DNA of 64,000 bases from Stigmatella erecta. Lineage in GTDB: Bacteria > Myxococcota > Myxococcia > Myxococcales > Myxococcaceae. The translations under genes were made by a program, and so were the position numbers. Numbering within the stretch: position 1 is the first letter of the stretch; each line of letters starts with the position of its first letter. This document shows, piece after piece, positions 1 through 64,000 of the stretch. A model generated the notes under the pieces. The model made no database searches. It was not told where the DNA came from and saw only the letters and a program-made list of their open reading frames with translations. The stretch is taken from assembly GCF_900111745.1 (NCBI RefSeq), contig NZ_FOIJ01000026.1, positions 1 through 64,000 of the forward strand, given 5' to 3'.

Positions 1-128
1 TCACGCTTCCTACCCGCCAAGACTGACGACTCCTGCCTCAGGCACCCGGCTCAGGCCTGCCCCTTCAGGGGGACGGGGCACGGCGAACACATACGCTGCA
101 CGAGTCGGAGACCATGACGATGCAGTGA

Positions 129-371
129 GAGGCGCAGCTCGCGCTGCGGGCCCGCGATTTGAGGCCCGAGGACGTGGAGCAGGCGGTGCACGAGGTTCCC
201 GGGCCAACGCGAGCCATCCTCTACCGGCTTTTGCGCAAGAACCCAGACGAGTGCTTCCAGACGGGAGCGGAGCTGGAGGCGGCGCTGCGCGAGCGCCTTG
301 CCGAGTTGGGATAGCCCTACGGCGCGAACGAGGCTGCGGAGGAAATGCTCCTGGCCAAAAGCCTGTGTCGA
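129..371 (+). pseudogene. Decayed C-terminal end of a serine/threonine protein kinase
   Basis: Reading the plus strand in the frame of codons at 129, 132 and so on gives a protein tail that looks like the last helices of a myxobacterial Ser/Thr kinase: LYRLLRKNPDECFQTGAEL followed by an EAALRERL helix. The frame is interrupted by TGA at 126-128 and by TAG at 312-314, yet continues past the second stop with PYGANEAAEEMLLAK up to TAG at 372, so both look like nonsense mutations in a formerly longer gene. No kinase catalytic motifs are visible in the window. The longer ORFs overlapping it in other frames have no recognisable sequence. Family assignment rests on the tail only. Confidence 0.5.
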
Positions 372-680
372 TAGGACGTTCTGACAGCTCCTTGCCCGAG
401 GAGGAGGCTGCCAGGAATGGTCCTACCGACCGGTGGACTTCCGGGGCACGGCGAGCCCTTAGCGCTCGTGTGGAGGGCATTTCCACACCCACCGTGCCCG
501 TTGACTCCAACCTTGGCTGAGGAGGTGGGCGCCTTGCCTGCCTGGGAGGCCACGGCGCGCCCACCTGGGCGGGGGCCCTATCCGCAGGGTCTTGGCGGCT
601 GCCCCTGTCGGTGGGTTCTGGCCGCTGCCCTGCCGCGCCCCCGAGCATGAAGCCCTTTGCCGCTGGGGGGCTTCTTGAAA
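372..680. other. Intergenic stretch, no supported gene
   Basis: GC-rich DNA between the kinase remnant and the toxin gene. Short open frames exist on both strands but none has a ribosome binding site or recognisable protein. It probably holds more decayed kinase DNA in its left part and the toxin promoter near its right end; a GGGGGG run at 665-670 is the likely ribosome binding site of the next gene. Confidence 0.3.
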
Positions 681-1994
681 GTGCATCGTGCCGTGGTGCT
701 GGTGCTGCTGGCCTTGGTGACGGGCTGCGCCTCGGGGCGCGTGGTGCGCCTGGAGACGGTCCGGGGCCCTCCACTCGTCTTCAAGCCAAGCAGTGACGAG
801 GCCGAGCCGGTGAAGTTGGAGCGGCGCGAGTTCAAGAAGGCCGTGGCTCGGCTGGAGCGGGAGAGGCGGCCCCCGGCCAACCCACAGGGGGCCGCTCGGC
901 AGCTCTTCGGCGTGGACGCCCGCAGCGGTGCCTACCTCTTCAACCCGCGCACCCATCGTGTGACTCCACTGGAGGGCTCCGCGCTGGCGTCCGAGGCGCC
1001 AGAAGCGGAGGCGGAATTGACGCGGGCCTATCTGCGCTGGTGTGAGCGCACCGGGAGGACGGGCGACTGTCTGCGCCTGCTGGTGGAGAGCCCCGTCGTC
1101 AACGGGGACGGCCGTTTCGCTCTGGCCCTGGCCCTCGCCAAGGGCGCCGTGCTCGACGAGATGATGGAAGCGTTCAAGGACATGGCCGATCCACACGCCA
1201 TGGTGGCGGCGGTTCTCTGGACTTGGACGATGTACATGGTCCTCCTCTCCATTCCCGACGTGACGGTCTCGAAGGGCCTCGCGGCGGCGATGACCGCCAC
1301 ACTCATCTCCTACGTGGGCGTTGACACCTTCTGGGGCCTCGTCGTGGGCTTCAAGCGGCTGATGGACGAGGCGGACCGGGCCGCCTCGTTCAATGAACTG
1401 CGCGAGGCCGGGGAGCGCTACGGGAGGATGATGGGCCGCAACGCGGCGCGTGCGTTCGCCATGCTGGCCACGGTGGCTCTCGGCAACACGGCGACGGGGT
1501 TGGCGGCGAAGTTGCCCACGCTGCCCGGCGCGAGGCAGGCGGCGGCGCAGGCGGAGACGCAGCTAGGAATCAGCCTCGCGGCAGTGGGGGAGGTCGAGAC
1601 GGCCGTCGTGAGTGCCGCGGCCATCACCATCACCCTCGCCCCCCATGCGGTCGCGATGTCAGCCGGAGGTGGCCAAGACAACGATCATGCCTCGGGTGGG
1701 TTGACAAGAGGCGCATCGGATATTCACGTCGACAAGGTGGTCAACAGCAACATGCCGCACGCGGCGGAACGTGCGGTTGAACGGGCTGGTTTCTCAAGCG
1801 TGCAGGATGCCCGCGCGGCCTTGCAGGAGTTCGGCTGGCAGATCGAGAAGTCGGGGCTTCCGCCCGGAACCATTCGAGACACGGCCCACCTGGACCGCGT
1901 CATCGTTCCTGGCTTTGGCCGAGAAGGTGCGGTGGTCTATCAGTTCAGGGATGGTGTATTGAAGCTGAAGACCGTTTTGCAGTGGAGGCCGTAA
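681..1994 (+). CDS. SitA-type lipoprotein polymorphic toxin
   Basis: About 437 residues from GTG 681 (TTG 675 and TTG 657 are alternatives). A lipoprotein signal ends in VTGC and is followed by SGRVVRLETVRGPPL, the kind of start seen in the SitA toxins of Myxococcus. The middle has two hydrophobic segments (around residues 170-220) with Ala-rich helices after them. The last ~95 residues form a separate module beginning HVDKVVNSNMPHAAERAV and ending at Trp-Arg-Pro, with a His-Ala-x-Glu-Arg motif resembling small BECR/DUF4258-like RNase folds. In Myxococcus, SitA lipoproteins are passed to kin by outer-membrane exchange and kill cells lacking the matching immunity gene. The next gene overlaps the stop as TAATG, as expected for toxin-immunity coupling. 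Family call is fairly secure; the toxin activity is inferred. Confidence 0.72.
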   Translation: MHRAVVLVLLALVTGCASGRVVRLETVRGPPLVFKPSSDEAEPVKLERREFKKAVARLERERRPPANPQGAARQLFGVDARSGAYLFNPRTHRVTPLEGSALASEAPEAEAELTRAYLRWCERTGRTGDCLRLLVESPVVNGDGRFALALALAKGAVLDEMMEAFKDMADPHAMVAAVLWTWTMYMVLLSIPDVTVSKGLAAAMTATLISYVGVDTFWGLVVGFKRLMDEADRAASFNELREAGERYGRMMGRNAARAFAMLATVALGNTATGLAAKLPTLPGARQAAAQAETQLGISLAAVGEVETAVVSAAAITITLAPHAVAMSAGGGQDNDHASGGLTRGASDIHVDKVVNSNMPHAAERAVERAGFSSVQDARAALQEFGWQIEKSGLPPGTIRDTAHLDRVIVPGFGREGAVVYQFRDGVLKLKTVLQWRP

Positions 1995-2218
1995 TGGGGC
2001 AGATGGATTCCAAGAAGAAGCTCGGGCGCTTCGAGCTGCGAGTCTCCAAAGACGATCAGGACGTGGCCTATTTGCGTCTCCCAAGTCACCCCGGTGAAAC
2101 CTGCAAGATGTCGAAGTCGCTCAGGCTGACCGAACTCATGGGCTCCTACACGGGCCCTGATGTGGTGCTCGACTTCGACCAGGATGGAGTCTTGGTCGGA
2201 ATCGAGATCCTGGCGTGA
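1994..2218 (+). CDS. Putative SitI-type immunity protein, DUF2283-like
   Basis: 74 residues starting at the ATG that overlaps the toxin stop codon (TAATG). A GTG at 1982 in the same frame is possible but the overlapping ATG is preferred. The body (VAYLRLPS, then GPDVVLDFDQDGVLVGIEIL) has the pattern of the DUF2283 family: a short beta-rich protein with an Asp-rich turn before a hydrophobic strand. No signal peptide, so it should act in the cytoplasm. Position, size and translational coupling point to an immunity role against the upstream toxin; this is inference from context. Confidence 0.65.
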   Translation: MGQMDSKKKLGRFELRVSKDDQDVAYLRLPSHPGETCKMSKSLRLTELMGSYTGPDVVLDFDQDGVLVGIEILA

Positions 2219-2299
2219 TGCCCTGCCGCTTGTCAGCGTGTCCGCGCTCGCCCATCTCTCTGGGGAGGGACCGAGACGCCTACATCGCGCGGTCCCAGG

Positions 2300-2870
2300 C
2301 TCAGGCGACAGGGTTGGTTGCCAAGGAGATTTTGGGCGTATGCGTATAGGCGAGATAGAGGCCATGTGGAGGGTGGGGGCTGGAGCGGAGGTGCCGAAGA
2401 GGGCGGCGGACAGGGGCCCCGACTGAGCAGTGAGCCCGGGCGAAAGAGAGGCCGTGCAGTCCCTTGAGGTACACGCCTGCCCAGGCCGCCGTTGCATGGG
2501 GTGCGCGGAGCGGTAGGGGGCTTGGGCCTGTTGGCAGCGTTGAGCACCTCAACACCACGCCCGCTGGGGTGGCCCCTGCGCCGGGGCCAGCTTCGCAGGC
2601 CGCGAGGGCAGCCCCAGGTGCTCCACCCACTGGGAGCCGTCAGATACGCCAGGACCCTCAGCCTGACTCCACGCCTGCCGCACGCGAACACGTCGAGCGC
2701 GAAGCTCCTGCGCAGCAGCCCGGCCCAATCCAGTCGAGCCGTGCAGGAAAGGTGATGCGATGACGCCCTGAAATTCGGTTTGCCGTCCAGCGGGTGCCCT
2801 TTGGTCGCCCGAAACGCGGGCAACAGGAGGGCAAGGGCCCCGCGAGCTCGCGGATGGCGCTGGTGCGCAC
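2300..2870 (-). mobile_element. IS91-like element remnant, transposase C-terminal end and 3' flank
   Basis: On the minus strand, 2870 down to about 2480 encodes, with frame changes, a protein resembling the C-terminal part of IS91-family (Y2) transposases: RLDWAGLLRRSFALDVFAC, then VLAYLTAP and a downstream GLPSRP-like stretch visible only after a frame change. No intact ORF remains. The noncoding part (about 2300-2470) is a dispersed repeat also present near 7.0-7.2 kb and, more degraded, at 13.1-13.3 and 20.9-21.1 kb; shared blocks include GGCGTGTACC-like and GAGGCCATGTGGAGGGTG. Orientation is the same in all copies. Exact termini could not be located. Confidence 0.6.
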
Positions 2871-2892
2871 GCTCGAACTGGGCTGTTAGCCT

Positions 2893-3477
2893 TTGCGACA
2901 CTCCGCTATTCTCATTGCCAAGGAGACTTTCAATGACCTCGTCGATGTAATCGACGAAGGCCTCGATCCGAAAAAGATGCTGCGGTCCGCGAAGGGGCGC
3001 GCCGATCGCAGTCCTCGCCTCGATCAATGCCTCGACGTGAACCGCTTCAACCTCCGTGAGGCTTGGAAGATCGGGACCTTGCTGCTGCCGCCGGAGGAAG
3101 CTCCCCTCTCTCGGCACCTGCGCGTCGAGCTGGTGGCCGTACACCCCCAGGCAACGCTTCCCATCGGGCGGAAATTCGGCCCCAAGTCGCTCGGGCGGCA
3201 TCTTCTCGAGAACATCGACAGCGTCGACTACAAGGAGCAGCGAATCTACACCAGGCTGGAGCGGTTCGGTGCGGGGGCCGCGCTCGACCCGTCGAGCTTT
3301 GGGCACGAAGCGCAGGAAGAGGCGGGCTGCATCGTCTTTCTGGCGACGATTCCGGAACGGAAGGAGTACCACGCGGACCTCACGCTGTTCTTTCACCCCT
3401 CGTGGCTCGAGAAACCGAAACGCCCCTCTGGGTGGTACGTAAAGAATTTTGGATGCAACGGTAGTTGTGGCTCCTGA
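2893..3477 (+). CDS. Hypothetical protein, possibly 5'-truncated
   Basis: 194 residues if started at TTG 2893, six bases after an in-frame TAG. The 5' end abuts the IS91-like remnant, so the original start may be lost; an internal ATG at 2976 is another choice. The protein is not recognised. It has mixed charge, no signal peptide or membrane segment, and a C-terminal half with regular alpha/beta character (GCIVFLATIPERKEYHADL). The last codons overlap a tRNA-like sequence. Codon usage fits a real gene; function cannot be stated. Confidence 0.5.
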   Translation: MRHSAILIAKETFNDLVDVIDEGLDPKKMLRSAKGRADRSPRLDQCLDVNRFNLREAWKIGTLLLPPEEAPLSRHLRVELVAVHPQATLPIGRKFGPKSLGRHLLENIDSVDYKEQRIYTRLERFGAGAALDPSSFGHEAQEEAGCIVFLATIPERKEYHADLTLFFHPSWLEKPKRPSGWYVKNFGCNGSCGS

Positions 3478-3478
3478 A

Positions 3479-3495
3479 GCGGGTTCGAAACCCGT
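3479..3495 (+). other. tRNA T-arm-like hairpin, possible tRNA 3' fragment
   Basis: GCGGG, loop TTCGAAA, CCCGT: a 5-bp stem (one G-T pair) with a 7-base loop, the geometry of a tRNA T arm. Upstream GCAACGGTAGTTG resembles a D arm, but the anticodon arm and a 5' acceptor strand cannot be paired. It may be the relic of a tRNA used as an attachment site, or chance. Confidence 0.25.
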
Positions 3496-3953
3496 CGCGG
3501 CTATTTCAAGAAGCCCAGCAACCTCAAGGGGTTGCAGGTGGATCGCGAATTTTCTGCATCATTTCTCACCGCGCCGGCTCACTCTGTTCGTCACCCGCGA
3601 GTGAAAGGCCCACCGCACCCTCTCGCTCTCCACGGATTTCAATAGCCTAAAAGGAGTTTGACCATGAAGCAGTCGAAACTGATGAAGTTGATGGCATTGT
3701 GCGCTTCGGTGCTCTTCGGTGCCATCTTTGGATTTGCCTCGGATGCGCATGCGGACATTCAGAATGATCCGAACGCCATCTACAAGATTGTGAATGTCAA
3801 CAGCGGAAAGGTCCTGGACGTCGTGCGTAACTCCACGGAGGCAAGCTACAGGCTTCATCAATGGGAGTATCTGGGCTTGCCGAGCCAGCACTGGAGGCTT
3901 TGGGCAATCGGCAATAACTACTATTATATCACGAATCAAAACAGCGGCATGGC

Positions 3954-3962
3954 GCTTGAACC
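3954..3962 (+). repeat. Target site duplication, left copy
   Basis: GCTTGAACC immediately left of the insertion sequence, repeated exactly at 5220-5228 on the right side. Nine bases fits the IS4 family range. Confidence 0.9.
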
Positions 3963-5219
3963 CTGAGGCATCCCCTCATAAAAGTCCGAAGCACTCGCGG
4001 AAGACGGGGTGCTCGCAGACGAGCTGAGCGAAACGCTCCACCAGAGGGCGCAGGCGGTGCTCTGGCATGTTGGGGATGGCCTGGTAATACATGCAGCCCT
4101 GGCGGAAGAGCGAGTAGGTGCGACGCTTGACGGTGTTGGCCTTGAGGTAACGCTCCATGCCCAGGCTTTCGCCTGCGGCGCCCAGCAGCGTCAGCAGCGC
4201 ACAGGCCAAGGCACTGAGCAGTAGCAGTCTGTCTCTGCGCTCCGGCTCGGCAATACGGACCCAAGACAAGCCCATGCCGAACCTCAAGTCCTTGAGGTCT
4301 CGGAATCCCTCTTCGATAGAGAAGCGGCGGCTGTAGAGTGTCACCACTTCGGCGGCCGAGGCCTGCTCCAGGCTGGTGGCCAGACACCACGGCTCCTTCA
4401 TTCCCTTCTTCTTCACGCACACCACCGCGCCTACCTGCGTCCTGTCTGCGGTGACCCGCGCTTGGGACAGTTTGCGCAGGCGGCCTGCCTTGGGTACCCA
4501 CTCTGCCGCCGTGCGGCGCTCCCCCTGCGCATCCGTGACGGTGATGCACTGGCGGAAGCGAATCACGTAGTCAAAGCCCACCTGCTGCAGCAGGGCGTAG
4601 AGTTTCTGGTCGGCGAAGCCACGGTCGGCCAGCACTGTCACCTTCACCTCGGCAGGGATGAGCTCCCGCAGCCGGAGCACCACCGCATCCTCCACCTCGT
4701 TGCGCAGGCCTTTGAGGGCCGACTTCTGCACCGTCATCCACACCAAGGGCGTGGGCCGTCCATGCTTCGTTATCAGCGAAGCCACCAGGGTGGTTTGGTC
4801 GTCTGGCTCGAAGTCGGTCCAGTCCAGCGCTACCAGCGCCTCGGTGCGTTGCCCCAGCACGTACGGCACCCACAGGGCCAACAGCTTCCACACCACGATG
4901 CCCGTGTTGGACAGCAGTCGGTCTACCTGCTTCACCCCGTGCTTGCCCTGCGTACCTCGTGCCAGGGCTACCGCTTGGCCGATGGCGTACACCGACAAAC
5001 TGGCCGCGTGGATGACGCCCAGCGTGGCCAACGACAGCGACAGCACGCGCTTGGCATGAAGATCCTCACCGAAGAGGCTCGCGAGGAAGGTATGAACCTG
5101 GTGCTCATGGATGGCCGAAGAACTCACCGGCCAAGTAGTATGCGCGATAGCCTACCCATCGCATCAAGCGAGCCATTCGACGCTTGCCTGCTCGACCGCA
5201 AGATGAGGGGATGCCTCAG
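3963..5219 (-). mobile_element. Complete IS4-family insertion sequence, 1257 bp
   Basis: Bounded by perfect 17-bp inverted repeats: CTGAGGCATCCCCTCAT at 3963-3979 and its reverse complement at 5203-5219. Flanked by a 9-bp direct duplication (3954-3962, 5220-5228). Carries a single transposase gene on the minus strand that fills almost the whole element, its stop codon lying inside the left inverted repeat. Intact ends, intact transposase and an undamaged target duplication indicate a recent insertion. Confidence 0.92.
3976..5127 (-). CDS. IS4-family DDE transposase
   Basis: 383 residues, full length for the family. The catalytic motifs are visible: first Asp in ALDWTDFE, second Asp in VLADRGFADQKLY, and the IS4 signature Y-(2)-R-(3)-E-(6)-K in YSRRFSIEEGFRDLKD. 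The enzyme cuts and pastes the surrounding 1257-bp element using the 17-bp inverted repeats. No frameshift, so it is probably active. The long plus-strand ORF opposite it is antisense, joined at its right end to the interrupted lectin. Confidence 0.93.
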   Translation of the reverse strand: MSSSAIHEHQVHTFLASLFGEDLHAKRVLSLSLATLGVIHAASLSVYAIGQAVALARGTQGKHGVKQVDRLLSNTGIVVWKLLALWVPYVLGQRTEALVALDWTDFEPDDQTTLVASLITKHGRPTPLVWMTVQKSALKGLRNEVEDAVVLRLRELIPAEVKVTVLADRGFADQKLYALLQQVGFDYVIRFRQCITVTDAQGERRTAAEWVPKAGRLRKLSQARVTADRTQVGAVVCVKKKGMKEPWCLATSLEQASAAEVVTLYSRRFSIEEGFRDLKDLRFGMGLSWVRIAEPERRDRLLLLSALACALLTLLGAAGESLGMERYLKANTVKRRTYSLFRQGCMYYQAIPNMPEHRLRPLVERFAQLVCEHPVFRECFGLL

Positions 5220-5228
5220 GCTTGAACC
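5203..5228. repeat. Right inverted repeat of the IS4 element plus right target duplication
   Basis: ATGAGGGGATGCCTCAG (5203-5219) is the exact reverse complement of the left end, followed by GCTTGAACC (5220-5228), the second copy of the target duplication. Confidence 0.9.
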
Positions 5229-5465
5229 AGCAGCACGCAACAATGGCGCGAAGATCTGGCAGTGGCCTCTCGCCTTCTCGATCCAGCAACAGTGGTACAT
5301 CGGATTCGCCCCCAACACCAACACACCGTCCTATATCATCAGGAATAATCTCACCTTCAGATATATCGATGTCGAATTCAACGGGACGGGCAATGGTGAG
5401 TATATCCATCAATGGGAGTTCGTCCCGGGAGTTCAAAGCCAGTTGTGGAGGTTCGAGCGGGTCAA

Positions 5466-6233
5466 CTAGCGCCAGATACCGGCGCCGATGCCCCATCCGA
5501 AGTAGAGGCGGGAAAAGTCGATGAAGCCGTTGATGCGCCACGAGGCCTCGGGCGACGTCAGGCCGGAAACGGACCAGCGGAACAGGCGCACCTCCCCCTC
5601 GGCAGTGCCATGCAAGCGAGGCCGGAAGGAGTCGAAGCGGCTAGGCTTGAGGTAACTGCCGGCGCGCACTTGGAGCCGGTTCTCGAAGGGCTCGATCTCG
5701 GCGCCGATGCGGGGCGAGACCACGACATGGCGCCTCGAGCGCTCGATCTGCTGCGCCAGAAAGGACTCGAATCCGATGGCATTCGACACCGCGCCACTGA
5801 TGAGCACCGAGCCGGTCAGCAGCAGCTTCGCACGGCGCAGGGCCACGGAGCGCTCGGCACGGCCGGGGCTCCACGCGATCTGGAGCGGGCGGGCGCCGAA
5901 CTGGTAGGCAAAGCCCGCCTCGATCTCCCAGGGGAGCTTGAGGGAGGAGGGAAGATAGAAGTCGGCGACCTTCACGTTGCCCGCAGCGTCGGCGATGGTC
6001 GGGCCGTTGGGCTTGAGCTGACCCTGGACGGGGGCCCGGAGCGACAGGGCCGCACGCAGCGGCAGGTCCAGCGGGGCCCAGAGGACACCGGCCTCGGCGT
6101 TGAAACCGATCTCGCGGCGCCCGTTTTCCATGACGTTTCGCGGGGTTGGCGCGCGCTGGGCTGTCACCACTCTGACGGTTGTGGTCCCGCTCGCCCTAAG
6201 GAAATACTCGTCCATGACCTTGCGCATCATCAT
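5466..6233 (-). pseudogene. N-terminally truncated outer-membrane beta-barrel protein (FadL-like)
   Basis: The frame covers about 255 codons, but the first ~30 have no signal peptide and look unrelated. From about 6130 leftward the protein has barrel-strand patterns: EIGFNAEAGVLWAPLDLPLR, then LKLPWEIEAGFAYQFG, ending in FSRLYFGWGIGAGIWR with an aromatic-rich terminal strand. This matches the C-terminal part of a myxobacterial family of FadL/OmpP1-like proteins that are normally larger, with an export signal. The 5' side is replaced by a divergent response-regulator gene that overlaps the frame by 20 bases. Its TAG overlaps the TAG of the lectin gene on the other strand. Likely a dead fragment. 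Confidence 0.5.
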
Positions 6234-6870
6234 CGCCGACGATCATCCGGTGGCCCGGCTTGGTACCAGGGCTGTTATCGAAGCCAGCGGTATCGGCACC
6301 GTGGTCGGAGAGGCCAGCAGCGTCCAGGCCCTGTTGCAACTGCTGGCCAGCCAGCCCTGCGACGTGCTGGTCACCGACTATTCCTTGCCCAGTTCCTCGC
6401 AGCCCGACGGCTTCGCGCAGCCCGACGGCTTCGCGATGATTAGCATGATCCACCGCTACTATCCCAAGCTGCCGATGCTGGTGCTCATGGCCACCACCAA
6501 CGACGCGCGCCTGCTCACGGTGAGAACCGCCGGGGGGCTCGGCCTGGTTGACAAGGGCTTGTCGATAGATGAACTGCCGACAGCGATCCAGACTGTGTAC
6601 CGCGGCCAGCCCTATCTCAGCCGCACGGAGCAAGAACACGTCGCTGCGGTCGGCAGCGAGCACATCCGCGAGGGCGAGAGCCACCCGCTGTCGGCGCGCG
6701 AAGTGGAAGTGCTGCGCCTGCTCGGCACCGGCATGACGGTCAAACAGATCGCCCTACATTTGCATAGGAGCACGTCAACCATCGACCGGCAGAAACACGA
6801 TGCGATGCAGAAGCTGGGCTTGAATAGCGACGCGGAACTGTTTCATTACCTGAGCGCCAACAAGCTCTGA
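6214..6870 (+). CDS. NarL/LuxR-family response regulator
   Basis: 218 residues from ATG 6214 (AAGGAA about 10 bases upstream). An N-terminal receiver domain has the acidic pair IADDHP, the phospho-acceptor Asp in LVTDYSLP and the Lys in VDKGLS. A LuxR-type helix-turn-helix sits at the end: LSAREVEVLRLLGTGMTVKQ, then HLHRSTSTIDRQK. No sensor kinase is adjacent, so it is an orphan here. The sequence style resembles beta/gammaproteobacterial RcsB-like regulators rather than its neighbours. An exact 18-bp tandem duplication (6400-6435) repeats QPDGFA just after the phospho-acceptor loop. It probably arrived by transfer. Confidence 0.85.
   Translation: MTLRIIIADDHPVARLGTRAVIEASGIGTVVGEASSVQALLQLLASQPCDVLVTDYSLPSSSQPDGFAQPDGFAMISMIHRYYPKLPMLVLMATTNDARLLTVRTAGGLGLVDKGLSIDELPTAIQTVYRGQPYLSRTEQEHVAAVGSEHIREGESHPLSAREVEVLRLLGTGMTVKQIALHLHRSTSTIDRQKHDAMQKLGLNSDAELFHYLSANKL
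6400..6435 (+). repeat. 18-bp exact tandem duplication inside the receiver domain
   Basis: CAGCCCGACGGCTTCGCG occurs twice in direct succession (6400-6417 and 6418-6435), adding one in-frame QPDGFA copy to the loop after the phosphorylated Asp. Confidence 0.9.
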
Positions 6871-6989
6871 AAAAGCGTGCGACGTATACGAAGGACAGGA
6901 GCCCTGTTGGAGGAGCGGGCGGCAGCAAAACGAGAGGTGAGGTCCGCTGACAGCTCCGTCATGAGCCGCAGGCTGGGCAGGCGCAAAAG

Positions 6990-7250
6990 CACTTCATCAC
7001 CAGCGGACGCCTGCGTATAGGCGGAATAGAGGCCATGTGGAGGGTGAGGGCTGGAGCGGAGGTGCCCAGGAGGGCCGCTGATGGGGGCCGCCCGAGCCGT
7101 GAGCCAAGCGTGAGGAGAAGCCGCGCAGCCTGGAGTACACGCCGGCCCTGGCCACCCTACCCTTCTCGCGCAACGGCACCTTGCCCTGCCATTCTCTGTG
7201 GCAACGCTGCTACTGAAGGTGTTGGTGCCCACCAGCTCCATGGCCGATAG
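6990..7250 (-). mobile_element. IS91-like element remnant (dispersed repeat copy)
   Basis: Closely matches the block near 2.3-2.47 kb: TGCGTATAGGCG, GAGGCCATGTGGAGGGTG and GGCTGGAGCGGAGGTGCC occur in the same order, followed by a block with GAGTACACGCCGG. It is noncoding in every frame on close reading; short ORFs over it are chance. The rest of 6871-7506 shows no supported gene and probably holds the amidohydrolase promoter at its right end. Confidence 0.55.
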
Positions 7251-7506
7251 CGGGCTGCTGACCTGACACGGCAGACGTCAGCCACGTCCAGCGAAGTGCT
7301 CAGCGCGTCAATACCTGTTGACGTTCCCGCTCCTGCGACACGGTGTGGCACTCTGAAGACCTACCGCAGCCCAGAGTGCAATGGCACTGTTTGCTTTGTC
7401 AGGGGCACCTGGCGCTTGGGTCGTCCGACAAATCAGTTTTCAGAGCGGGATGCGGGCATGGCTTTCACTCTGGCCGCACCTCCTGAAATCAGCTTGGGAG
7501 AGAAAA

Positions 7507-9312
7507 ATGATCAGGAAAGTACTCATTGCGTTTGTAACGATTTCGTCGATCTCCGCGGCTCAGGCACAAGCGACGCAGGATGATCCTGGCGCTGATCTGA
7601 TCGTCGTCAACGCAAAGATCTTCACTGGCAACCGTGCGCAGCCCGAAGCTTCGGGCTTGGCCGTCAAGAAGGGCCGCATCTATTCCGTCGGCTCTGATGC
7701 GGAAATTCTCAGCCTGAAAAACTCCAAGACCCAGATCATTGACGCGCACAACCGTCGGATCATCCCCGGCATCGTCGATGCACATACGCACGTCCTCAAC
7801 GACCTGGCGTATAACTACAATGTGCGATGGGATGGCGTGCCGACGCTTCGTCGTGCGTTGACCATGCTGAGCGAACAGGCCGCACGCACTCCGGAAGGGC
7901 AATGGGTCAAAGTGATCGGAGGCTGGTCCCCCTTTCAATTCAAGGAGAACCGCTTTCCCACGCTGGATGAACTGCGCAAGGCGGTGCCCAACCGCCCCAT
8001 GATCGTGCAATATGCCTATAACCGTGCCTTCTTGAACAAGCGGGCGATGGAGGCACTCGGCGTAGGCACCGATCGGTTCCCGAAGTTGCCGGACATCGAA
8101 ATCGAGAAGGACGGCCGCGGCAACCCCACTGGTGTGGTCCACGGCTACACCTGGTTGTTTCTCGCCCTCGAAACCATGGTGCCACAGCCCACGTTCGACG
8201 AACAAGTGAGTTCGATGATCTATAGTGTTCACGGCCTGAACCGGTTCGGCGTGACCTCAATCATCGATAATGGCGGCAGGTGGCCATACCCCGAGGCCCA
8301 GGCGAGGGTAGACGTGCTTGCACGAGACAACCGCCTCAACGTGCGCATGCCCTTCGTGGATTTGCAGCTCGGCAACGGCGGGCCCGTCAACATGGTGGAT
8401 CTGGAAGTCGAGGCGATCACGAAAAAAGCGCCGATAAGCCCAGGACAAAACCTGCACCCCGCCTTGCCGCATGGCCATGAATATCGAGGCGCCGGGGAGG
8501 TTTTGTCCGGAGAAGTGCACGATCATGAAAACTTCGATCGTCCGGCGGTGATCATCGATCCCGAAAAGATGCGGCGCTTCGTCGAGCAGGATGTGATGAA
8601 GCTGGTCCAGCGACGCATCCCGTTCCGCATGCACATCAGCTATAACGAGAACATCTCCCCATTTCTCGACGCCCTGGAGAAGATGAGCGAGAGCATCCCG
8701 CTAGATGGCCTGCGATGGAGCTTGGAACACGCTGAAACGATCAGTCCGGAGAATATCGATCGAGTGAAAAAGCTGGGCGGCGGCATCGCTCTGGACGCTA
8801 AAATGGCGTTGCACGGCGATGCTTTCATCAAGACGTATAGTCGCGAAAAGGCTTTGGAGACACCGCGCCTGCGCACACTCGTGGATAGCGGTATTCCTTT
8901 GGCCATGACCACGGACGCATTCCGGGCAGCCACGTTTAACCCATGGGTCGGCATAAGCTGGATGGTTTCCGGCAAGTCTGTGTCCGGAACCGAGGTTCTC
9001 GCCAAGGACAACCGTCTTTCGCGCACCGAGGCGCTTCAATTGTTCACCAGAGGGGGGGCATGGTTCATGAATGCAGATTCCGAAATCGGCGCAATCGCCC
9101 CCGGAAACCTAGCGGACCTTGCTGTGCTCGACAGGGACTATTTCGACGTACCTGAGGATCAGATCAAGTCCGTAACCTCCGTTCTGACCATCATGAACGG
9201 TAAGGTAGTGTTCGGTGCGCAGGACTATCGCGCTCTGTCGCCTCAACTGCCTGCGATCCTTCCGGCTTGGTCGCCCGTTAAATTCTTTGGCAGCTATTTC
9301 GGAGAAAAGTGA
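7507..9312 (+). CDS. Secreted YtcJ-type amidohydrolase
   Basis: 601 residues from ATG 7507, preceded by GGGAGAG; the frame extends upstream but the signal peptide (MIRKVLIAFVTISSISAAQA) fixes this start. The mature protein opens with ADLIVVNAKIFTGN and has the metal motif IVDAHTHVLND, a later His in SLEHAET, and a catalytic-type Asp in AMTTDAFRA, ending with the small beta domain GNLADLAVLDRDYFDV. This is the Amidohydro_3 fold: a metal-dependent hydrolase acting on amide or related bonds, substrate unknown. The base composition is visibly lower in GC than its neighbours, and IS remnants lie on both sides, suggesting acquisition. Confidence 0.85.
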   Translation: MIRKVLIAFVTISSISAAQAQATQDDPGADLIVVNAKIFTGNRAQPEASGLAVKKGRIYSVGSDAEILSLKNSKTQIIDAHNRRIIPGIVDAHTHVLNDLAYNYNVRWDGVPTLRRALTMLSEQAARTPEGQWVKVIGGWSPFQFKENRFPTLDELRKAVPNRPMIVQYAYNRAFLNKRAMEALGVGTDRFPKLPDIEIEKDGRGNPTGVVHGYTWLFLALETMVPQPTFDEQVSSMIYSVHGLNRFGVTSIIDNGGRWPYPEAQARVDVLARDNRLNVRMPFVDLQLGNGGPVNMVDLEVEAITKKAPISPGQNLHPALPHGHEYRGAGEVLSGEVHDHENFDRPAVIIDPEKMRRFVEQDVMKLVQRRIPFRMHISYNENISPFLDALEKMSESIPLDGLRWSLEHAETISPENIDRVKKLGGGIALDAKMALHGDAFIKTYSREKALETPRLRTLVDSGIPLAMTTDAFRAATFNPWVGISWMVSGKSVSGTEVLAKDNRLSRTEALQLFTRGGAWFMNADSEIGAIAPGNLADLAVLDRDYFDVPEDQIKSVTSVLTIMNGKVVFGAQDYRALSPQLPAILPAWSPVKFFGSYFGEK

Positions 9313-9368
9313 AACCGGCACGCCAGGGGCGCCGATGCATGATTTGCTCGGCGCTCCTCGTGCGACGG

Positions 9369-9869
9369 TCATTTGCCTGCGTTGTCCCCGCTGGTCGCGT
9401 CTTCGCCAGCAGGCGGGTTTTCGGAAGCATTCAATGGCCGCAGTTGCGCGCCTGGAGCAAAGACGCCGTGGAAGAACCTCGTGAGGTTTGCCCAAGGCGG
9501 AGGTACCAGGGACGCTACACGCCGTAACAGTTCCAGCCCGGTGAAGAGCAGGTGCGCGGTGCCATCCGGCAGCGGGCGCTTCATGCGATAGGCGATGCGG
9601 CCATCCTCCATTCGCGCCAGGCGCTCCAGCGCCAGCGCGCCACGCGCCCCATAGCGGCACAGCCGCTCCAGCCCCTGCCTGTCGTTGGCGTGCGTATTGG
9701 CATGAAGGGAGAAGCCTTCCAGCAAGGCGCACCGGGGCTGCTTTCGGGGAGGGGGCCGGACGTCTACCTCCAGCCAGCGAAGCCGTTGCTGCAGGGAGTG
9801 CGCCGGGTACGCCTGCAGCGCATCCTCGGGTCCTTGCGCGGGCAATGGGTACCCACAAAGTTTCGCCAT
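9369..9869 (-). pseudogene. IS91-family transposase, internal fragment
   Basis: About 166 open codons on the minus strand. The central part has strong resemblance to IS91-like transposases: [60 protein letters not shown] and [16 protein letters not shown]. The N-terminal zinc-binding region and catalytic tyrosines are missing and the C-terminus stops soon after the GAQLRPLN block, so this is an inactive piece. It corresponds to the region just before the C-terminal piece found at 2.48-2.87 kb. Confidence 0.75.
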
Positions 9870-9951
9870 GCCCGTCTTGGAAGTGTCGTGCCTGGAAGTC
9901 CTACGGGAACTGCGCTCGATCCAGTCGGAGCGCTCTCGCCAGAAGCTCCGA

Positions 9952-9974
9952 GCGGCGGGTTCGAAACCCGCCGC
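9952..9974. repeat. 8-bp-stem hairpin with T-arm-like loop
   Basis: GCGGCGGG, loop TTCGAAA, CCCGCCGC: a perfect 8-bp stem with 7-base loop just beyond the stop of the minus-strand DUF3060 gene. No T run follows on either strand. It resembles the hairpin at 3479-3495 and may be part of a degenerate tRNA-like sequence starting near 9879, or a factor-dependent terminator for the gene at 10005. Confidence 0.45.
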
Positions 9975-10004
9975 TTCCGTGGGGCTTGGAGAGCCGTGGT
10001 CCGG

Positions 10005-10517
10005 CTACCGCTGGGACACCCTGTTGTCGGTGCCCGTGGCGCTCACCTTGGGCTTCTTCCGTCCGCCCGCGGCCTTCTTCCAGGTCACGGTATTGCCTGT
10101 GCCCGTGACGTCGATCTGCTCGACGGAATCCAGCGTGACCTTGTTCGAGCTGCCCGTCACATCGACGCGCTTGCACGCTCCCGTGAACGTCAGCTCGTTC
10201 GAGGAGCCGCTGATCGACACCTCGGTGGTGCCATGGCACGCGAGTGTTTCCTTGCGGCCCGCGCCGGTGATGTCGATCTCCGGGTCGGAATCGTCATCGG
10301 AGTCTTCTTTGCCGTCGTCGTCCTGCTTCATCTCGGCCGTGGTGCGGGTGCCTTCGCTCTCGACCTTCACGTTGCCGCCCCGAACGTCCACCTTGCTGCC
10401 ACCCGAGTTGACCTTGATGTTCCCGTCCTTGCCGATCTGGACGGAGTCTTGCGCGCCTGCCGCCATCGCGAAGCAGACGGTGAACGCTACGGCCGCGGAA
10501 CGAATGCGCTTCGACAT
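10005..10517 (-). CDS. Exported DUF3060-domain protein
   Basis: 170 residues with a signal peptide (ending AMAAGA) and a GGGGGC ribosome binding site 6-8 bases before ATG. The mature protein has an acidic stretch DDDGKEDSDDDSDPEID in its middle, then short repeated beta motifs (VSISGSSNELTFTG, VDVTGSSNKVTLDS, IDVTGTGNTVTW) typical of DUF3060, a right-handed beta repeat in exported bacterial proteins. The repeats pair Gly-Ser/Thr-x-Asn turns with Val-rich strands. No enzyme motif. Likely periplasmic or surface; function unknown. Confidence 0.8.
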   Translation of the reverse strand: MSKRIRSAAVAFTVCFAMAAGAQDSVQIGKDGNIKVNSGGSKVDVRGGNVKVESEGTRTTAEMKQDDDGKEDSDDDSDPEIDITGAGRKETLACHGTTEVSISGSSNELTFTGACKRVDVTGSSNKVTLDSVEQIDVTGTGNTVTWKKAAGGRKKPKVSATGTDNRVSQR

Positions 10518-10625
10518 GCTGGGAGCCCCCTGTAGGTGGTAACGGTATGACGGGGCGCTTATACCTCGGGCTCACCGTTCTGCTGGAAGTTCTCCGTCCG
10601 CGAGGAAGACCCGCCACGGCCGGGG

Positions 10626-10796
10626 CTAATCGTTGATGGGCTCGAAGTCGGCCTTGATGGCACCGCAGTCCGGGCAGCTCCAGGTGTCGGGCAGAAGCTC
10701 GAACGCGGTCCCAGGCGGGATTCCTGACGCGGGATCTCCCTCCGCGGGATCGTAGATGTGGCCACACGGAAGACACTGGTACCGCTGCATGGCCAT
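10626..10796 (-). CDS. Rubredoxin
   Basis: 56 residues from the ATG preceded by AAGGAGG (spacing 7); an upstream ATG in the same frame would sit ahead of that ribosome binding site and is rejected. Both iron-binding CxxC motifs are present: [12 protein letters not shown] and [15 protein letters not shown], with the usual Asp-Pro-Ala-Glu-Gly-Asp turn between. It is a small one-iron electron carrier in the cytoplasm. It stands alone, with no partner reductase or oxygenase adjacent. Confidence 0.93.
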
Positions 10797-10977
10797 GAAT
10801 GGCCCTCCTTGCCAGGGCATCTTAGCTGGGCGTACACCCCTCCCGTCTCGCCCAGGGCCGAGAATTCGGCCCGAGCGGCGTTGTCAATCTCCGAGGAGAT
10901 GCAAAACGCTAAAATCCCCAGCTATTTCGGGGGTTTACCTACCACCACGAGCCCATGGGCACGCGGCCGGGAAGGAG

Positions 10978-12315
10978 TCAGTCCGCAGTGTACACGCGGG
11001 GCTGTTGACCGCCACCCAAGGAGACGGCGTCGATCGGCCCGGAGGCTGGAGTGCCGGTCGCCATCCTCGTCCAGCCGCCATTCATGACGGCGGTCTGGTA
11101 CAGGTTCCCGGCTTCAGCCGTGAACACCTGCGGCCACCCTCCGCCCATGTTCAGGGCACTCAAGGTCGCACCGGGCGCAATCGCAATCCCCGTCGACATC
11201 ACCACCCACTCCGTGCTCGTGGCCCAGATTTGATGGAGCTGCCCGTTCAGCACGGTCATCACCTGGGGTGCGCTGCCCCCCATGTACACCGCCTCGAACG
11301 CGTCGCCGACCGGCCGTCCAGTTGACCCGATGTGCCAGGCGCCGCCGCCGGCCCACACCTGGTACAGCGTTCCACCCTGGTTGATCATCGCCTGGATCGA
11401 GTTGTCCGCCATCACGACAGCGGAGACCTTGCCGGTCGTGTGGATGCCCGTCCAACCCTTCTGCCAGCCGTTCGAGTCGCCCCAGACGTGCATGAGCTTG
11501 CCATCCTCCACCGCGAGAATCTGCGGCGACGCCTGCCCGACGTTCACGGCGGACATGCTCGTGGCGTTCAAGGCGAGCCCGGAGTTGAGGGTGATCCACC
11601 GTCCACCGTTCACGAACGAGTGCACGAGGTAGCCGCCGGAACTGCTGAGGATGTCACCCCATCCCGTCCCCATGTTCACGGCCGTGAAGACCCTCGACGA
11701 GATCTGCTGCGCCGTGGACATCTTCTTCCACGAAGTGCCATGTACTGCCGTCTCGTGGATCGTCTTGGGCGTGTTGGACTGGAGCCCGGGAAAGTCCATG
11801 GGGATCGGGTACCCCCTCGTCACCGTCTGGCCGCACGCGTAACCCTGGTTCGCGATGTTCGCCCCGTTCCGCTTGAGCTCGAAATGCAGGTGCGCTCCGA
11901 AGGAGTTCCCGGTGTTGCCAATGAGGCCGACCGTCTGGCCCTTCGTCACGGTCTGGCTCAATGCGACGGCCGGCGCTTGCTGCATGTGCGCGTAGAGCGT
12001 CGTATAGCCGGACGCGTGTGTGATGATCACATGGTTCCCATAGCCTGTCGTGCCAAAGTTGACGACGCGCGTGGTGACGACCCCGTCGTACGCGGCCACG
12101 ATGGGCGTGCCCGCTGAGCCCGCGATGTCGATCCCCGTGTGCGTCGGCCTGGGGTCAGAGGGGCAGCCGCCGACGACATACGAGATCCTCCCCGAAGCAG
12201 GCTGGATCATCGCCGCATCGTCGGCTTGGGCCGGCAACACGCCGACGAGCGTTGTTGCGATGATCCCGAGCATTGCCAGGTTCGCCGTGAAGCGCCTACG
12301 TATCGCCAAGTGCAT
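10978..12315 (-). CDS. Secreted M23 metallopeptidase with C-terminal beta-propeller-like repeats
   Basis: 445 residues from ATG 12315, which has GGGAG seven bases upstream; ATG 12327 is an alternative. Signal peptide ends LPAQA. The M23 (LytM) domain follows at about residues 40-160 with zinc motifs THTGIDIAG and GAHLHFEL and the additional His in LYAHM. From about residue 200 on there are five or so ~45-residue repeats (for example VMADNSIQAMINQGGTLYQV, PQVMTVLNGQLHQIW, PQVFTAEAGNLYQTA) of the PLL/tachylectin-like propeller type seen in myxobacterial secreted enzymes. It should cleave peptidoglycan cross-links or peptides outside the cell, the repeats binding the target surface. Role in prey lysis is inferred. 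Confidence 0.88.
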   Translation of the reverse strand: MHLAIRRRFTANLAMLGIIATTLVGVLPAQADDAAMIQPASGRISYVVGGCPSDPRPTHTGIDIAGSAGTPIVAAYDGVVTTRVVNFGTTGYGNHVIITHASGYTTLYAHMQQAPAVALSQTVTKGQTVGLIGNTGNSFGAHLHFELKRNGANIANQGYACGQTVTRGYPIPMDFPGLQSNTPKTIHETAVHGTSWKKMSTAQQISSRVFTAVNMGTGWGDILSSSGGYLVHSFVNGGRWITLNSGLALNATSMSAVNVGQASPQILAVEDGKLMHVWGDSNGWQKGWTGIHTTGKVSAVVMADNSIQAMINQGGTLYQVWAGGGAWHIGSTGRPVGDAFEAVYMGGSAPQVMTVLNGQLHQIWATSTEWVVMSTGIAIAPGATLSALNMGGGWPQVFTAEAGNLYQTAVMNGGWTRMATGTPASGPIDAVSLGGGQQPRVYTAD

Positions 12316-12431
12316 ACAAACTCCCATTTCATCCAGTGCGAGGAACGCTCCGCTCGACGTTCTGAGACACCTCGTAAGAGCGGAGTCACAACTGCTCCTC
12401 GGGACACTACCGAGAGCCTGCGCGCAAAAAA

Positions 12432-12596
12432 ATGTTTAATTCGCCAGACCATTTCTCCCAGGCAAACCTGCTGGCGTACTCACCGCAGTTCGACGGCGTG
12501 GAGGCACTCTTCCAAGTGGTGAAGCACTACGTCCTGGCATCGGCATTCCCCCGTGGCAACACTCACCCGTGTTTGAAGGGAAACACCTGGGGCTGA
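12432..12596 (+). other. Short open frame, 54 codons, possible gene remnant
   Basis: ATG 12432 to TGA 12596 encodes MFNSPDHFSQANLLAYSPQF and continues with GVEALFQVVKHYVL. The composition is protein-like but there is no clear ribosome binding site and no family is recognised. It may be a relic of a larger gene or a small protein; the rest of 12316-12665 shows nothing else apart from the gcvH ribosome binding site. Confidence 0.25.
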
Positions 12597-12665
12597 CAGT
12601 GAGAGCCCCCTGGCGGAAATCTCCTATCGTCGATGCCAACCATCGCTTCAAAGGAGGGGCCCAAT

Positions 12666-13064
12666 ATGGCCGCCGAACTTCCCAAGGATGTGAAGTACAC
12701 CAAGGAGCACGAGTGGGCCCGCCATCAGGGCAAAACCATCGTGGTGGGCCTCACGGACCATGCGCAGAAGCAGCTCGGTGACGTGGTGTACGTCGAGCTG
12801 CCCCAGGTGGGCGATACCTTCGAGGCCGGCGAGCCGTTTGGCTCCGTCGAGTCCGTCAAGGCGGTCTCAGAGGTGTTCGCCCCCGTGAGTGGCAAGATCG
12901 TGAAGGTCAACGACAGCCTGGTCGACTCACCGGAGCTCGTGAATGAGGAACCCTATGTGGATGGGTGGCTCATCGAAATCGAGTTTTCCTCTGCCTCGCA
13001 ATGGGATGAACTCCTCGATTCCTCGGCCTATGCCGGGCTCATCCGGGAGGAAGCGGAAGGGTAA
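12666..13064 (+). CDS. gcvH: Glycine cleavage system H protein
   Basis: 132 residues from ATG 12666, with AAAGGAGGGG 5-8 bases upstream; the longer frame from 12633 is rejected on that basis. The lipoyl domain is complete, with the lipoylated Lys in SVESVKAVSEVFAP and N-terminal KYTKEHEWAR. The protein carries the aminomethyl group between the P, T and L proteins of the glycine cleavage complex in the cytoplasm. Here it stands alone; gcvT and gcvP are not in the window, and no glycine riboswitch-like structure is evident upstream. Confidence 0.95.
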   Translation: MAAELPKDVKYTKEHEWARHQGKTIVVGLTDHAQKQLGDVVYVELPQVGDTFEAGEPFGSVESVKAVSEVFAPVSGKIVKVNDSLVDSPELVNEEPYVDGWLIEIEFSSASQWDELLDSSAYAGLIREEAEG

Positions 13065-13089
13065 TCCCGTGTTAACGCGAAAGGGACGC

Positions 13090-13330
13090 GCCGGTTCCCG
13101 AAGCGGAATGGGGGCCTGTTGGAGGGGGGCTGGCTGGTGCAAAGGGGTTAAGAAGGGCCGCTGAAGGATGAAGCGCGGGCTGTGCGCCAGACTGCGGCAC
13201 AGTCCGTGCCCTCCCTTGGGGCACACGCCGGCCCAAGTGGCCCAGCCAGGCGGCAAGTCCCAGGATGTGCCTGCCCAGCCGGCCAATGGCTGGGCGCTAC
13301 AGGTTGCTACGCTCCGCAGGGCCACCGCAG
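13090..13330 (-). mobile_element. Degraded IS91-like remnant (dispersed repeat copy)
   Basis: On the minus strand this shares blocks with the 2.4 and 7.1 kb copies: a GGCGTGTGCCCCAAGGGA segment and AGCGGCCCTTCTT downstream, spaced similarly. Divergence is higher than between the other two copies. The following 13331-13781 stretch has no supported gene; it contains AT-richer DNA near 13620-13780 that probably includes the promoter of the next gene. Confidence 0.4.
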
Positions 13331-13781
13331 AGCGTCAAGGGCCCCGCAGCGGGAATGTCAAAGCAGACAACCTAGAACACCAAGCACTCCCGGCTGGCTC
13401 CAGGCCCATTTCCTGGCGAGGAGTTCCGGTCCGGTCTGGCGAAAAGTGCAAGATTCTGTGCATAGCACGGCAGAGCCTCGCCTCCTTTAGCGGGGTCTGG
13501 ATCGCCGTCTCGAATTGCCCCCAGCAAGGATTTCGTGCGTGGAGGGCGCCTCCGTCTGATCGGGGCGCTCTCGGGACTCGCGTGGTCTGCACTGCTCGCC
13601 ACGCCAGCCCGGGAGAAGCGTTTGGCAAACAAGATAACCAAATAAGTTGACCCCAGACTCAAAGACAGCCAAACGGGCTTGCGCCGCCCCTGCCCAGCGC
13701 AACCAGCCTCTCGCACTCTTCAGACAGAAGGGCTGCTTGCACGAAGGCCTTGCAAACCAAGGAAATAGAGAAAACAAAAAC

Positions 13782-14684
13782 ATGAGCAAGAATTACGAGA
13801 AGGTCTGGAATGCGGAAAGTGGTCTGAGGGCGTTGTGCCTGATCCTGCTGGCGGCATGCGGAGACGTGGCGCAGCTCGCCTCTCCGGCTCAGGCCGATCG
13901 GCACTCGCCGGTGAAGACGGCGGAGACCTGCATCGAGGTGAACCTGGGCGAGTACAACCTGTTCCTGCTGGAGGACTACAGCGGAGGCCACGATGTGATG
14001 GGGAAGGTGGCGGCAGGAGGAGACATCCGCCTGACGGACTTCGCGGTAGGAGCAGGCTTGACCAGCCACTTCACCAACACGCTGGTGGCGGGGGGAGACC
14101 TTGCGCTGTCGCGAGGCGGGGTGTGGGGAGACGCGTGGTACGGGGGCAGCTACAGCGCGGACCAGACGGTGGTGTTCCCGAGGGGGGTGGCGGCGAAGGG
14201 AACGCCGATCAACTTCGCCGAGCAAGGGACGAAGCTGAAGCAGCTCTCCGCGCAGCTGGGGGGGCTGGCGGTGAATGGCACCACGAAGCGGGAGAGCTGG
14301 GGAGGCCTCTACCTGACGGGGACGGACCCCACGACGAACGTATTCGAGGTGAGCGCGAGCGCCTTCACGGGCGCCAAGCTGCTGTCCATCGAGGCGCCGG
14401 CCCACTCGCTGGTGGTGGTGAACATCCGGGGAGGCTCGGCCACGTTCACGGGGTTCGGCCACGCGTTCAGCGGCGGCATTGACCAGCAGGGCGTGCTCTT
14501 CAACTTCGTGGATGCGACCCGCATCGACGCTCATGGGTACGGCTTCTGGGGCACGGTGCTGGCGCCCTTCGCTGACTTCGCCTTCAACGATGGCAGCTGG
14601 GATGGTGGCATCTACGCCAAGTCCCTGACGGGCAATGCCGAGGGCCACATCAACCCTCTGAAGGACCACGACATCTGCCTGTAG
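13782..14684 (+). CDS. Choice-of-anchor A family lipoprotein
   Basis: 300 residues from ATG 13782 (AAGGAAATAGAG upstream). A lipoprotein-like signal ends LLAAC. The mature region opens with LGEYNLFLLEDYSGGHDVMG and contains VAAGGDIRLTDFAVG, then LVAGGDLALSRGGVWGDAWY, the Gly-rich beta pattern of the choice-of-anchor A domain, ending with FNDGSWDGGIYAKSLTGNAE. In other bacteria this fold occurs in collagen-binding or surface adhesion proteins. Likely an outer-membrane lipoprotein exposed at the surface; ligand unknown. An intrinsic terminator follows. Confidence 0.82.
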   Translation: MSKNYEKVWNAESGLRALCLILLAACGDVAQLASPAQADRHSPVKTAETCIEVNLGEYNLFLLEDYSGGHDVMGKVAAGGDIRLTDFAVGAGLTSHFTNTLVAGGDLALSRGGVWGDAWYGGSYSADQTVVFPRGVAAKGTPINFAEQGTKLKQLSAQLGGLAVNGTTKRESWGGLYLTGTDPTTNVFEVSASAFTGAKLLSIEAPAHSLVVVNIRGGSATFTGFGHAFSGGIDQQGVLFNFVDATRIDAHGYGFWGTVLAPFADFAFNDGSWDGGIYAKSLTGNAEGHINPLKDHDICL

Positions 14685-14699
14685 CCGCACGCCTGCCAA

Positions 14700-14734
14700 G
14701 GGGGGCCCCTGGTTCTGAGGGGGCCCCTGTTTTT
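14700..14734 (+). terminator. Rho-independent terminator after the choice-of-anchor A gene
   Basis: GGGGGGCCCC, a short loop, then GGGGGCCCC and TGTTTTT. The stem is entirely G-C and begins about 15 bases after the stop codon. Confidence 0.8.
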
Positions 14735-14822
14735 CACGCTCCGTCGAAACATTTCCCGGACACTCCAGACAATCCAGGCACGGCCCTCCCTGCAGGGCCT
14801 TCGCCTACGGGAAGTCTCCTTT

Positions 14823-15551
14823 ATGCAGCCTGTCATCCGCGCTTCGCCGGGGTCATCCCGAGCCGTCCCTGGTCCCGCAGCGCCCCTGCCCGCCCGCGGC
14901 CGCGCCCCCATCGCTTCCCACGGGGATGCCTTCGAAAGGATGGCCTCACGCCCTCAGACGAGCCGGGACCGGGACCGCTACTTCTCGGGGTTCAAGCAGG
15001 GCGGAACCGGCAACTGCGTGAGCATTGCCGCCATCAAGGCGGCGATGGCCAGGTTCGGCCCCGGCCAGGTCTTCAAGAGCGTGAACCGAGCCGGCCAAGG
15101 CTACGACGTCACGATGCGCGATGGTGTGAAGGTGCGGGTCAGTGACGCGGAGTTGGCCACCGCCGGCCGCCTCTCCCGGATCTCGGGGAACAACCCTGAA
15201 CTGGTCCGCCAAGCCGTGTTGATGTACGCGGCGATGGCCAACCGCGCTCAACTCGAAGGGAACGACGGCCGGAAGAACATGTCGTTCGAGAGGGCGTGCC
15301 AGTCTCTGAACGATGGGGAGAGCTATCTGGAAGGTCCCCGCTGGCTGGGACTTCAGCGCCACATGCGGAAGATCAACCCCGACGACATCCATCGCTACAC
15401 GGCCGTGGTCGGTGCCTCGAGCCGCCACGCGGTCTTCGCCTCGGACGGATTCGTCGACCATTACGGGAAGAAGCGGCCCAGCACGACGCGCAGCGGCCTG
15501 GAAATCGAAGGCTACGGCAGGCCCCTGCGCGGCGCTTACGCCCTGGTCTGA
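14823..15551 (+). CDS. Hypothetical protein with papain-like Cys/His arrangement
   Basis: 242 residues. The N-terminal ~50 are Pro/Ala/Arg-rich and look disordered. The folded part starts DRYFSGFKQGGTGNCVSIAA, where Cys before a helix (AAIKAAMARFG) resembles the nucleophile elbow of papain-like cysteine peptidases; a later His in ASSRHAVFASDGFVDHYG could be the partner. No signal peptide. The nearby ribosome binding site is weak. It could be a cysteine protease, a transglutaminase-like or deamidase enzyme, perhaps a toxin domain; only the Cys/His spacing supports this. Confidence 0.55.
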   Translation: MQPVIRASPGSSRAVPGPAAPLPARGRAPIASHGDAFERMASRPQTSRDRDRYFSGFKQGGTGNCVSIAAIKAAMARFGPGQVFKSVNRAGQGYDVTMRDGVKVRVSDAELATAGRLSRISGNNPELVRQAVLMYAAMANRAQLEGNDGRKNMSFERACQSLNDGESYLEGPRWLGLQRHMRKINPDDIHRYTAVVGASSRHAVFASDGFVDHYGKKRPSTTRSGLEIEGYGRPLRGAYALV

Positions 15552-15686
15552 GCCCGGGCCACGCGCCTCTTCCCGAAACTCACAGAGCAAGGTCTTCTCG
15601 CCTTCGTCCGTCACGAGCCCATGCCGGATGTAGAGCCCCCCGAGCGGGATTTTCCGGTTGCTAGCACTGTCCACGAAGGAGCCCCC

Positions 15687-16289
15687 ATGCGTATCGCCGT
15701 TTTCGGAACCGGTGAGGTCGGCTCCGCCGTCGCCGCCAAGCTCAAAACTCTCGGTCACCACGTGGTCTTCGGCTCCCGCCATCCCGGCGACCCTCGGGAC
15801 GGCATCCCCGTCCTCAGCCACGAAGATGCCGCCCTCCACGGCGACTGGATCTTCAACGCCCTCCACGGTGAGCACGCGCTGGAAACGCTCGCCGCACTCC
15901 CCATGGAGGGAAAACTCCTCATCGACACCGGCAATCGCCAGTCCGCCATCGACGGCCCCCTCACCGAAACCCTGGGCGAAGCGCTGCAGCGCGCCCTGCC
16001 CAATACACGCGTCGTCAAGGCCATGAACTTTCCGAGCGCCCAGCTGATGGGCGCCCCCGAAAAGCTCGGCGCAACCCACTCCATCTTCGTCGCCGCCAAC
16101 GACGCTGGCGCCCGCGCCGAAGTCATCGCCCTGCTCGAAAGCTTTGGCTGGAAGGATATCCTTGACCTTGGCGATCTCACCGCCTGCCGCGCCATGGAGC
16201 AGCTGGCGCCGATGTGGATCCGGCTGCACGAAAAGTTTGGCCACGTGTACTTCAACCTGGCTGTGGTCCGCAGGCCGGAACAGATGTAG
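15687..16289 (+). CDS. NADP-binding oxidoreductase, F420-dependent reductase-like
   Basis: 200 residues from ATG 15687 (GAAGGAG at spacing 5-6); the longer frame lacks such a signal. The N-terminus MRIAVFGTGEVGSAVAAKL is a Rossmann GxGxxG-type dinucleotide site, followed by VVFGSRHP where Ser-Arg suggests NADP(H). The helix AMEQLAPMWIRL near the end fits the short NAD(P)-binding/F420 reductase family. It probably reduces a small cytoplasmic substrate with NADPH; substrate unknown. Confidence 0.8.
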   Translation: MRIAVFGTGEVGSAVAAKLKTLGHHVVFGSRHPGDPRDGIPVLSHEDAALHGDWIFNALHGEHALETLAALPMEGKLLIDTGNRQSAIDGPLTETLGEALQRALPNTRVVKAMNFPSAQLMGAPEKLGATHSIFVAANDAGARAEVIALLESFGWKDILDLGDLTACRAMEQLAPMWIRLHEKFGHVYFNLAVVRRPEQM

Positions 16290-16310
16290 CCACTGAATTG
16301 TGGGCTGGCC

Positions 16311-16464
16311 GCGGGCGTGGCTCATTCGCTGGTCATCCGCGCGGACGGCACTGTGTGGGTCGGATGGCACCGTGTGGGCCTGGGGCGGCAACTCCGAGGG
16401 CCAGCTCGGCCATGGTCCCCCCGCGGATGCGCTCGTTCCCAAACTCTCCCTGCTGTTGCCTTGA
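16311..16464 (+). pseudogene. RCC1-repeat protein, C-terminal remnant
   Basis: The plus strand reads AGVAHSLVIRADGTVWV, then after a frame change SDGTVWAWGGNSEGQLGHG and a tail ending at TGA 16462-16464. These are the hallmark repeats of RCC1/BLIP-II-type propellers that are common in myxobacterial exported proteins. A deletion inside one repeat causes the frame change and the rest of the gene is missing. Confidence 0.7.
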
Positions 16465-16560
16465 GCCCGCGTGTTTCATGAGACGAGGCCCCGGGCTACC
16501 GCAGCGTGTGCATCAACAGAAATTCAGCGTGATGTGCTAACTGGACAAAGGAGATTGAAC

Positions 16561-17442
16561 ATGGCGCCCAGTAGTCCCACGAAAATCGGGGTGATCGGCA
16601 GTGGCCTCATGGGAAGTGCACTGGCACGAGCCTTTGCCTCGGCGGGTCACGAGGTTGCTGTTTGGAATAGGACTCCAAGCAAAGCCAAAGCGGTAGGCGG
16701 TGGCACTGTCGCGGTTGAGAACCTGCTCGAGGCCTTGTCGGGACGGGAGCTCGTCGTCGTCTCTCTGTCCAACTATGCCGCTTGGTCCGAACTGTTCTCT
16801 TCAGCGGGCGTTGCGTCGGCACTGGCTGGAACCACTCTCGTTCAGCTCACCAGCGGCTCACCCGGGGACGCTCGCGAGGCCCTGGAGTGGGCGAAGTCAA
16901 ACGGCGTGGACTACTTGGACGCCGCGATCCTTGCCTACCCGAGCTTTGTAGCCACTGATGCCGCCACGGTGTTCTACGCCGGGCCGCGCCCGGTCTTCGA
17001 CCGGCACCTAGGAACCCTCCAAGCGATAGCCAAGAATTCGATCTACGTCGACGAAAAGATCGGCTCCGCCGCGGCGCTCGACTGCGCGATTCTCGAGGCC
17101 TACTACGGCGGTTCTCTGGCATTCCTCCATGCCGCAGCGATGTGCGAGGCTGAAGGTCTTGACCCGAAAACATTTTTCGCCCACAAGAACTCTTTCCTTG
17201 GCTTGATTTCCGTCACCGCAGACGCCGCGCAGAGCATGATCGAACGCAACGATTTTTCCGGCGGCCAGTGCAGTCTCAATACCCACGTCGCGGCGCTCGA
17301 GCACATCGTCCGGCTCAGCAAAGACGCCCGCATGAGCGCACGGTTCCCGAAAGAGTTGCTCGACAACTACAAGCGGGCGGTCAGCGCAGGCTTGGGTAAC
17401 AAGGAATTGCCAGCGGTGTTCCGGACCCTTACGCAGGACTGA
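16561..17442 (+). CDS. NAD(P)-dependent beta-hydroxyacid dehydrogenase/imine reductase family protein
   Basis: 293 residues from ATG 16561 with AAAGGAGA eight bases upstream. The N-terminus KIGVIGSGLMGSALARAFAS is the classic GxGxxG site and VWNRTPSKAKAV supplies the NADP-preferring Arg. The middle has QLTSGSPGDAREAL, corresponding to the substrate-binding loop of the 3-hydroxyisobutyrate dehydrogenase family, and the C-terminal half is the helical dimerisation domain. The usual catalytic Lys after the central helix is not obvious (AALDCAILEAYYGG), which favours the imine reductase-like branch. Cytoplasmic; substrate unknown. Confidence 0.82.
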   Translation: MAPSSPTKIGVIGSGLMGSALARAFASAGHEVAVWNRTPSKAKAVGGGTVAVENLLEALSGRELVVVSLSNYAAWSELFSSAGVASALAGTTLVQLTSGSPGDAREALEWAKSNGVDYLDAAILAYPSFVATDAATVFYAGPRPVFDRHLGTLQAIAKNSIYVDEKIGSAAALDCAILEAYYGGSLAFLHAAAMCEAEGLDPKTFFAHKNSFLGLISVTADAAQSMIERNDFSGGQCSLNTHVAALEHIVRLSKDARMSARFPKELLDNYKRAVSAGLGNKELPAVFRTLTQD

Positions 17443-17457
17443 CACATCGCGTACGGG

Positions 17458-18261
17458 CTACTTGGCAAGCTCGCGGATCAGCTGTTCGACCCCACGCGCA
17501 GAAGCGTCGTCCACCGGTGAGAGGACAAACATGCTGAGGCCGTCGCTGTCGTCGACGGAAAACACCGACGTCTCGAACACGAGCTCGCCGACATTCGGCC
17601 GGACGAGCCGCCTGTACCTCACGCCGTGCGTACGCAGCTCATTCTCGGCCCACAGCCGGCGAAACTCCTCGCTCGTCTCCATCAACTCGTCGACGAGCGC
17701 GGCAGCTTCTTCCGATGCGCCCGCACGCGCGATGTCAACGCGAAACGCGGCGAGGCACGTGCGGCGCATGTCATCGGCATGCGGCAGGAACGTGGCGGCT
17801 TCGGGATGAAAGACCCGGCGCAGCATGTTGCGGCCGTGCTCGGGAATCGCGGCGTAGTCGCCGATCACCGCCACGGCGGCGCGATTCCACGCGACGATCT
17901 GAAACACCGGTGTCTTCACGAACGCGGGCACGTGCAGGTTGTCGAGCACGCGCTGCAGCGCCGGCGTGACCTCGGCGGGCGGCCTGTGGCGGCGCGGTGG
18001 CGGGCGATCGTGCGCGAGCAGGAACAGCATCTCGCGATTCGTGCCGTCGAGCTCGAGGGCGCGAGCGAGGCGTTCGAGCACATCGTCGGATGGCACGCCG
18101 CCGCGTCCTTGTTCGAGCCACGTGTACCAGGTGACGCTCACGCCGGCGCGTGCCGCGACCTCCTCGCGCCGAAGTCCGGGAGTACGGCGCCGCCCGGCCG
18201 ATCCGGGGTGAAGCCGCTCGCGGCACGCGCGGAGAAATTCGGGAAGGGTGGTAGTCGCCAT
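17458..18261 (-). CDS. XRE-family regulator with MmyB-like ligand domain
   Basis: 267 residues. An N-terminal helix-turn-helix (RTPGLRREEVAARAGVSVTW then LEQGRGGVPSDDVLERLARA) is followed by the MmyB-like ligand-binding domain (LQRVLDNLHVPAFVKTPVFQ, IVAWNRAA, then RLVRPNVGELVFETSVFSV). Proteins of this type are repressors of nearby oxidoreductase or transferase genes. It is divergent from the glutathione transferase gene and convergent with the dehydrogenase gene. A perfect CATACCGGTATG palindrome overlaps its start codon and is a candidate operator. Confidence 0.9.
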   Translation of the reverse strand: MATTTLPEFLRACRERLHPGSAGRRRTPGLRREEVAARAGVSVTWYTWLEQGRGGVPSDDVLERLARALELDGTNREMLFLLAHDRPPPRRHRPPAEVTPALQRVLDNLHVPAFVKTPVFQIVAWNRAAVAVIGDYAAIPEHGRNMLRRVFHPEAATFLPHADDMRRTCLAAFRVDIARAGASEEAAALVDELMETSEEFRRLWAENELRTHGVRYRRLVRPNVGELVFETSVFSVDDSDGLSMFVLSPVDDASARGVEQLIRELAK

Positions 18262-18270
18262 ACCGGTATG
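18259..18270. promoter_or_regulatory. Palindrome CATACCGGTATG over the XRE start codon
   Basis: A perfect 12-bp palindrome that includes the ATG of the XRE-type regulator, in the ~100-bp divergent spacer with the glutathione transferase gene. Its position would let the regulator block its own expression. Confidence 0.4.
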
Positions 18271-18362
18271 CGGGCACGCCTTTTCCAGCTGACTCGCGCA
18301 GCTTACGGTTCGCGCATGACCAGGACAATGCTTCGGGCAGGGGCGTTCAGCACGGAGTTCAT

Positions 18363-19016
18363 ATGCTGACGGTGCATTATCTCGGACGTTCGCAATCGGA
18401 GCGGATCGTCTGGCTCTGTGAAGAGCTCGGGCTCGACTACGAGCTGAAGCGCTATCAGCGCCGGGCCGACAACCGGCTGGCCCCTCCGGAATACAAGGCG
18501 CTTCACCCGATGGGCGCGGCGCCGATCCTCACCGACGGCGGCCTCGTCCTCGGGGAATCCGGGGCGATCTGCGAGTATCTGATCCAGAGCTATGGCCATG
18601 GCCGGCTCGCGGTGAAGCGCGGCGAACCCGGTTTCGCCGCCTATCTCTACTGGTTCCACTTCGCCAATGGGACGCTGCAACCGGCCATCTTGCAGGTGCG
18701 GTATCTGGAGCGCGTCGATCCTTCGGACAAGAACGTGCTGCTGCAGGCGGCCAAGGACCGGTTCCAGCTGATCTTCTCGACCTTGGAGCAGCGGCTGGGG
18801 CAGGAGCCCTATCTGGCCGGCGAAGCGCTGACGGCGGCGGATATCATGACCGTATTCTCGTTGACCACGATGCGGCTGTTCAAGCCGTATGAGCTCTCGC
18901 CCTGGCCGAACATCCTGGCCTATCTGCAGCGCATCGGTGCGCGGCCGGCGTATCGCCGGGCGATGCAGAAGGCCGATCCGGATTTGACGCCGGTCCTGGG
19001 GGCCCTCCCGGAATAA
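18363..19016 (+). CDS. Glutathione S-transferase family protein
   Basis: 217 residues from ATG 18363. The thioredoxin-like N-terminal domain starts MLTVHYLGRSQSERIVWLCE (catalytic Ser near SQSER), with the cis-Pro in GAAPILTDGG and the gamma-glutamyl-binding motif LGESGAICEYL. The all-helical C-terminal domain includes LAGEALTAADIMTVFSL with the N-cap Asp. It should conjugate or reduce electrophiles with glutathione in the cytoplasm. Divergent from the XRE regulator, which may control it. Confidence 0.92.
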   Translation: MLTVHYLGRSQSERIVWLCEELGLDYELKRYQRRADNRLAPPEYKALHPMGAAPILTDGGLVLGESGAICEYLIQSYGHGRLAVKRGEPGFAAYLYWFHFANGTLQPAILQVRYLERVDPSDKNVLLQAAKDRFQLIFSTLEQRLGQEPYLAGEALTAADIMTVFSLTTMRLFKPYELSPWPNILAYLQRIGARPAYRRAMQKADPDLTPVLGALPE

Positions 19017-19070
19017 GCCAATGCCCTCTTCTTGTCAGGCTGCGTCCTGAGAAGGGTCAGGACTCACCGG

Positions 19071-19400
19071 TCACCTCGCAGCGAAGGCTGTTCTCGCTGA
19101 ATAGCCCTCCGAGGCATACAGCGTGGTGGCCACCTCGGCCAGCTTCCGCGTGACGAGCAACGGCTGGACGGAGCGAACCAGCCGCAATGCCACGTCCGCC
19201 TCTCGCCGGTTGAGGCTCAGGGTCCGGTTGTCCGCCACGAGTTCCAGAGCGATCTCCGGATAGCGCCGGTGGAAGTCACCCAGCCACGAGGCGAGGAAAT
19301 GGCCCCCGAATGTCTCCGGAGCCGTCAGCCGCACCGTCCCCGCCAGCCGGGCCTCACGGCCCGCCACCCCGCGCGTGGCGGCAAGTCCCTCCTCCTCCAT
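19071..19400 (-). pseudogene. LysR-family regulator, substrate-domain fragment
   Basis: About 109 open codons. LAGTVRLTAPETFGGHFLAS, RYPEIALELVADN and the block READVALRLVRS are typical of the LysR co-inducer domain, but the helix-turn-helix part and the second half of the domain are missing. The right edge abuts an unrelated decarboxylase fragment on the other strand at about 19400, so the break point is visible. Confidence 0.75.
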
Positions 19401-19401
19401 C

Positions 19402-19629
19402 TTCTACGTAGGCCGCCGGAATGGGGCTGCGGAGCAGCTCGACGCCTGGAACCGCGAGCTGCTCTGCCGCCTCCACGAGTCCGGCGAGGCCGTGCCTTCC
19501 TACACCACGCTGCACGGGCGCTACTGCCTGCGCGTGTACATCAACAACCACCGCACGCGCCGGGAGGACCTGGACCGATTCGTCGCTGCCGTGCTGAAGC
19601 TCGGCCGGGAGATTGCAGTCGGGGGATGA
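19402..19629 (+). pseudogene. PLP-dependent decarboxylase, C-terminal fragment
   Basis: The last ~75 codons of a group II amino-acid decarboxylase-like protein: QLDAWNRELLCRLHESGEAV, then HGRYCLRVYINNHRTRREDL and DRFVAAVLKLG. All PLP-binding parts are gone. It begins exactly where the LysR fragment on the opposite strand ends. Confidence 0.65.
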
Positions 19630-19719
19630 GGGTCCTCTGACCCGCCGTCCCCCTCGGAGTGGGCCGCCGAGCACCAGGGCGGGCTGCTCGGCAACCAGCG
19701 GCTTCAGCCCTCGAGGGAA

Positions 19720-20733
19720 TCAGTTACAGCCGCTGCCCTTGGTCGGACCGAGGTCCGCCCACTGGATCCTGCCGTCGGGGACGCCCCAGCGCGCATTCGT
19801 GTAGCTCTCGAGGTCGATCAGCGCGTCGGCATCTCCCTTGTTCCGGGTGCAGCAACCGCTGCAGTCCGAGTCGGCGCACGTGTCGAGCACGGTGACCACG
19901 ATGGTCTTCGAGCCGGACTTCAAGCAAAGGTCATGGAGCTTGAGCGCGTTCATGTTGGGGAACACCGCGGCGATGTTGTGCGCCGCCACCCACGACTCCG
20001 GCTTCTTTCCTGAGCACGCCGCGAACTGCCCTGCCCACGTGCAGCCGTTGTACTCGGTGCACTCCTCGCTGCCCGGATCCGGGTACGACGTGTAGTTGGT
20101 CTTGTTGGCCGTCTTCCAGACGAGGCCAGGAGCGTCACAGCCCGTGCCGGTAGGCGGCGGCGTCGTGCCTCCGGACAAGCCCGAGATCGTCAACTGCTCC
20201 CACGAGCCGAGCGTGGCGCCATACGCGAACACCGTGCTGCCGCCACCGTTCTCGGCGGATACCCAATGGCCCGTCGTCACCGCTTGCAGGCCGACGATGT
20301 CGCCATTGACGATCGTCCCGCTGCCGCTCTTCTTGACGATGCGGAACGTCTCCCAGCCCTGACGGTTCCAGCTGGCGGCGTTCAGCGTCGAGCCGCCGCC
20401 GTTCGCGGCCTGAAAGTACTGCCCGGTCCCCGCGGTGATGAAGATCGAGTCTCCACTCACCAGGGAGCCGCCGTTGATGTCATCGATCGTGAACTTCTCC
20501 CATGCCTGCGCGGACGTCGCCGTCGCCGTGACGGCGCCGCCGCCGTTGTTCTGCGCGCCCACGAACCGGCCGCCGAGCACCGTCTTGAAGCTCACGCCGG
20601 AGAAGAGCAACGGACTCGAGGCGGTCTCCGTGACGTCGTCCTGCCCGTCGCTCACCGGAGCGCACGCGCCCGTGAGCAACAGCGCCGAACACGTGGCACC
20701 AAGGAACAGCTTTGAACGTTTGAACTGGAGCAT
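19720..20733 (-). CDS. Lipoprotein with fascin-like trefoil and expansin/barwin-like domain
   Basis: 337 residues. The signal peptide ends LLTGAC, a lipobox. Residues ~45-190 form a beta-trefoil of fascin type with repeats GGRFVGAQNNGGG, GQYFQAANGGG and GHWVSAENGGG. A Pro/Thr linker (GGTTPPPTGTG) leads to a Cys-rich C-terminal domain with YNGCTWAGQFAACSG, IVVTVLDTCADSDCSGCC and a terminal WADLG, which looks like a double-psi beta-barrel of the expansin/barwin/RlpA kind. Such domains bind or loosen polysaccharides without hydrolysis. Probably anchored in the outer membrane. The combination suggests binding to cell wall material; substrate not known. Confidence 0.78.
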   Translation of the reverse strand: MLQFKRSKLFLGATCSALLLTGACAPVSDGQDDVTETASSPLLFSGVSFKTVLGGRFVGAQNNGGGAVTATATSAQAWEKFTIDDINGGSLVSGDSIFITAGTGQYFQAANGGGSTLNAASWNRQGWETFRIVKKSGSGTIVNGDIVGLQAVTTGHWVSAENGGGSTVFAYGATLGSWEQLTISGLSGGTTPPPTGTGCDAPGLVWKTANKTNYTSYPDPGSEECTEYNGCTWAGQFAACSGKKPESWVAAHNIAAVFPNMNALKLHDLCLKSGSKTIVVTVLDTCADSDCSGCCTRNKGDADALIDLESYTNARWGVPDGRIQWADLGPTKGSGCN

Positions 20734-20869
20734 GAATCCTGCCTTGTTGAGAGGGCGAAAGTTGACGTCGGTCCTAGCGCCTACAGAGACCCTTGCAGCT
20801 GAATTCGGGTCATGGGAATCGACAGGTTACTCCCAGTGTTCGGCCAGTACTGGATTTTAAACTTCACCT

Positions 20870-21075
20870 TGACTTCATCGTTTGGCCAGTTCTCCTGATA
20901 GGTAGGTCTCCACTCTCCTTGAGCATCGAAGGAGTGATGGCCAGTGGAGCGGTGGCGGTGCTGGAGCGGAGGGGCCGAGGAGAGCCGCAGGCGGGGCCAC
21001 CCGAGCCGTGTGCCAAGCGGCTGCAGCCAACTTCGCAAGGCGCGTGGGCAACTCCAGGTGCTTCAGCACACGTCA
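20870..21075 (-). mobile_element. IS91-like remnant, transposase extreme C-terminus
   Basis: Minus-strand reading gives LKHLELPTRLAKLAAAAWHT and then a Pro-rich tail, matching the very end of IS91-like transposases (the downstream equivalent of the 2.5 kb piece). The nucleotide tail GGAGCGGAGGGGCCGAGGAG resembles the dispersed repeat seen at 2.4 and 7.05 kb. The following 21076-21426 stretch shows no supported gene beyond the ribosome binding site of the lysozyme gene. Confidence 0.5.
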
Positions 21076-21426
21076 GCAACCCACTTCTGCTTCTCTGCTC
21101 CCGCCCAGCCTCTTCGGCTCCGCCCCTTGAGCCTGCCCCTGCTCACAGCGGCACTTACACACATGCGCCCACTTGATTGGGCCTGACGGTCAACCGCAGA
21201 GACCGTCTCATGCAATGCCTGCCAAGCCACATACATGGGCGCCAAAAACACACATCACCCCATCGCCTTGGTTTCTCGCCCAGCTCGGAGGCATCAATGT
21301 CACCCAGTGGGCAGAAAACCTCCCCATCTCAGGTCACAACCTCTCAGGTGGTAAGAGTTCAAGCAACTTGCCGTGAATGCGCTGGATAATGGGCTTCAGG
21401 ACACGCGTTCCTTCAGGGGGATTCTG

Positions 21427-22977
21427 ATGAGCCTTTCTGCCACCCAGTCTCAGCGTACGAACTCTGCCTATTCCAGCAGCACCCGGGGCCTGACGCCGGA
21501 CCCCGTGCGCAGCGGCACGAACCCGAACGCCATCCTGTCGCAGTACGCGCCTACGGGCGCGTCGGCGAAAACAGCGAAACAGGACAACCTGACTCCGGGG
21601 GTGAGGGCATCGCAGAAAATGGCACAGACGGATCTTCCGCAGTTGCGGAAGTACAAGGCTGGCATTGAGGCGGCGGCGCAGAAGCATGGCCTCCCCCCGG
21701 CATTGCTGGCGGCCATCATGAGCCGCGAGACGCGCGGTGGCACGCAACTGGATAAGACGGGCCGTGGCGACCGTGGCAATGGCTTTGGCCTGATGCAGGT
21801 GGATCTCCGCTACCACAAGGCGAAGGGAGGGCCCACCAGCGCCGAGCACATCGACCAGGCGGCGGGCATCCTCAAGGGCTACGTCAATGACATGAAGAAG
21901 GCGCACCCGGACTGGTCCGAGGCGCAGCAACTTCGCGGTGCGGTGGCGGCGTACAACTTTGGTCCTGGCAACGTACAAACCCAGCAGCGCATGGATGTGG
22001 GCACCACTGGCGATGACTACTCCAACGACGTCTGGGCGCGGGCTCAGGCGTTGGCTCCGCACTTCGGCGGGGCCGTGAGTACTGGAAACACGCAGCCACG
22101 CCCCAGCAACACCGCCACCCCAACCCGGCCGGCCCACACCGCGGATACCTTCGAGGACGCTGGCGCGAAGAAGTGGACCACAGCCCCGGCGCTGGAGCAG
22201 GTCCAGGCGGGCGGCCACAACCTGCGCGAGGGGATGCAGGGCCCCGCGGTGAAGCAGATCCAGCAGATGCTGGGCATCCCGGCAGACGGCAAGTACGGCC
22301 CCGCGACCAAGAAGGCGGTGGCTGAGTTCCAGCGAGCCCAGGGCCTGAAGCCAGGCACGGCGGAAGGACAGGTCGGTCCCACCACGCTTCAGGCATTGCA
22401 AACACCTGGTGGTACGAGAGAAACGGGTACTCCAGGTAACACGAACACCCGCGGCGTGGTGCTGGGCAACGGCGTCCGTATCAACACCAATGATCCGTCA
22501 CTGAAGAAGCTGGCGACTTCACGCCTGAGCAACGGCGAGACGGGCTACTGCGTGCGCACGACGCTCGACAACATGAGCCGGCTGGGCATCCCGAACACTC
22601 CTGCGGCGACGGGCAACGACCGGAACAACCCGCGCGGCGGCATGGCGCAGATGTTGCGCAAGGGCTGGGAGTCCATTCCGTTCCCAGGCTCGCGCCAGGA
22701 GACCATCCGCAGCCCGTACGGCAACGCCACGGCGAATGTCGTGTCAGCGGACCAGTACAGGAAGCTGGTTGACCAGGGCATGGTTCCAGATGGCGCCATC
22801 ATCTTCCAGACGCGCCACGGCTGGGACTACAGCGGCGGTTCGAAGGGCAATGACATGGGCATCGTGCGCAACGGCGGGCGTACGACGCACAACTACAAGG
22901 ACATGAACTCGATCATCTATTCCGACTGCAAGGAAGTGACGATCCTCGTGCCCAAGGGTGCGATCCAGCGCGATTGA
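21427..22977 (+). CDS. Goose-type lysozyme with peptidoglycan-binding domain and extra C-terminal domain
   Basis: 516 residues from ATG 21427 (GGGGG about seven bases upstream). Residues ~60-210 form a lysozyme-like domain: GLPPALLAAIMSRETRGG with the catalytic-type Glu, GNGFGLMQVD, and a repeat-rich helix with AVAAYNFGPGNVQ. Residues ~265-330 form a PG_binding_1 domain (LREGMQGPAVKQIQQMLGIP, GKYGPATKKAVAEFQ). The last ~150 residues form a third domain with a Cys (GETGYCVRTTLDNM) and a His in IFQTRHGWDY that may be CHAP-like. No classical signal peptide. It should cleave glycan strands of peptidoglycan; a phage-like or predation role is inferred. Confidence 0.85.
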   Translation: MSLSATQSQRTNSAYSSSTRGLTPDPVRSGTNPNAILSQYAPTGASAKTAKQDNLTPGVRASQKMAQTDLPQLRKYKAGIEAAAQKHGLPPALLAAIMSRETRGGTQLDKTGRGDRGNGFGLMQVDLRYHKAKGGPTSAEHIDQAAGILKGYVNDMKKAHPDWSEAQQLRGAVAAYNFGPGNVQTQQRMDVGTTGDDYSNDVWARAQALAPHFGGAVSTGNTQPRPSNTATPTRPAHTADTFEDAGAKKWTTAPALEQVQAGGHNLREGMQGPAVKQIQQMLGIPADGKYGPATKKAVAEFQRAQGLKPGTAEGQVGPTTLQALQTPGGTRETGTPGNTNTRGVVLGNGVRINTNDPSLKKLATSRLSNGETGYCVRTTLDNMSRLGIPNTPAATGNDRNNPRGGMAQMLRKGWESIPFPGSRQETIRSPYGNATANVVSADQYRKLVDQGMVPDGAIIFQTRHGWDYSGGSKGNDMGIVRNGGRTTHNYKDMNSIIYSDCKEVTILVPKGAIQRD

Positions 22978-23043
22978 ACTCGTCTGCCGTGCCCACGCCC
23001 GGGGCCGATAGCAGCCCGGGCTTCCAGGCGCGCCGGTCTTGCT

Positions 23044-23562
23044 TTAGCTTGGCTGAACCTCGCTCAGATGATTTTTCAGATGCAGGTAATGGGCAGTGTC
23101 GTACTGGGCCCTGCTCAGTTCCCCATAAGCAAAGTGCGGGGCCAGCGCCCCTTGCCAGGCAATAAATTGCTTCAACTCGCTCATTAGCTCTGCCAGCGCG
23201 GCATCATTCGGCACTCCCCTGACCAGTGCTGGTGCCCCGGGGATGGCCTCATCCAGGGGATGGTGCATTTCTCCTGCGGCAGAAAACACATTGAGGGCTG
23301 CGGCGCCGACTGTGTTCTGAAACAAAGCGGACCGGGCCTGCGGGTAGCCAAGGCGTGAGAAGCGGATGCTCTGGGCACAATGCTGGAAAATCTCACTGGC
23401 GCTCCAGCGCCCTGTGCCGCGAAGGGTATCCGCGGGCAGGCTTTGCAGTTGGGCCAGCAATTCCGACAGCGCGCCATGGCGCGCCATGGCTGCGGTTTTG
23501 ACCCCCAGCGCCAGCACCACAGGTGTCGCGATGGCTGAGTACAGAAGCGTTCTGCGGTTCAT
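23044..23562 (-). CDS. Exported DUF1569 family protein
   Basis: 172 residues with an N-terminal MNRRTLLYSAIATPVVLALG signal. The family signature GRWSASEIFQHCAQSIRFS puts a His in the metal-type position of the DinB-like four-helix fold, and HFAYGELSRAQYDTAHYLH carries two more His in the last helices, all features of DUF1569. The function of the family is unknown; it may bind a metal. It is separated from the beta-lactamase-like gene by about 70 bases, both on the minus strand. Confidence 0.85.
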   Translation of the reverse strand: MNRRTLLYSAIATPVVLALGVKTAAMARHGALSELLAQLQSLPADTLRGTGRWSASEIFQHCAQSIRFSRLGYPQARSALFQNTVGAAALNVFSAAGEMHHPLDEAIPGAPALVRGVPNDAALAELMSELKQFIAWQGALAPHFAYGELSRAQYDTAHYLHLKNHLSEVQPS

Positions 23563-23633
23563 GGCATCTCCGGGCCCAGGGAAGTCAGAGCAGGGGCTGG
23601 GGTTTTCACCGTGGCGACTATAGCGATTTGACG

Positions 23634-25040
23634 CTACCCCTTCGCACGCGGCAGCCTGGCCCCAACGAAATCCGCGACATTGGCCGCGTGCGGATGCCCA
23701 CGGTTGGCCAGCACGATCACCGTGTATCCCGCGTGGGGGTAGATGGCGAAGTCGGCGTTCACGCCTGGCGCACTGCCGCCGTGGCCATAATAGGCCTCAC
23801 CGTTGCGAACCGACACGCGCAGGCCGAGGGACCATTGCGAATTCCCCGCCTGGACGCTGGCGGCCGTGAGCAGGCCGAGGTGCCTGGCGTCCAGCAGCCG
23901 GGTTTCCCTCAACGCCATGCCGAAGCGATGCAGATCATCGATCGTCGAGTAGCCGCCGCCGGCGGGCAGCCCGGCGTAGAAGGGCAGCGGCCTGAGCCCT
24001 GTTCGCGCGGCCCCGGTACAGGGCGATGCCGTGTTGCCCGCCGATGCCGCAGGAGAGGTCGCCGGCATGCCCGCGGGCCGGAAGACATGCCGTTCCAGAT
24101 AGGCCTCCCAGCTCAGCCCCGACACCTGCTCGATGATCGCGCCGAGCAGGATGAAGCCGAAGTTGCTGTAGCCCCAGCGTGAGCCAGGTGAGAAGGCGGC
24201 CTCCCGTGCCCCGAACAGCCGGATGAAACCGGCCAGCGTCTGGAGCTCCGCCGCATGCGCATCGTAAACGGCACCGAAGAAATCTCCCGTGCCTCCGGTG
24301 TGCGTCAGGAGGTGCTGCACCGTCACCTGCCGCGCGAGCGCCGTGTCCGGGTAGGCGGGCAAGAGCGAAGCCACCGTGCCGGTCAGGCGAAGCCGTCCGT
24401 CCTGAACGAGCTGCAGGATGGCGACGGCCGTGAACATCTTACCCATCGAGCCGATGCAGAAGCGCGTGGCGGGCGTCACCGCGAGCCCCTCCCCCGCCCC
24501 CTGTGAGCCGTAGGCGGCTCGAAACAGAACGGTCTCCTCTTTCGCGACCAACACCGCACCGGAGAAGCGGCTGGCAGCCACCTCCTCCTCTAGCTTCTGA
24601 TGCAGCTGCGTCACCGCGCCGTGCTCGCTGAGCCGCTGAATGGCGAAGCCACCCGGCGGAGGCGCACCGAGGAAGGACAGGTCATCGATGCGTCCGTCGC
24701 CGATCGACAGCACGGCTTTGGAGAAGCGCTCCCAGTTGCGGTCCCGGAGCCAAGCGGTGAGCTGCCCCGGTGCGGCCTGCTCGTGGCGCAACAGGGTGAA
24801 GCCCCCTGTCGCCTCGCGGAGCCCGAGATCGTCATCCAGATACGGAATCAGGGCAGGAATGTACGCCTTCACGAAGTCCGGATAAGCCGACGCGCGTTCA
24901 TCGTTGAACGCGGCAAGCCATTGCTCCAACCAGTCTCCGGGTGTGGCCTCCCAGGCGGCCGGCCGCACCGGATGCCCGGACCGTGGGGCGCAGGCGAGCA
25001 GCAGCGAGGCGGCCACGAGTTCGCGGCGCGACACCCTCAT
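23634..25040 (-). CDS. Exported serine hydrolase of the beta-lactamase/class C family
   Basis: 468 residues from the ATG at 25040, which overlaps the stop of the upstream MarR gene (ATGA). The N-terminus MRVSRRELVAASLLLACAP is a signal with a possible lipobox. An extra ~110-residue N-terminal domain precedes the catalytic domain. Motifs are complete: Ser-x-x-Lys in IGSMGKMFTAVA, Tyr-x-Asn in WGYSNFGFILLG and His-Gly-Gly in YYGHGGSAPG, the class C-type third motif. These proteins are esterases, D-aminopeptidases or penicillin-binding-like enzymes outside the membrane. It forms an operon with a MarR repressor and may be induced by an antibiotic or phenolic ligand. Confidence 0.9.
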   Translation of the reverse strand: MRVSRRELVAASLLLACAPRSGHPVRPAAWEATPGDWLEQWLAAFNDERASAYPDFVKAYIPALIPYLDDDLGLREATGGFTLLRHEQAAPGQLTAWLRDRNWERFSKAVLSIGDGRIDDLSFLGAPPPGGFAIQRLSEHGAVTQLHQKLEEEVAASRFSGAVLVAKEETVLFRAAYGSQGAGEGLAVTPATRFCIGSMGKMFTAVAILQLVQDGRLRLTGTVASLLPAYPDTALARQVTVQHLLTHTGGTGDFFGAVYDAHAAELQTLAGFIRLFGAREAAFSPGSRWGYSNFGFILLGAIIEQVSGLSWEAYLERHVFRPAGMPATSPAASAGNTASPCTGAARTGLRPLPFYAGLPAGGGYSTIDDLHRFGMALRETRLLDARHLGLLTAASVQAGNSQWSLGLRVSVRNGEAYYGHGGSAPGVNADFAIYPHAGYTVIVLANRGHPHAANVADFVGARLPRAKG

Positions 25041-25525
25041 CGCCTGCCTCGGGCCTCGGCAGCGGCGGTGATCCGGTCGAAGAGCGGCCGCCGCGCCAAT
25101 GCCGCCTCCAATCGATCGAGGGCTGCGCTGAGGCCACCGGCCTCCACGTCGAGCGCGAGGGAGGCCTGCTCGAATGCCGCCCACAGGGGCGCCAGCCGGG
25201 CGGCGAGGGCTTTGCCCGAAGTGCTCAAGGACAAGAGGCGTCGGCGGGCATCCGAGGCGTCGGGCTCCTGCCGGATGAGACCCGCCCTCTCCAGGGAAAC
25301 ACGCGTCTGGCTGACGGAGACATGGGTGATGCCCAGCGCCTCCGCCAGGGCGCCGACGCTCATCGGCCCCTTCAGCGCAAGCTGGTTCAACACGCCAAAC
25401 CAGCGCTGCTCGAACTCCACCCCCTGGGCCGCATAAACGCGCGCCGCGTCCGTGTCGATCCGCTCGGAAAGCCGGCGCAGACGGGCACCGAGCGCCGCGC
25501 CCGCTTTCGCTCCCACCTCGTCCAT
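25037..25525 (-). CDS. MarR-family transcriptional regulator
   Basis: 162 residues from ATG 25525. The winged helix is clear: FGVLNQLALKGPMSVGALAE, ALGITHVSVSQTRVSLERAG, then the wing SDARRRLLSLS. The flanking helices form the dimer interface. The gene overlaps the serine hydrolase by four bases (ATGA), so both are translated as a unit. A perfect 24-bp palindrome lies 15 bases upstream of the start, at the place expected for an autorepression site. Confidence 0.93.
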   Translation of the reverse strand: MDEVGAKAGAALGARLRRLSERIDTDAARVYAAQGVEFEQRWFGVLNQLALKGPMSVGALAEALGITHVSVSQTRVSLERAGLIRQEPDASDARRRLLSLSTSGKALAARLAPLWAAFEQASLALDVEAGGLSAALDRLEAALARRPLFDRITAAAEARGRR

Positions 25526-25539
25526 GCGCACCTCGCTCC

Positions 25540-25563
25540 TGATACGTAGGCGCCTACGTATCA
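25540..25563. promoter_or_regulatory. 24-bp perfect palindrome, likely MarR operator
   Basis: TGATACGTAGGC followed directly by its exact reverse complement. It ends 14 bases before the MarR start codon and its AT-rich arms resemble MarR-type operators. The centre is GC-rich with no spacer. Confidence 0.75.
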
Positions 25564-25701
25564 AATGGCAAGTTCCGATCAACGGACAGAGCCCCCGAAG
25601 AGCCCAGCAACCGTTCAACCGCCGCCGGCGCCCTGCCGGGGGCCTCCAAGCGGAAGCGCCCTCTGGTAAAATGAGCCCCTCTGCTGCGAAGGGGGTCTGT
25701 C

Positions 25702-26274
25702 ATGCGGATGTTCAAGCTGCTCCTCGGTGGGGCCGCACTCGTGGGGGCGGCACTGGGGCCAGGGCCGGCGGAAGCCGCGGCCAAGGTGATCGGCCCTGGG
25801 TTCGGCCGCATCTGCTACGAGTACGCCCGGGCCGGACATGCGTCGGACGCGGGCCTCTCGGCCTGCAACCAGGCGCTCTCCGAGCAGAACCTGGCGCCGA
25901 GCGATCGCGCCGCGACCCTCGTCAACCGCGGGATTCTCCACATGTATGCCAAGGCGCACGCGCTCGCCCTCGCCAGCTACGAGCAGGCCCAGCGAGTGGA
26001 TCCGGAGCAGGCCGAAGCCTACGTGAACCAGGGCATCGCGCTGGTGAACCTTGGACGGGACGCCGAGGCGGTAGCGGCGGTCAACCGGGCGCTGGAGCTG
26101 AACACCGCGCGGCCCGAGCTCGCCTACTACACGCGCGGCATCGCCCACGAGATGCTCGGCAACGACCGCGCCGCCTTCAACGACTACCGCCAGGCCGCGG
26201 CGCTCAAACCGGAGTGGCAGGAGCCGCACACGCAGCTTCGGCGCTTCTCCGTCCTCCCCAAGGGACAGGGCTGA
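25702..26274 (+). CDS. Exported TPR-repeat protein
   Basis: 190 residues from ATG 25702. Signal peptide ends GPAEA. Four TPR-like helical pairs follow: GRICYEYARAGHASDAGLSA, then ATLVNRGILHMYAKAHALAL, PEQAEAYVNQGIALVNLGRD and PELAYYTRGIAHEMLGN. These Gly/Ala/Tyr positions match TPR consensus. It should be a periplasmic scaffold for protein contacts. Partner unknown; it is divergent from the MarR operon. Confidence 0.85.
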   Translation: MRMFKLLLGGAALVGAALGPGPAEAAAKVIGPGFGRICYEYARAGHASDAGLSACNQALSEQNLAPSDRAATLVNRGILHMYAKAHALALASYEQAQRVDPEQAEAYVNQGIALVNLGRDAEAVAAVNRALELNTARPELAYYTRGIAHEMLGNDRAAFNDYRQAAALKPEWQEPHTQLRRFSVLPKGQG

Positions 26275-26413
26275 GTCCCCTGGCCGCCAGGGCCAGGGGC
26301 ACGGCCCGGCAGCTCCGTGCGCTTCGTGGGCCCGGAGCGCAGGGGCCAGCAGGCGGGCAGGCACGGAGAGCTGCTGGGCATCGCGGACACAGAGCAACAG
26401 CTCGTCCCCTGCG

Positions 26414-27340
26414 CTAGGCGGTTTCGTTCTTCCGCCGGCGAGCCCCTGCGCTCCCGAGCTCATCGGCCATGAGATCGATGAAGCGCCTGACGCGCGGTTC
26501 CAGGAGGCGCCGGGTCGGGTAGATGGCGAGGATCTCCACGTCGCCGGCATCGAGCGTGGGCAGCACCTGCCGCAAACGCCCCGCGGCCACGTCCTCCGCC
26601 ACCAGGAAGTCCGGAAGAAACGCGATGCCGAGTCCGGCCACGGCGGCATCGCGGAGCGCCTCTCCGCTGTCCATCCTCAAGCGGCTCCGCCCCGGTGCCT
26701 TGACCCAGGAGCCATCGTCGGCGCGGAACCGCCAGCCCTGCCTGCGGGTGCGGCTGCTGAAGATCAGGCAGTCATGGCCGGCCAGCGCATCGATATTCCG
26801 CGGCTCCCCCCTCACGGCGAGGTAGGACGGCGCGGCACACAGCAGCGCCTTGTACCGGGCAACGACCCGCGACACCAGACGGGTATCCTCGCTCATGCCG
26901 CCAATCCGGACCGCCAGGTCGAAGCCTTCCTCGATGATGTCGGCCCGGCGATCCGTGAAGCTCACCTCGACCTGAACGTCGGGCCAGGCCGCGAGATACT
27001 TCTTCAGAATGGGAAGCACCAGGAGCCGCCCGAAGGCATCCGGAACGGTGAGCCGCAGCAGTCCGCGCGGGGTGCCCGCGGGTCCCGCCACGCTGGCTTC
27101 GGCATCATCGACCGCCGCGAGGACCTGCAAGCCGCGCTCGTAGAGCAGCCGGCCTTCGTCCGTGAGGCTCAACGTCCGCGTCGTGCGGTTCAGGAGGCGC
27201 GCGCCAAGCCTGTCCTCCAGGCGCGCAACAGCCTTGCCCGCGGCCGACCGGGTCAGCCCCAGCGCCTGGCCTCCGGCCACGAAGCTGCCTGCATCCACGA
27301 CCGCCATGAAGGCGAGAATGTCGTTCAAGTTCGTGCGCAC
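26414..27340 (-). CDS. LysR-family transcriptional regulator
   Basis: 308 residues. The N-terminal winged helix reads LNDILAFMAVVDAGSFVAGG, ALGLTRSAAGKAVARLEDRL, with RTTRTLSLTDEG after it, and the co-inducer domain follows (LRLTVPDAFGRLLVLPILKK, DLAVRIGGMSEDTRL, AGLGIAFLPDFL). This is the AaeR/CrgA-like group. It is divergent from a RidA family gene, with about 140 bases between, and is likely its regulator as well as its own. Confidence 0.92.
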   Translation of the reverse strand: MRTNLNDILAFMAVVDAGSFVAGGQALGLTRSAAGKAVARLEDRLGARLLNRTTRTLSLTDEGRLLYERGLQVLAAVDDAEASVAGPAGTPRGLLRLTVPDAFGRLLVLPILKKYLAAWPDVQVEVSFTDRRADIIEEGFDLAVRIGGMSEDTRLVSRVVARYKALLCAAPSYLAVRGEPRNIDALAGHDCLIFSSRTRRQGWRFRADDGSWVKAPGRSRLRMDSGEALRDAAVAGLGIAFLPDFLVAEDVAAGRLRQVLPTLDAGDVEILAIYPTRRLLEPRVRRFIDLMADELGSAGARRRKNETA

Positions 27341-27424
27341 GAGGCATGGGCCGTGAGGGTGCCGCGCCCGGACTATAGGCGGAGGCGCGTCTGTGTAGAA
27401 AACCGTTCGTCAATCGGACCGCTA

Positions 27425-27476
27425 TCGTTCCTCAGCACCTCGCCGGAATCGCGCGGGGCACCCTCCTCAGGAACGA
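27425..27476 (+). promoter_or_regulatory. Inverted repeat covering the RidA ribosome binding site
   Basis: TCGTTCCT (27425-27432) pairs with AGGAACGA (27469-27476), the latter containing the Shine-Dalgarno bases before the ATG at 27479. It could fold in the mRNA or serve as a LysR site. Confidence 0.3.
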
Positions 27477-27478
27477 AC

Positions 27479-27874
27479 ATGACAGGCAAGGCCACTACGT
27501 ACACTCACGGCGTCTCATGGGAAGAAGGCTTCGGCGTCAGCCAGGGTTACAGCGTCAACGGCACCATTTATATCGCAGGGCAGTTCTCCCACGACATGAC
27601 GGGCGCCTTCGTGGGGGAAGGTGATTTCGAGGCCCAGGCGAAGCAGACGCTGGAGAACCTCGACCGCGTGCTGGCCGGCTTTGGCGTCACGCGGGACCAC
27701 CTCGCGGAGGTGGTCGCCTACCTGACGAACCCGAAGGAACACTTCGAGCCCTTCGTCGCCCTGTACAAGGAGTATGTAGGCAAGCACCGGCCCGCGGCGA
27801 CGCTCATCGGCGTCACGGGCCTGGCCTTCCCCCATCAGCTGGTCGAAATCCGCGCGGTCGCCCACACCGGCTGA
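27479..27874 (+). CDS. RidA family (YjgF/YER057c/UK114) protein
   Basis: 131 residues from ATG 27479 (AGGAACG eight bases upstream). The chorismate-mutase-like fold is seen in VNGTIYIAGQFSHDMTGAFV, the helix AQAKQTLENLDRVLAGFG, HLAEVVAYLTNPKEHFEPFV and the final GVTGLAFPHQLVEIRAVAH. The conserved Arg of RidA that binds the imine carboxylate (usually before an Ala/Pro-T strand) is present as RPAAT. Enzymes of this family hydrolyse reactive enamines/imines. The TCGTTCCT/AGGAACGA inverted repeat before the gene covers its ribosome binding site. Confidence 0.88.
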   Translation: MTGKATTYTHGVSWEEGFGVSQGYSVNGTIYIAGQFSHDMTGAFVGEGDFEAQAKQTLENLDRVLAGFGVTRDHLAEVVAYLTNPKEHFEPFVALYKEYVGKHRPAATLIGVTGLAFPHQLVEIRAVAHTG

Positions 27875-27917
27875 CTCCGCCTCGGCACGCAGAGGACTCC
27901 AAAGCAGGGGGCCCAGC

Positions 27918-29164
27918 TCACGGCAGCGGCGGAAGCGTCAGCACCCCGTTGCACTGGCTGGGGTTGGGGACGCCGATGCCGCCCCACGGCGCGCCCGTGT
28001 TGACAATCACGCTGGTGCTGGGCGGAGCCGGGCAGCCAAAGCCCGCCGCCTGGCGCACGGTGATGTTGGCGTAGGGGGGCAGGTTGTACATGACGTCCGT
28101 GCCGTCACCCATGCACAGGTTGCGCGTCTGGGTACCGCCGCCCGGAATGGAGATCTCGATGTCTAGGCAGATGGGCAACGACGTCCCAGGCGGCAGCGCG
28201 GCGGCGTTCAGCTCGACGCGCAGACACGCGGGGTTGATCTTCTCGATGTCCGCGTTGATGAAGCCAATCTGCGTGGTGTCGCCCACGTACCGGCCCTGAG
28301 AGGGTTGATTGCACGCGTCCGCGTCGCAGGTGAGCACTTCCTTGATGGCGCACCGGACTGGGTTGCTCGTCTTCGTGGCCGCGCCCTGCTGCTGGCTCCA
28401 CTGGTTGGAGCTCACGGGCATGGACCACAGGGCGATGCTCTGCGGCGCGGACCCGGTCATGCTTCCAGCAATGGGGATGAACACCTGGGCCTTCGTGCCC
28501 GCGGCCAGCCGGAGCTGGGTGCCCCGCGCGTCACGGACCTCGGTATAGATGGCGCCACGCGTCTCCAGGAAAACGGACTGGCCGGCCAGGTTGATGGCGC
28601 CGTCGGCTCCCGGCATCGCCAGCAGGCCCGTGTCGATGAAGCGCACGCCCACCGTGAAGGGCTTGACGGGTGCGGTCCCGGTGGGGGTTTGCAGCTTCTC
28701 CAGATCCACACGGATGGCCGCGCCGCTGCGGGGATCCGTGACGGTGGGAACTCCCCCCGAGAAGGTCTGCTGGTGCAGCGTGTGCAGGACAAAACGGGCG
28801 CCCAGCACGTTACGTGTGATGGCGCCGACATGCGGCATGTAGCCCTGCGCGGTGACGGTCAGCGGTGCGCCCGGCTTCATCGACGCGACGGAGACGGAGA
28901 ACGAGCCGTCCGAGGCCGTCATCGTCCGTACGCCCTGGAAGACCACCTCCGCTCCACCAATGGCCGCGCCCGCCGTGTTGACGGCCACGCCGCAGACGGT
29001 GGTGGCGCCCTGAACAGGAACACAGTCGGCGAGCGAGGAGCGCTGTTGCTCGCGCGGCTCGACCTCGGCCTCGGCACGCCACAGGCGCCCCCCACCATCG
29101 AGGTGCCACCCAGCATGCCGCACAACAACAACCATTTCCTCGCCGCGCTCTTGGACAGGGACAT
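27918..29164 (-). pseudogene. Lipoprotein with carboxypeptidase-regulatory-like domain, frameshifted near its signal peptide
   Basis: The mature protein (27918 to about 29070) reads in one frame: DCVPVQGATTVCGVAV and GSFSVSVASMKPGAPLTVTA mark a CarboxypepD-reg-like beta sandwich, followed by a ~280-residue beta-rich part ending PNPSQCNGVLTLPPLP. The signal peptide is in another frame: ATG 29164, with GGAGG six bases upstream, encodes MSLSKSAARKWLLLCGMLGG and a lipobox GGAC. A one-base indel around 29055-29075, near a run of six G, joins the two. Either the gene is broken or the base is a sequence error; the rest of the frame is clean. Similar lipoproteins are frequent in myxobacteria and function is unknown. 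Confidence 0.75.
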
Positions 29165-29425
29165 CACGTGCCTCCAGGTTGAGGGAAATGGGCTCCAGGT
29201 ATCCGGGGACATGTGCCTGGGGACCCGGCCCAGCGCTGCGCATCCCTCATGCCATGACAGCCCCCGGTGGAACCTCTCCTCTCAAGGCATGCAACGCGTC
29301 ATCCCAAGGCTGTCCCCGTGAGTCCTCCCAGGTTACGAATCCCTGTCAGCCGTAGCGCCCCAGGTCACACGGCCCTGCTAGCCTCTCTTCGCGCCGCAAA
29401 GCGCGTTGTCCTTCCAGGAGTCCGC

Positions 29426-30532
29426 ATGAAACCCTCTGTTGGAATCGTCCCGGCGGTATTGCTCTCTCTGCCTGCCGCCCTCCCGGCCCACGCCCAATCC
29501 GCCCCCAACCTGGTGGTGAATGGCGGCTTCGAGGCCCCCGCGCTGGGACGCGGCTCCGTGCAATACCTCCCGTCCATCCCGGGTTGGTCGAGGCAGAGCG
29601 GCTGCTCCATCGAGATCCAGAACCATGTGGCCGGCTCGCCGATGGAAGGCGCGCAGCACCTGGAGCTCGACTCTTTCTGCCCCACCACCCTCTTCCAGAA
29701 CTTCAATACCCAGGCAGGCCGCCCCTACCTGCTCTCCTTCGGTTATTCCCCGCGGCCCGGCGTCAGCGACAACCTGATTCGCGTGTATTGGGATGGGCTG
29801 CTGGTCGCGGAACTGAACGCCAACGGCGTGGGCCTGCAGGACACACAGTGGCAGCGTGTCACCGTGCCGGTGACGGCGCAGGGAAGCAGCACCCGCCTTA
29901 CCTTCGCGGATGCGAGCCTCAACGACTCCGTGGGTGGCTACATCGATGCGGTGAGCGTTACCGAGACCGGGGGCTCGTGCTCGGAGGCGCCGGGAGTGCC
30001 CTCGCTGACGCTCCAAGGCCCCAGCGAGATGCCCCTGGAGTGCGGCGTGGACACCTGGGTGGACCCCGGCGCGCAGGCCGCGGACGCGTGCGGCCCCCTG
30101 GAGGTGCTCAAGTACAACTCCGGAGATGACGACGGAGACGGCGTGCCAGGCACCCAGGATCCGGATGACTACGGGCCCGGCCCCAACACGGCGGCCGAAG
30201 GCACCTACTCGGTGCAGTACGCCGCGAGGACTTCGGTGGGAGACCTGGTGAGCGCCATCCGCTCGGTGCACGTGGAGGACCGGACGCCCCCGGCGCTGAA
30301 GCTCAAGGGGGCCTCACACCTGACCCACACGTGCGGCACCGGCTGGGTGGACCCCGGCGTGGAAGCCACGGACGCGTGCTACGGCAACGTGGCGGCCGAC
30401 GTGAAGGTCTCGGGGTATGTCAATGGGTGGAGCGCGGGCTCCTACACGCTGACCTACACGCTGACGGACAGCGGGAACAACGCCGCGGTGCCGGTAAACC
30501 GCACCGTGGATGTCGTCAACTGCCCCTGGTAG
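29426..30532 (+). CDS. Secreted protein with DUF642-like carbohydrate-binding fold and HYR/DUF5011 repeats
   Basis: 368 residues from ATG 29426 (CCAGGAG five bases upstream). Signal peptide ends PAHA. Residues 25-180 begin NLVVNGGFEAP and continue with SIPGWSRQSGCSIEI, a jelly-roll fold typical of DUF642/CBM-like domains. Two Ig-like repeats follow, each with a Cys pair and VDPG: MPLECGVDTWVDPGAQAADA and THTCGTGWVDPGVEATDACY, matching the HYR/DUF5011 surface-repeat pattern. An Asp-rich loop DDDGDGVPGTQDPDDYGPG may bind calcium. No anchor sequence; probably secreted. Confidence 0.8.
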   Translation: MKPSVGIVPAVLLSLPAALPAHAQSAPNLVVNGGFEAPALGRGSVQYLPSIPGWSRQSGCSIEIQNHVAGSPMEGAQHLELDSFCPTTLFQNFNTQAGRPYLLSFGYSPRPGVSDNLIRVYWDGLLVAELNANGVGLQDTQWQRVTVPVTAQGSSTRLTFADASLNDSVGGYIDAVSVTETGGSCSEAPGVPSLTLQGPSEMPLECGVDTWVDPGAQAADACGPLEVLKYNSGDDDGDGVPGTQDPDDYGPGPNTAAEGTYSVQYAARTSVGDLVSAIRSVHVEDRTPPALKLKGASHLTHTCGTGWVDPGVEATDACYGNVAADVKVSGYVNGWSAGSYTLTYTLTDSGNNAAVPVNRTVDVVNCPW

Positions 30533-30552
30533 CAACACGGAGCCGCAGCGGC

Positions 30553-30650
30553 TTAGGGGCCCCCCGCGGGGTGCAACACCACGGGCAGACTCGCGGGCCC
30601 CCGGACCACCAGCGTGCGTACCGGGTCTTCATCCCAGGGCCTCCGGAGCG
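30553..30650 (-). pseudogene. Possible C-terminal remnant of a minus-strand gene
   Basis: Minus-strand reading ending at TAA (30553-30555) gives RRPWDEDPVRTLVVRGPASL and PVVLHPAGGP. The Arg-Gly-Pro-x-x-Leu-Pro-Val tail resembles the ends of cytochrome P450s, but nothing longer remains. The other part of 30533-30836 shows no gene and should contain the promoter of the next gene. Confidence 0.25.
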
Positions 30651-30836
30651 CACCAGGACCGGTGCATGGGGAACACCGTCCGGGGGGCTCGGCGGAGTCT
30701 ACGTCGATGCCCTCGCAGGGGAAGGTGTTGGCCTCCTGACATTCCTGGCGGCCCCTTCCCGGCAGGACGGCCGGAGGCCCTCTCCCAGGCGGCTAGCTTG
30801 CCCCGCCTTTCACCCCCTGTGCTGGAGCCTTTGCCC

Positions 30837-32129
30837 GTGGAGAGTCCTGTGCCTCGCCCCCTGCCCGTTTCCCGGCGTCCCGCCTTCCGTTCCCTGTCTT
30901 CCGTGGTGTGGCTGCTGGCCTCGGGGCTGCTGCTGCTTCCCGTCCGCCCAGCGCAAGGCGCGACGCCGCTGGAGGACAACGGCCTCATCATCGAGGGCTA
31001 CATCCAGCTCGCCAACCAGATGCAGTCCTTGCTGGATCCGGCCTTTCAGCCAGGTGGCAGCAGCCAGGTGCGGCCCACGTGGTACGGCTTCGCGCCCCAT
31101 GCCGCGCACGCGGGGGGCAAGGGCATGCTCGGCGCCGCCATCGCGCTGCACATCATCGAGGCGGCCGAGACGTGGCCCTCGTTCACGGTAGGCCAGGCCC
31201 TAGACCGGGCGGGCATCACGGGGCCCGCACGCGCGCCCATCTTGAGCCTCGCCCAGGAGCTCACCCTGCAAGGGCTTCCCACCGACGTGGCCGCCTCCTT
31301 CGCGGTGCTGCTGTCGGCCGTGAACGTGCAGGTGATGGCCGATCCCCGGGTGCTGATGTCCACCGCCTCCCGCTTCGTGTGGATTTACTGGAACGCGCCC
31401 GGGTTCTGGCCGCTCGACAAGGCCAAGGCCATCATCCGCACCCTGGAGCGCACCCTGCACGAGAGCAACCTGGCCATCTTCTCGGACATCGGTGGCGCGG
31501 GGCGGCTCTACCTCACGTGGCGCCAGGCACAGACGGGCGCGGTGACGGCCGAGCGCGTGCTGACAAGCTTCTCGATTCCCGGCGCGAACGCGGCGGAGGC
31601 CCGGCTCGCCTACACCTATGCGCGCGCCCACGCGCACGACACGCCCCGCCCCTCCCAGATGGATCAGCTCTTCCCGGGCATGGGCTGGAAGAGCCTGCTG
31701 CTGGCGGCCTTCGCCCTCTACGAGGAGGCCCGGGTGGCCCCCACGCCCGCGGACCGGGACGCGCTCATCGCCATGGGCACCAACTTCATCGCCTGGCGCG
31801 AGCAGCACGACCAGGCCCAGCCCGTCTTCACCCCGGCGAGCCCCCGGGCCGATGAGTCCTCCCGCGCCAAGCTGCTGGAGGTCATCACCCCCGCGCTGCG
31901 CACGGAGTTCGGCACTTACGTGTGGACCTACGCGGCGTTCGCGGACACCCAGGCGGACCGGGACGGCAACCCGTTCACCGCGCCCGCCACGGAGTACAGC
32001 TGGGCGCACTTCCCGGATCGCTGGGCGGGCATCATGCACGCCTTCAACGGCGTGTACCTCCAGCCCGCCTCGGTGTGGAAGCTGCCCGAGCCCCTGAAGG
32101 ACCCCACCGCCGGCCTCCGGGCCCGCTGA
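30837..32129 (+). CDS. Exported hypothetical protein
   Basis: 430 residues from GTG 30837; GTG 30849 is also possible. GGAG lies about 10 bases upstream. Residues ~18-42 form an N-terminal signal (SVVWLLASGLLLLPV then AQG). The mature protein is mostly helical with NGLIIEGYIQLANQMQSLLD and long helices such as AKAIIRTLERTLHESNLAIF, and no known catalytic motif. The last part contains TYVWTYAAFADTQADRDGNP and WAHFPDRWAGIMHAFNGV. The family is not recognised. It precedes the M14 peptidase gene by 46 bases, so the two may be co-transcribed. Confidence 0.7.
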   Translation: MESPVPRPLPVSRRPAFRSLSSVVWLLASGLLLLPVRPAQGATPLEDNGLIIEGYIQLANQMQSLLDPAFQPGGSSQVRPTWYGFAPHAAHAGGKGMLGAAIALHIIEAAETWPSFTVGQALDRAGITGPARAPILSLAQELTLQGLPTDVAASFAVLLSAVNVQVMADPRVLMSTASRFVWIYWNAPGFWPLDKAKAIIRTLERTLHESNLAIFSDIGGAGRLYLTWRQAQTGAVTAERVLTSFSIPGANAAEARLAYTYARAHAHDTPRPSQMDQLFPGMGWKSLLLAAFALYEEARVAPTPADRDALIAMGTNFIAWREQHDQAQPVFTPASPRADESSRAKLLEVITPALRTEFGTYVWTYAAFADTQADRDGNPFTAPATEYSWAHFPDRWAGIMHAFNGVYLQPASVWKLPEPLKDPTAGLRAR

Positions 32130-32175
32130 GCAAAGGCTTGACGCTGCCCGGGGGGGAGCGCTCGGATGCAGGCCC

Positions 32176-33834
32176 ATGACCGAGCTGCTCACCCGGGCCG
32201 AAGCCTCGAACTACACGGAAACCTCCCGCCACGCCGACGTGGTGGCCTTCGTCGATGAGCTGTGCCGCCGCACGAAGCTCGCGCGGCGGGTGGACTTCGG
32301 CCGGAGCGGCGAGGGCCAGCCCATGGTGGCGCTCGTCCTGAGTGACCGGAACTGCTTCACGCCCGAGTTCGCGCGCAAGCAGAAGAAGACCGTGGTGATG
32401 GTGGAGGCCAACATCCACGCCGGCGAGGTGGAGGGCAAGGAGGCCGTGCTGGCGCTCGCGCGCGACCTGACGCTCACCTCGCTCGGCAAGAAGCTGCTCG
32501 ACACGCTCTGCCTCGTGCTGATTCCGGACTTCAACCCGGACGGCAACGACCGCATCAGCACCTCCAACCGCCGGCTGGACCTGAAGCACCTGGAGGGCCA
32601 GCTCAACCCCGCGGGGGGCGTGGGCACGCGCTACACGGGCGAGGGCTGGAACCTCAACCGGGACAACACGAAGCAGGAGGCCCCCGAGACGCGCTGCCTC
32701 GCCTCGCTCTACCAGGCGTGGTGGCCGCACCTCTTCATCGACTGCCACACCACCGATGGCAGCATCCACGCGTTCGAGCTCACCTTCGACACGTCCCACT
32801 CCAACGAGCCGCTCTTCGCGGAGCTGCGCCACTTCAACCGGGAGATGCTGGAGCGCGTGGCCCGGGCGGTGAAGAAGCGCCATGGCTTCGACAGCTTCTG
32901 GTACGGCAACTACCGCACCGAGGGCGAGCCCCGCTCGGGCTGGCACACCTACCCCGCCCTGCCCCGCTTCGGCAGCCACTACCGGGGCCTGCTCGGCCGG
33001 CTCGATGTGCTGCTGGAGACCTACAGCTACCTCAGCTTCCCGCGCCGCTGCGAGGTGATGCGCGCCTGGCTGCTGGAGCTGTTCCGGGACGCGGCGAAGA
33101 ACGCCGCCGCCTACCGCGCCCTCACCGAGGCCGAGCAGGAGCGCATCATCGCGCGGGGCCGCACGCCGGACGTGGAGACGCTCGTGGGCATCAACTACGG
33201 GGTGGCCACGCGCACGGACCCGGGCGCGCTCGCCTTCGAGTACCCCGCCCATGCGAGGCCGGGGGACCAGGCGCACCTCCTGTCCTTCGACGAGGCCAGC
33301 ATCACCGCGCGCCACTACCCGGGCAAGCGGCGGCGCGAGTACCGGGCCCCGCACTACCGCACGTTCGTCCCCACCCAGGCGGTGAGCACGCCCCTAGCGT
33401 ACCTCGTGCCGGAGGACTTGGCGTCCCGGCTGGAGGGTCACGGCATCCGCTTCGAGCGCCTGAGCGCCCCGCGGCGCCTCACGGTGGACAGCTACCGGGT
33501 GGCCCGGCGCGAGGAGACCTTCAGCCCCGATGTGGCCGCGAACGTGCCGCCGCCGGGCCAGGCCGAGGTGCCCCTCAGCCAGAAGCCCAAGCCCGTGCGC
33601 TTCGAGACGGTGCTCACGGTGGCCCCGGAGCGCGCCACGCGCGAGTTCCCCCCGGGCCTGCTGTACGTGCCCACCGCGCAGCGCGCGGGCACGCTGGCGG
33701 TGTACCTGCTCGAGCCCCACTCGGATGACGGCTTCTGCCGCTGGCAGTTCCTCGACGGCCTCATCCGGGTGGGCGAGCTCTACCCCGTCCACCGCGTGGT
33801 GAGCGCCGGGGACGTGCCCAAGAAGGCCGAGTAA
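32176..33834 (+). CDS. M14-family zinc metallocarboxypeptidase
   Basis: 552 residues from ATG 32176. The zinc ligands are visible: His-x-x-Glu in MVEANIHAGEVEGKEAV and a later His in FIDCHTTDGS. Substrate binding uses Asn-Arg in GEGWNLNRDNTKQEA, and the catalytic Glu lies in LLETYSYLSF. The catalytic domain spans about residues 15-330; a ~200-residue beta-rich C-terminal domain follows. No signal peptide is evident, so it may be cytoplasmic or exported by another route. The enzyme should remove C-terminal residues from peptides or act as a peptidoglycan/amide hydrolase. Confidence 0.9.
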   Translation: MTELLTRAEASNYTETSRHADVVAFVDELCRRTKLARRVDFGRSGEGQPMVALVLSDRNCFTPEFARKQKKTVVMVEANIHAGEVEGKEAVLALARDLTLTSLGKKLLDTLCLVLIPDFNPDGNDRISTSNRRLDLKHLEGQLNPAGGVGTRYTGEGWNLNRDNTKQEAPETRCLASLYQAWWPHLFIDCHTTDGSIHAFELTFDTSHSNEPLFAELRHFNREMLERVARAVKKRHGFDSFWYGNYRTEGEPRSGWHTYPALPRFGSHYRGLLGRLDVLLETYSYLSFPRRCEVMRAWLLELFRDAAKNAAAYRALTEAEQERIIARGRTPDVETLVGINYGVATRTDPGALAFEYPAHARPGDQAHLLSFDEASITARHYPGKRRREYRAPHYRTFVPTQAVSTPLAYLVPEDLASRLEGHGIRFERLSAPRRLTVDSYRVARREETFSPDVAANVPPPGQAEVPLSQKPKPVRFETVLTVAPERATREFPPGLLYVPTAQRAGTLAVYLLEPHSDDGFCRWQFLDGLIRVGELYPVHRVVSAGDVPKKAE

Positions 33835-33916
33835 GCCTGCGAATTCCAAAAAAATAAGAAACCCGGACGCAACTTCTTCCTGGTCCCCCAAGAGAATGGG
33901 GCCAGGAGATTTTTAC

Positions 33917-34567
33917 ATGTCCAACTACCGCATTCGTCCGGGTGACACCCTTTCCGCGCTGGCGGGCCGCTTCAACACCAGCGTGTCGGCGCTGGCGCGC
34001 GCCAACAACATCGCCAACCCGAACCTCATCATCGCGGGCAAGACCCTGCGCATTCCCGGCCGGACCGACAGCTTCGAGCCTGCCAAGGGCGGTGGCACGC
34101 GCGGCGGCGGCAATACGGGCGGTACGAAGGGCGGCGGTAAGGTCGAGGGCGGCGCGGGCGCTGGGGCCCCCGGCGGGGCGACGCCCGCGATGCGCAAGCT
34201 GGCCAACGCGGGCCGCGCCGCGGCGATGGGCATGGGCGGGTACAACAGCCAGGGCCTGTGCGCCACCGGCGTGAGCCGGGCCATCCAGAACGCCTTCGGC
34301 TTCAAGGTCTGGGGCAACGGCAACCAGATCGACAACAACCTGCCGCGCGACAAGTTCAAGCAGGTGAACATGCCGCTGTCCGAGGCGCTGAAGATTCCGG
34401 GCCTCGTGCTCACCTGGGAGAAGACGTCGTCGAAGGCCGGCAGCATCTACGGCCACACCGCCATCACCACCGGCGATGGCCGCTCGTCCGTGAGCGACTT
34501 CATCGAGCGCAACACGCTGGGCGCCGGGGGCCGTTCCGGGCTGAAGATCTTCATGCCCACGATGTAG
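33917..34567 (+). CDS. LysM-domain protein with C-terminal amidase-like domain
   Basis: 216 residues from ATG 33917 (AGGAGA eight bases upstream). A LysM domain at residues 2-47 reads YRIRPGDTLSALAGRFNTSV and ends IAGKTLRIPG. A Gly-rich linker with Lys and Thr follows (GGTRGGGNTGGTKGGGK), then a ~110-residue domain with Cys in GYNSQGLCATGVSRAIQNAF and His in IYGHTAITTGDGR. The Cys-His pair and order resemble NlpC/P60- or CHAP-like peptidoglycan hydrolases and the last domain of the lysozyme gene at 21.4 kb. No signal peptide. An intrinsic terminator follows immediately. Confidence 0.8.
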   Translation: MSNYRIRPGDTLSALAGRFNTSVSALARANNIANPNLIIAGKTLRIPGRTDSFEPAKGGGTRGGGNTGGTKGGGKVEGGAGAGAPGGATPAMRKLANAGRAAAMGMGGYNSQGLCATGVSRAIQNAFGFKVWGNGNQIDNNLPRDKFKQVNMPLSEALKIPGLVLTWEKTSSKAGSIYGHTAITTGDGRSSVSDFIERNTLGAGGRSGLKIFMPTM

Positions 34568-34599
34568 TTCCCGCCGCACGGCGGCCTCGCTCCCCCATC

Positions 34600-34647
34600 C
34601 CGCCTGTGTCCTGCTCGCTTCGGCGGAGGACGCAGGCGGTTTTTTTT
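34600..34647 (+). terminator. Rho-independent terminator after the LysM gene
   Basis: CCGCCTG...GTCCT, then AGGAC...CAGGCGG, followed by eight T. The two arms pair with one mismatch and a loop rich in C and T. Confidence 0.92.
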
Positions 34648-34826
34648 CGTGGCCCGGAGCCCTGTGAATGCTTTCACACCCCACACGCACGTCCTGCGCC
34701 GTGTGGGCTTGTGGCGCACCATGCCAGTCATTGAGCCACTCGCTTGGCTCGAGACCCCATCTTTCAATCCTTACAGCAGAAAGGCTACCTTCCGCCGGGA
34801 CCATTCCTTCACCCAGCCCATCCTTC

Positions 34827-37118
34827 ATGAAACCCAGTCTTTCCTACCTGCTGCTGGCGCTCGCGCTGGCGCTGGTCTCCGGCTGTTCTCCTTCCGCATC
34901 CTCTGACACAGGCTCTGCGCAGCTCACCGTCTCGGTGCCCCAGGGCCTCGCCTCCACCGTCACGCGGGTCAGCGTCATCGCCAGCGCCTCCGACTTCGAG
35001 CCCCTCTCCACGGATCTCACCGCCTCCGGCGGTACCTGGAGTGGCACCCTCGGCATCATCCCGGCCGGCACCCTGCGCACCTTCCGCGCCCAGGCCTTTG
35101 GCGACGGCGGCACCCTGCTCTTCGAGGGCTCCGTCTCGGGCATCACCATCACCGCCGGCCAGACCGCGCTCGTCGCCCTCCTGTTGCAGGAGGTCAACCC
35201 TGGTCCTCCCTTCCAGAACGAGGCGCCCCTCATCGGCTCGCTGGCGGCCTCCACCACCTCCGTGCCCGTGGGCGGCTCGCTGACGCTGGCCGTCACCGCC
35301 CATGATCCCAACCCAGGGGATACGCTCACCTATGCCTGGACCGCTACCGGGGGCACCTTTTCCACGGCCTCCACGGCCTCCACGTCCTGGACGGCCCCCG
35401 CCTCCAGCGGCATCCAGACGCTCACCCTCACCGTGACGGACCCGGGAGGCCTGTCGTCCACCGCCGCCGTGGCCATCCACGTCCTGCAGGACGAGCAGCA
35501 GGGCAGCGCGCAGTTATCCGTCACCTTCAACCGCTTCCCTTCCGTCACCGCCATGGCTGCCTCGCCCACGCTGCTCGCCGTGGGGCAGGCCACCTCGGTC
35601 TCCGCCACCGCCTCGGATCCGGAGTCGGACGCCCTCACCTACGCGTGGACCGCCTCGTGCTCCGGGACGTGGACCACGCCCTCTGCGGCCTCCGCCCAGT
35701 TCACGCCTTCGGACTTGCCCACGGGGGCTTGCAACAACTGCCGCCTCACGGTCGCCGTGACGGACGGGCGCGGCGGCAGCACCACCGGCAGCGTGGCCCT
35801 GTGCGTGAGCAACGCTCCGCGCATCAACCACTTCCCTCCCCGCATCGCCAACTTCTACCAGTCCTCGGCGACGGCCAACCCAAGCCAGGTGATCACCTTC
35901 GAGGTGACCGCCACCGACCCAGAGGCCAGCACACTCACCTTCGCCTGGAGCGCCAACATCGGCACCGCGGGCCCCCCTTTCACGGGCGCCAACGGCAGCC
36001 GCATCCCCTGGACAGCGCCCCCCTGTGCCGTCACGGGCGAGCCCACGGTCATCACCGCCACCGTCACCAATGCCTTCCAGCTGACGGCCACCCGGAACTT
36101 CACGGTCACAGGACTGCCCCCCTGCACCTCGGGCTGGGCCATGGCGGGCCCCATGATCGAGGTCCGCTCCTACCAGGCGGCCACCCTGCTGCCCAACGGC
36201 AGGGTGCTCGTCACGGGAGGAACGGGAAACTACGAGATCATCGAAACGTACGACCCGGCTTCCAACGCGTGGACCAGCGCCGGTCTCATGACCACGCCGC
36301 GCTCGAATCATACGGCGACGCTGTTGCCCAACGGCAAGGTGCTCATCGCGGGGGGCTCGAATCCCACAGGGAAGTTCGCCACGGCGGAGCTGTACAGCCC
36401 CCCGGGGAGCACCGTGCCGACCGGCGCCATGGGCTCGCGGCGCAGCAGCCATCAGGCGGTGCTACTGCCCAACGGCAAGGTGCTCGTCGCGGGCGGCTCC
36501 GATGGCAACATCCTCGCGACGGCGGAGCTGTATGACCCGGCCACCGGCACCTGGAGCCCGACAGGCTCCATGGCCCAGTCCCGCGTGGGCCATACGATGG
36601 CGGTGCTGTCCACCGGCAAGGTGCTCGTCACGGGGGGCATCGGCCCGTCGGAGAGCTATCTCGCGACAGCGGAGTTGTATGACCCGGCCACCGGCACCTG
36701 GAGCCCGACGGGCTCCATGGCCCTGCCGCACAACCTCCACACGCTGACGGTGCTGCCCAGTGGCAAGGTGCTCATCACGGGCGGCACCGCCTCATGGAGC
36801 AACTACCTCGCGGCAGCGGAGCTGTATGACCCAGCCACCGGCACCTGGAGTTCGACGGGTTCCATGGGCCGGTCCCGCTCTCAACACACGGCGACGCTGC
36901 TGTCCAACGGCCAAGTCTTCGTCACGGGAGGAAGCTCCTCCTCCGTCCTGTTGGCGGAGGTGTATGACCCAGCCACGGGCACCTGGAGTACCAAGCCTTC
37001 GCCCGCCTGGGCACGTGTCGCGCATACGGCGGTGCGGTTGCCCACGGGAAAGGTGCTCATCGCCGGGGGCTTGAGCGGGGGCCTGTCATCCAGATGGGTG
37101 GAAGTGTACACCCCCTAA
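34827..37118 (+). CDS. Kelch-repeat lipoprotein with Ig-like/PKD domains
   Basis: 763 residues from ATG 34827. The lipobox is VSGC after MKPSLSYLLLALALAL. Residues ~30-440 contain Ig/PKD-like beta repeats with DPNPGDTLTYAWTATGG, DPESDALTYAWTASCSGTW and DPEASTLTFAWSANIG. The last ~310 residues hold six kelch repeats: for example HTATLLPNGKVLIAGGSNP, then the block TAELYDPATGTWSPTGSM that is repeated with near-identical DNA. The propeller should bind proteins or glycans at the surface. Such kelch lipoproteins are numerous in myxobacteria. No neighbour shares its operon. Confidence 0.9.
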   Translation: MKPSLSYLLLALALALVSGCSPSASSDTGSAQLTVSVPQGLASTVTRVSVIASASDFEPLSTDLTASGGTWSGTLGIIPAGTLRTFRAQAFGDGGTLLFEGSVSGITITAGQTALVALLLQEVNPGPPFQNEAPLIGSLAASTTSVPVGGSLTLAVTAHDPNPGDTLTYAWTATGGTFSTASTASTSWTAPASSGIQTLTLTVTDPGGLSSTAAVAIHVLQDEQQGSAQLSVTFNRFPSVTAMAASPTLLAVGQATSVSATASDPESDALTYAWTASCSGTWTTPSAASAQFTPSDLPTGACNNCRLTVAVTDGRGGSTTGSVALCVSNAPRINHFPPRIANFYQSSATANPSQVITFEVTATDPEASTLTFAWSANIGTAGPPFTGANGSRIPWTAPPCAVTGEPTVITATVTNAFQLTATRNFTVTGLPPCTSGWAMAGPMIEVRSYQAATLLPNGRVLVTGGTGNYEIIETYDPASNAWTSAGLMTTPRSNHTATLLPNGKVLIAGGSNPTGKFATAELYSPPGSTVPTGAMGSRRSSHQAVLLPNGKVLVAGGSDGNILATAELYDPATGTWSPTGSMAQSRVGHTMAVLSTGKVLVTGGIGPSESYLATAELYDPATGTWSPTGSMALPHNLHTLTVLPSGKVLITGGTASWSNYLAAAELYDPATGTWSSTGSMGRSRSQHTATLLSNGQVFVTGGSSSSVLLAEVYDPATGTWSTKPSPAWARVAHTAVRLPTGKVLIAGGLSGGLSSRWVEVYTP

Positions 37119-37191
37119 GGGGAGCTCACGCCCACCGTCTGGAACCCGGGCGCAGGGCGGCTCCCGCGAAGGGGCACGTGGAGAGGGCACC

Positions 37192-40100
37192 ATGGATCCG
37201 CACAGAGAACGAATCGAGCCACGGCCTGAAGCCCGGCCGCTGGAATTCGATGAGCTGACAGAGGAACAGCGTGAGGCGGGCAAGAAGGCGTCCAGCCTGC
37301 TCCGCGGCATGGCCCACGAGCCTTGGAACCACCGGAGCTCTTCCAGGTCTCAGACCCACTCCTATCTCCCCAGCCTCGACGACAACCGTCACAACCGTGT
37401 GGTCCTGCTGGATGGAGCCCGTGGCTCTGGGAAGTCCGCGCTCCTCCTCTCCCTGCTGAACGTCTACATCAAAGCGCTGACCGAACAGCGTGTTCCCCAG
37501 CCCTTCGAAGCGTGGATCGGTCCCTCCGACCGGGTCGTTCCCGTCGGGCTGATCGACCTTCAGCCGCTCCCAAGCTCTACCCACCTGATCCTCCACCTCG
37601 TGGCCAGCCTGGAGCGTGTCGTCGAGGCCATGGAATCCCGCCCTGGGCAGTCCCGGTCTGGCTCCGCGGCATGGCACCCCAGCAACGAGAACGAGCTGGC
37701 CTCTCGCCGGGGCTGGCGTCACTTCGCGAGGGTTGCCGCCTCCGGGTGGGAGAGCAACCTTCCAGCGCGCCAGGGAGCTCTGGACCCCGAAGCGTTCGCC
37801 GTGGAAGTGGAGCAAGGAGAGCTCCAGCGCTTGGATGTCATCGCGGCCTTCCGGGATTTCGTTGACGCACTCGTCGATGACTACCGGGCCTGGAACCACT
37901 GGCAGCAGGGCCCGGATCCTCTGTTCCTGCTGGCCATCGATGACGCGGACATGAATCCGAGGCTTTCACGCGAGTTGCTTCACCTCGTGCGCAAGCTCTG
38001 GCATCCGCGCCTGGCCTTTCTTCTGACGGGTGACTCGGACCTGTTCCTGGATCTGCCAGACCCTGGACCCAATCCCAGGGGGCCCGGCTTTGTCTTCGCC
38101 AGATCCATTCCCAAGCATCTGAACCTGGATCTCTACTCGAAGGTCATTCCTCAACTGCATCGGTGCCGGTTGTCAGGGTTGTCGCCGCGGCAGAGGCTCA
38201 CCGCAGGGCCCTGTCTGGAGACGTTTTTTCACCGCTGTACCGTCAATTCACGAACGCCACTTCCAGGCCGGTCCACGGGAACCCTTCTGGATTATTTCCG
38301 GAACGACCCTCAAATCTTGGAAGCGCTTCCTGGGCGGATTCGCCCTCTCTGGGAGCTCGCTGCCCTGATTCAGAGCGTGAGCGGCTCGGGAACCGCCAAA
38401 GCCGTAGAGCAAATCTGGCTAGAGTCGGTCAGGACAGCGCCCAATGACTCATCCTCCCAACGGGAACGTTTGTTTTCCATGGTCTGGGTGGATTCGAGCA
38501 CCCAAGCGCTGAAAATCGACCCGGGCTTTGCCGTCGAGTACCAGCTTGAATCCAAGGCAGAAGTGACCGTCGATCAATGGAGAACTCTCCATTTCGAACA
38601 ACCCTCCAGAGTGACCGCCTTTCTCGGCAGAAAGGATGGCGGGGGCCTCGACCACCAAGTGACCGCAGCCCTGATGGTGGCGGCCAACTATGCCGCGGAC
38701 ACCTCCGGAGCAACGACAGGCTCCCTTGGCTTCGCTATCCCCAGTGGCCTGTCTGTCCCCCTCTTGGCACGCGCTTCGGTCGCGCTTCGCGGCTCCATAG
38801 GCCCCATGATCTTCCCTTGGCCTACACCCCAATGGAACTCCTTCCTGGATATCGCGCTGTTGAAAGCCGAATGGGAACGCGAGCCCAGTCTGTCGCAGCC
38901 CTCCGAATCCCATCTTGTAGAGAGCATGGCGCAGCACTTTTTGCGCACCATTCTCCGTATAGGGCTGGGACCACAAGCAGGAGCTGGTGAGGAGGAACAG
39001 CAATTGACCCCCTCCTGGGGTGTCCTTGCCTCGGAGATCGCGCGCGCGGCCAGGATGTCCAGCAGTCCCTCCTACCGCCAGAGAGCAATGGCGGAATGGG
39101 CCCGCTTCGGGGCGGGGCTGCTGGCTGCTCCAGAGTATGGCTTGCCGGCGCCTGCCGCCAACGCCTTTCTCCAGGCACTGGGAGAGGCATTTGGCGATGA
39201 ATGGGGGACGTCGAGACACGTCCTGCGTGCCAGACGCGAAGCCCAGTTCCGGGAATCCTCCAAGGACCGGTTTATCAAGTCAGGATTATCTCTCACCAAC
39301 ACCGATCCCTTTCATGACCTGGATGCAGTCTTTCCGGAGCATCGCTTCAAGACCAGGACCCAGCTTACCGATCGCAAACAGCAGAAGAACAAGCATGATT
39401 TGCTCAAGCAATTGCGCCACAAGCTTGAGAACACACGCCTCCCCCTGCTGCAGCACACCATCGGAAAGGAAAGCAACAAAGACCCATCCCTGATGAGCTA
39501 CCTCTCTCCCTTGCGCTGGAAGTGGCTAGAGCAAGCCTCCGCGTCCTTCTTGGCGGACACAACTCAAGAACTCAGCCACTTCACGAGTGTCCGTGATGCA
39601 GGGGCCGCGGCACTCGAAAGCATCTGGAAGGCGGGATGCACGGCAGCCAATGCGCCTGAGTTCGAGAAAGACGTACAACTTATCCAGGGGAGCCTGCGCA
39701 TTGCAGCTGAGCTCCGCCGTCAACTCGATGCGCACAGGGACGCTGTCAGCATTCCCAGCGAAGGCTCGCCGTTTGGCACACAGACCGGCCTCTCCGCTCA
39801 GATTTGTCCTTTGTCAGGCGCCCAGAGCCCCATTCTGCCCCTCGGCTCCAAACCACGGTCCCGGCGAGCCCTGGAGGCTGTGCTGAGGATGGCTTACGAC
39901 CATGAGATGGACCAGTCGAAAGACGGCCACACCACACCTCCGCCGTGGTGGAAGGGCATCCAGCTCCGGTTCCAGGGAGGGCCTGCGTTCTTTCCCTGGC
40001 CCGTTCCAGCATGGCCCACCTTGTTTGAATGGGAGGTTTTGCAGAAGAATTGGAACCAGCAGTTGCACCTCGTGCGCAAGATCGGTGGAGAGGAAAGCAC

Positions 40101-40656
40101 TCAGCCCGACTCGCGAATCATGGATGCCCTCGCCTACTGGCTGGTCTCTCTTTGCTATTCACTCGAGACTCGCAATGTCGAGGATCCGGACCTGCGTCTC
40201 TCGCCATCCCTGGCGGACTGGAAAGAGCTCACGTGGAGACGCCGGCAACAACTGCTGCACGGTAATCCCCAAAGAGCGGCAGCCTATCGGAAGTGGAGAA
40301 TACAGACTGCTCTCTTCGCGACCCCCGAGGCAGGTCTCTCCCCCTTGGCAGCATCGGGGATCCTCGCGGCGCTGCCAAAACCCTCGAAGGAAGCGCTGGA
40401 GAAAATCCAGGGCCTCACGTTCTTTCTCGCCCGCCTGGCCAATCCTGATCAGGAGCTCCGAATCGTCGTGGCGGAGGACAACGTGCAGGAGATCCGCGAG
40501 GAGCTGATGCCCCTTCGCAAAGAACGCTTGCTTGCCGCGGGCATTCCGGACGCGCAGGCCGATCAGATTCTCACTCAGATCGACCAGCAGTTCGCCACGC
40601 ATCCCTGGATCCAGACCTTCGGTCCCTGGGAAGCCCCCGGCAAGTCCCCCGCCTGA
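37192..40656 (+). CDS. rdrA: RADAR-type ATPase (RdrA-like)
   Basis: 1154 residues from ATG 37192. A P-loop NTPase domain occupies about residues 65-300: Walker A GARGSGKSALLLSLL (Lys81), Walker B FLLAIDDADMNP (Asp250-Asp251), and a sensor-like strand LAFLLTGDSDLFLDLPDPG. The remaining ~850 residues are helical with no known enzyme motif. No signal peptide or membrane span. The gene sits 20 bases ahead of an adenosine-deaminase gene with a long extra N-terminal region, the arrangement of RADAR, where RdrA is the ATPase subunit and RdrB the deaminase that converts adenosine or ATP after phage infection. It is larger than the ~900 residues usual for RdrA. Assignment comes from pairing and architecture, not a direct match. 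Codon usage is less GC-biased than its neighbours, consistent with transfer. Confidence 0.8.
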   Translation: MDPHRERIEPRPEARPLEFDELTEEQREAGKKASSLLRGMAHEPWNHRSSSRSQTHSYLPSLDDNRHNRVVLLDGARGSGKSALLLSLLNVYIKALTEQRVPQPFEAWIGPSDRVVPVGLIDLQPLPSSTHLILHLVASLERVVEAMESRPGQSRSGSAAWHPSNENELASRRGWRHFARVAASGWESNLPARQGALDPEAFAVEVEQGELQRLDVIAAFRDFVDALVDDYRAWNHWQQGPDPLFLLAIDDADMNPRLSRELLHLVRKLWHPRLAFLLTGDSDLFLDLPDPGPNPRGPGFVFARSIPKHLNLDLYSKVIPQLHRCRLSGLSPRQRLTAGPCLETFFHRCTVNSRTPLPGRSTGTLLDYFRNDPQILEALPGRIRPLWELAALIQSVSGSGTAKAVEQIWLESVRTAPNDSSSQRERLFSMVWVDSSTQALKIDPGFAVEYQLESKAEVTVDQWRTLHFEQPSRVTAFLGRKDGGGLDHQVTAALMVAANYAADTSGATTGSLGFAIPSGLSVPLLARASVALRGSIGPMIFPWPTPQWNSFLDIALLKAEWEREPSLSQPSESHLVESMAQHFLRTILRIGLGPQAGAGEEEQQLTPSWGVLASEIARAARMSSSPSYRQRAMAEWARFGAGLLAAPEYGLPAPAANAFLQALGEAFGDEWGTSRHVLRARREAQFRESSKDRFIKSGLSLTNTDPFHDLDAVFPEHRFKTRTQLTDRKQQKNKHDLLKQLRHKLENTRLPLLQHTIGKESNKDPSLMSYLSPLRWKWLEQASASFLADTTQELSHFTSVRDAGAAALESIWKAGCTAANAPEFEKDVQLIQGSLRIAAELRRQLDAHRDAVSIPSEGSPFGTQTGLSAQICPLSGAQSPILPLGSKPRSRRALEAVLRMAYDHEMDQSKDGHTTPPPWWKGIQLRFQGGPAFFPWPVPAWPTLFEWEVLQKNWNQQLHLVRKIGGEESTQPDSRIMDALAYWLVSLCYSLETRNVEDPDLRLSPSLADWKELTWRRRQQLLHGNPQRAAAYRKWRIQTALFATPEAGLSPLAASGILAALPKPSKEALEKIQGLTFFLARLANPDQELRIVVAEDNVQEIREELMPLRKERLLAAGIPDAQADQILTQIDQQFATHPWIQTFGPWEAPGKSPA

Positions 40657-40676
40657 CGCCATCCCAGGAGCCCTCC

Positions 40677-43361
40677 TTGCCCCGGGAAGCTGCCCATCCG
40701 AGACTTCTCGCAGAGGCTGAGGCGTGGCCGCTGTGTTCCGCCGCCGCGTTGGCCCTGCGCACCACGCACCTGGCCTGTAGCGCCGCTGGCATTCCGGATC
40801 CTCCGACCGCTCAGCTCGCGGCAGCGCTCGAGACCCACCTCCGGCTCCGCTCAGGAGGCCTCTCGCTGGCGAGCCTCTCGGCGTTGCGTGACCGGTCCTG
40901 GTTTGGTCTCCAACGCCAGGGGCCCATCCGTGTCCCGCTGGCCCACTACGCCGTCCGGCTCGCGGAGACCTACCTCGCGCGAGGAGGGGCACGCATCCTG
41001 CTGCGAACCGAGGGCCCTGAGCCTGGAATCGACGCCGCGGACCGCGCCGCGCACTGGCGATGGTTGTCTCTGCGCCTCCCCGCTGACCTCCTCGTCGCGG
41101 CCTTGTATGCACCGGACGGCTCACGCCCCTTCTCGGACCGCGTGAGCCTCGCCACCGCGCACCTGGAGCGGCTGCTTCAGCAGCCCGTCGCGGAGACGCA
41201 CCTGCACGTGGGAGCGGCCTTTGGCTTCCCGCTCATGTGGACGGCTTGGATGGGCTGGCTGAGCCGGGAGGGACCCGGCCTGGAGAAGCTCCGCGTGGAC
41301 GCGGAGAGCCCCTTCGGAGACGCCGCTGGGCTCCGGGGAAGGCTCCTGTCCGCCGCGATCGCGCGTGTCCTGTTCGCGGCCTTCCTCTGGAAACGGGAGC
41401 GCAGGGCCTTCCATGAGGGCTTCGCTCTCTTTGAAGCACGGGAGCTGATGCCGCTCTGTGAGCGGCTGCGCTGGCACTCTGGAGCTGTCGAGTGCAGGAG
41501 GCTCTGCTCCCAGGCGCTCTCGGGACTGTCCCACCCAGGGGACGCGGGCCAGTTTGCGCGGCTCCAGCGGCTGTACGCCCGCCTCACCGAGGACATCCGG
41601 CTCGCTCCGGCCAAGGCGCTTGACGCCCTCCACACGGCGGACCCCCTCGCAGCCTGGCTCCAACCATCTCCAGGTGAAACCTGTGCCGAGACGCTGCTCT
41701 CCACACGCGCGCTTCACTACCTCTTGCACGAGGGCCACGCGGACGAACGCTTCGCCGAGCTCTTCTGGCAGTACCAACGGATCCGGTGCCTGGCACATGC
41801 CCACCTCGTCCAAGAGCCAGGCACCTCGGGCTTGGATTGGTTCAGCCGGCATTACCGGCGACTGTCCCCGCTTCGTGGCCCCTTGGAGGACCTCCGCTTC
41901 GAGGCAGCCTTGCAGCACCAATCCGCGGGAGTCCGGCTCGGTGCGCTCGAAGCACGGACCGCCCCCATGCCAACATGGACGGAGGTCCGCGATGAGACAC
42001 GCCGGCTCGCCCGCGCCGGTGTCCACCTTCCTCCTCCCTTGCCCGGTGTCCAGGCGCCAGAGTTGGGCCTCATCTTCCACTTCATCAAGGAGCGTGAGCA
42101 CACACTCGGCGGGCTCCGGAGCCTCCACGCGGATCCAGGAGGTGACCCCGCCGGGTTCCGGTTCGGGGTGTGGTACCGGGCTCGCCGCAGGGAGGCCCTG
42201 GCACTGGAGACGGCCCTGCGCCACCACCCGGAGCTGCTCCTGCTCGTGCGTGGACTGGACGTCGCGAGCACCGAGCTCTCGGTTCCGACCTGGGCCGTCG
42301 CGCCTCTCCTGAACTCGCTCCGGGCCGCATCCATCGACGTTTCCGAAGCGCTGGTGCGGCAGCGCCCGGCCTGGCGTGTCCCACCGCTTCAGGTGACATG
42401 CCACGCGGGTGAAGACTTCACACGCCTGGTGGAAGGGCTGCGCCGCATCCACGAACTGTACACAGCGGGGGTCCTCCGCCTTGGAGACCGGATTGGCCAT
42501 GGACTGGCGCTGGGAACCGCCCCACGCCTCTGGGCAGCATCCGCCCCCACGGTGATTCAGGCCGCGGAGGAGCGGCTGGAGGATCTCCTTTGGGAGCTGG
42601 AGCGCTACGGCCACGGCGACGTGGGGGTTCCCGCGCAGCGCCTCGAACGCGTCAGGACCGAAGCACTCCGGACCGCCCGCCACATCTATGGCCCGGAACT
42701 CCAAGAGCTGGATGTCCTCATTGCCGCCAGGCGGCTGCGCGCTCAGGCCTCCACGCTGAGGAGACTTGGGTTTCCCGATCGCCTACAACCTTCGCCTCCG
42801 GCGGGAAGTCCCGAGAGCATCGTCTGGCGCCAGCTCACGGACGTGGGCGTCTTTCATCGTGGCCAGATGTTGCTCGACGTCCAGGTGGACGAAGGAGAGA
42901 TTCAATTCCTAACGGAGGCCCAGCAATGGCTGGTTTCGGTTCTTGCCCGGCTTGAGATCACCGTGGAGGCAAACCCCTCCAGCAACCTCTTGATCGCGGA
43001 TCTCCTCGGCATCGAGGAGCACCCTGTCCTCCGCATGATGGACCCTGCATTGCCCCTGACCGAGGGTTCCTGGAGCGAGCCTCAGGTCCCCCGGGAGGCG
43101 GCTTCACGGTTGATGGTGTCGATCAACTCAGATGACCCCATGACCTTCGCCACATGTCTCGCGGATGAATACGCCTACCTTTACTTCGCGCTTCTCCGGC
43201 GGAACATTCCCTCGGCGACAGCCCTTTCCTGGATCGACTCGGTTCGAGCGCATGGCATGCGCTCACGCTTCACACAGCTGGCGAGCGCGGACCCTCGAGC
43301 GCTGGCGTACATCCTCTCTCCAAACGCACCGGCCCGGCGCGTTCCGCAGGGTGGCCGGTAG
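40677..43361 (+). CDS. rdrB: RADAR-type adenosine deaminase (RdrB-like)
   Basis: 894 residues from TTG 40677, with AGGAG six bases upstream and 20 bases after the ATPase stop. All deaminase active-site elements are present: the HxH zinc pair in AETHLHVGAAF (His175, His177), the third zinc His and catalytic Glu in TCHAGEDFTRLVEGL (His576, Glu579), a catalytic His in DRIGHGLALG (His608), and the Asp pair in SINSDDPMTFATCL (Asp819-Asp820). ANPSSNLLIADLLG matches another ADA-family block. The spacing between HxH and HAGE is about 400 residues, much longer than in ordinary adenosine deaminases (~200), as in RdrB, which has a large inserted domain. It should deaminate adenosine in RNA or nucleotides to inosine when activated with its ATPase partner. 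Confidence 0.85.
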   Translation: MPREAAHPRLLAEAEAWPLCSAAALALRTTHLACSAAGIPDPPTAQLAAALETHLRLRSGGLSLASLSALRDRSWFGLQRQGPIRVPLAHYAVRLAETYLARGGARILLRTEGPEPGIDAADRAAHWRWLSLRLPADLLVAALYAPDGSRPFSDRVSLATAHLERLLQQPVAETHLHVGAAFGFPLMWTAWMGWLSREGPGLEKLRVDAESPFGDAAGLRGRLLSAAIARVLFAAFLWKRERRAFHEGFALFEARELMPLCERLRWHSGAVECRRLCSQALSGLSHPGDAGQFARLQRLYARLTEDIRLAPAKALDALHTADPLAAWLQPSPGETCAETLLSTRALHYLLHEGHADERFAELFWQYQRIRCLAHAHLVQEPGTSGLDWFSRHYRRLSPLRGPLEDLRFEAALQHQSAGVRLGALEARTAPMPTWTEVRDETRRLARAGVHLPPPLPGVQAPELGLIFHFIKEREHTLGGLRSLHADPGGDPAGFRFGVWYRARRREALALETALRHHPELLLLVRGLDVASTELSVPTWAVAPLLNSLRAASIDVSEALVRQRPAWRVPPLQVTCHAGEDFTRLVEGLRRIHELYTAGVLRLGDRIGHGLALGTAPRLWAASAPTVIQAAEERLEDLLWELERYGHGDVGVPAQRLERVRTEALRTARHIYGPELQELDVLIAARRLRAQASTLRRLGFPDRLQPSPPAGSPESIVWRQLTDVGVFHRGQMLLDVQVDEGEIQFLTEAQQWLVSVLARLEITVEANPSSNLLIADLLGIEEHPVLRMMDPALPLTEGSWSEPQVPREAASRLMVSINSDDPMTFATCLADEYAYLYFALLRRNIPSATALSWIDSVRAHGMRSRFTQLASADPRALAYILSPNAPARRVPQGGR

Positions 43362-43425
43362 TGGGCCAGGCCAAGACTCCATGGCCGCCGCGGCCCTGAA
43401 ATGGATGGGCCGCGGCGGCCGGGGC

Positions 43426-44520
43426 TTAGTAGGGAATCTGCGTGACCGCGAGGCCGGGGCTCGACTCCCAGGACGTCACGAAGTTGTCCGGAGTCCGCCG
43501 CCACCACTGGCCCCACATCAGCCCGGAGGAGTTGCGGTAGCTCCACGCAACGTTGGAGTTCGTCACCAGCCAGTTCTTGATGCCCGTGTCGTTGGCCACC
43601 CCAGCCCACTTGCTCGCCCAGCGCACGAAGACGCCCTTGAAGCCCGCGGTGTCTCCCTGGCCACCGCCCGAGTCATACTCGTCGTTGAGGATGTCGGGGA
43701 TGTGCTGGCCCGTCAGGTTGCCGCGGGCCCAGTTCACCGCCAGGCCGCCCGCGTTCTTGTAGGCCGCGTTTCCGTTCGCCTGGAAGAGCAGGGCCGACGC
43801 GCCCGCGAAGGTGCCCTGGTTGTAGGTGAAGGCCCACCACACCTTCTCTCCGTTCAACTTGATGTGGTCGGCGACCTGGCCGGTCGAGGCGTTGAACAGG
43901 GTCGAGCGGAGCCAGTTGTAGATCTGATCGGCCTGCGCCCGGTAGCCGGTGTTGACGGTGTTGCGGGCCAGCAGCATCGCGGCGATGGTGGCTGGACCCG
44001 CCACGCACGCGTTCTTGGTCTGCTTGTCCGCGCGCCACCAGAAGCCGCCGCCGAGCTGGTTGTCCCACGCGCGGTCCCAGACCTTGTTGAACTGCCACTG
44101 CGCCTGGTCGAGGAACGGCCGGTGGCCGGTGATTTCATAGCCACGGGTCAGGGCGATGACCGCCCACATGATGTCGTCGTTGTACTCGTTCCACGAGGCG
44201 AAGTCCGTGGTCTTGCTGATGACGTTGTTCAGCCCGTTGAGCAGGGAGAACACGATGTCCCGGTGGGCCGGGTTCCGCGTCCGCTCGTAGGCGTCCTCGG
44301 CCGCCTCGATCTGCTCGCAGACCCGCCAGAAGTCGAACCGTCCCGGCACGGCGCGGCTCGTATCGAGCAGGTAGTAACCGTTGCCACCATTCGCGACGTA
44401 GAAGGCATTGTTGTAGGAGTCGAACGCCAGGTTCTTCTCCGTGGGGGTGAGGGCGGAGGCAACGGGGGCGAACGCCAGCACCAGGGGAACGGCCAGGAAC
44501 GGCAGGAGCCGCGGGTTCAT
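43426..44520 (-). CDS. Secreted GH76-type alpha-1,6-mannanase
   Basis: 364 residues from ATG 44520, preceded by GAAGGAGAGAG. Signal peptide ends VASA. The (alpha/alpha)6 fold has the paired catalytic Asp in FASWNEYNDDIMWAVIALTR, the motif DRAWDNQLGGGFWWRADKQT in the third helix pair and VWWAFTYNQGTFAGASALLF nearby, typical of GH76. The enzyme cleaves alpha-1,6-linked mannan, as in fungal wall or mycobacterial polymers, outside the cell. A role in feeding on fungal prey is inferred. Confidence 0.9.
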   Translation of the reverse strand: MNPRLLPFLAVPLVLAFAPVASALTPTEKNLAFDSYNNAFYVANGGNGYYLLDTSRAVPGRFDFWRVCEQIEAAEDAYERTRNPAHRDIVFSLLNGLNNVISKTTDFASWNEYNDDIMWAVIALTRGYEITGHRPFLDQAQWQFNKVWDRAWDNQLGGGFWWRADKQTKNACVAGPATIAAMLLARNTVNTGYRAQADQIYNWLRSTLFNASTGQVADHIKLNGEKVWWAFTYNQGTFAGASALLFQANGNAAYKNAGGLAVNWARGNLTGQHIPDILNDEYDSGGGQGDTAGFKGVFVRWASKWAGVANDTGIKNWLVTNSNVAWSYRNSSGLMWGQWWRRTPDNFVTSWESSPGLAVTQIPY

Positions 44521-44631
44521 AGAAAGCTCTCTCCTTCGAAATCCGATTTTACGGCTTTGGGTGTTCTCACCCATTGAGCCATATTTTCTTGAAATAAAAA
44601 TCGGAAATGTGGAGGGCGCCTTCTGCCCGCG

Positions 44632-46386
44632 TCAGCCGGGCGGCATCGCGGGGAGACGCACGCGGAAGGTGGTCCCCGTCTCCTCCGTGCTCTCCACGGA
44701 GACGCTTCCCCCATGCGCCTCGGCAACGCCCCTCACGAGCGTCAGCCCGATGCCCCAGCCCTTCTTGCCACTGGCCTCCGCGCTCTTCGTGCGGCGGAAG
44801 GATTGGAAGAGGAGCGCCTGCTCCTCGGGGGAGATGGGGTTGCCCCAGTTGTGGACGGCCAGCTCCGCCATGCCCCCCTCCTGTTTCAGGCTCACGGTCA
44901 CCTGCTGCGCCGGGTCTCCGGACTTGATGGCATTGCCGCAGAGGTTCTCGACGGCCCGGCGCAGGGCCCGCGCATCCCAGCAGCCCTGGACCCGCTCTTC
45001 TCCCTGGAGGAGGAACCGCTCCCCGTGAAGGGTCGAGAGTTCCTCCAGCGTGCCGGCCACCACCTGCCGGAGCTCCACGGGGGTCCGCTCGATGGGCAGT
45101 CCCTGGCCGGCGCGGATGCGGTTCACATCCAGCAGGTCGGTGATCATCTGGTCCGCCCGGTCGATGTTGTGCCTCACCCGGGCGGCCAGGGAGTAGATCT
45201 TGCCGGGCAGGTCCGGCTGGCGGGGAATGAGCTGGGCGCTCATCTTCGCAGCGGTCAGGGGCGTGCGGAGATCATGGCTGAGGGCCAGCACGAACTGCTC
45301 GCGCAGCGCCCGCTCGACCCGGAGCTGCGACAGGGCGGTCTCCGCCTCCTGCCGGGCCACCTGCTCGCAGGCGAGGCTCTCCTCGAGCTGCCGCTCGGCC
45401 TGTTTGCGCCCCGAGATGTCGATGAAGACACTGACGGCCTCGGAGATCCGGCCCTCCGCATCGCGGAGGGGCGCCGCCATGACGGAGAGGTAGACGAGGG
45501 TTCCGTCGCTCCTGCGCAGCACCACCTCCTCATCCTGGAGCGTCTTGCCTTCATGGAGGGCCCGGGCCAGCGGATACTCCTCGGGGCGGTAGGGGGTGAG
45601 GTCCGGATGAACGGCGGCCCACGGGGAGTATGCCTCGCTCCTGAGCAGCAGCGCCGGATGCCCCAGGAGCCGGTCCGCCTCCGCATTGAAGTAGAGGATG
45701 CGTCCCGAGGGAGCCTCCGCGAGGGTGAAGCCCGCAGGTATTTGCTGCACGATCATCTCCAGGGTCCTGCGCTCGAACTGAGCCGTCTCGGCGAGGCGCG
45801 CGTTCTCCAGGGCCACTCCGGCCAGGGCCCTCAGCGCCTTGAGGAGCTCCAGGTCCTCCTGGGTAAAGGGCTGATGGTCCTTCTTGTTGTGGAGCTCGAA
45901 GCACCCCAGCAGTTCCCCGGAGCGGGCAAAGAGCGGCAGGTCGATGAGGTTGTAGAACCCCCGGCTCTTCTGGAGATGCGACAGGACCTGCGCATCCCGG
46001 GCGGCATCGTTCGAGATGTAGGGCTCCCGGGTGACCATCACATGGCCGGGAACCCCTTCATTGGGCGCGAAGACGACGTGGCGCGGTTCAATGGCCTTTC
46101 CCTCGCGCCACAGGGATTCCATGATGACCATGCGCCCGTCGCTCAGCCGTCCCCAGACGCCTTCGGCCGCATCCACCAATTCCATGGCCAGCCAGACGAG
46201 CCTCCGCATGATGTCCAGGCTCTGACGGCTCGAGTTGAGGTCCCGCGCGGCGAGCGCCAACAGTTCGAATTGCCGGTTCCGGCACTCCAGCTGCGCCTGG
46301 GCCCGCTGGAGATCCGCCTCGAGGCGCGAGAGCCGGTGCTCGGGCGCCTCCTGATCTGTTCCTGAGGGTGTCTCCTGGGAGGCCAT
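44632..46386 (-). CDS. Cytoplasmic GAF-PAS sensor histidine kinase
   Basis: 584 residues. There is no membrane segment. A coiled-coil lead (SRLEADLQRAQAQLECRNRQ) is followed by a GAF domain (residues ~40-200, ending LKALRALAGVALENARLAET), a PAS domain (MIVQQIPAGFTLAEAPSG to VSVFIDISGRKQAERQ), the phospho-acceptor His in VLALSHDLRTPLTAAKMSAQ and the ATPase domain with ENLCGNAIKSG, AVHNWGNPIS and GWGIGLTLVRGVAEAHGG. It should autophosphorylate on a soluble or redox signal. No response regulator is adjacent; it is divergent from another kinase. Confidence 0.92.
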   Translation of the reverse strand: MASQETPSGTDQEAPEHRLSRLEADLQRAQAQLECRNRQFELLALAARDLNSSRQSLDIMRRLVWLAMELVDAAEGVWGRLSDGRMVIMESLWREGKAIEPRHVVFAPNEGVPGHVMVTREPYISNDAARDAQVLSHLQKSRGFYNLIDLPLFARSGELLGCFELHNKKDHQPFTQEDLELLKALRALAGVALENARLAETAQFERRTLEMIVQQIPAGFTLAEAPSGRILYFNAEADRLLGHPALLLRSEAYSPWAAVHPDLTPYRPEEYPLARALHEGKTLQDEEVVLRRSDGTLVYLSVMAAPLRDAEGRISEAVSVFIDISGRKQAERQLEESLACEQVARQEAETALSQLRVERALREQFVLALSHDLRTPLTAAKMSAQLIPRQPDLPGKIYSLAARVRHNIDRADQMITDLLDVNRIRAGQGLPIERTPVELRQVVAGTLEELSTLHGERFLLQGEERVQGCWDARALRRAVENLCGNAIKSGDPAQQVTVSLKQEGGMAELAVHNWGNPISPEEQALLFQSFRRTKSAEASGKKGWGIGLTLVRGVAEAHGGSVSVESTEETGTTFRVRLPAMPPG

Positions 46387-46581
46387 ACTCTCTGTGGATA
46401 AGCCTGCTGGAGGGCGGGGACCAGCCCTGGGCCGGTGAGCCCCGGCCGTGATCTACCAGCCAAGCAAGGGCCGCTCATTCCGGCTGCAAGGCGGGCCGGA
46501 TGGTAGGCTTCATCCCATGTGCCTGTTTGACCGACAGCCCTCTCTTCCACCGCGTCACCGCGCGTTTCGCTGCATTCCTCG

Positions 46582-48393
46582 ATGAATGGGCCGGAAGAGC
46601 GCCGGGTGAGCCGTCCCCGGCCGCTGCGCTGGCACCTCGCCCTGCTCACCGCGGGCGCCGTGCTCCCCGTCGTGGCGTTCTCCGGGCTCGTCGTGCTGCA
46701 GCGGGCCAGCCACATGCAGGAGGTGGCCGAGCGCAGCCTCCAGCGCTCGGCGCAGATGATCACCTTTTCCTTCGAGCGCGAGATGGCCGCGAGCCTCCGT
46801 ACCCTCCAGGCCCTGGCCCAGTCCGCGGCGCTCGACCACGGTGACATCGAGAGCTTTCGCGCCGAGGCCCAGCGCGTGGCGCGGACGCAGCCCTCCTGGC
46901 TGACGGTGGTCCTGCTGACGCCGCAGGGAGAGCAGCTCGTCAACCTGAGGCGCCCGAAAGAAGCGCCTCCAGTCCTCGTGACCGAGCCCGAGAGCCTCCA
47001 GCGCCTCCTCGAGACGCGCGAGCCCATCGTCGGCGCCCTCGCCCCCGGGCAAGCCACGGGGCAATGGGCCTTCCCGCTCCGGATTCCTGTCACGCGAGAC
47101 GATCAGCTTCGCTATGTGCTCACGGCCGTCATCATCCCCCGGGCCCTTCAGGATGCCGTGACCCACCAGAAACCCGTGGAGGACAGCGAGTTCACCCGCA
47201 CCCTCGTCGATCACCAGGGCCGCATCGTCTTCCGCACGAAGAGCCCCGAGCGCTTCATCGGCACCCGGGCCCACGCCGGCTTCCTGGCCATCACGGAGGC
47301 CCGGACCGAAGGCGTGTTCCGTCTCGACACGATGGAGGGCAGGCCCGCCTACGTGGCCTTCAGCCGCTCCGCGGCCTGGAACTGGATCTCCGCGGTGGCC
47401 GTCCCCATCGAGGCCATCGATGGGCCCTTCCGGCGCTCGCTCCTGGCCGTGGGGGGCTCCGGGGTGCTGGCCCTCTTGCTGAGCGCGGCCGGGGCCCTCC
47501 TCTTCTCCCGCCGCTTCGCCCGGGACATCCACGCCGCGGCCACGGCCGCCGAGGCCCTGGCCTCCGGAGGCCAGCCCCAGCTCGGGCCCTCCTCCATCGC
47601 GGAGGTCCACCGGCTGGGCGAGTCGCTCACCCTCTCGGCCAGGCGCCTGCGCCAGCACGCCCAGGAGGAGCAATCCGCCCGGCGGGAGCTGGAACAGGCC
47701 ATCCAGGCACGGGACGAGTTTCTCTCCCTGGCCTCTCACGAGCTGAAGACGCCGCTCACCTCGCTGATGCTCCAGACCCAGGTGCTCCAGCGCAAGCTCC
47801 AGCGGGAGCAAGCCCTGCCGCCCGAGGCCGCGGGCAGGCTGCTGGACCAGACCACCCGGCAGACCCAGCGCCTGGCACGGTTGATCAACGACATGCTCGA
47901 CATCTCGCGCATCACCACCGGCAGGCTCGAGCTGGAGAAGGAGACGTTCGACCTGGCGGCGCTGGCCAGCGAGGTCGTGGCGAAGCTGGCGTTCCAATTG
48001 GCCGAGGCACGGTGCGAGGTGTCGGTGCAAGCCGAGGGGCCCGTCGTCGGGACGTGGGACCGGCACCGGCTCGAGCAGGTGCTCACCAACCTGCTCACGA
48101 ACGCGGCGCGCTACGGGGCCGGAACCCCGGTCGAGGTCAGCGTGCGCCGGCGGGAGCACCAGGCCGAGCTACGGGTGAAAGACCATGGCCGTGGCATCGC
48201 CCCGGCCGACCAGGAGCGCATCTTTCACAAGTTCGAGCGGGCCGTGAACGGCAACGAGGTGAGCGGACTCGGGCTGGGGCTGTTCATCGTGCGCGAGCTG
48301 GTCGACATGCACGGAGGCTCCGTGCACGTCATGAGCACGCCCGGACAGGGCGCCACCTTCACCGTCGTCCTGTCCTCCCTGGCAGGCCGCTGA
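46582..48393 (+). CDS. Membrane sensor histidine kinase with extracellular Cache-like domain
   Basis: 603 residues from ATG 46582. A first membrane segment (LLTAGAVLPVVAFSGLVVL) and a second near residues 290-315 (SLLAVGGSGVLALLLSAAGA) enclose a ~240-residue periplasmic domain of the dCache type, with TLVDHQGRIVFRT. A HAMP-like linker leads to His386 in SLASHELKTPLTSLMLQTQV, then ATPase motifs LEQVLTNLLTNAARYG, VKDHGRGIAPAD and GLGLGLFIVRELVDMHGG. It senses an external ligand and passes phosphate to an unlinked regulator. Confidence 0.93.
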   Translation: MNGPEERRVSRPRPLRWHLALLTAGAVLPVVAFSGLVVLQRASHMQEVAERSLQRSAQMITFSFEREMAASLRTLQALAQSAALDHGDIESFRAEAQRVARTQPSWLTVVLLTPQGEQLVNLRRPKEAPPVLVTEPESLQRLLETREPIVGALAPGQATGQWAFPLRIPVTRDDQLRYVLTAVIIPRALQDAVTHQKPVEDSEFTRTLVDHQGRIVFRTKSPERFIGTRAHAGFLAITEARTEGVFRLDTMEGRPAYVAFSRSAAWNWISAVAVPIEAIDGPFRRSLLAVGGSGVLALLLSAAGALLFSRRFARDIHAAATAAEALASGGQPQLGPSSIAEVHRLGESLTLSARRLRQHAQEEQSARRELEQAIQARDEFLSLASHELKTPLTSLMLQTQVLQRKLQREQALPPEAAGRLLDQTTRQTQRLARLINDMLDISRITTGRLELEKETFDLAALASEVVAKLAFQLAEARCEVSVQAEGPVVGTWDRHRLEQVLTNLLTNAARYGAGTPVEVSVRRREHQAELRVKDHGRGIAPADQERIFHKFERAVNGNEVSGLGLGLFIVRELVDMHGGSVHVMSTPGQGATFTVVLSSLAGR

Positions 48394-48417
48394 ACGCCCC
48401 CCCCTTCCAACGGTCCG

Positions 48418-49050
48418 TCAGCCCCGGTAGGCCGGCAGGGCGAGTCCCCGGGCGATGGCGAGCGCCCGGAGGCCGAAGCCCGCGGTGGCCGCGACTCCCG
48501 CGGCGAGTGGCTCGGGAGCGCCCAGCGCGCGGAGGCCCACGAACAGCGCGGCGGCCAGCGCCGCGGCGGTGACGTAGATCTCCGGCCGCAAGAGGATCGA
48601 CGGCTCGCCGGCCAGCACGTCGCGGATGACGCCTCCCACGCACCCCGTCACCACGCCCATCACCGCGGCGGGCAACGCCGGAATGCCGAAGCTCTGCGCC
48701 TTCGCGGCCCCATACACGGCATAGGCCGCCAGTCCGATCGCATCGAACCAGTCGAGCGCCTTGCCCCGCCAGAGCCGCGCGGGCGTGACCCAGACGAGGA
48801 GCGCCACGGTGAGGCTGGCGGCGATCACCCGCGAGTCCCGCATCCAGAAGACCGGGGCGCCAATGAGCAAGTCCCGCACGGTGCCGCCGCCCGTGCTGGT
48901 CACCGCGGCGAAGAAGCAGAAGGTGACGAGGTTCAGCTTCCGGCGAGCCGCCGCGAGCGCCCCGGAGGCCGCGAACACCGCGATGCCCAGGACATCGAGC
49001 CAGACGATGGCATGGGCGAGTTCGAAGAGGGGAAGGCTCATGTTCCGCAT
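48418..49050 (-). CDS. TRIC-type channel family membrane protein (UPF0126)
   Basis: 210 residues from ATG 49050 (ATG 49041 is another choice). Seven predicted membrane helices in two repeats. Each repeat has the Gly-Gly/Arg-Asp motif of the family: TSTGGGTVRDLLIGAPVFW and GVVTGCVGGVIRDVLAGEPS. Prokaryotic TRIC homologues conduct monovalent cations or transport a small solute. It sits in the inner membrane. No operon partner. Confidence 0.9.
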   Translation of the reverse strand: MRNMSLPLFELAHAIVWLDVLGIAVFAASGALAAARRKLNLVTFCFFAAVTSTGGGTVRDLLIGAPVFWMRDSRVIAASLTVALLVWVTPARLWRGKALDWFDAIGLAAYAVYGAAKAQSFGIPALPAAVMGVVTGCVGGVIRDVLAGEPSILLRPEIYVTAAALAAALFVGLRALGAPEPLAAGVAATAGFGLRALAIARGLALPAYRG

Positions 49051-49070
49051 GGCGCGGCGCAGGTTATCCG

Positions 49071-49967
49071 TTACATCGGACCGCGCACATGTTCGGCGAG
49101 GTGGTCTATCAGCGCGGCCACCGGAAGCGGCAGTCCCCGGCGCCGGGTGAAGACGAGGTGAACCATCCCATCCGGCCCGTGCCAGTCCGGCAACACCTGG
49201 ACGAGCTGTCCGGAGCGCAGGGCGGCCTCGCAGCAGTGGGTGGGCAGCAACGCCACGCCCAGCCCGGCGACCGCCGCCTCCCGCACGGCGTGAAAGTCCC
49301 CGCACGCCAGCCGGGGCACATGGCGGAGGGTGTCCATCCGCCCGCCCGGCCCCTGGAGCTCCCAGACGTCCTCTCCCGCCTGTTCGGCGGAGCTCAGCGT
49401 GGGCACCTCCCGGAGGGCCTCCAGGGCCGTCGCGGACTTTAGGTGGTTCACCCACGGGGGGCCCGCCACGAGGATGCGGCGGCTCCGGGTGAGCGTGCGC
49501 ACGGTGAAGGCCGCGTCCGTGTCGAGCGAGGTGCGTACCCGGAGCGCCACGTCGATGCGCTCGGCGATGAGGTCCACCGGCCGGTTGGTGGCCACCACCT
49601 GCAGGTTCACCCGGGGGTAGCGCACCATGAACCGCGCCAGGATGCCCGCCAGCGGCTCCATCATCCCCAGCGGGCTGCTGAACCGGACTGTCCCATGGGG
49701 CTCGCCCTGGGTCGCCGCCACCGCCTCCTCGGCCCGCCGCACCTCCGCCATGACATTCTGGCAGTGCTCGTAGAAGGCCTGCCCCACGTCGGTGACCCGG
49801 AAGCGCCGCGAGGAGCGCTCGATGAGCCGCACCCCCAGCCGCTCCTCGAGCTGCGCGACCCGGCGGCTGAGCTTGGACTTGGGTTGCCGCAGCGCCCGGC
49901 CGGCAGGGGCGAACCCACCGTTCGCGACGACCTCGGAGAAGAAGAACAAGTCGTTCAGGTCGTGCAT
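49071..49967 (-). CDS. LysR-family transcriptional regulator
   Basis: 298 residues. The HTH spans LNDLFFFSEVVANGGFAPAG, RALRQPKSKLSRRVAQLEER, with the wing SSRRFRVTDVGQAFYEH. The co-inducer domain includes VRFSSPLGMMEPLAGILARF, DVALRVRTSLDTDAAFTV and VAGLGVALLPTHC. It belongs to the CrgA/DsdC-like group. It is divergent from the SDR gene at 50096, which it is likely to regulate. Confidence 0.92.
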   Translation of the reverse strand: MHDLNDLFFFSEVVANGGFAPAGRALRQPKSKLSRRVAQLEERLGVRLIERSSRRFRVTDVGQAFYEHCQNVMAEVRRAEEAVAATQGEPHGTVRFSSPLGMMEPLAGILARFMVRYPRVNLQVVATNRPVDLIAERIDVALRVRTSLDTDAAFTVRTLTRSRRILVAGPPWVNHLKSATALEALREVPTLSSAEQAGEDVWELQGPGGRMDTLRHVPRLACGDFHAVREAAVAGLGVALLPTHCCEAALRSGQLVQVLPDWHGPDGMVHLVFTRRRGLPLPVAALIDHLAEHVRGPM

Positions 49968-50095
49968 GGTGCCTTCATCGTTCTGAATTCGGAACGCAGG
50001 TTCCTGAAAAGGCCCTCTACCGGCCCCAGCGTTCCAAATCTAGATCTCCCTTCATCGACGGCGAACTGCTTCGCCGCGCAACCGGGAGCAGCACC

Positions 50096-50848
50096 ATGGG
50101 CAACACACTTCAGGGCAAGGTGGCGGTGGTGACGGGGGGAACGTCGGGCATTGGGCTGGCCACAGCCAAGCGGTTCGCGGCCGAGGGCGCCACCGTCTTC
50201 ATCACGGGCCGCCGCCAGGCGGAGCTGGACGCGGCGGTGAAGGCCGCGGGCCCGAACGTCACGGGCATCCGCGCGGACATGTCGAACCTGGACGACATCG
50301 ACCGCCTCTATGAGGTGGTGAAGCAGCAGAAGGCCCCCATCGACGTCCTCTTCGCCAACGCGGGCGGCGGCGAGTTCGCCCCGCTGGGCACCATCACCGA
50401 GAAGCACTTCGACGACACCTTCGCCACCAACGTGAAGGGCGTGCTCTTCACGGTGCAGAAGGCCCTGCCGCTGCTGCGCGACGGCGCCTCCATCCTCCTC
50501 ACCAGCTCCACGGCGGGCATCCAGGGCACCGCGGCATTCAGCGTCTACGGGGCGAGCAAGGCCGCCATCCGCAACTTCGCCCGGAGCTGGGTGCTGGACC
50601 TGAAGGACCGCCACATCCGCGTCAACGCCATCAGCCCCGGCCCCATCAAGACGCCCGGCCTGCACGGCCTCGCCAAGAGCGAGGAGGAGGCCCGGGCGAT
50701 GTTCGGGTACATGGCCTCCACCATCCCCCTGGGCCGGCTGGGGGATCCGGACGAGGTCGCCAAGGCCGCGGTGTTCCTCGCCTCGGATGCCAGCAGCTTC
50801 GTCAACGGGGCCGAGCTCTTCGTCGACGGGGGCGCGGCCCAGATTTGA
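50096..50848 (+). CDS. Short-chain dehydrogenase/reductase
   Basis: 250 residues from ATG 50096. The N-terminal Gly motif is VVTGGTSGIGLATAKRFA, an Arg pair in FITGRRQAELDAA suggests NADP(H), the Asn-Ala-Gly strand is FANAGGG, the catalytic Ser-Tyr-Lys lies in LTSSTAGIQGTAAFSVYGAS followed by KAA, and the C-terminal NGAELFVDGG is typical. It is a classical SDR oxidoreductase of unknown substrate, probably under the adjacent LysR regulator. Confidence 0.93.
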   Translation: MGNTLQGKVAVVTGGTSGIGLATAKRFAAEGATVFITGRRQAELDAAVKAAGPNVTGIRADMSNLDDIDRLYEVVKQQKAPIDVLFANAGGGEFAPLGTITEKHFDDTFATNVKGVLFTVQKALPLLRDGASILLTSSTAGIQGTAAFSVYGASKAAIRNFARSWVLDLKDRHIRVNAISPGPIKTPGLHGLAKSEEEARAMFGYMASTIPLGRLGDPDEVAKAAVFLASDASSFVNGAELFVDGGAAQI

Positions 50849-50854
50849 GCCGCG

Positions 50855-51868
50855 TCAGAAGCCTTCCAGGACGACCTTGCCGCGCGCCTTGTTGCTCTCG
50901 ATGAGCGCATGGGCGCGCTGAAGGTTCTTGGCGTTGATGGTGCCGAAGTGCTCCGAGACCGTCGTCTTGACCGTCCCGGCATCGACCAGGTCCGCCACCC
51001 GGTTGAGCAGGTCATGCTGCCGCTTCATGTCCGCCGTCTGGTACATCGGCCGCGTGAACATCAGCTCCCAGTGCAGCGACGCGCTCTTGCGCTTGAGCTG
51101 GCGCACGTCGATGGACTCGGGATCGTCAATCAGCACCACCTTGCCCTGGGGCGCGAGCGCCTCGACGATCTGCGCGAAGTGCTGATGGGTGTGGGTAAGG
51201 CCCGCCACATAGGGCACCTCGCCCAGTCCCGCGCGCTTGAGCTCCTCGGCGAGCGGCTTGCCGTGGTCGATGACGTGGTGCGCGCCGAGGCTGCGCACCC
51301 ACTCGCTCGTCTCGGGGCGCGAGGCCGTGCCAATCACCGTGAGCCCGGTGAGCTGCCGCGCGAGCTGGACGAGGATGGAGCCCACCCCGCCGGCCGCGCC
51401 AATCACCAGCAGGCCGTTGTTCTGCGTGGGGTCGGCATCTTGCACGCGCAGCCGGTCGAACAGCATCTCCCAGGCGGTGATGGCCGTCAGGGGCAGGGCG
51501 GCGGCGTGGGCGAAGTCCAGGCTCTTGGGCATGCGGCCGGTGATGCGCTCATCCACCAGGTGGCGCTCGCTGTAGCTGCCCGGGCGGGTGAGGTCGCCCG
51601 CGTACCACACGCGGTCCCCGGCCTTGAACAGGGTGACCTGGCTGCCCACCGCCCGGACGATGCCCGCCGCATCCCAGCCCGGCACCCGCGCCTCGCCCGC
51701 CTTCGGGGTGGCCCCCCGGCGAATCTTGGTGTCGACCGGATTGACCGAGATGGCCCGGACCTCGACCAGCAGGTCATGCGGCCCCGGCACCGGCTCGGGA
51801 AGCTCGATGTCCAGCAGCGCCTCGGGGTGGTCAACGGGCAGCGGCTGGTAGAACCCAATGGCTTTCAT
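50855..51868 (-). CDS. Zinc-binding-dehydrogenase family (quinone oxidoreductase-like) protein
   Basis: 337 residues from ATG 51868. The medium-chain fold begins MKAIGFYQPLPVDHPEALLD and has GWDAAGIVRAVGSQVTLFKA GDRV in its catalytic part, and the Rossmann motif VIGAAGGVGSILVQLARQLT. The structural zinc Cys cluster is missing and the catalytic zinc Cys is not obvious, as in QOR-like members. It uses NADPH to reduce quinones or enones. Convergent with the SDR gene, separated by six bases. Confidence 0.9.
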   Translation of the reverse strand: MKAIGFYQPLPVDHPEALLDIELPEPVPGPHDLLVEVRAISVNPVDTKIRRGATPKAGEARVPGWDAAGIVRAVGSQVTLFKAGDRVWYAGDLTRPGSYSERHLVDERITGRMPKSLDFAHAAALPLTAITAWEMLFDRLRVQDADPTQNNGLLVIGAAGGVGSILVQLARQLTGLTVIGTASRPETSEWVRSLGAHHVIDHGKPLAEELKRAGLGEVPYVAGLTHTHQHFAQIVEALAPQGKVVLIDDPESIDVRQLKRKSASLHWELMFTRPMYQTADMKRQHDLLNRVADLVDAGTVKTTVSEHFGTINAKNLQRAHALIESNKARGKVVLEGF

Positions 51869-52001
51869 GGCGTGTGCTCCAGGGAAGATGTGTCCCCATG
51901 ATGGCCCCTCCCCTCGCGGGGAAAAACAGGCCCGGAGCGCAAACACTTTCCCCTGAAAAGCGAAGATGCCCCCCCTCCAGGAGAGAAGGGGGGGCGCCGC
52001 C

Positions 52002-53162
52002 TCAGGGAATGAAGCTGTTCTGGTAGTCCGGATCCTCGATGTTGAGCGCCGCGGCCGTGGGGTGCAGCGGCAGCACCGTGTCGAGCATCACCGCCAGCTC
52101 CTCCGTGGTGCGGTGGCCGATGCTGGCCTCGTAGGCGCCCGGGTGCGGCCCGTGCGTCATGCCGATGGGGTGGTGGCTGATGCTGCCCGGCCCCACCCCC
52201 CGCCGGCTGATGAAGTTGCCCCGGCAGTAGAAGAGGAACTCGTCACAGTCGACCGAGGTATGCGGATAGGGGCACGGGATGGCCTCCGGGTGGAAGTCCA
52301 CCACGCGCGGCACGAACGAGCAGATGAGCGCCCCGCGCGCCGCGAAGGTGCCGTGCCACGTGGGCGGCAGGTGCACCAGCCCCGCGCGCGGCTGGAAGTT
52401 GAGGATGGGAAACGCCCACGGGTACACCGTGCCGTCCCACCCCACCACGTCCAGCGGCGAGTGCTGGTAGGCAAAGCCGTGGAACGCCTCGCCCCGCTTC
52501 ACCACCAGCTCCCGCAGCCCCTCGTCCTGGGGCCCGGTGAACTCCACGCACCGGAAGTCCCGGTGGCAGAACGGCGCGTCCATGCGCAGCTGCCCCACCT
52601 CGTTGCGCCACTGCCTCGGCAGGTGCAGGCCGCCCTTCAGCTCCATGGAGAGCCAGTACTGCGGCACGCCCGCGTCCGGCAGGAGGCGGTGCACCAGGCC
52701 CCGGGGGATGAAGACGTAGTCCTCCGCCTGGAAGCGAAGGTCCCCCAGCGGCGAGCGCACCAGGCCGCTGCCCTCGTGGATGTAGAAGAGCTCGTCCCCG
52801 TCCGCGTTGCTAAAGTAGACGGGGTCCGGCTCCGTGGGGTGCAGCACCCCGAGCGTCACATCGGCGTTGAAGAGCAGGGGCACCCGAGCGTCGATCGGCG
52901 CGCCCCCCACCCGCTTCATCGCCTGGGACTTGTAGTGCCGCTTGGCCAGGGGCCGTCCGGTGACGGCCTCCGGCACCTTCCACCCGTGCGCCACCGCCGC
53001 CAGGCTCTGCGTGTGCGGCGCCTTCTGGTGGTAGGCGATGGTGTACGGCCCCTCGAACCCCTCGCGCGTGAAGCACTCCTCGAACAGGAGCGCCCCTTGC
53101 TCATCCCGGAACTGGATGTGGTGCTTGCGGGGCACCTTGCCAGCCACGCGGCGCTCGAACAT
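52002..53162 (-). CDS. hmgA: Homogentisate 1,2-dioxygenase
   Basis: 386 residues. The cupin body contains YFSNADGDELFYIHEGSGLV and EDYVFIPRGLVHRLLP, and the Fe-binding region is GPGSISHHPIGMTHGPHPGA followed by YEASIGHR. Length and motifs fit the single-copy bacterial enzyme, which opens homogentisate to maleylacetoacetate in the cytoplasm. It is the last gene of a minus-strand operon, three bases after the stop of hpd. Confidence 0.95.
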   Translation of the reverse strand: MFERRVAGKVPRKHHIQFRDEQGALLFEECFTREGFEGPYTIAYHQKAPHTQSLAAVAHGWKVPEAVTGRPLAKRHYKSQAMKRVGGAPIDARVPLLFNADVTLGVLHPTEPDPVYFSNADGDELFYIHEGSGLVRSPLGDLRFQAEDYVFIPRGLVHRLLPDAGVPQYWLSMELKGGLHLPRQWRNEVGQLRMDAPFCHRDFRCVEFTGPQDEGLRELVVKRGEAFHGFAYQHSPLDVVGWDGTVYPWAFPILNFQPRAGLVHLPPTWHGTFAARGALICSFVPRVVDFHPEAIPCPYPHTSVDCDEFLFYCRGNFISRRGVGPGSISHHPIGMTHGPHPGAYEASIGHRTTEELAVMLDTVLPLHPTAAALNIEDPDYQNSFIP

Positions 53163-53165
53163 GGC

Positions 53166-54326
<1,161 letters not shown>

Positions 54327-54358
54327 GGTCGGCTCCTTGGAAGAAAGGCAGAGAACGT

Positions 54359-55006
54359 TCAGGCAGGTACCGCGTCGGGCTGCCGGTCTGCATGGGCCGC
54401 CTGAAAGGCGGGAAGGTGTCCGCACGCCGCCTCGATGCGGGTCAGCGTGGGGTACGGCGAGAGATCTACCCCATAACGGCGCGCGCCGTAGAGTTGGGGC
54501 ACCAGGAAGAGATCGGCCAACGACACTTGCTCACCGATGCAATAAGTCCCCGCCGTCTCCTGGACCAGGGACTCCAGGGCCGTCAGCCCCCGGACATTCC
54601 AGTGCGCCGCGAAGGCCCGCTCGTCCGCCTTGAGTTCGCCTTTGACGAACTGCATCACCGCCGTGTTCTGCAGGGGCTGGATGCCCGAGTTCACGCTCTC
54701 GGCCAGCATCCGGCAGCGGGCCCGGGCCCAGGGCTCCCGGGGCAACAGCGCGGGCGTGGGGTAGCGCTCCTCCAGGTACTCGAGGATGGCCATGGACTGG
54801 GCGAGCCTCCGCACCTGCCCCCCCTCCTGGAACTCGAGCGTGGGCACCGTGCGCAAGGGGTTCACGGCGCGGTACGCCTCCGTGTTCTGCTGTCCCCCGT
54901 CCTTGAGCAGGTGCACCGCCTCGTAGGCGTAGCCCAGACCCTTGAAGTTCAGGGCGATGCGCACGCGCCACGAGCAGGACGAGCGCCAGTAGCCGTAGAG
55001 CTTCAC
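54359..55006 (-). CDS. maiA: Maleylacetoacetate isomerase (zeta-class GST)
   Basis: 215 residues from GTG 55006, overlapping the stop of fah as GTGA. The zeta-class signature SSCSWRVRIALN is in LYGYWRSSCSWRVRIALNF, the cis-Pro is in LRTVPTLEFQ and the C-terminal helix motif CIGEQVSLADLFLVPQLYGA. It isomerises maleylacetoacetate to fumarylacetoacetate using glutathione. Second gene of the operon. Confidence 0.93.
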   Translation of the reverse strand: MKLYGYWRSSCSWRVRIALNFKGLGYAYEAVHLLKDGGQQNTEAYRAVNPLRTVPTLEFQEGGQVRRLAQSMAILEYLEERYPTPALLPREPWARARCRMLAESVNSGIQPLQNTAVMQFVKGELKADERAFAAHWNVRGLTALESLVQETAGTYCIGEQVSLADLFLVPQLYGARRYGVDLSPYPTLTRIEAACGHLPAFQAAHADRQPDAVPA

Positions 55007-55977
55007 CGCTTCACCACCTTCTGCGAGATGCGGCCGAAGAGGCTCTGGCCCTCCGCGTTCAGCATCTCGATGTCGATGGTGTCCCCGGGCTTCATGAAGG
55101 GGGTGCGGGGCTTGCCCTCGTCGATGGCTTCGATCATCCGGCGCTCGGCCAGGCAGGAGATGCCCCGGGCCCGGTCCGCGTTGGACACCGTGCCGCTGCC
55201 CAGGATGGTGCCCGCGGTGAAGCCCCGCGTCTTGCACAGGTGCTGGATGAGCTCGGGGAAGGAGAAGTGCATCTCCCCTGCCTCGGTGTCGCCCACGAGC
55301 TGGCCGTTGAGCGTGGAGCGCAGGCGCAGGTGCACCCGGCCCTCCTTCCACGCGGGCCCCAGCTCATCGGGCGTGAGGGCGAAGGGGCCGAACGCCGTGG
55401 CGGGCTTGCTCTGCACGAAGCCAAAGCCCTTGGCCAGCTCGTCCGGGATGAGGTTGCGCAGCGAGACGTCGTTGCAGATCATCAGCAGCCGGATGTGCCG
55501 GCCCGCCTGCGCCGCCTTCGTCCCCTGCGGCGTGTCGCCGAGGACGACGCAGACCTCGCTCTCGAAATCCATCCCCCAGGCCTCGTCCGCCAGGGGAATG
55601 TCCGCGGTGGGCGCCAGGAACTCCCCGGAGCCGCCCTGATACACGAGCGGGTCCGTCTTCAGCGTCGCGGGGGGCTCGGCGCCCCGCGCCTTGCGCACGA
55701 GGATGACGTGGTTGAGGAACGCGCTGCCATCCAGCCACTCGTAGGCCCGGGGCAGCGGCGCCAGGAGCGCGCCCACCTCCAGGGGGTGGCTCTCCACCGT
55801 GCCCGCCTCGAGCCGCGCGGCCAGCTCGCGCAGGAGGGGCTCCCGGGCCTCCCAGTCATCGAGCGCGGCCTGGAGCGTGGGGGCCACGTGGGTGGCCAGC
55901 GCATACACCGAGTTGTCCCGTTTGACGGCGATGAGCCGTCCGTCACGGGTTCCATCCTTGAGGGTCGCGAGCTTCAC
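55003..55977 (-). CDS. fah: Fumarylacetoacetate hydrolase family protein
   Basis: 324 residues from GTG 55977, which has GGGAG eight bases upstream; the frame extends further 5' but not plausibly. The FAH fold is identified by DEAWGMDFESEVCVVLGDT (metal-binding Glu), the substrate loop KPATAFGPFALTPDELG and GTILGSGTVSNAD. It hydrolyses fumarylacetoacetate to fumarate and acetoacetate, the last step of the pathway. First gene of the operon; overlaps maiA by four bases (GTGA). Confidence 0.92.
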   Translation of the reverse strand: MKLATLKDGTRDGRLIAVKRDNSVYALATHVAPTLQAALDDWEAREPLLRELAARLEAGTVESHPLEVGALLAPLPRAYEWLDGSAFLNHVILVRKARGAEPPATLKTDPLVYQGGSGEFLAPTADIPLADEAWGMDFESEVCVVLGDTPQGTKAAQAGRHIRLLMICNDVSLRNLIPDELAKGFGFVQSKPATAFGPFALTPDELGPAWKEGRVHLRLRSTLNGQLVGDTEAGEMHFSFPELIQHLCKTRGFTAGTILGSGTVSNADRARGISCLAERRMIEAIDEGKPRTPFMKPGDTIDIEMLNAEGQSLFGRISQKVVKR

Positions 55978-56352
55978 TCTCAGGCTCCCGGGCGGCAGGG
56001 AAGGAAAACAGCGGGCCACCTTGGGCCGGGCTTTTCGGACGGGCCCCCCAAGGGTGTCAAGCCGCCTGCGGCCCCCGGGGCCGCAATTCCTCCCATGCAT
56101 TGCGCGTTTGTCCCGGCGGACGCATCTTTTCCTTCGCACGCGCCGCGTCATGCCTGCCTGCCGGCCTGCTGCCCGGCCAGCCCACGGAGCCATGTGCGCA
56201 GGAATGGGAGGGATACGCCCTCGCATTGTTGAAGGCCAGAGCAGCCGTTCCCCGGAGCGGCCGCTGCCCCCTTGGCAGGGCCTGTCCTGGAACCAAGCTT
56301 ACCGCATGACCGCTTTGCTCCCGGCAGGGCGGAGGGAGGGCGAGGGCACCAC
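55978..56352. other. Divergent intergenic region between fah and the trifunctional kinase
   Basis: About 375 bases with no supported gene on either strand. It must hold the promoters of the tyrosine-degradation operon (left) and of the kinase gene (right). A GGAGGGAGGGCGAGGG purine run precedes the kinase start. No palindrome longer than a few bases stands out. Confidence 0.5.
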
Positions 56353-59300
56353 ATGGCAGAGGGCTTCCCACAGGCCGGCGCGGTTCCCGGAGAGCCCCTC
56401 CCGGGCCGGCGCCTGGGCAATCGCTTCGAGCTGCTGCGGCGATTGAAGACGGGCCGGGGTGTGTCCACCTGGCTGGGCAATGATCATCGTACCGGAGAAC
56501 AGGTTGTCATCAAGATGACATCCCGGGCCTCGCTCGTTTCCACCGCCCGGGTGCGGCTGGAGCACGAGGCCGCGGTCCTGGGCGAGCTGCACAGCGCGTT
56601 TCTTCAGCCCGTGCTGCACCTGGGCTCTTCCGGGGACCTGGTTTACCGGGTCACGCCCTACCTGCCTGGCGAGACGCTGCAGGAGCGGCTCGAGCACGGC
56701 AGCCTCACGCCCGCGGAGGTGCTCACGCTGGGCCAGTGTCTGCTGGCGGGGCTCGCGGAGGCCCACCGCCACGGGGTGATTCACCGGGACGTGAAGCCCT
56801 CCAACATCATCGTCGAGGGCAGCCCCCTGGACCGCGCCACGCTGGTGGACTTCGGCCTGGCGCGCAGCGAGCGGTTGGATCCATCGCTGCGCGACCTGCC
56901 CGTGGGCACCGCGCGCTACCTCTCGCCGGAGCAGGCCGGGCTGCTCAACCGCTCGGTGGAGGCCACCTCGGATCTCTACTCCGTGGGCATCGTCCTGTTC
57001 GAGGCGCTCTCGGGCCGCCCGGCCTTCGATGGCACGTCCGTGGGCGATGTGCTGCGCCAGCACCTGGGCGCGCGCCCCAAGCTGCGCAGCGGCGGGGTGG
57101 AGGTGCCGCGCGCGCTGGAGGAGCTGGTGGGGCGGCTGCTCCAGACGGACCCCTCGGACCGCTACCAGTCCGCCGAGTCCGCGCTGGCGGACCTGCGCGC
57201 GCTGGACGAGGCGCTCTCGCAGGGCGAGGCGGAGCCCGAGCTCGTCACCGGCGTGCACGACCAGCGCCGCAGCCTCACCGAGCCCTCCTTCGTGGGCCGC
57301 CACGAGGAGCTGGCGGTGCTGGAGCGCGAGCTGGAGCGCACGCGCGGGGAGCCCGGAAGGCTGGTCTTCGTCGAGGCCGAGTCCGGCGGCGGCAAGAGCT
57401 GGCTGCTGGAGGAGTTCGCCGCGCGCGCCGTGAACCACCGGGCCTGGGTGCTCCAGGGCCAGGCGGTGGACCAGTCCGCCATGCACCCCTTCCAGCTCTT
57501 CTCGGGGGTGGCGGCGGGCATCGCCGCCGCGGCCCAGGAGCGCCCCGCGCTGGTCAGCACCCTGCGCCAGCGGCTCGCGGGCCAGGAGGCCGCGCTGCGC
57601 ACCGCCCTGCCCCAGCTCGCGCCCCTGCTGGGCCCCCAGGTCCAGCAGAACCTGGGCCCGGATTCGTTCGGCGAGAGCCGCGGCATCCGCGCCCTCACCT
57701 CCCTGCTGGGCGCGCTGGGCACCCCGGATGAGCCCGCGCTCGTGCTGCTCGACGATGCCCAGTGGGCCGACGAGCTGACCCTGCGCGCGCTCGACAGCTG
57801 GCAGCAGGCCCTCCCGCAGAGCCGCAGCCACATCCTGCTCGTGGTGTCCTTCCGCAGCGAGGAGGTGGACGCGGGCCACGTGCTGCGGCGGCTCAAGCCC
57901 AGTGCCCACCTGCGCCTGGCCACCTTCGGCGCCGCCGAGGTGACGCACATGGCGGAGTCCATGGCGGGGGCCCTGCCGCCGGAGGCCACCGAGCTGGTGG
58001 CCCGGCTGTCCGAGGGCAACCCCTTCATGGCCTCCGCGGTGCTCCACGGGCTGGTGGAGGATGGCGCGCTCGTGGCGGGCCCCGAGGGCTGGCAGGTGAA
58101 CCCGGACGCCATGGCGCACGTGCGCTCCTCGCGCCAGGCCGCCTCATTCCTGGTGCGCCGGCTGAAGCTGCTCCCGGAGGAGTCCCTGCGCCTGCTGTCG
58201 GTGGGCGCGGTGCTGGGCAAGAGCTTCGGCCTGGACCGGCTGGAGGCGCTGTCGGGCTCGGGGCGCGAGCAGATCATCGCCGCGCTGGACGAGCCCCGGC
58301 GCCGGCACATGCTCTGGGAGGAGAACCGGGGAAGGTACACCTTCGTCCACGACAAGCTGCGCGAGGCGCTGCTGGGCCTGCTGGGCCCCGAGGAGCGCCA
58401 GGCGCTGCACCGGCTGACGGCGCGCACCATCGCCGCCAGCGAGCAGGCGGACCCCTTCGAGCTGGCCTACCACTTCGACGCTGCGGGCGAGAGCGCCCTG
58501 GCCCTGCCCCACGCGCTGGTGGCCGCCGAGCGCGCCCGGCAGCAGTTCGCCCTGGAGGCCGCGGAGGTCAACTACCGCATCGCCGAGCGCGGCGCGGAGG
58601 GCGCCGGCGCGGACACCCGCTACCGCATCGCCTCCGGCCTGGGCGACGTGCTGATGCTGCGCGGCCGGTATGACGCCGCCCAGCAGCAGTTGGAGCGGGC
58701 CCAGCAGCTGGCCCGGGACCCGGTGGAGCAGGCCCGCATGTGGTCCAAGCTGGGCGAGCTCGCCTTCAAGCGGGGCATCACCGACGAGGGCAACGCGGCC
58801 CTGGAGAAAGGGCTGCGGCTCTTGGGGCGGTGGGTGCCCGAGAGCGAGGCCATGCTGGGCCTGGGCGCGGCGTGGGAGCTGGGCGTCCAGGCCGGCCACA
58901 CCCTGGTGCCCGGGCTGTGGCTGGCCCGCCGCCCGCTGGCGGACAGCGCCAAGGATCTGCTCGCCGTCCACATCTACAGCCGCATGGCCTACGGCTACTG
59001 GTACCACCGGGGGCGCATGGCGGTGCTCTGGGCGCACCTGCGGGGGCTGAACATCGCCGAGCGCTACCCGCCCACGCCCGAGCTGGCCCAGGCCTACTCC
59101 GAGCACTCGCCCGTGGCCACGGTGCTGCCCTGGTTCCGCCGGGCCATCGCCTACGTGGACAAGTCCCTGCGCATGCGCCAGCAGATGGGCGATGTGTGGG
59201 GCCAGGGCCAGTCCCTGCACTTCTACGGCCTGGCCTTCTACTGCTCCGGCCGCTTCGAGGAGTGCATCGAGCGGTGCGGCGAGGCCATCCGCCTGCTGGA

Positions 59301-61335
59301 GCGCACCGGGGACCGGTGGGAGGTGAACAACGCCCACTTCCAGGTGGCCATGGCGCTCTACCGGCTGGGCCGGATGAAGGAGGCGCTCAGCTCCGCCCAG
59401 CAGCTCCACCGCGCGGCCCAGTCCATTGGTGACCGGTACGCGGTGCGGCTCGCCCTGGAGGCCTGGAGCAAGGCCTCGGGGGGCCGCATCCCGCGCAGCG
59501 TGCTGGAGGAGGAGCTGCTCAACCCCAGCGCGGACCCTCAGTCGCGCGCGGGCACCCTCATGGCCGAGGCCCTGCGCCAGCTCCACGAGGGCGACGCGGA
59601 GGGCGCGGTGCTGACCCTGGAGCAGGCCAGCCGGGTCGTCGAGAACGCCCACCTGCGCTCGGAGTACGTGGCCCCCGTGCCGGGGTTGCTGGCCACCGCG
59701 CTTCGCAAGCACGTGGAGTCCCTCTCCGCCTTCGCGCCCCAGCGGCGCGACACGCTCCTGCGCTACGCGGGCCGCGTGGCCCGGCACGCCCACCAGCTTG
59801 CCCGGACTTACCGCAACAACCTGCCCCACGCCCTGCGCGAGCGCGCCCTGCTGGCGGCCATGGCCGGCCAGACCCAGCGCGCCCGGAAGTGGCTCGATCA
59901 GAGCCTGGAGGTGGCCCGGGAGCTGAAGATGCGCCACGAGCGCGCGCAGACGCTGCTGGCGCGCGGCCAGGTGGGCAAGGCCCTGGGCTGGCCGAGCGCC
60001 ACCGAGGACCTCAAGCTGGCCACGCGCGAGCTGCAGGAGATGGAGCAGGGGCTCGCCGAGGAGGCGCTCAGCCCGGGCACCGCGCCCGAGCGGCCGGAGA
60101 CGCTGTCGCTCGTGGACCGCTTCCCGCGCGTGCTGGAGGCGGGCCGGCGCATCGCCTCCGCGCTCACGCGCGAGGCGGTGTTCGAGGCGGTGCGCCAGTC
60201 CATGCTGGAGCTGCTGCGCGCCGAGCACTGCGTGGTGCTGGACCCCACCGCCGTGCTGCCCGAGGACGTGCGGCGCACCGCGGGCGTGAGCCGCACCGCC
60301 ATTGCCCGGGCCCTGGAGACAGGGCGCCCCGCCGTGCTCGACCAGGGGCTGCCAGGCGGCGTGAGCGAGAGCATGGAGCTCCTGGGCGTGCGCTCGCTCC
60401 TGTGCGCCCCCTTGCAGATCCGCGGCAAGACGGTGGCGTGCGTGTGCGCCAGCCACCGGCGCGTGGGCGAGCTGTTCGGCGAGGACGAGGAGCGGCTCAC
60501 CGGCTTCATCACCACGCTGGCCAGCGTGGCGCTGGAGAACGCGGAGGGCTTCGAGCGCATGGCGGCCCTCTCCGAGGAGCGGGGCCGGCTCTACCGCGAG
60601 GAGCAGGAGGCCGTGCGGCGCCGGGATGACTTCCTGTCCATCGCCGCCCACGAGCTGAAGACGCCGCTCACCTCGCTCCAGCTCCACCTGCAGGGGCTGA
60701 TGATTCAGCTGCGCCAGGGCACCGCGCAGATGTCCCCGGAGCGCCTGGGCACCAAGCTGGAGTCAGCCAACCTGCAGACCCAGCGCATGGGCCGGCTGGT
60801 GAACGAGCTGCTCGACATCTCGCGCGTCGCCCAGGGGCAGCTGCTCGGCAAGGTCGAGGACGTGGACCTGGTCTCCCTGGTGCGCGGCGTGCTGGAGCGC
60901 TCGCGCGAGGCGCTGGCGCGCGCGGAGTGCCCCGTGGCGCTGCGCGCCGTGGAGCGGCTGGAGGGCCAGTGGGACGCGATGCGGCTGGAGCAGGTGGTGG
61001 GCAACCTGCTCACCAACGCCATGAAGTACGGGGCGGGCAAGCCCATCGAAGTGGTGCTCGAGGAGCACGAGGGCCAGGCCGTGCTGAAGGTCCGGGACGA
61101 GGGCATCGGCATCGCCCCGGAGGACGCGCACCGCATCTTCGAGCGCTTCGAGCGCGCCGTCTCGGTGCGCCACTACGGCGGGTTCGGCATTGGCCTGTGG
61201 CTGGTGCGGGAGATCGTCCAGGCGCTCGGGGGGAGCGTGGCGGTCCAGAGCGCCCCCGGTGAGGGCGCCACCTTCACCGTGACGCTCCCCCGCCGGCCCC
61301 CGGCGCTCAGCGCCGGTCCAGCGTCAGATAAATGA
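56353..61335 (+). CDS. Fused serine/threonine kinase - AAA ATPase - histidine kinase
   Basis: 1660 residues from ATG 56353. Domains in order: Ser/Thr kinase (residues ~25-290) with VIHRDVKPSNIIVEG (Asp146) and LVDFGLARSERL; AAA_16 ATPase (~315-600) with VEAESGGGKSWLLEE (Lys348) and LVLLDDAQWADELTLRAL; a long TPR-like helical region (~700-1180) with FYGLAFYCSGRFEECIERCG; a GAF domain (~1255-1400) ending FITTLASVALENAEG; and a histidine kinase with His1433 in SIAAHELKTPLTSLQLHLQG, VVGNLLTNAMKYGAGKP, and GFGIGLWLVREIVQALGG. The protein thus joins two phosphorylation chemistries with a STAND-like switch. The 3' end overlaps the convergent methyltransferase by 29 bases. Signal and targets unknown; cytoplasmic. 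Confidence 0.95.
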   Translation: MAEGFPQAGAVPGEPLPGRRLGNRFELLRRLKTGRGVSTWLGNDHRTGEQVVIKMTSRASLVSTARVRLEHEAAVLGELHSAFLQPVLHLGSSGDLVYRVTPYLPGETLQERLEHGSLTPAEVLTLGQCLLAGLAEAHRHGVIHRDVKPSNIIVEGSPLDRATLVDFGLARSERLDPSLRDLPVGTARYLSPEQAGLLNRSVEATSDLYSVGIVLFEALSGRPAFDGTSVGDVLRQHLGARPKLRSGGVEVPRALEELVGRLLQTDPSDRYQSAESALADLRALDEALSQGEAEPELVTGVHDQRRSLTEPSFVGRHEELAVLERELERTRGEPGRLVFVEAESGGGKSWLLEEFAARAVNHRAWVLQGQAVDQSAMHPFQLFSGVAAGIAAAAQERPALVSTLRQRLAGQEAALRTALPQLAPLLGPQVQQNLGPDSFGESRGIRALTSLLGALGTPDEPALVLLDDAQWADELTLRALDSWQQALPQSRSHILLVVSFRSEEVDAGHVLRRLKPSAHLRLATFGAAEVTHMAESMAGALPPEATELVARLSEGNPFMASAVLHGLVEDGALVAGPEGWQVNPDAMAHVRSSRQAASFLVRRLKLLPEESLRLLSVGAVLGKSFGLDRLEALSGSGREQIIAALDEPRRRHMLWEENRGRYTFVHDKLREALLGLLGPEERQALHRLTARTIAASEQADPFELAYHFDAAGESALALPHALVAAERARQQFALEAAEVNYRIAERGAEGAGADTRYRIASGLGDVLMLRGRYDAAQQQLERAQQLARDPVEQARMWSKLGELAFKRGITDEGNAALEKGLRLLGRWVPESEAMLGLGAAWELGVQAGHTLVPGLWLARRPLADSAKDLLAVHIYSRMAYGYWYHRGRMAVLWAHLRGLNIAERYPPTPELAQAYSEHSPVATVLPWFRRAIAYVDKSLRMRQQMGDVWGQGQSLHFYGLAFYCSGRFEECIERCGEAIRLLERTGDRWEVNNAHFQVAMALYRLGRMKEALSSAQQLHRAAQSIGDRYAVRLALEAWSKASGGRIPRSVLEEELLNPSADPQSRAGTLMAEALRQLHEGDAEGAVLTLEQASRVVENAHLRSEYVAPVPGLLATALRKHVESLSAFAPQRRDTLLRYAGRVARHAHQLARTYRNNLPHALRERALLAAMAGQTQRARKWLDQSLEVARELKMRHERAQTLLARGQVGKALGWPSATEDLKLATRELQEMEQGLAEEALSPGTAPERPETLSLVDRFPRVLEAGRRIASALTREAVFEAVRQSMLELLRAEHCVVLDPTAVLPEDVRRTAGVSRTAIARALETGRPAVLDQGLPGGVSESMELLGVRSLLCAPLQIRGKTVACVCASHRRVGELFGEDEERLTGFITTLASVALENAEGFERMAALSEERGRLYREEQEAVRRRDDFLSIAAHELKTPLTSLQLHLQGLMIQLRQGTAQMSPERLGTKLESANLQTQRMGRLVNELLDISRVAQGQLLGKVEDVDLVSLVRGVLERSREALARAECPVALRAVERLEGQWDAMRLEQVVGNLLTNAMKYGAGKPIEVVLEEHEGQAVLKVRDEGIGIAPEDAHRIFERFERAVSVRHYGGFGIGLWLVREIVQALGGSVAVQSAPGEGATFTVTLPRRPPALSAGPASDK

Positions 61336-62329
61336 CGTTCTGCTCGCTGTCGCGGAACATGTTCGTGGCGGCGATCGCGTTGGGATCGATGTCCAGGGTG
61401 AGGGCCTGCATCTGGTCCTCATCGCGGTAGATGAGCCACCAGTCCATGAAGGCCTCCAGGTAGCCGGCCTCCGGGCAGGTGGCGAAGTTGGCCACCATCA
61501 AGCGCCCGCCGGGGTTGAGCATGTCGAAGAGGATCTGCGTGAGGCGCCGGGCCGTGTTGTCCGACAGGTAGTCATACAGGCCCGCCGAGTAGGCGAGGTC
61601 CAGGTGGCCGAACACCGTGCGCCCCGTCAGCAGCGCGCGCACCGAGCCGCAGACGGGCCGGATGGCGTTGTTGGGGTGCTGGCGCGTCACCTCCGTCAGG
61701 CTCATCGGGTCCTGGTCGAAGGCGATGAAGTCCCCGATGTGGTGCTCCCGCACGGCGTGTGACAGCTCGGACTCGCGCAGGTGCCCACAGGCCACCGAGA
61801 GCAGGCGCGGCATGTGCGTGCGCGAGGCCACCGCATCAATCTCTCGCGCCAGCAGCATCCGCCGCTCCCGGACGCTCCGGGGGCTCGGCTGCTGATACAT
61901 GAAACGGTAGATGTGGCCACCCGGCTGCATGTGCCCTTCGGCCCCCACGCACTCCGCGTAGAGATAGTCGATCAACGCCGCGTCGCCCGCGTAGCCGCGG
62001 GGGCGCTCGTAGCCATGGCGGGTGAAGGGACACTGGTGCAGCAGCTCTCTCAGCGGGTGAACCCGGGCGTGCTCCAAGCAAAAGTGGCGCCAGTCCTTGC
62101 GGCTCCATTGGCGCCGCAGGTGGAAGAGCCCGCGATGCAACGTCTGCATCGCCGTGTGCACATCGCCACCGTGGGTGAGCTGCCGGTGGATGCCATCCAG
62201 CCAGGAGGTGGCCTGGTGGAACACATCCGCCGGCGCATGTCCGTCGTAGAGGGGCGCTAGCAGGGTGTTGCGCTCCATCGCGCGGATCGCATCGGACGTC
62301 TTCACGAAGAGAAGGGAGGGGTCATGCAT
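61307..62329 (-). CDS. PhcB-like SAM-dependent methyltransferase
   Basis: 340 residues from ATG 62329; GTG 62341 is an in-frame alternative. The family motif RHGYERPRGYAGDAALIDYL lies before the SAM fold, whose motif I is LLSVACGHLRESELSH, followed by FIAFDQDPMSL and LDLAYSAGLYDYLSDNTARR. This pattern is shared with PhcB, which makes 3-hydroxy fatty acid methyl ester signals, and with a broader group of methyltransferases. It may methylate a fatty acid or an unknown acid. Substrate assignment is uncertain. Confidence 0.75.
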   Translation of the reverse strand: MHDPSLLFVKTSDAIRAMERNTLLAPLYDGHAPADVFHQATSWLDGIHRQLTHGGDVHTAMQTLHRGLFHLRRQWSRKDWRHFCLEHARVHPLRELLHQCPFTRHGYERPRGYAGDAALIDYLYAECVGAEGHMQPGGHIYRFMYQQPSPRSVRERRMLLAREIDAVASRTHMPRLLSVACGHLRESELSHAVREHHIGDFIAFDQDPMSLTEVTRQHPNNAIRPVCGSVRALLTGRTVFGHLDLAYSAGLYDYLSDNTARRLTQILFDMLNPGGRLMVANFATCPEAGYLEAFMDWWLIYRDEDQMQALTLDIDPNAIAATNMFRDSEQNVIYLTLDRR

Positions 62330-62431
62330 CAACAGGCACAACCCCAGGACCCAGGTGTAGGCATTCCGCAGAAAGGTGGCGGGAGAGTGCGCGCTCCCTG
62401 AGCAACCGGTGGACTCGCACCGGTTGCATCC

Positions 62432-63298
62432 TCACGGCTGCCATGCTTCCACCAGGGGCCCCTTCCGGGGGGCTCGCGCCGGGGCGCGCTCCTTGGTGGA
62501 AATGTCCGCCAGGAAACGGTGGAGCACCTGGTTCACCTGCTGCGGCTGCTCCAGGTTGGACATGTGGCCCACGTGGGGCAGCCGCACGAGCCGCGAGCCG
62601 GCGATGCGGGCGTGCAACAGCTCGGCGCGCTCGGGCGTCGTCACCACGTCGTCCTCGCCCACGAGGATGAGCGTGGGGGTGCGGATGCGCTCCAGCTCGC
62701 TGGTGACGGAGCGCCGGGTAATCACCCCCTGCATCGCCCGCCACACGGCCCGGGGGTTGCTCGCCAGCTGACGGCGCAGCGCCTCGCGCTCGGAGGCCCG
62801 GGCCGGGTCCTTCAGGAAGTCCTGCCCGAAGTAGATGGACATGATGCGGTCCACCACGGGCCGCAGCCCCAGCCAGTGCGTGGCCGCCGTCAGCAGCCAG
62901 TAGCGCGACAGGTTCCACAGCGTCTCGGCGTCCGCGGACGTGTCCATCAGGATGAGCGAGCGCAGCAGCTCCGGGTGGCGCGCGGCGACGCGCAGCCCCA
63001 CGAAGCCCCCCATGGACAGCCCCACGAAGTGGCACGGCCCCACGCCCAGCGCCTGGATGAGCGCCACCACGTCCTCGTAGACCGTCCTCAGCTCGATGCC
63101 CTTGCCGGGCGGCGCCAGGCTCCGGCCCTGGCCCCGGTGGTCATAGGCAATGCAGCGGTAACGGTCCTTCAGGGCCGAAATCTGCTGGGCATAGAGCTTC
63201 GAGTCCCAGAGCAACCCGTGGCTGAAGACGATGGGCTCGCCGGGTCCTCCCGAGTCCTCGTAGTACAGCTGGGCACCGCGAATGGGCAGGTAGGGCAT
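62432..63298 (-). CDS. Alpha/beta hydrolase
   Basis: 288 residues from ATG 63298. The fold begins MPYLPIRGAQLYYEDSGGPG, with IVFSHGLLWDS (oxyanion HG), the nucleophile elbow VGLSMGGFVGLR, catalytic Asp in ILVGEDDVVTTPERAELL and catalytic His in RLPHVGHMSNLEQP. Similar to carboxylesterases and 3-oxoadipate enol-lactonases. Cytoplasmic, no neighbour to fix its substrate. Confidence 0.9.
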   Translation of the reverse strand: MPYLPIRGAQLYYEDSGGPGEPIVFSHGLLWDSKLYAQQISALKDRYRCIAYDHRGQGRSLAPPGKGIELRTVYEDVVALIQALGVGPCHFVGLSMGGFVGLRVAARHPELLRSLILMDTSADAETLWNLSRYWLLTAATHWLGLRPVVDRIMSIYFGQDFLKDPARASEREALRRQLASNPRAVWRAMQGVITRRSVTSELERIRTPTLILVGEDDVVTTPERAELLHARIAGSRLVRLPHVGHMSNLEQPQQVNQVLHRFLADISTKERAPARAPRKGPLVEAWQP

Positions 63299-63449
63299 GG
63301 TGGTCGAGGGCAGAGGGTCAAGCAGCAAGCGGAACGTCACAAACAGGGTGGATGCTTCCCTGGCCCCCCCGTGCTGCCCCAGCGCCTTGACAGTCAGGTC
63401 CCCGGAGGCCCGCCCCATCGCAGGCAGACCAGGCGAGAGCCGGCGCTGG

Positions 63450-63965
63450 TCAGCGGCCGGCGGACAGGGAGGGACGGCACTCCTCCTCGGGCGGCAGCTC
63501 GATGGGCTCCAGGTGGCGCCCGCCCAGAATGCCGTGGCGCCGCAGGGTCCGCTCGATGTCCTCGGCCATGGCCAGCACGGGCACGGCAGTGAGGCCGGTG
63601 ACGAAGGTGGCCTCATCGAGCAGCTGAAGGTTCTCGGGCTGGTGCGTGGCCAGGAACACCGAGCCGCGGGTCCCCACCTGCTCGAAGCGCAGGGGCACCA
63701 CCCGCAGCCGGGCGAGCACGTCGGGCCGCAGCTTGCGCACGGTGGCCGCAGGCACCTTGTCGATCTGCTCCGGACGGATGAACGCCACCTTCAGGTGGCC
63801 GGCCAGCAGGCGCAGGAACGGCTCGCGCGGCATCATGTTCAGCTCCAGGACCGCCTGGCCGAACTTGCACTTCCAGCGGGCCTGATAGGCGAGCGCGGTC
63901 TCCACCTGCCCGGGCGTCAACGCCCCGTGGTGGACCAGCCACTCTCCCAACCTCATCCGTCCCAC
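63450..63965 (-). CDS. Stand-alone MshEN / GspE N-terminal domain protein
   Basis: 171 residues. GGAGG five bases ahead of GTG 63965 favours that start; ATG 63956 is an alternative. MRLGEWLVHHGALTPGQVET and the later HLKVAFIRPEQIDKVPAATV, with RKLRPDVLARLRVVPLRFE, are the two parts of the MshEN domain found at the N-terminus of type II/IV secretion ATPases and binding cyclic di-GMP in some. Here no ATPase domain follows, so it is a separate adaptor or sensor, as is common in myxobacteria. The RLGxxL-like residues for c-di-GMP binding are partly present. Confidence 0.8.
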   Translation of the reverse strand: MGRMRLGEWLVHHGALTPGQVETALAYQARWKCKFGQAVLELNMMPREPFLRLLAGHLKVAFIRPEQIDKVPAATVRKLRPDVLARLRVVPLRFEQVGTRGSVFLATHQPENLQLLDEATFVTGLTAVPVLAMAEDIERTLRRHGILGGRHLEPIELPPEEECRPSLSAGR

Positions 63966-64000
63966 GCTGTCCTCCAGCTCATGGCCTCATCGGCCCGGAA
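63966..64000. other. Window edge, minus-strand upstream sequence
   Basis: The last bases carry only the ribosome binding region of the MshEN protein; nothing else can be called. Confidence 0.3.

Follow-up and report, generated by a model that had tools for sequence, protein, structure and literature searches.

A divergent RADAR-type gene pair of Stigmatella erecta with a tandem duplication in the C-terminal part of its RdrA-like ATPase

Contig NZ_FOIJ01000026.1 of Stigmatella erecta carries a gene for a large ATPase followed at once by a gene for an adenosine deaminase-like protein, which raises the question of whether the two constitute a RADAR (rdrA-rdrB) antiphage system and what accounts for the unusual size of the ATPase. 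In the window, that is the whole stretch of 64,000 nucleotides analysed here, the rdrA-like gene starts with ATG and spans 37192..40656 of the forward strand (1154 aa), and the rdrB-like gene starts with TTG and spans 40677..43361 of the same strand (894 aa). The TTG codon is preceded at 6 bp by an AGGAG motif and aligns with ATG starts in several relatives. The initial annotation, made from the letters alone, had described two adjacent ORFs separated by 20 bases and had interpreted them as a minimal two-gene RADAR; both ORFs are present with these lengths and this spacing, and the order rdrA then rdrB on one strand, as in RADAR, recurs in 13 myxobacterial loci in addition to the window. The two-gene form is confirmed but is not what sets this locus apart, as standalone rdrAB is already one of the three RADAR subtypes described in the accessible text of PMC7699616 ('RADAR standalone'). 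The unusual point is a duplicated C-terminal unit in the ATPase, which the initial annotation missed.

To assign the second protein, its sequence was compared with family profiles. It matched the NCBIfam RdrB profile NF041744 with 137.9 bits (E 4.5e-40), short of the 800-bit equivalog cut-off, and the PADLOC RdrB profile with 110.2 bits (E 2.4e-32). A profile built from 40 branch RdrBs retrieved RdrB from the PDB at 8.1e-61 over 515 profile positions. All the adenosine deaminase active-site elements proposed earlier are present: HLH at residues 175-177 (41199..41207, +) with the metal ligands H175 and H177, HAGE at 576-579 (42402..42413, +) with the metal ligand H576 and the catalytic E579, the third histidine motif GH at 607-608 (H608, 42498..42500, +) and the DD motif D819-D820 (43131..43136, +). 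Across 40 aligned sequences, no substitution occurs at H175, H177, H576, E579, H608 or D819, and at least 90% conserve D820. In the numbering of the accessible text of PMC9994260, the zinc-deaminase site of E. coli RdrB comprises H152, H154, H498, E501 and H530, the last three of which match H576, E579 and H608. The gap between HxH and HAGE, announced as about 400 residues, is 398 residues long (178-575), compared to 343 in E. coli RdrB (H154 to H498 in the same source).

The AlphaFold2 monomer model of this protein (pLDDT 91.8, pTM 0.93) retrieved RdrB at ranks 1 to 8 of a Foldseek search (E 7e-26 to 3e-23), ordinary deaminases appearing only from 8.4e-05. VIA-align superimposed residues 14-868 of the model on E. 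coli RdrB (8fnv_A) with a Z score of 32.9 over 696 residues and an rmsd of 3.8 Å, the identity over the structurally aligned residues being about 19%. By contrast, the other deaminases listed reached at most Z 27.3 (this best value over 306 residues) and aligned over about 280-390 residues, indicating that the resemblance to RdrB extends beyond the deaminase core. The initial annotation would have been contradicted by a second protein unlike RdrB in the inserted region; the alignment runs across the RdrB-type insertions around the core, and an ordinary adenosine deaminase can be ruled out, the best Foldseek and VIA-align matches being RdrB.

Assignment of the ATPase was less direct. Its scores against the NCBIfam RdrA profile NF041743 (11.8 bits, E 0.06, for an equivalog cut-off of 600 bits) and the PADLOC RdrA profile (E 0.035) are so weak that the protein by itself would not receive the name RdrA, and its match to Pfam AAA_16 (6e-05) lies under the family cut-off. 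It should be noted that of seven RdrAs from plasmid records only two pass the NCBIfam cut-off, four scoring 105-128 bits and one giving no match. When profiles were compared with hhalign, residues 26-331 of the ATPase profile aligned with six plasmid RdrAs at 98.7% probability (E 3.3e-16), and a profile of 35 branch RdrAs placed RdrA first in the PDB at 4.3e-11, the next molecule following at 0.0026. This part has the features of the RdrA-type AAA+ domain, with a Walker A motif GARGSGKS at residues 75-82 (37414..37437, +), a Walker B motif LFLLAIDD at 244-251 (37921..37944, +) and between them, in the AlphaFold2 model, a helical insertion with helices within residues 132-234 (37585..37893, +). 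G78, G80, K81 and D250 are invariant in the alignment of 35 RdrAs. From the description in the part of PMC9994260 that was available, the insertion may correspond to the crown through which E. coli RdrA docks on RdrB.

The structural comparison agrees with this assignment. The monomer model of the ATPase (pLDDT 82.5, pTM 0.65) retrieved RdrA chains at all of ranks 1 to 15 in Foldseek (3.9e-07 to 9.3e-05), followed by BrxC at 3.8e-04. In VIA-align it matched RdrA with Z 21.7 over 519 residues at about 13% identity, compared to Z 12.8 for BrxC, the best molecule other than RdrA. The alignment pairs residues 9-722 of the model with residues 20-896 of the RdrA chain, but with an rmsd of 10.0 Å. 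A partner ATPase of another known family would have spoken against RADAR; the best structural matches of this one are RdrA. Taken together, the comparisons support RADAR for both members of the pair, RdrB through profile search and predicted structure and RdrA through profile-profile comparison and predicted structure.

The initial annotation had also remarked that the ATPase is about 250 residues longer than usual. It exceeds the E. coli RdrA chain (947 aa) by 207 residues, that of Streptococcus suis (907 aa) by 247 and the seven plasmid RdrAs (836-1027 aa) by 127-318. This extra length arises because the C-terminal part consists of a unit of about 370-390 residues that is tandemly duplicated: copy 1 occupies residues 361-729 (38272..39378, +) and copy 2 residues 763-1149 (39478..40638, +). 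Profiles of the two copies over eight long RdrAs aligned in hhalign at 99.7% (E 4.2e-27, 337 columns), and a narrower cut of the copies gave 99.7% and E 1.3e-25, whereas the control comparison of the AAA+ part with copy 2 gave 0.5%. Its sequence signature combines WPxPxW, a distal W and APExGLP, with HPW at the end. An HMM built for it, enriched with matches from the same set ahead of the final count, was run on the 53 branch RdrAs and detected two copies in 12, one in 40 (three of which, L063, L065 and L075, are cut or short ORFs) and none in one (L085). The same HMM found the unit in none of the seven plasmid RdrAs, and hhalign of the unit against their C-terminal parts gave a probability of at most 0.2%, that is, no detectable sequence relation, in line with the lack of conservation of the RdrA C-terminal part reported in the available text of PMC9994260.

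All 12 two-copy RdrAs fall in one clade of 18 on the RdrB tree (support 99). The remaining six members are five single-copy proteins and L047, which was labelled two-unit by judgement (1074 aa, with a match only at its C-terminal end) while the unit HMM found one. With L065, L075, L076 and L085 uncounted, the number of units requires three changes on this tree, for which one gain and two losses of the second copy would be a parsimonious, though not proven, reading. When 35 units are placed in a tree, a branch supported at 25/78 keeps the second copies to one side, and this support rises to 56/79 for 29 units when the long-branched L036, L045, L082 and L083 are dropped; these values neither show nor reject a single origin of the second copy. 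Among the drawn, supported branches, the two copies of one protein were never each other's nearest kin in any two-unit protein. Both copies change faster than the AAA+ domain or RdrB, the mean identity among seven close two-copy members being 28.8% for copy 1 and 27.2% for copy 2, compared to 45.8% for the AAA+ domain and 50.4% for RdrB. Such a rate would fit phage-driven pressure on this part of the protein, without proving it.

To determine how widely the pair occurs, 195 Myxococcota genomes were searched. The ATPase gave matches in 13 of them, and all 13 complete loci taken from these genomes have the deaminase gene next to it. Apart from these, one site (L037, genome G087 C1, about 635672-635776) holds a 34-residue relic of an rdrA N-terminus, 65% identical, that has no adjoining deaminase. 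The deaminase profile gave strong matches (at least 600 bits) at 37 places in 30 genomes and weak matches only in eight further genomes, which are probably other deaminases. A scan of genome contigs yielded 51 loci from Myxococcota, Planctomycetota, Pseudomonadota, Acidobacteriota, Thermodesulfobacteriota and others, 47 of which have an ORF of at least 150 aa ending within 400 bp upstream of rdrB, the other four being at contig ends or cut. The distances between AAA+ parts and those between RdrBs are correlated over 48 loci (r 0.954), a value reached in none of 999 permutations. In a tree of 61 RdrBs, from which the fragments L084, L086 and L087 were excluded and in which L085 and some plasmid rows are long-branched, 54 branch members split with SH-aLRT 99 from the RdrBs of seven plasmid RADAR-like pairs, a set that includes E. 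coli-like families and lacks the three laboratory-tested RADARs. Judged by these sequence comparisons, the window pair belongs to a deep, poorly annotated branch of RADAR, and the earlier suggestion of a divergent branch is borne out by the low NCBIfam scores and this separate position. With this branch lying below the family cut-offs, database counts of RADAR are probably too low, strong matches being present in 30 of the 195 Myxococcota genomes.

Within the window's own genus the pair was found in two of seven genomes. Other types are distributed differently. A single-unit RADAR-like pair is nearly fixed in one genus (g6, inferred to be Corallococcus), being present in 14 of its 16 genomes, while a further one, G086, has another type; published RADAR has been reported in less than 1% of genomes (PMC9994260). 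This Corallococcus-type group comprises L053, L062, L064, L067, L068, L069, L072, L075 and L081 together with the g6 genomes, and in nine of ten Corallococcus loci one and the same convergent gene lies downstream. Two genomes were seen to hold three RADAR-like pairs of different types each, Myxococcus sp. RHSTA-1-4 (L038, L044 and L060) and G101 (on C2, C3 and C10).

We then considered the setting of the pair in the window. The corresponding site is empty in a close relative (G096 C18), where blastn placed the flanks 141 bp apart: the alignment breaks off at 37119 and starts again at 43377, so that the cassette absent from this relative is 37120..43376, and the flanks are 84.8% (upstream) and 92.8% (downstream) identical. 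Homology is picked up again at a perfect 14-bp inverted repeat with a 10-bp loop (43383..43420), located between rdrB and a convergent GH76 gene and probably serving both genes as a shared terminator. The same comparison showed a 489-bp stretch of in-frame size (45166-45654) within a histidine kinase gene (44632-46386, -) that is missing from that gene in G096. As stated in the initial annotation, the codon usage of the pair differs from that of its neighbours, the distance to the pooled flank genes being 0.225 for the ATPase and 0.163 for the deaminase and ranging from 0.092 to 0.149 for ten flank genes. A tendency of rdrA always to be poorer than rdrB in GC at third positions was tried as a general feature and rejected, holding in only 32 of 49 branch pairs and four of seven plasmid pairs. 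The further proposal that the cassette may be mobile is half borne out, by its codon usage and by the empty site, but no integrase or transposase was seen among the ten flank proteins scanned.

The flanks of the window contain Kelch, GH76 and histidine kinase genes and are not a defence island. Pfam and PADLOC detected no Csx27-like or SLATT protein among the ten flank proteins, in agreement with the earlier remark that no accessory gene adjoins the pair, nor was any defence gene found among them, the weak PADLOC matches being confined to two histidine kinases (9e-7 and 7e-5). Apart from rdrA and rdrB, no gene recurred in at least three of 15 loci, except among the syntenic loci L032-L035 and in one cluster holding the two window histidine kinases. 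In the 51 loci the larger shared neighbour cluster is a downstream gene found mostly in Corallococcus. Defence genes do adjoin some relatives, namely BrxHI (L047), PsyrT (L066) and a type III restriction enzyme (L050), in a scan that covered 137 of 157 picked neighbour ORFs with crude ORF choices and that included no matched control set.

Compared to known systems, the pair resembles E. coli RADAR (8fnt/8fnv/8fnw, 8hr7) in gene order, in an AAA+ domain whose Walker B motif is preceded by a large helical insertion, in a zinc deaminase with RdrB-type insertions and in providing the best structural matches for both proteins; it differs in its low identity and in the length of RdrA. The NCBIfam equivalogs give a significant RdrB match, yet both window proteins fall short of their cut-offs (11.8 of 600 and 137.9 of 800 bits), so the pair is a variant of RADAR outside these equivalogs. 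Relative to RADAR standalone, the C-terminal unit shows no detectable sequence similarity to the C-terminal part of the seven plasmid RdrAs and is present twice. Single-unit members of the branch (such as Corallococcus L062 and Methylococcales L057) have the same pair, active site and C-terminal unit signature, but one unit only, and their RdrBs are about 31-33% identical to that of the window. Cad1, the CARF-fused adenosine deaminase of type III CRISPR systems, which converts ATP to ITP according to the accessible text of PMC12669630, shares the adenosine deaminase fold (Z 25.1 over 328 residues). However, Pfam detected no CARF domain in the window deaminase, the partner of the latter is an AAA+ ATPase, and it aligns better with RdrB, over more than twice the length. 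Among the matches listed in our literature search, no paper dealt with a duplicated RdrA, with this branch or with RADAR in myxobacteria.

These data make it probable that the two genes in the window encode a defence system of RADAR type from a deep branch, in one clade of which the C-terminal part of RdrA would have undergone one tandem duplication. For E. coli RADAR, the available part of PMC9994260 reports that both active sites are needed and that ITP and dITP accumulate; it states that the trigger is unknown and proposes the uncharacterised C-terminal domain of RdrA as the sensor. By analogy, the window RdrB would assemble into a shell that turns (d)ATP into (d)ITP, the RdrA subunits would form an AAA+ ring docking on RdrB through its helical crown, and the C-terminal part of RdrA would sense infection and switch the deaminase on, such that the infected cell would poison its own nucleotide pool before the phage matures. 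If the C-terminal domain is the sensor, then the sensor is doubled in this clade, each RdrA subunit having two sensor-type units. Such a role is suggested by the position of the unit and its rate of change, given that it has no detectable sequence relation to the C-terminal part of plasmid RdrAs and that the structural alignment has an rmsd of 10 Å. As a tentative extension, the unit might be a swappable trigger-sensing module in which copy 1 still serves the original trigger or the ring contacts and copy 2 recognises a second signal from the phage or adds a third layer to the funnel, RADAR specificity then evolving by duplication or replacement of the tail unit, like the LRR and TPR sensors of other immune ATPases. 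The two-copy clade, which stands beside one-copy members with the same RdrB type, offers natural material for a domain-deletion or domain-swap test of RADAR triggering.

Several points nevertheless count against the reading as a RADAR-type defence system: the 11.8-bit NCBIfam score of RdrA, the lack of a defence gene in the ten proteins scanned from the window's flanks, the near fixation of a related group in one genus, an uncommon pattern for defence systems, and a C-terminal unit found in none of the seven plasmid RdrAs and aligned to known RdrA only with an rmsd of 10 Å. The very weak family scores of the ATPase alone could even suggest an unrelated ATPase and an adenosine deaminase relative that are neighbours by chance, an idea to which we give hardly any credence: the pairing in 47 of 51 loci and the co-divergence of the two proteins refute it, and RADAR proteins are the best structural matches for both. 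A cellular role in place of defence, for instance control of nucleotide pools during myxobacterial development, starvation or predation, would be in keeping with the 14 of 16 g6 genomes that carry the single-unit pair and with the convergent gene shared by nine of ten Corallococcus loci, a core-gene-like setting. But these belong to a different group of the branch, whereas the window type has a patchy distribution (two of the seven genomes in its genus), is missing at this site in G096 and has off-pattern codon usage, and other branch members adjoin BREX, PsyrT and restriction genes. Such a role therefore appears improbable for the window pair.

A further alternative retains the RADAR architecture and phage defence but assigns the deaminase another adenine-containing target: AMP, a nucleotide used in signalling or the adenines of an RNA. 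In its favour, this branch lies far from the RdrBs of solved structure, with 19% identity over aligned residues, and, next to RdrB, AMP and adenosine deaminases (ADA, ADAL and AMP deaminases) appear in the two top structural families listed (six of 15 rows). Deaminases of this fold also differ in substrate range, Cad1 being specific for ATP and RADAR broader according to the part of PMC12669630 available. However, all zinc-deaminase residues and the RdrB-specific insertions are kept and nothing points to a specific other substrate, and we regard a change of target as unlikely, if somewhat less so than a cellular role. We therefore retain a RADAR-type defence system, acting on the nucleotide pool, as the probable function of the pair.

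Carriage of such pairs on plasmids, phages and viral contigs was also surveyed. Seven plasmid records were matched, whereas phage records gave no match and none of 15 pattern matches on viral contigs was confirmed. Two of the plasmid loci have downstream neighbours of note. On a Cetobacterium plasmid (L120), the gene immediately after a RADAR-like pair belongs to the VanZ family (7874-8305); the ATPase of this pair gave no NCBIfam match. On a Rhizobium plasmid (L125), an adenylosuccinate synthetase gene (7951-9552), which belongs to the same purine pathway, lies downstream of the pair.
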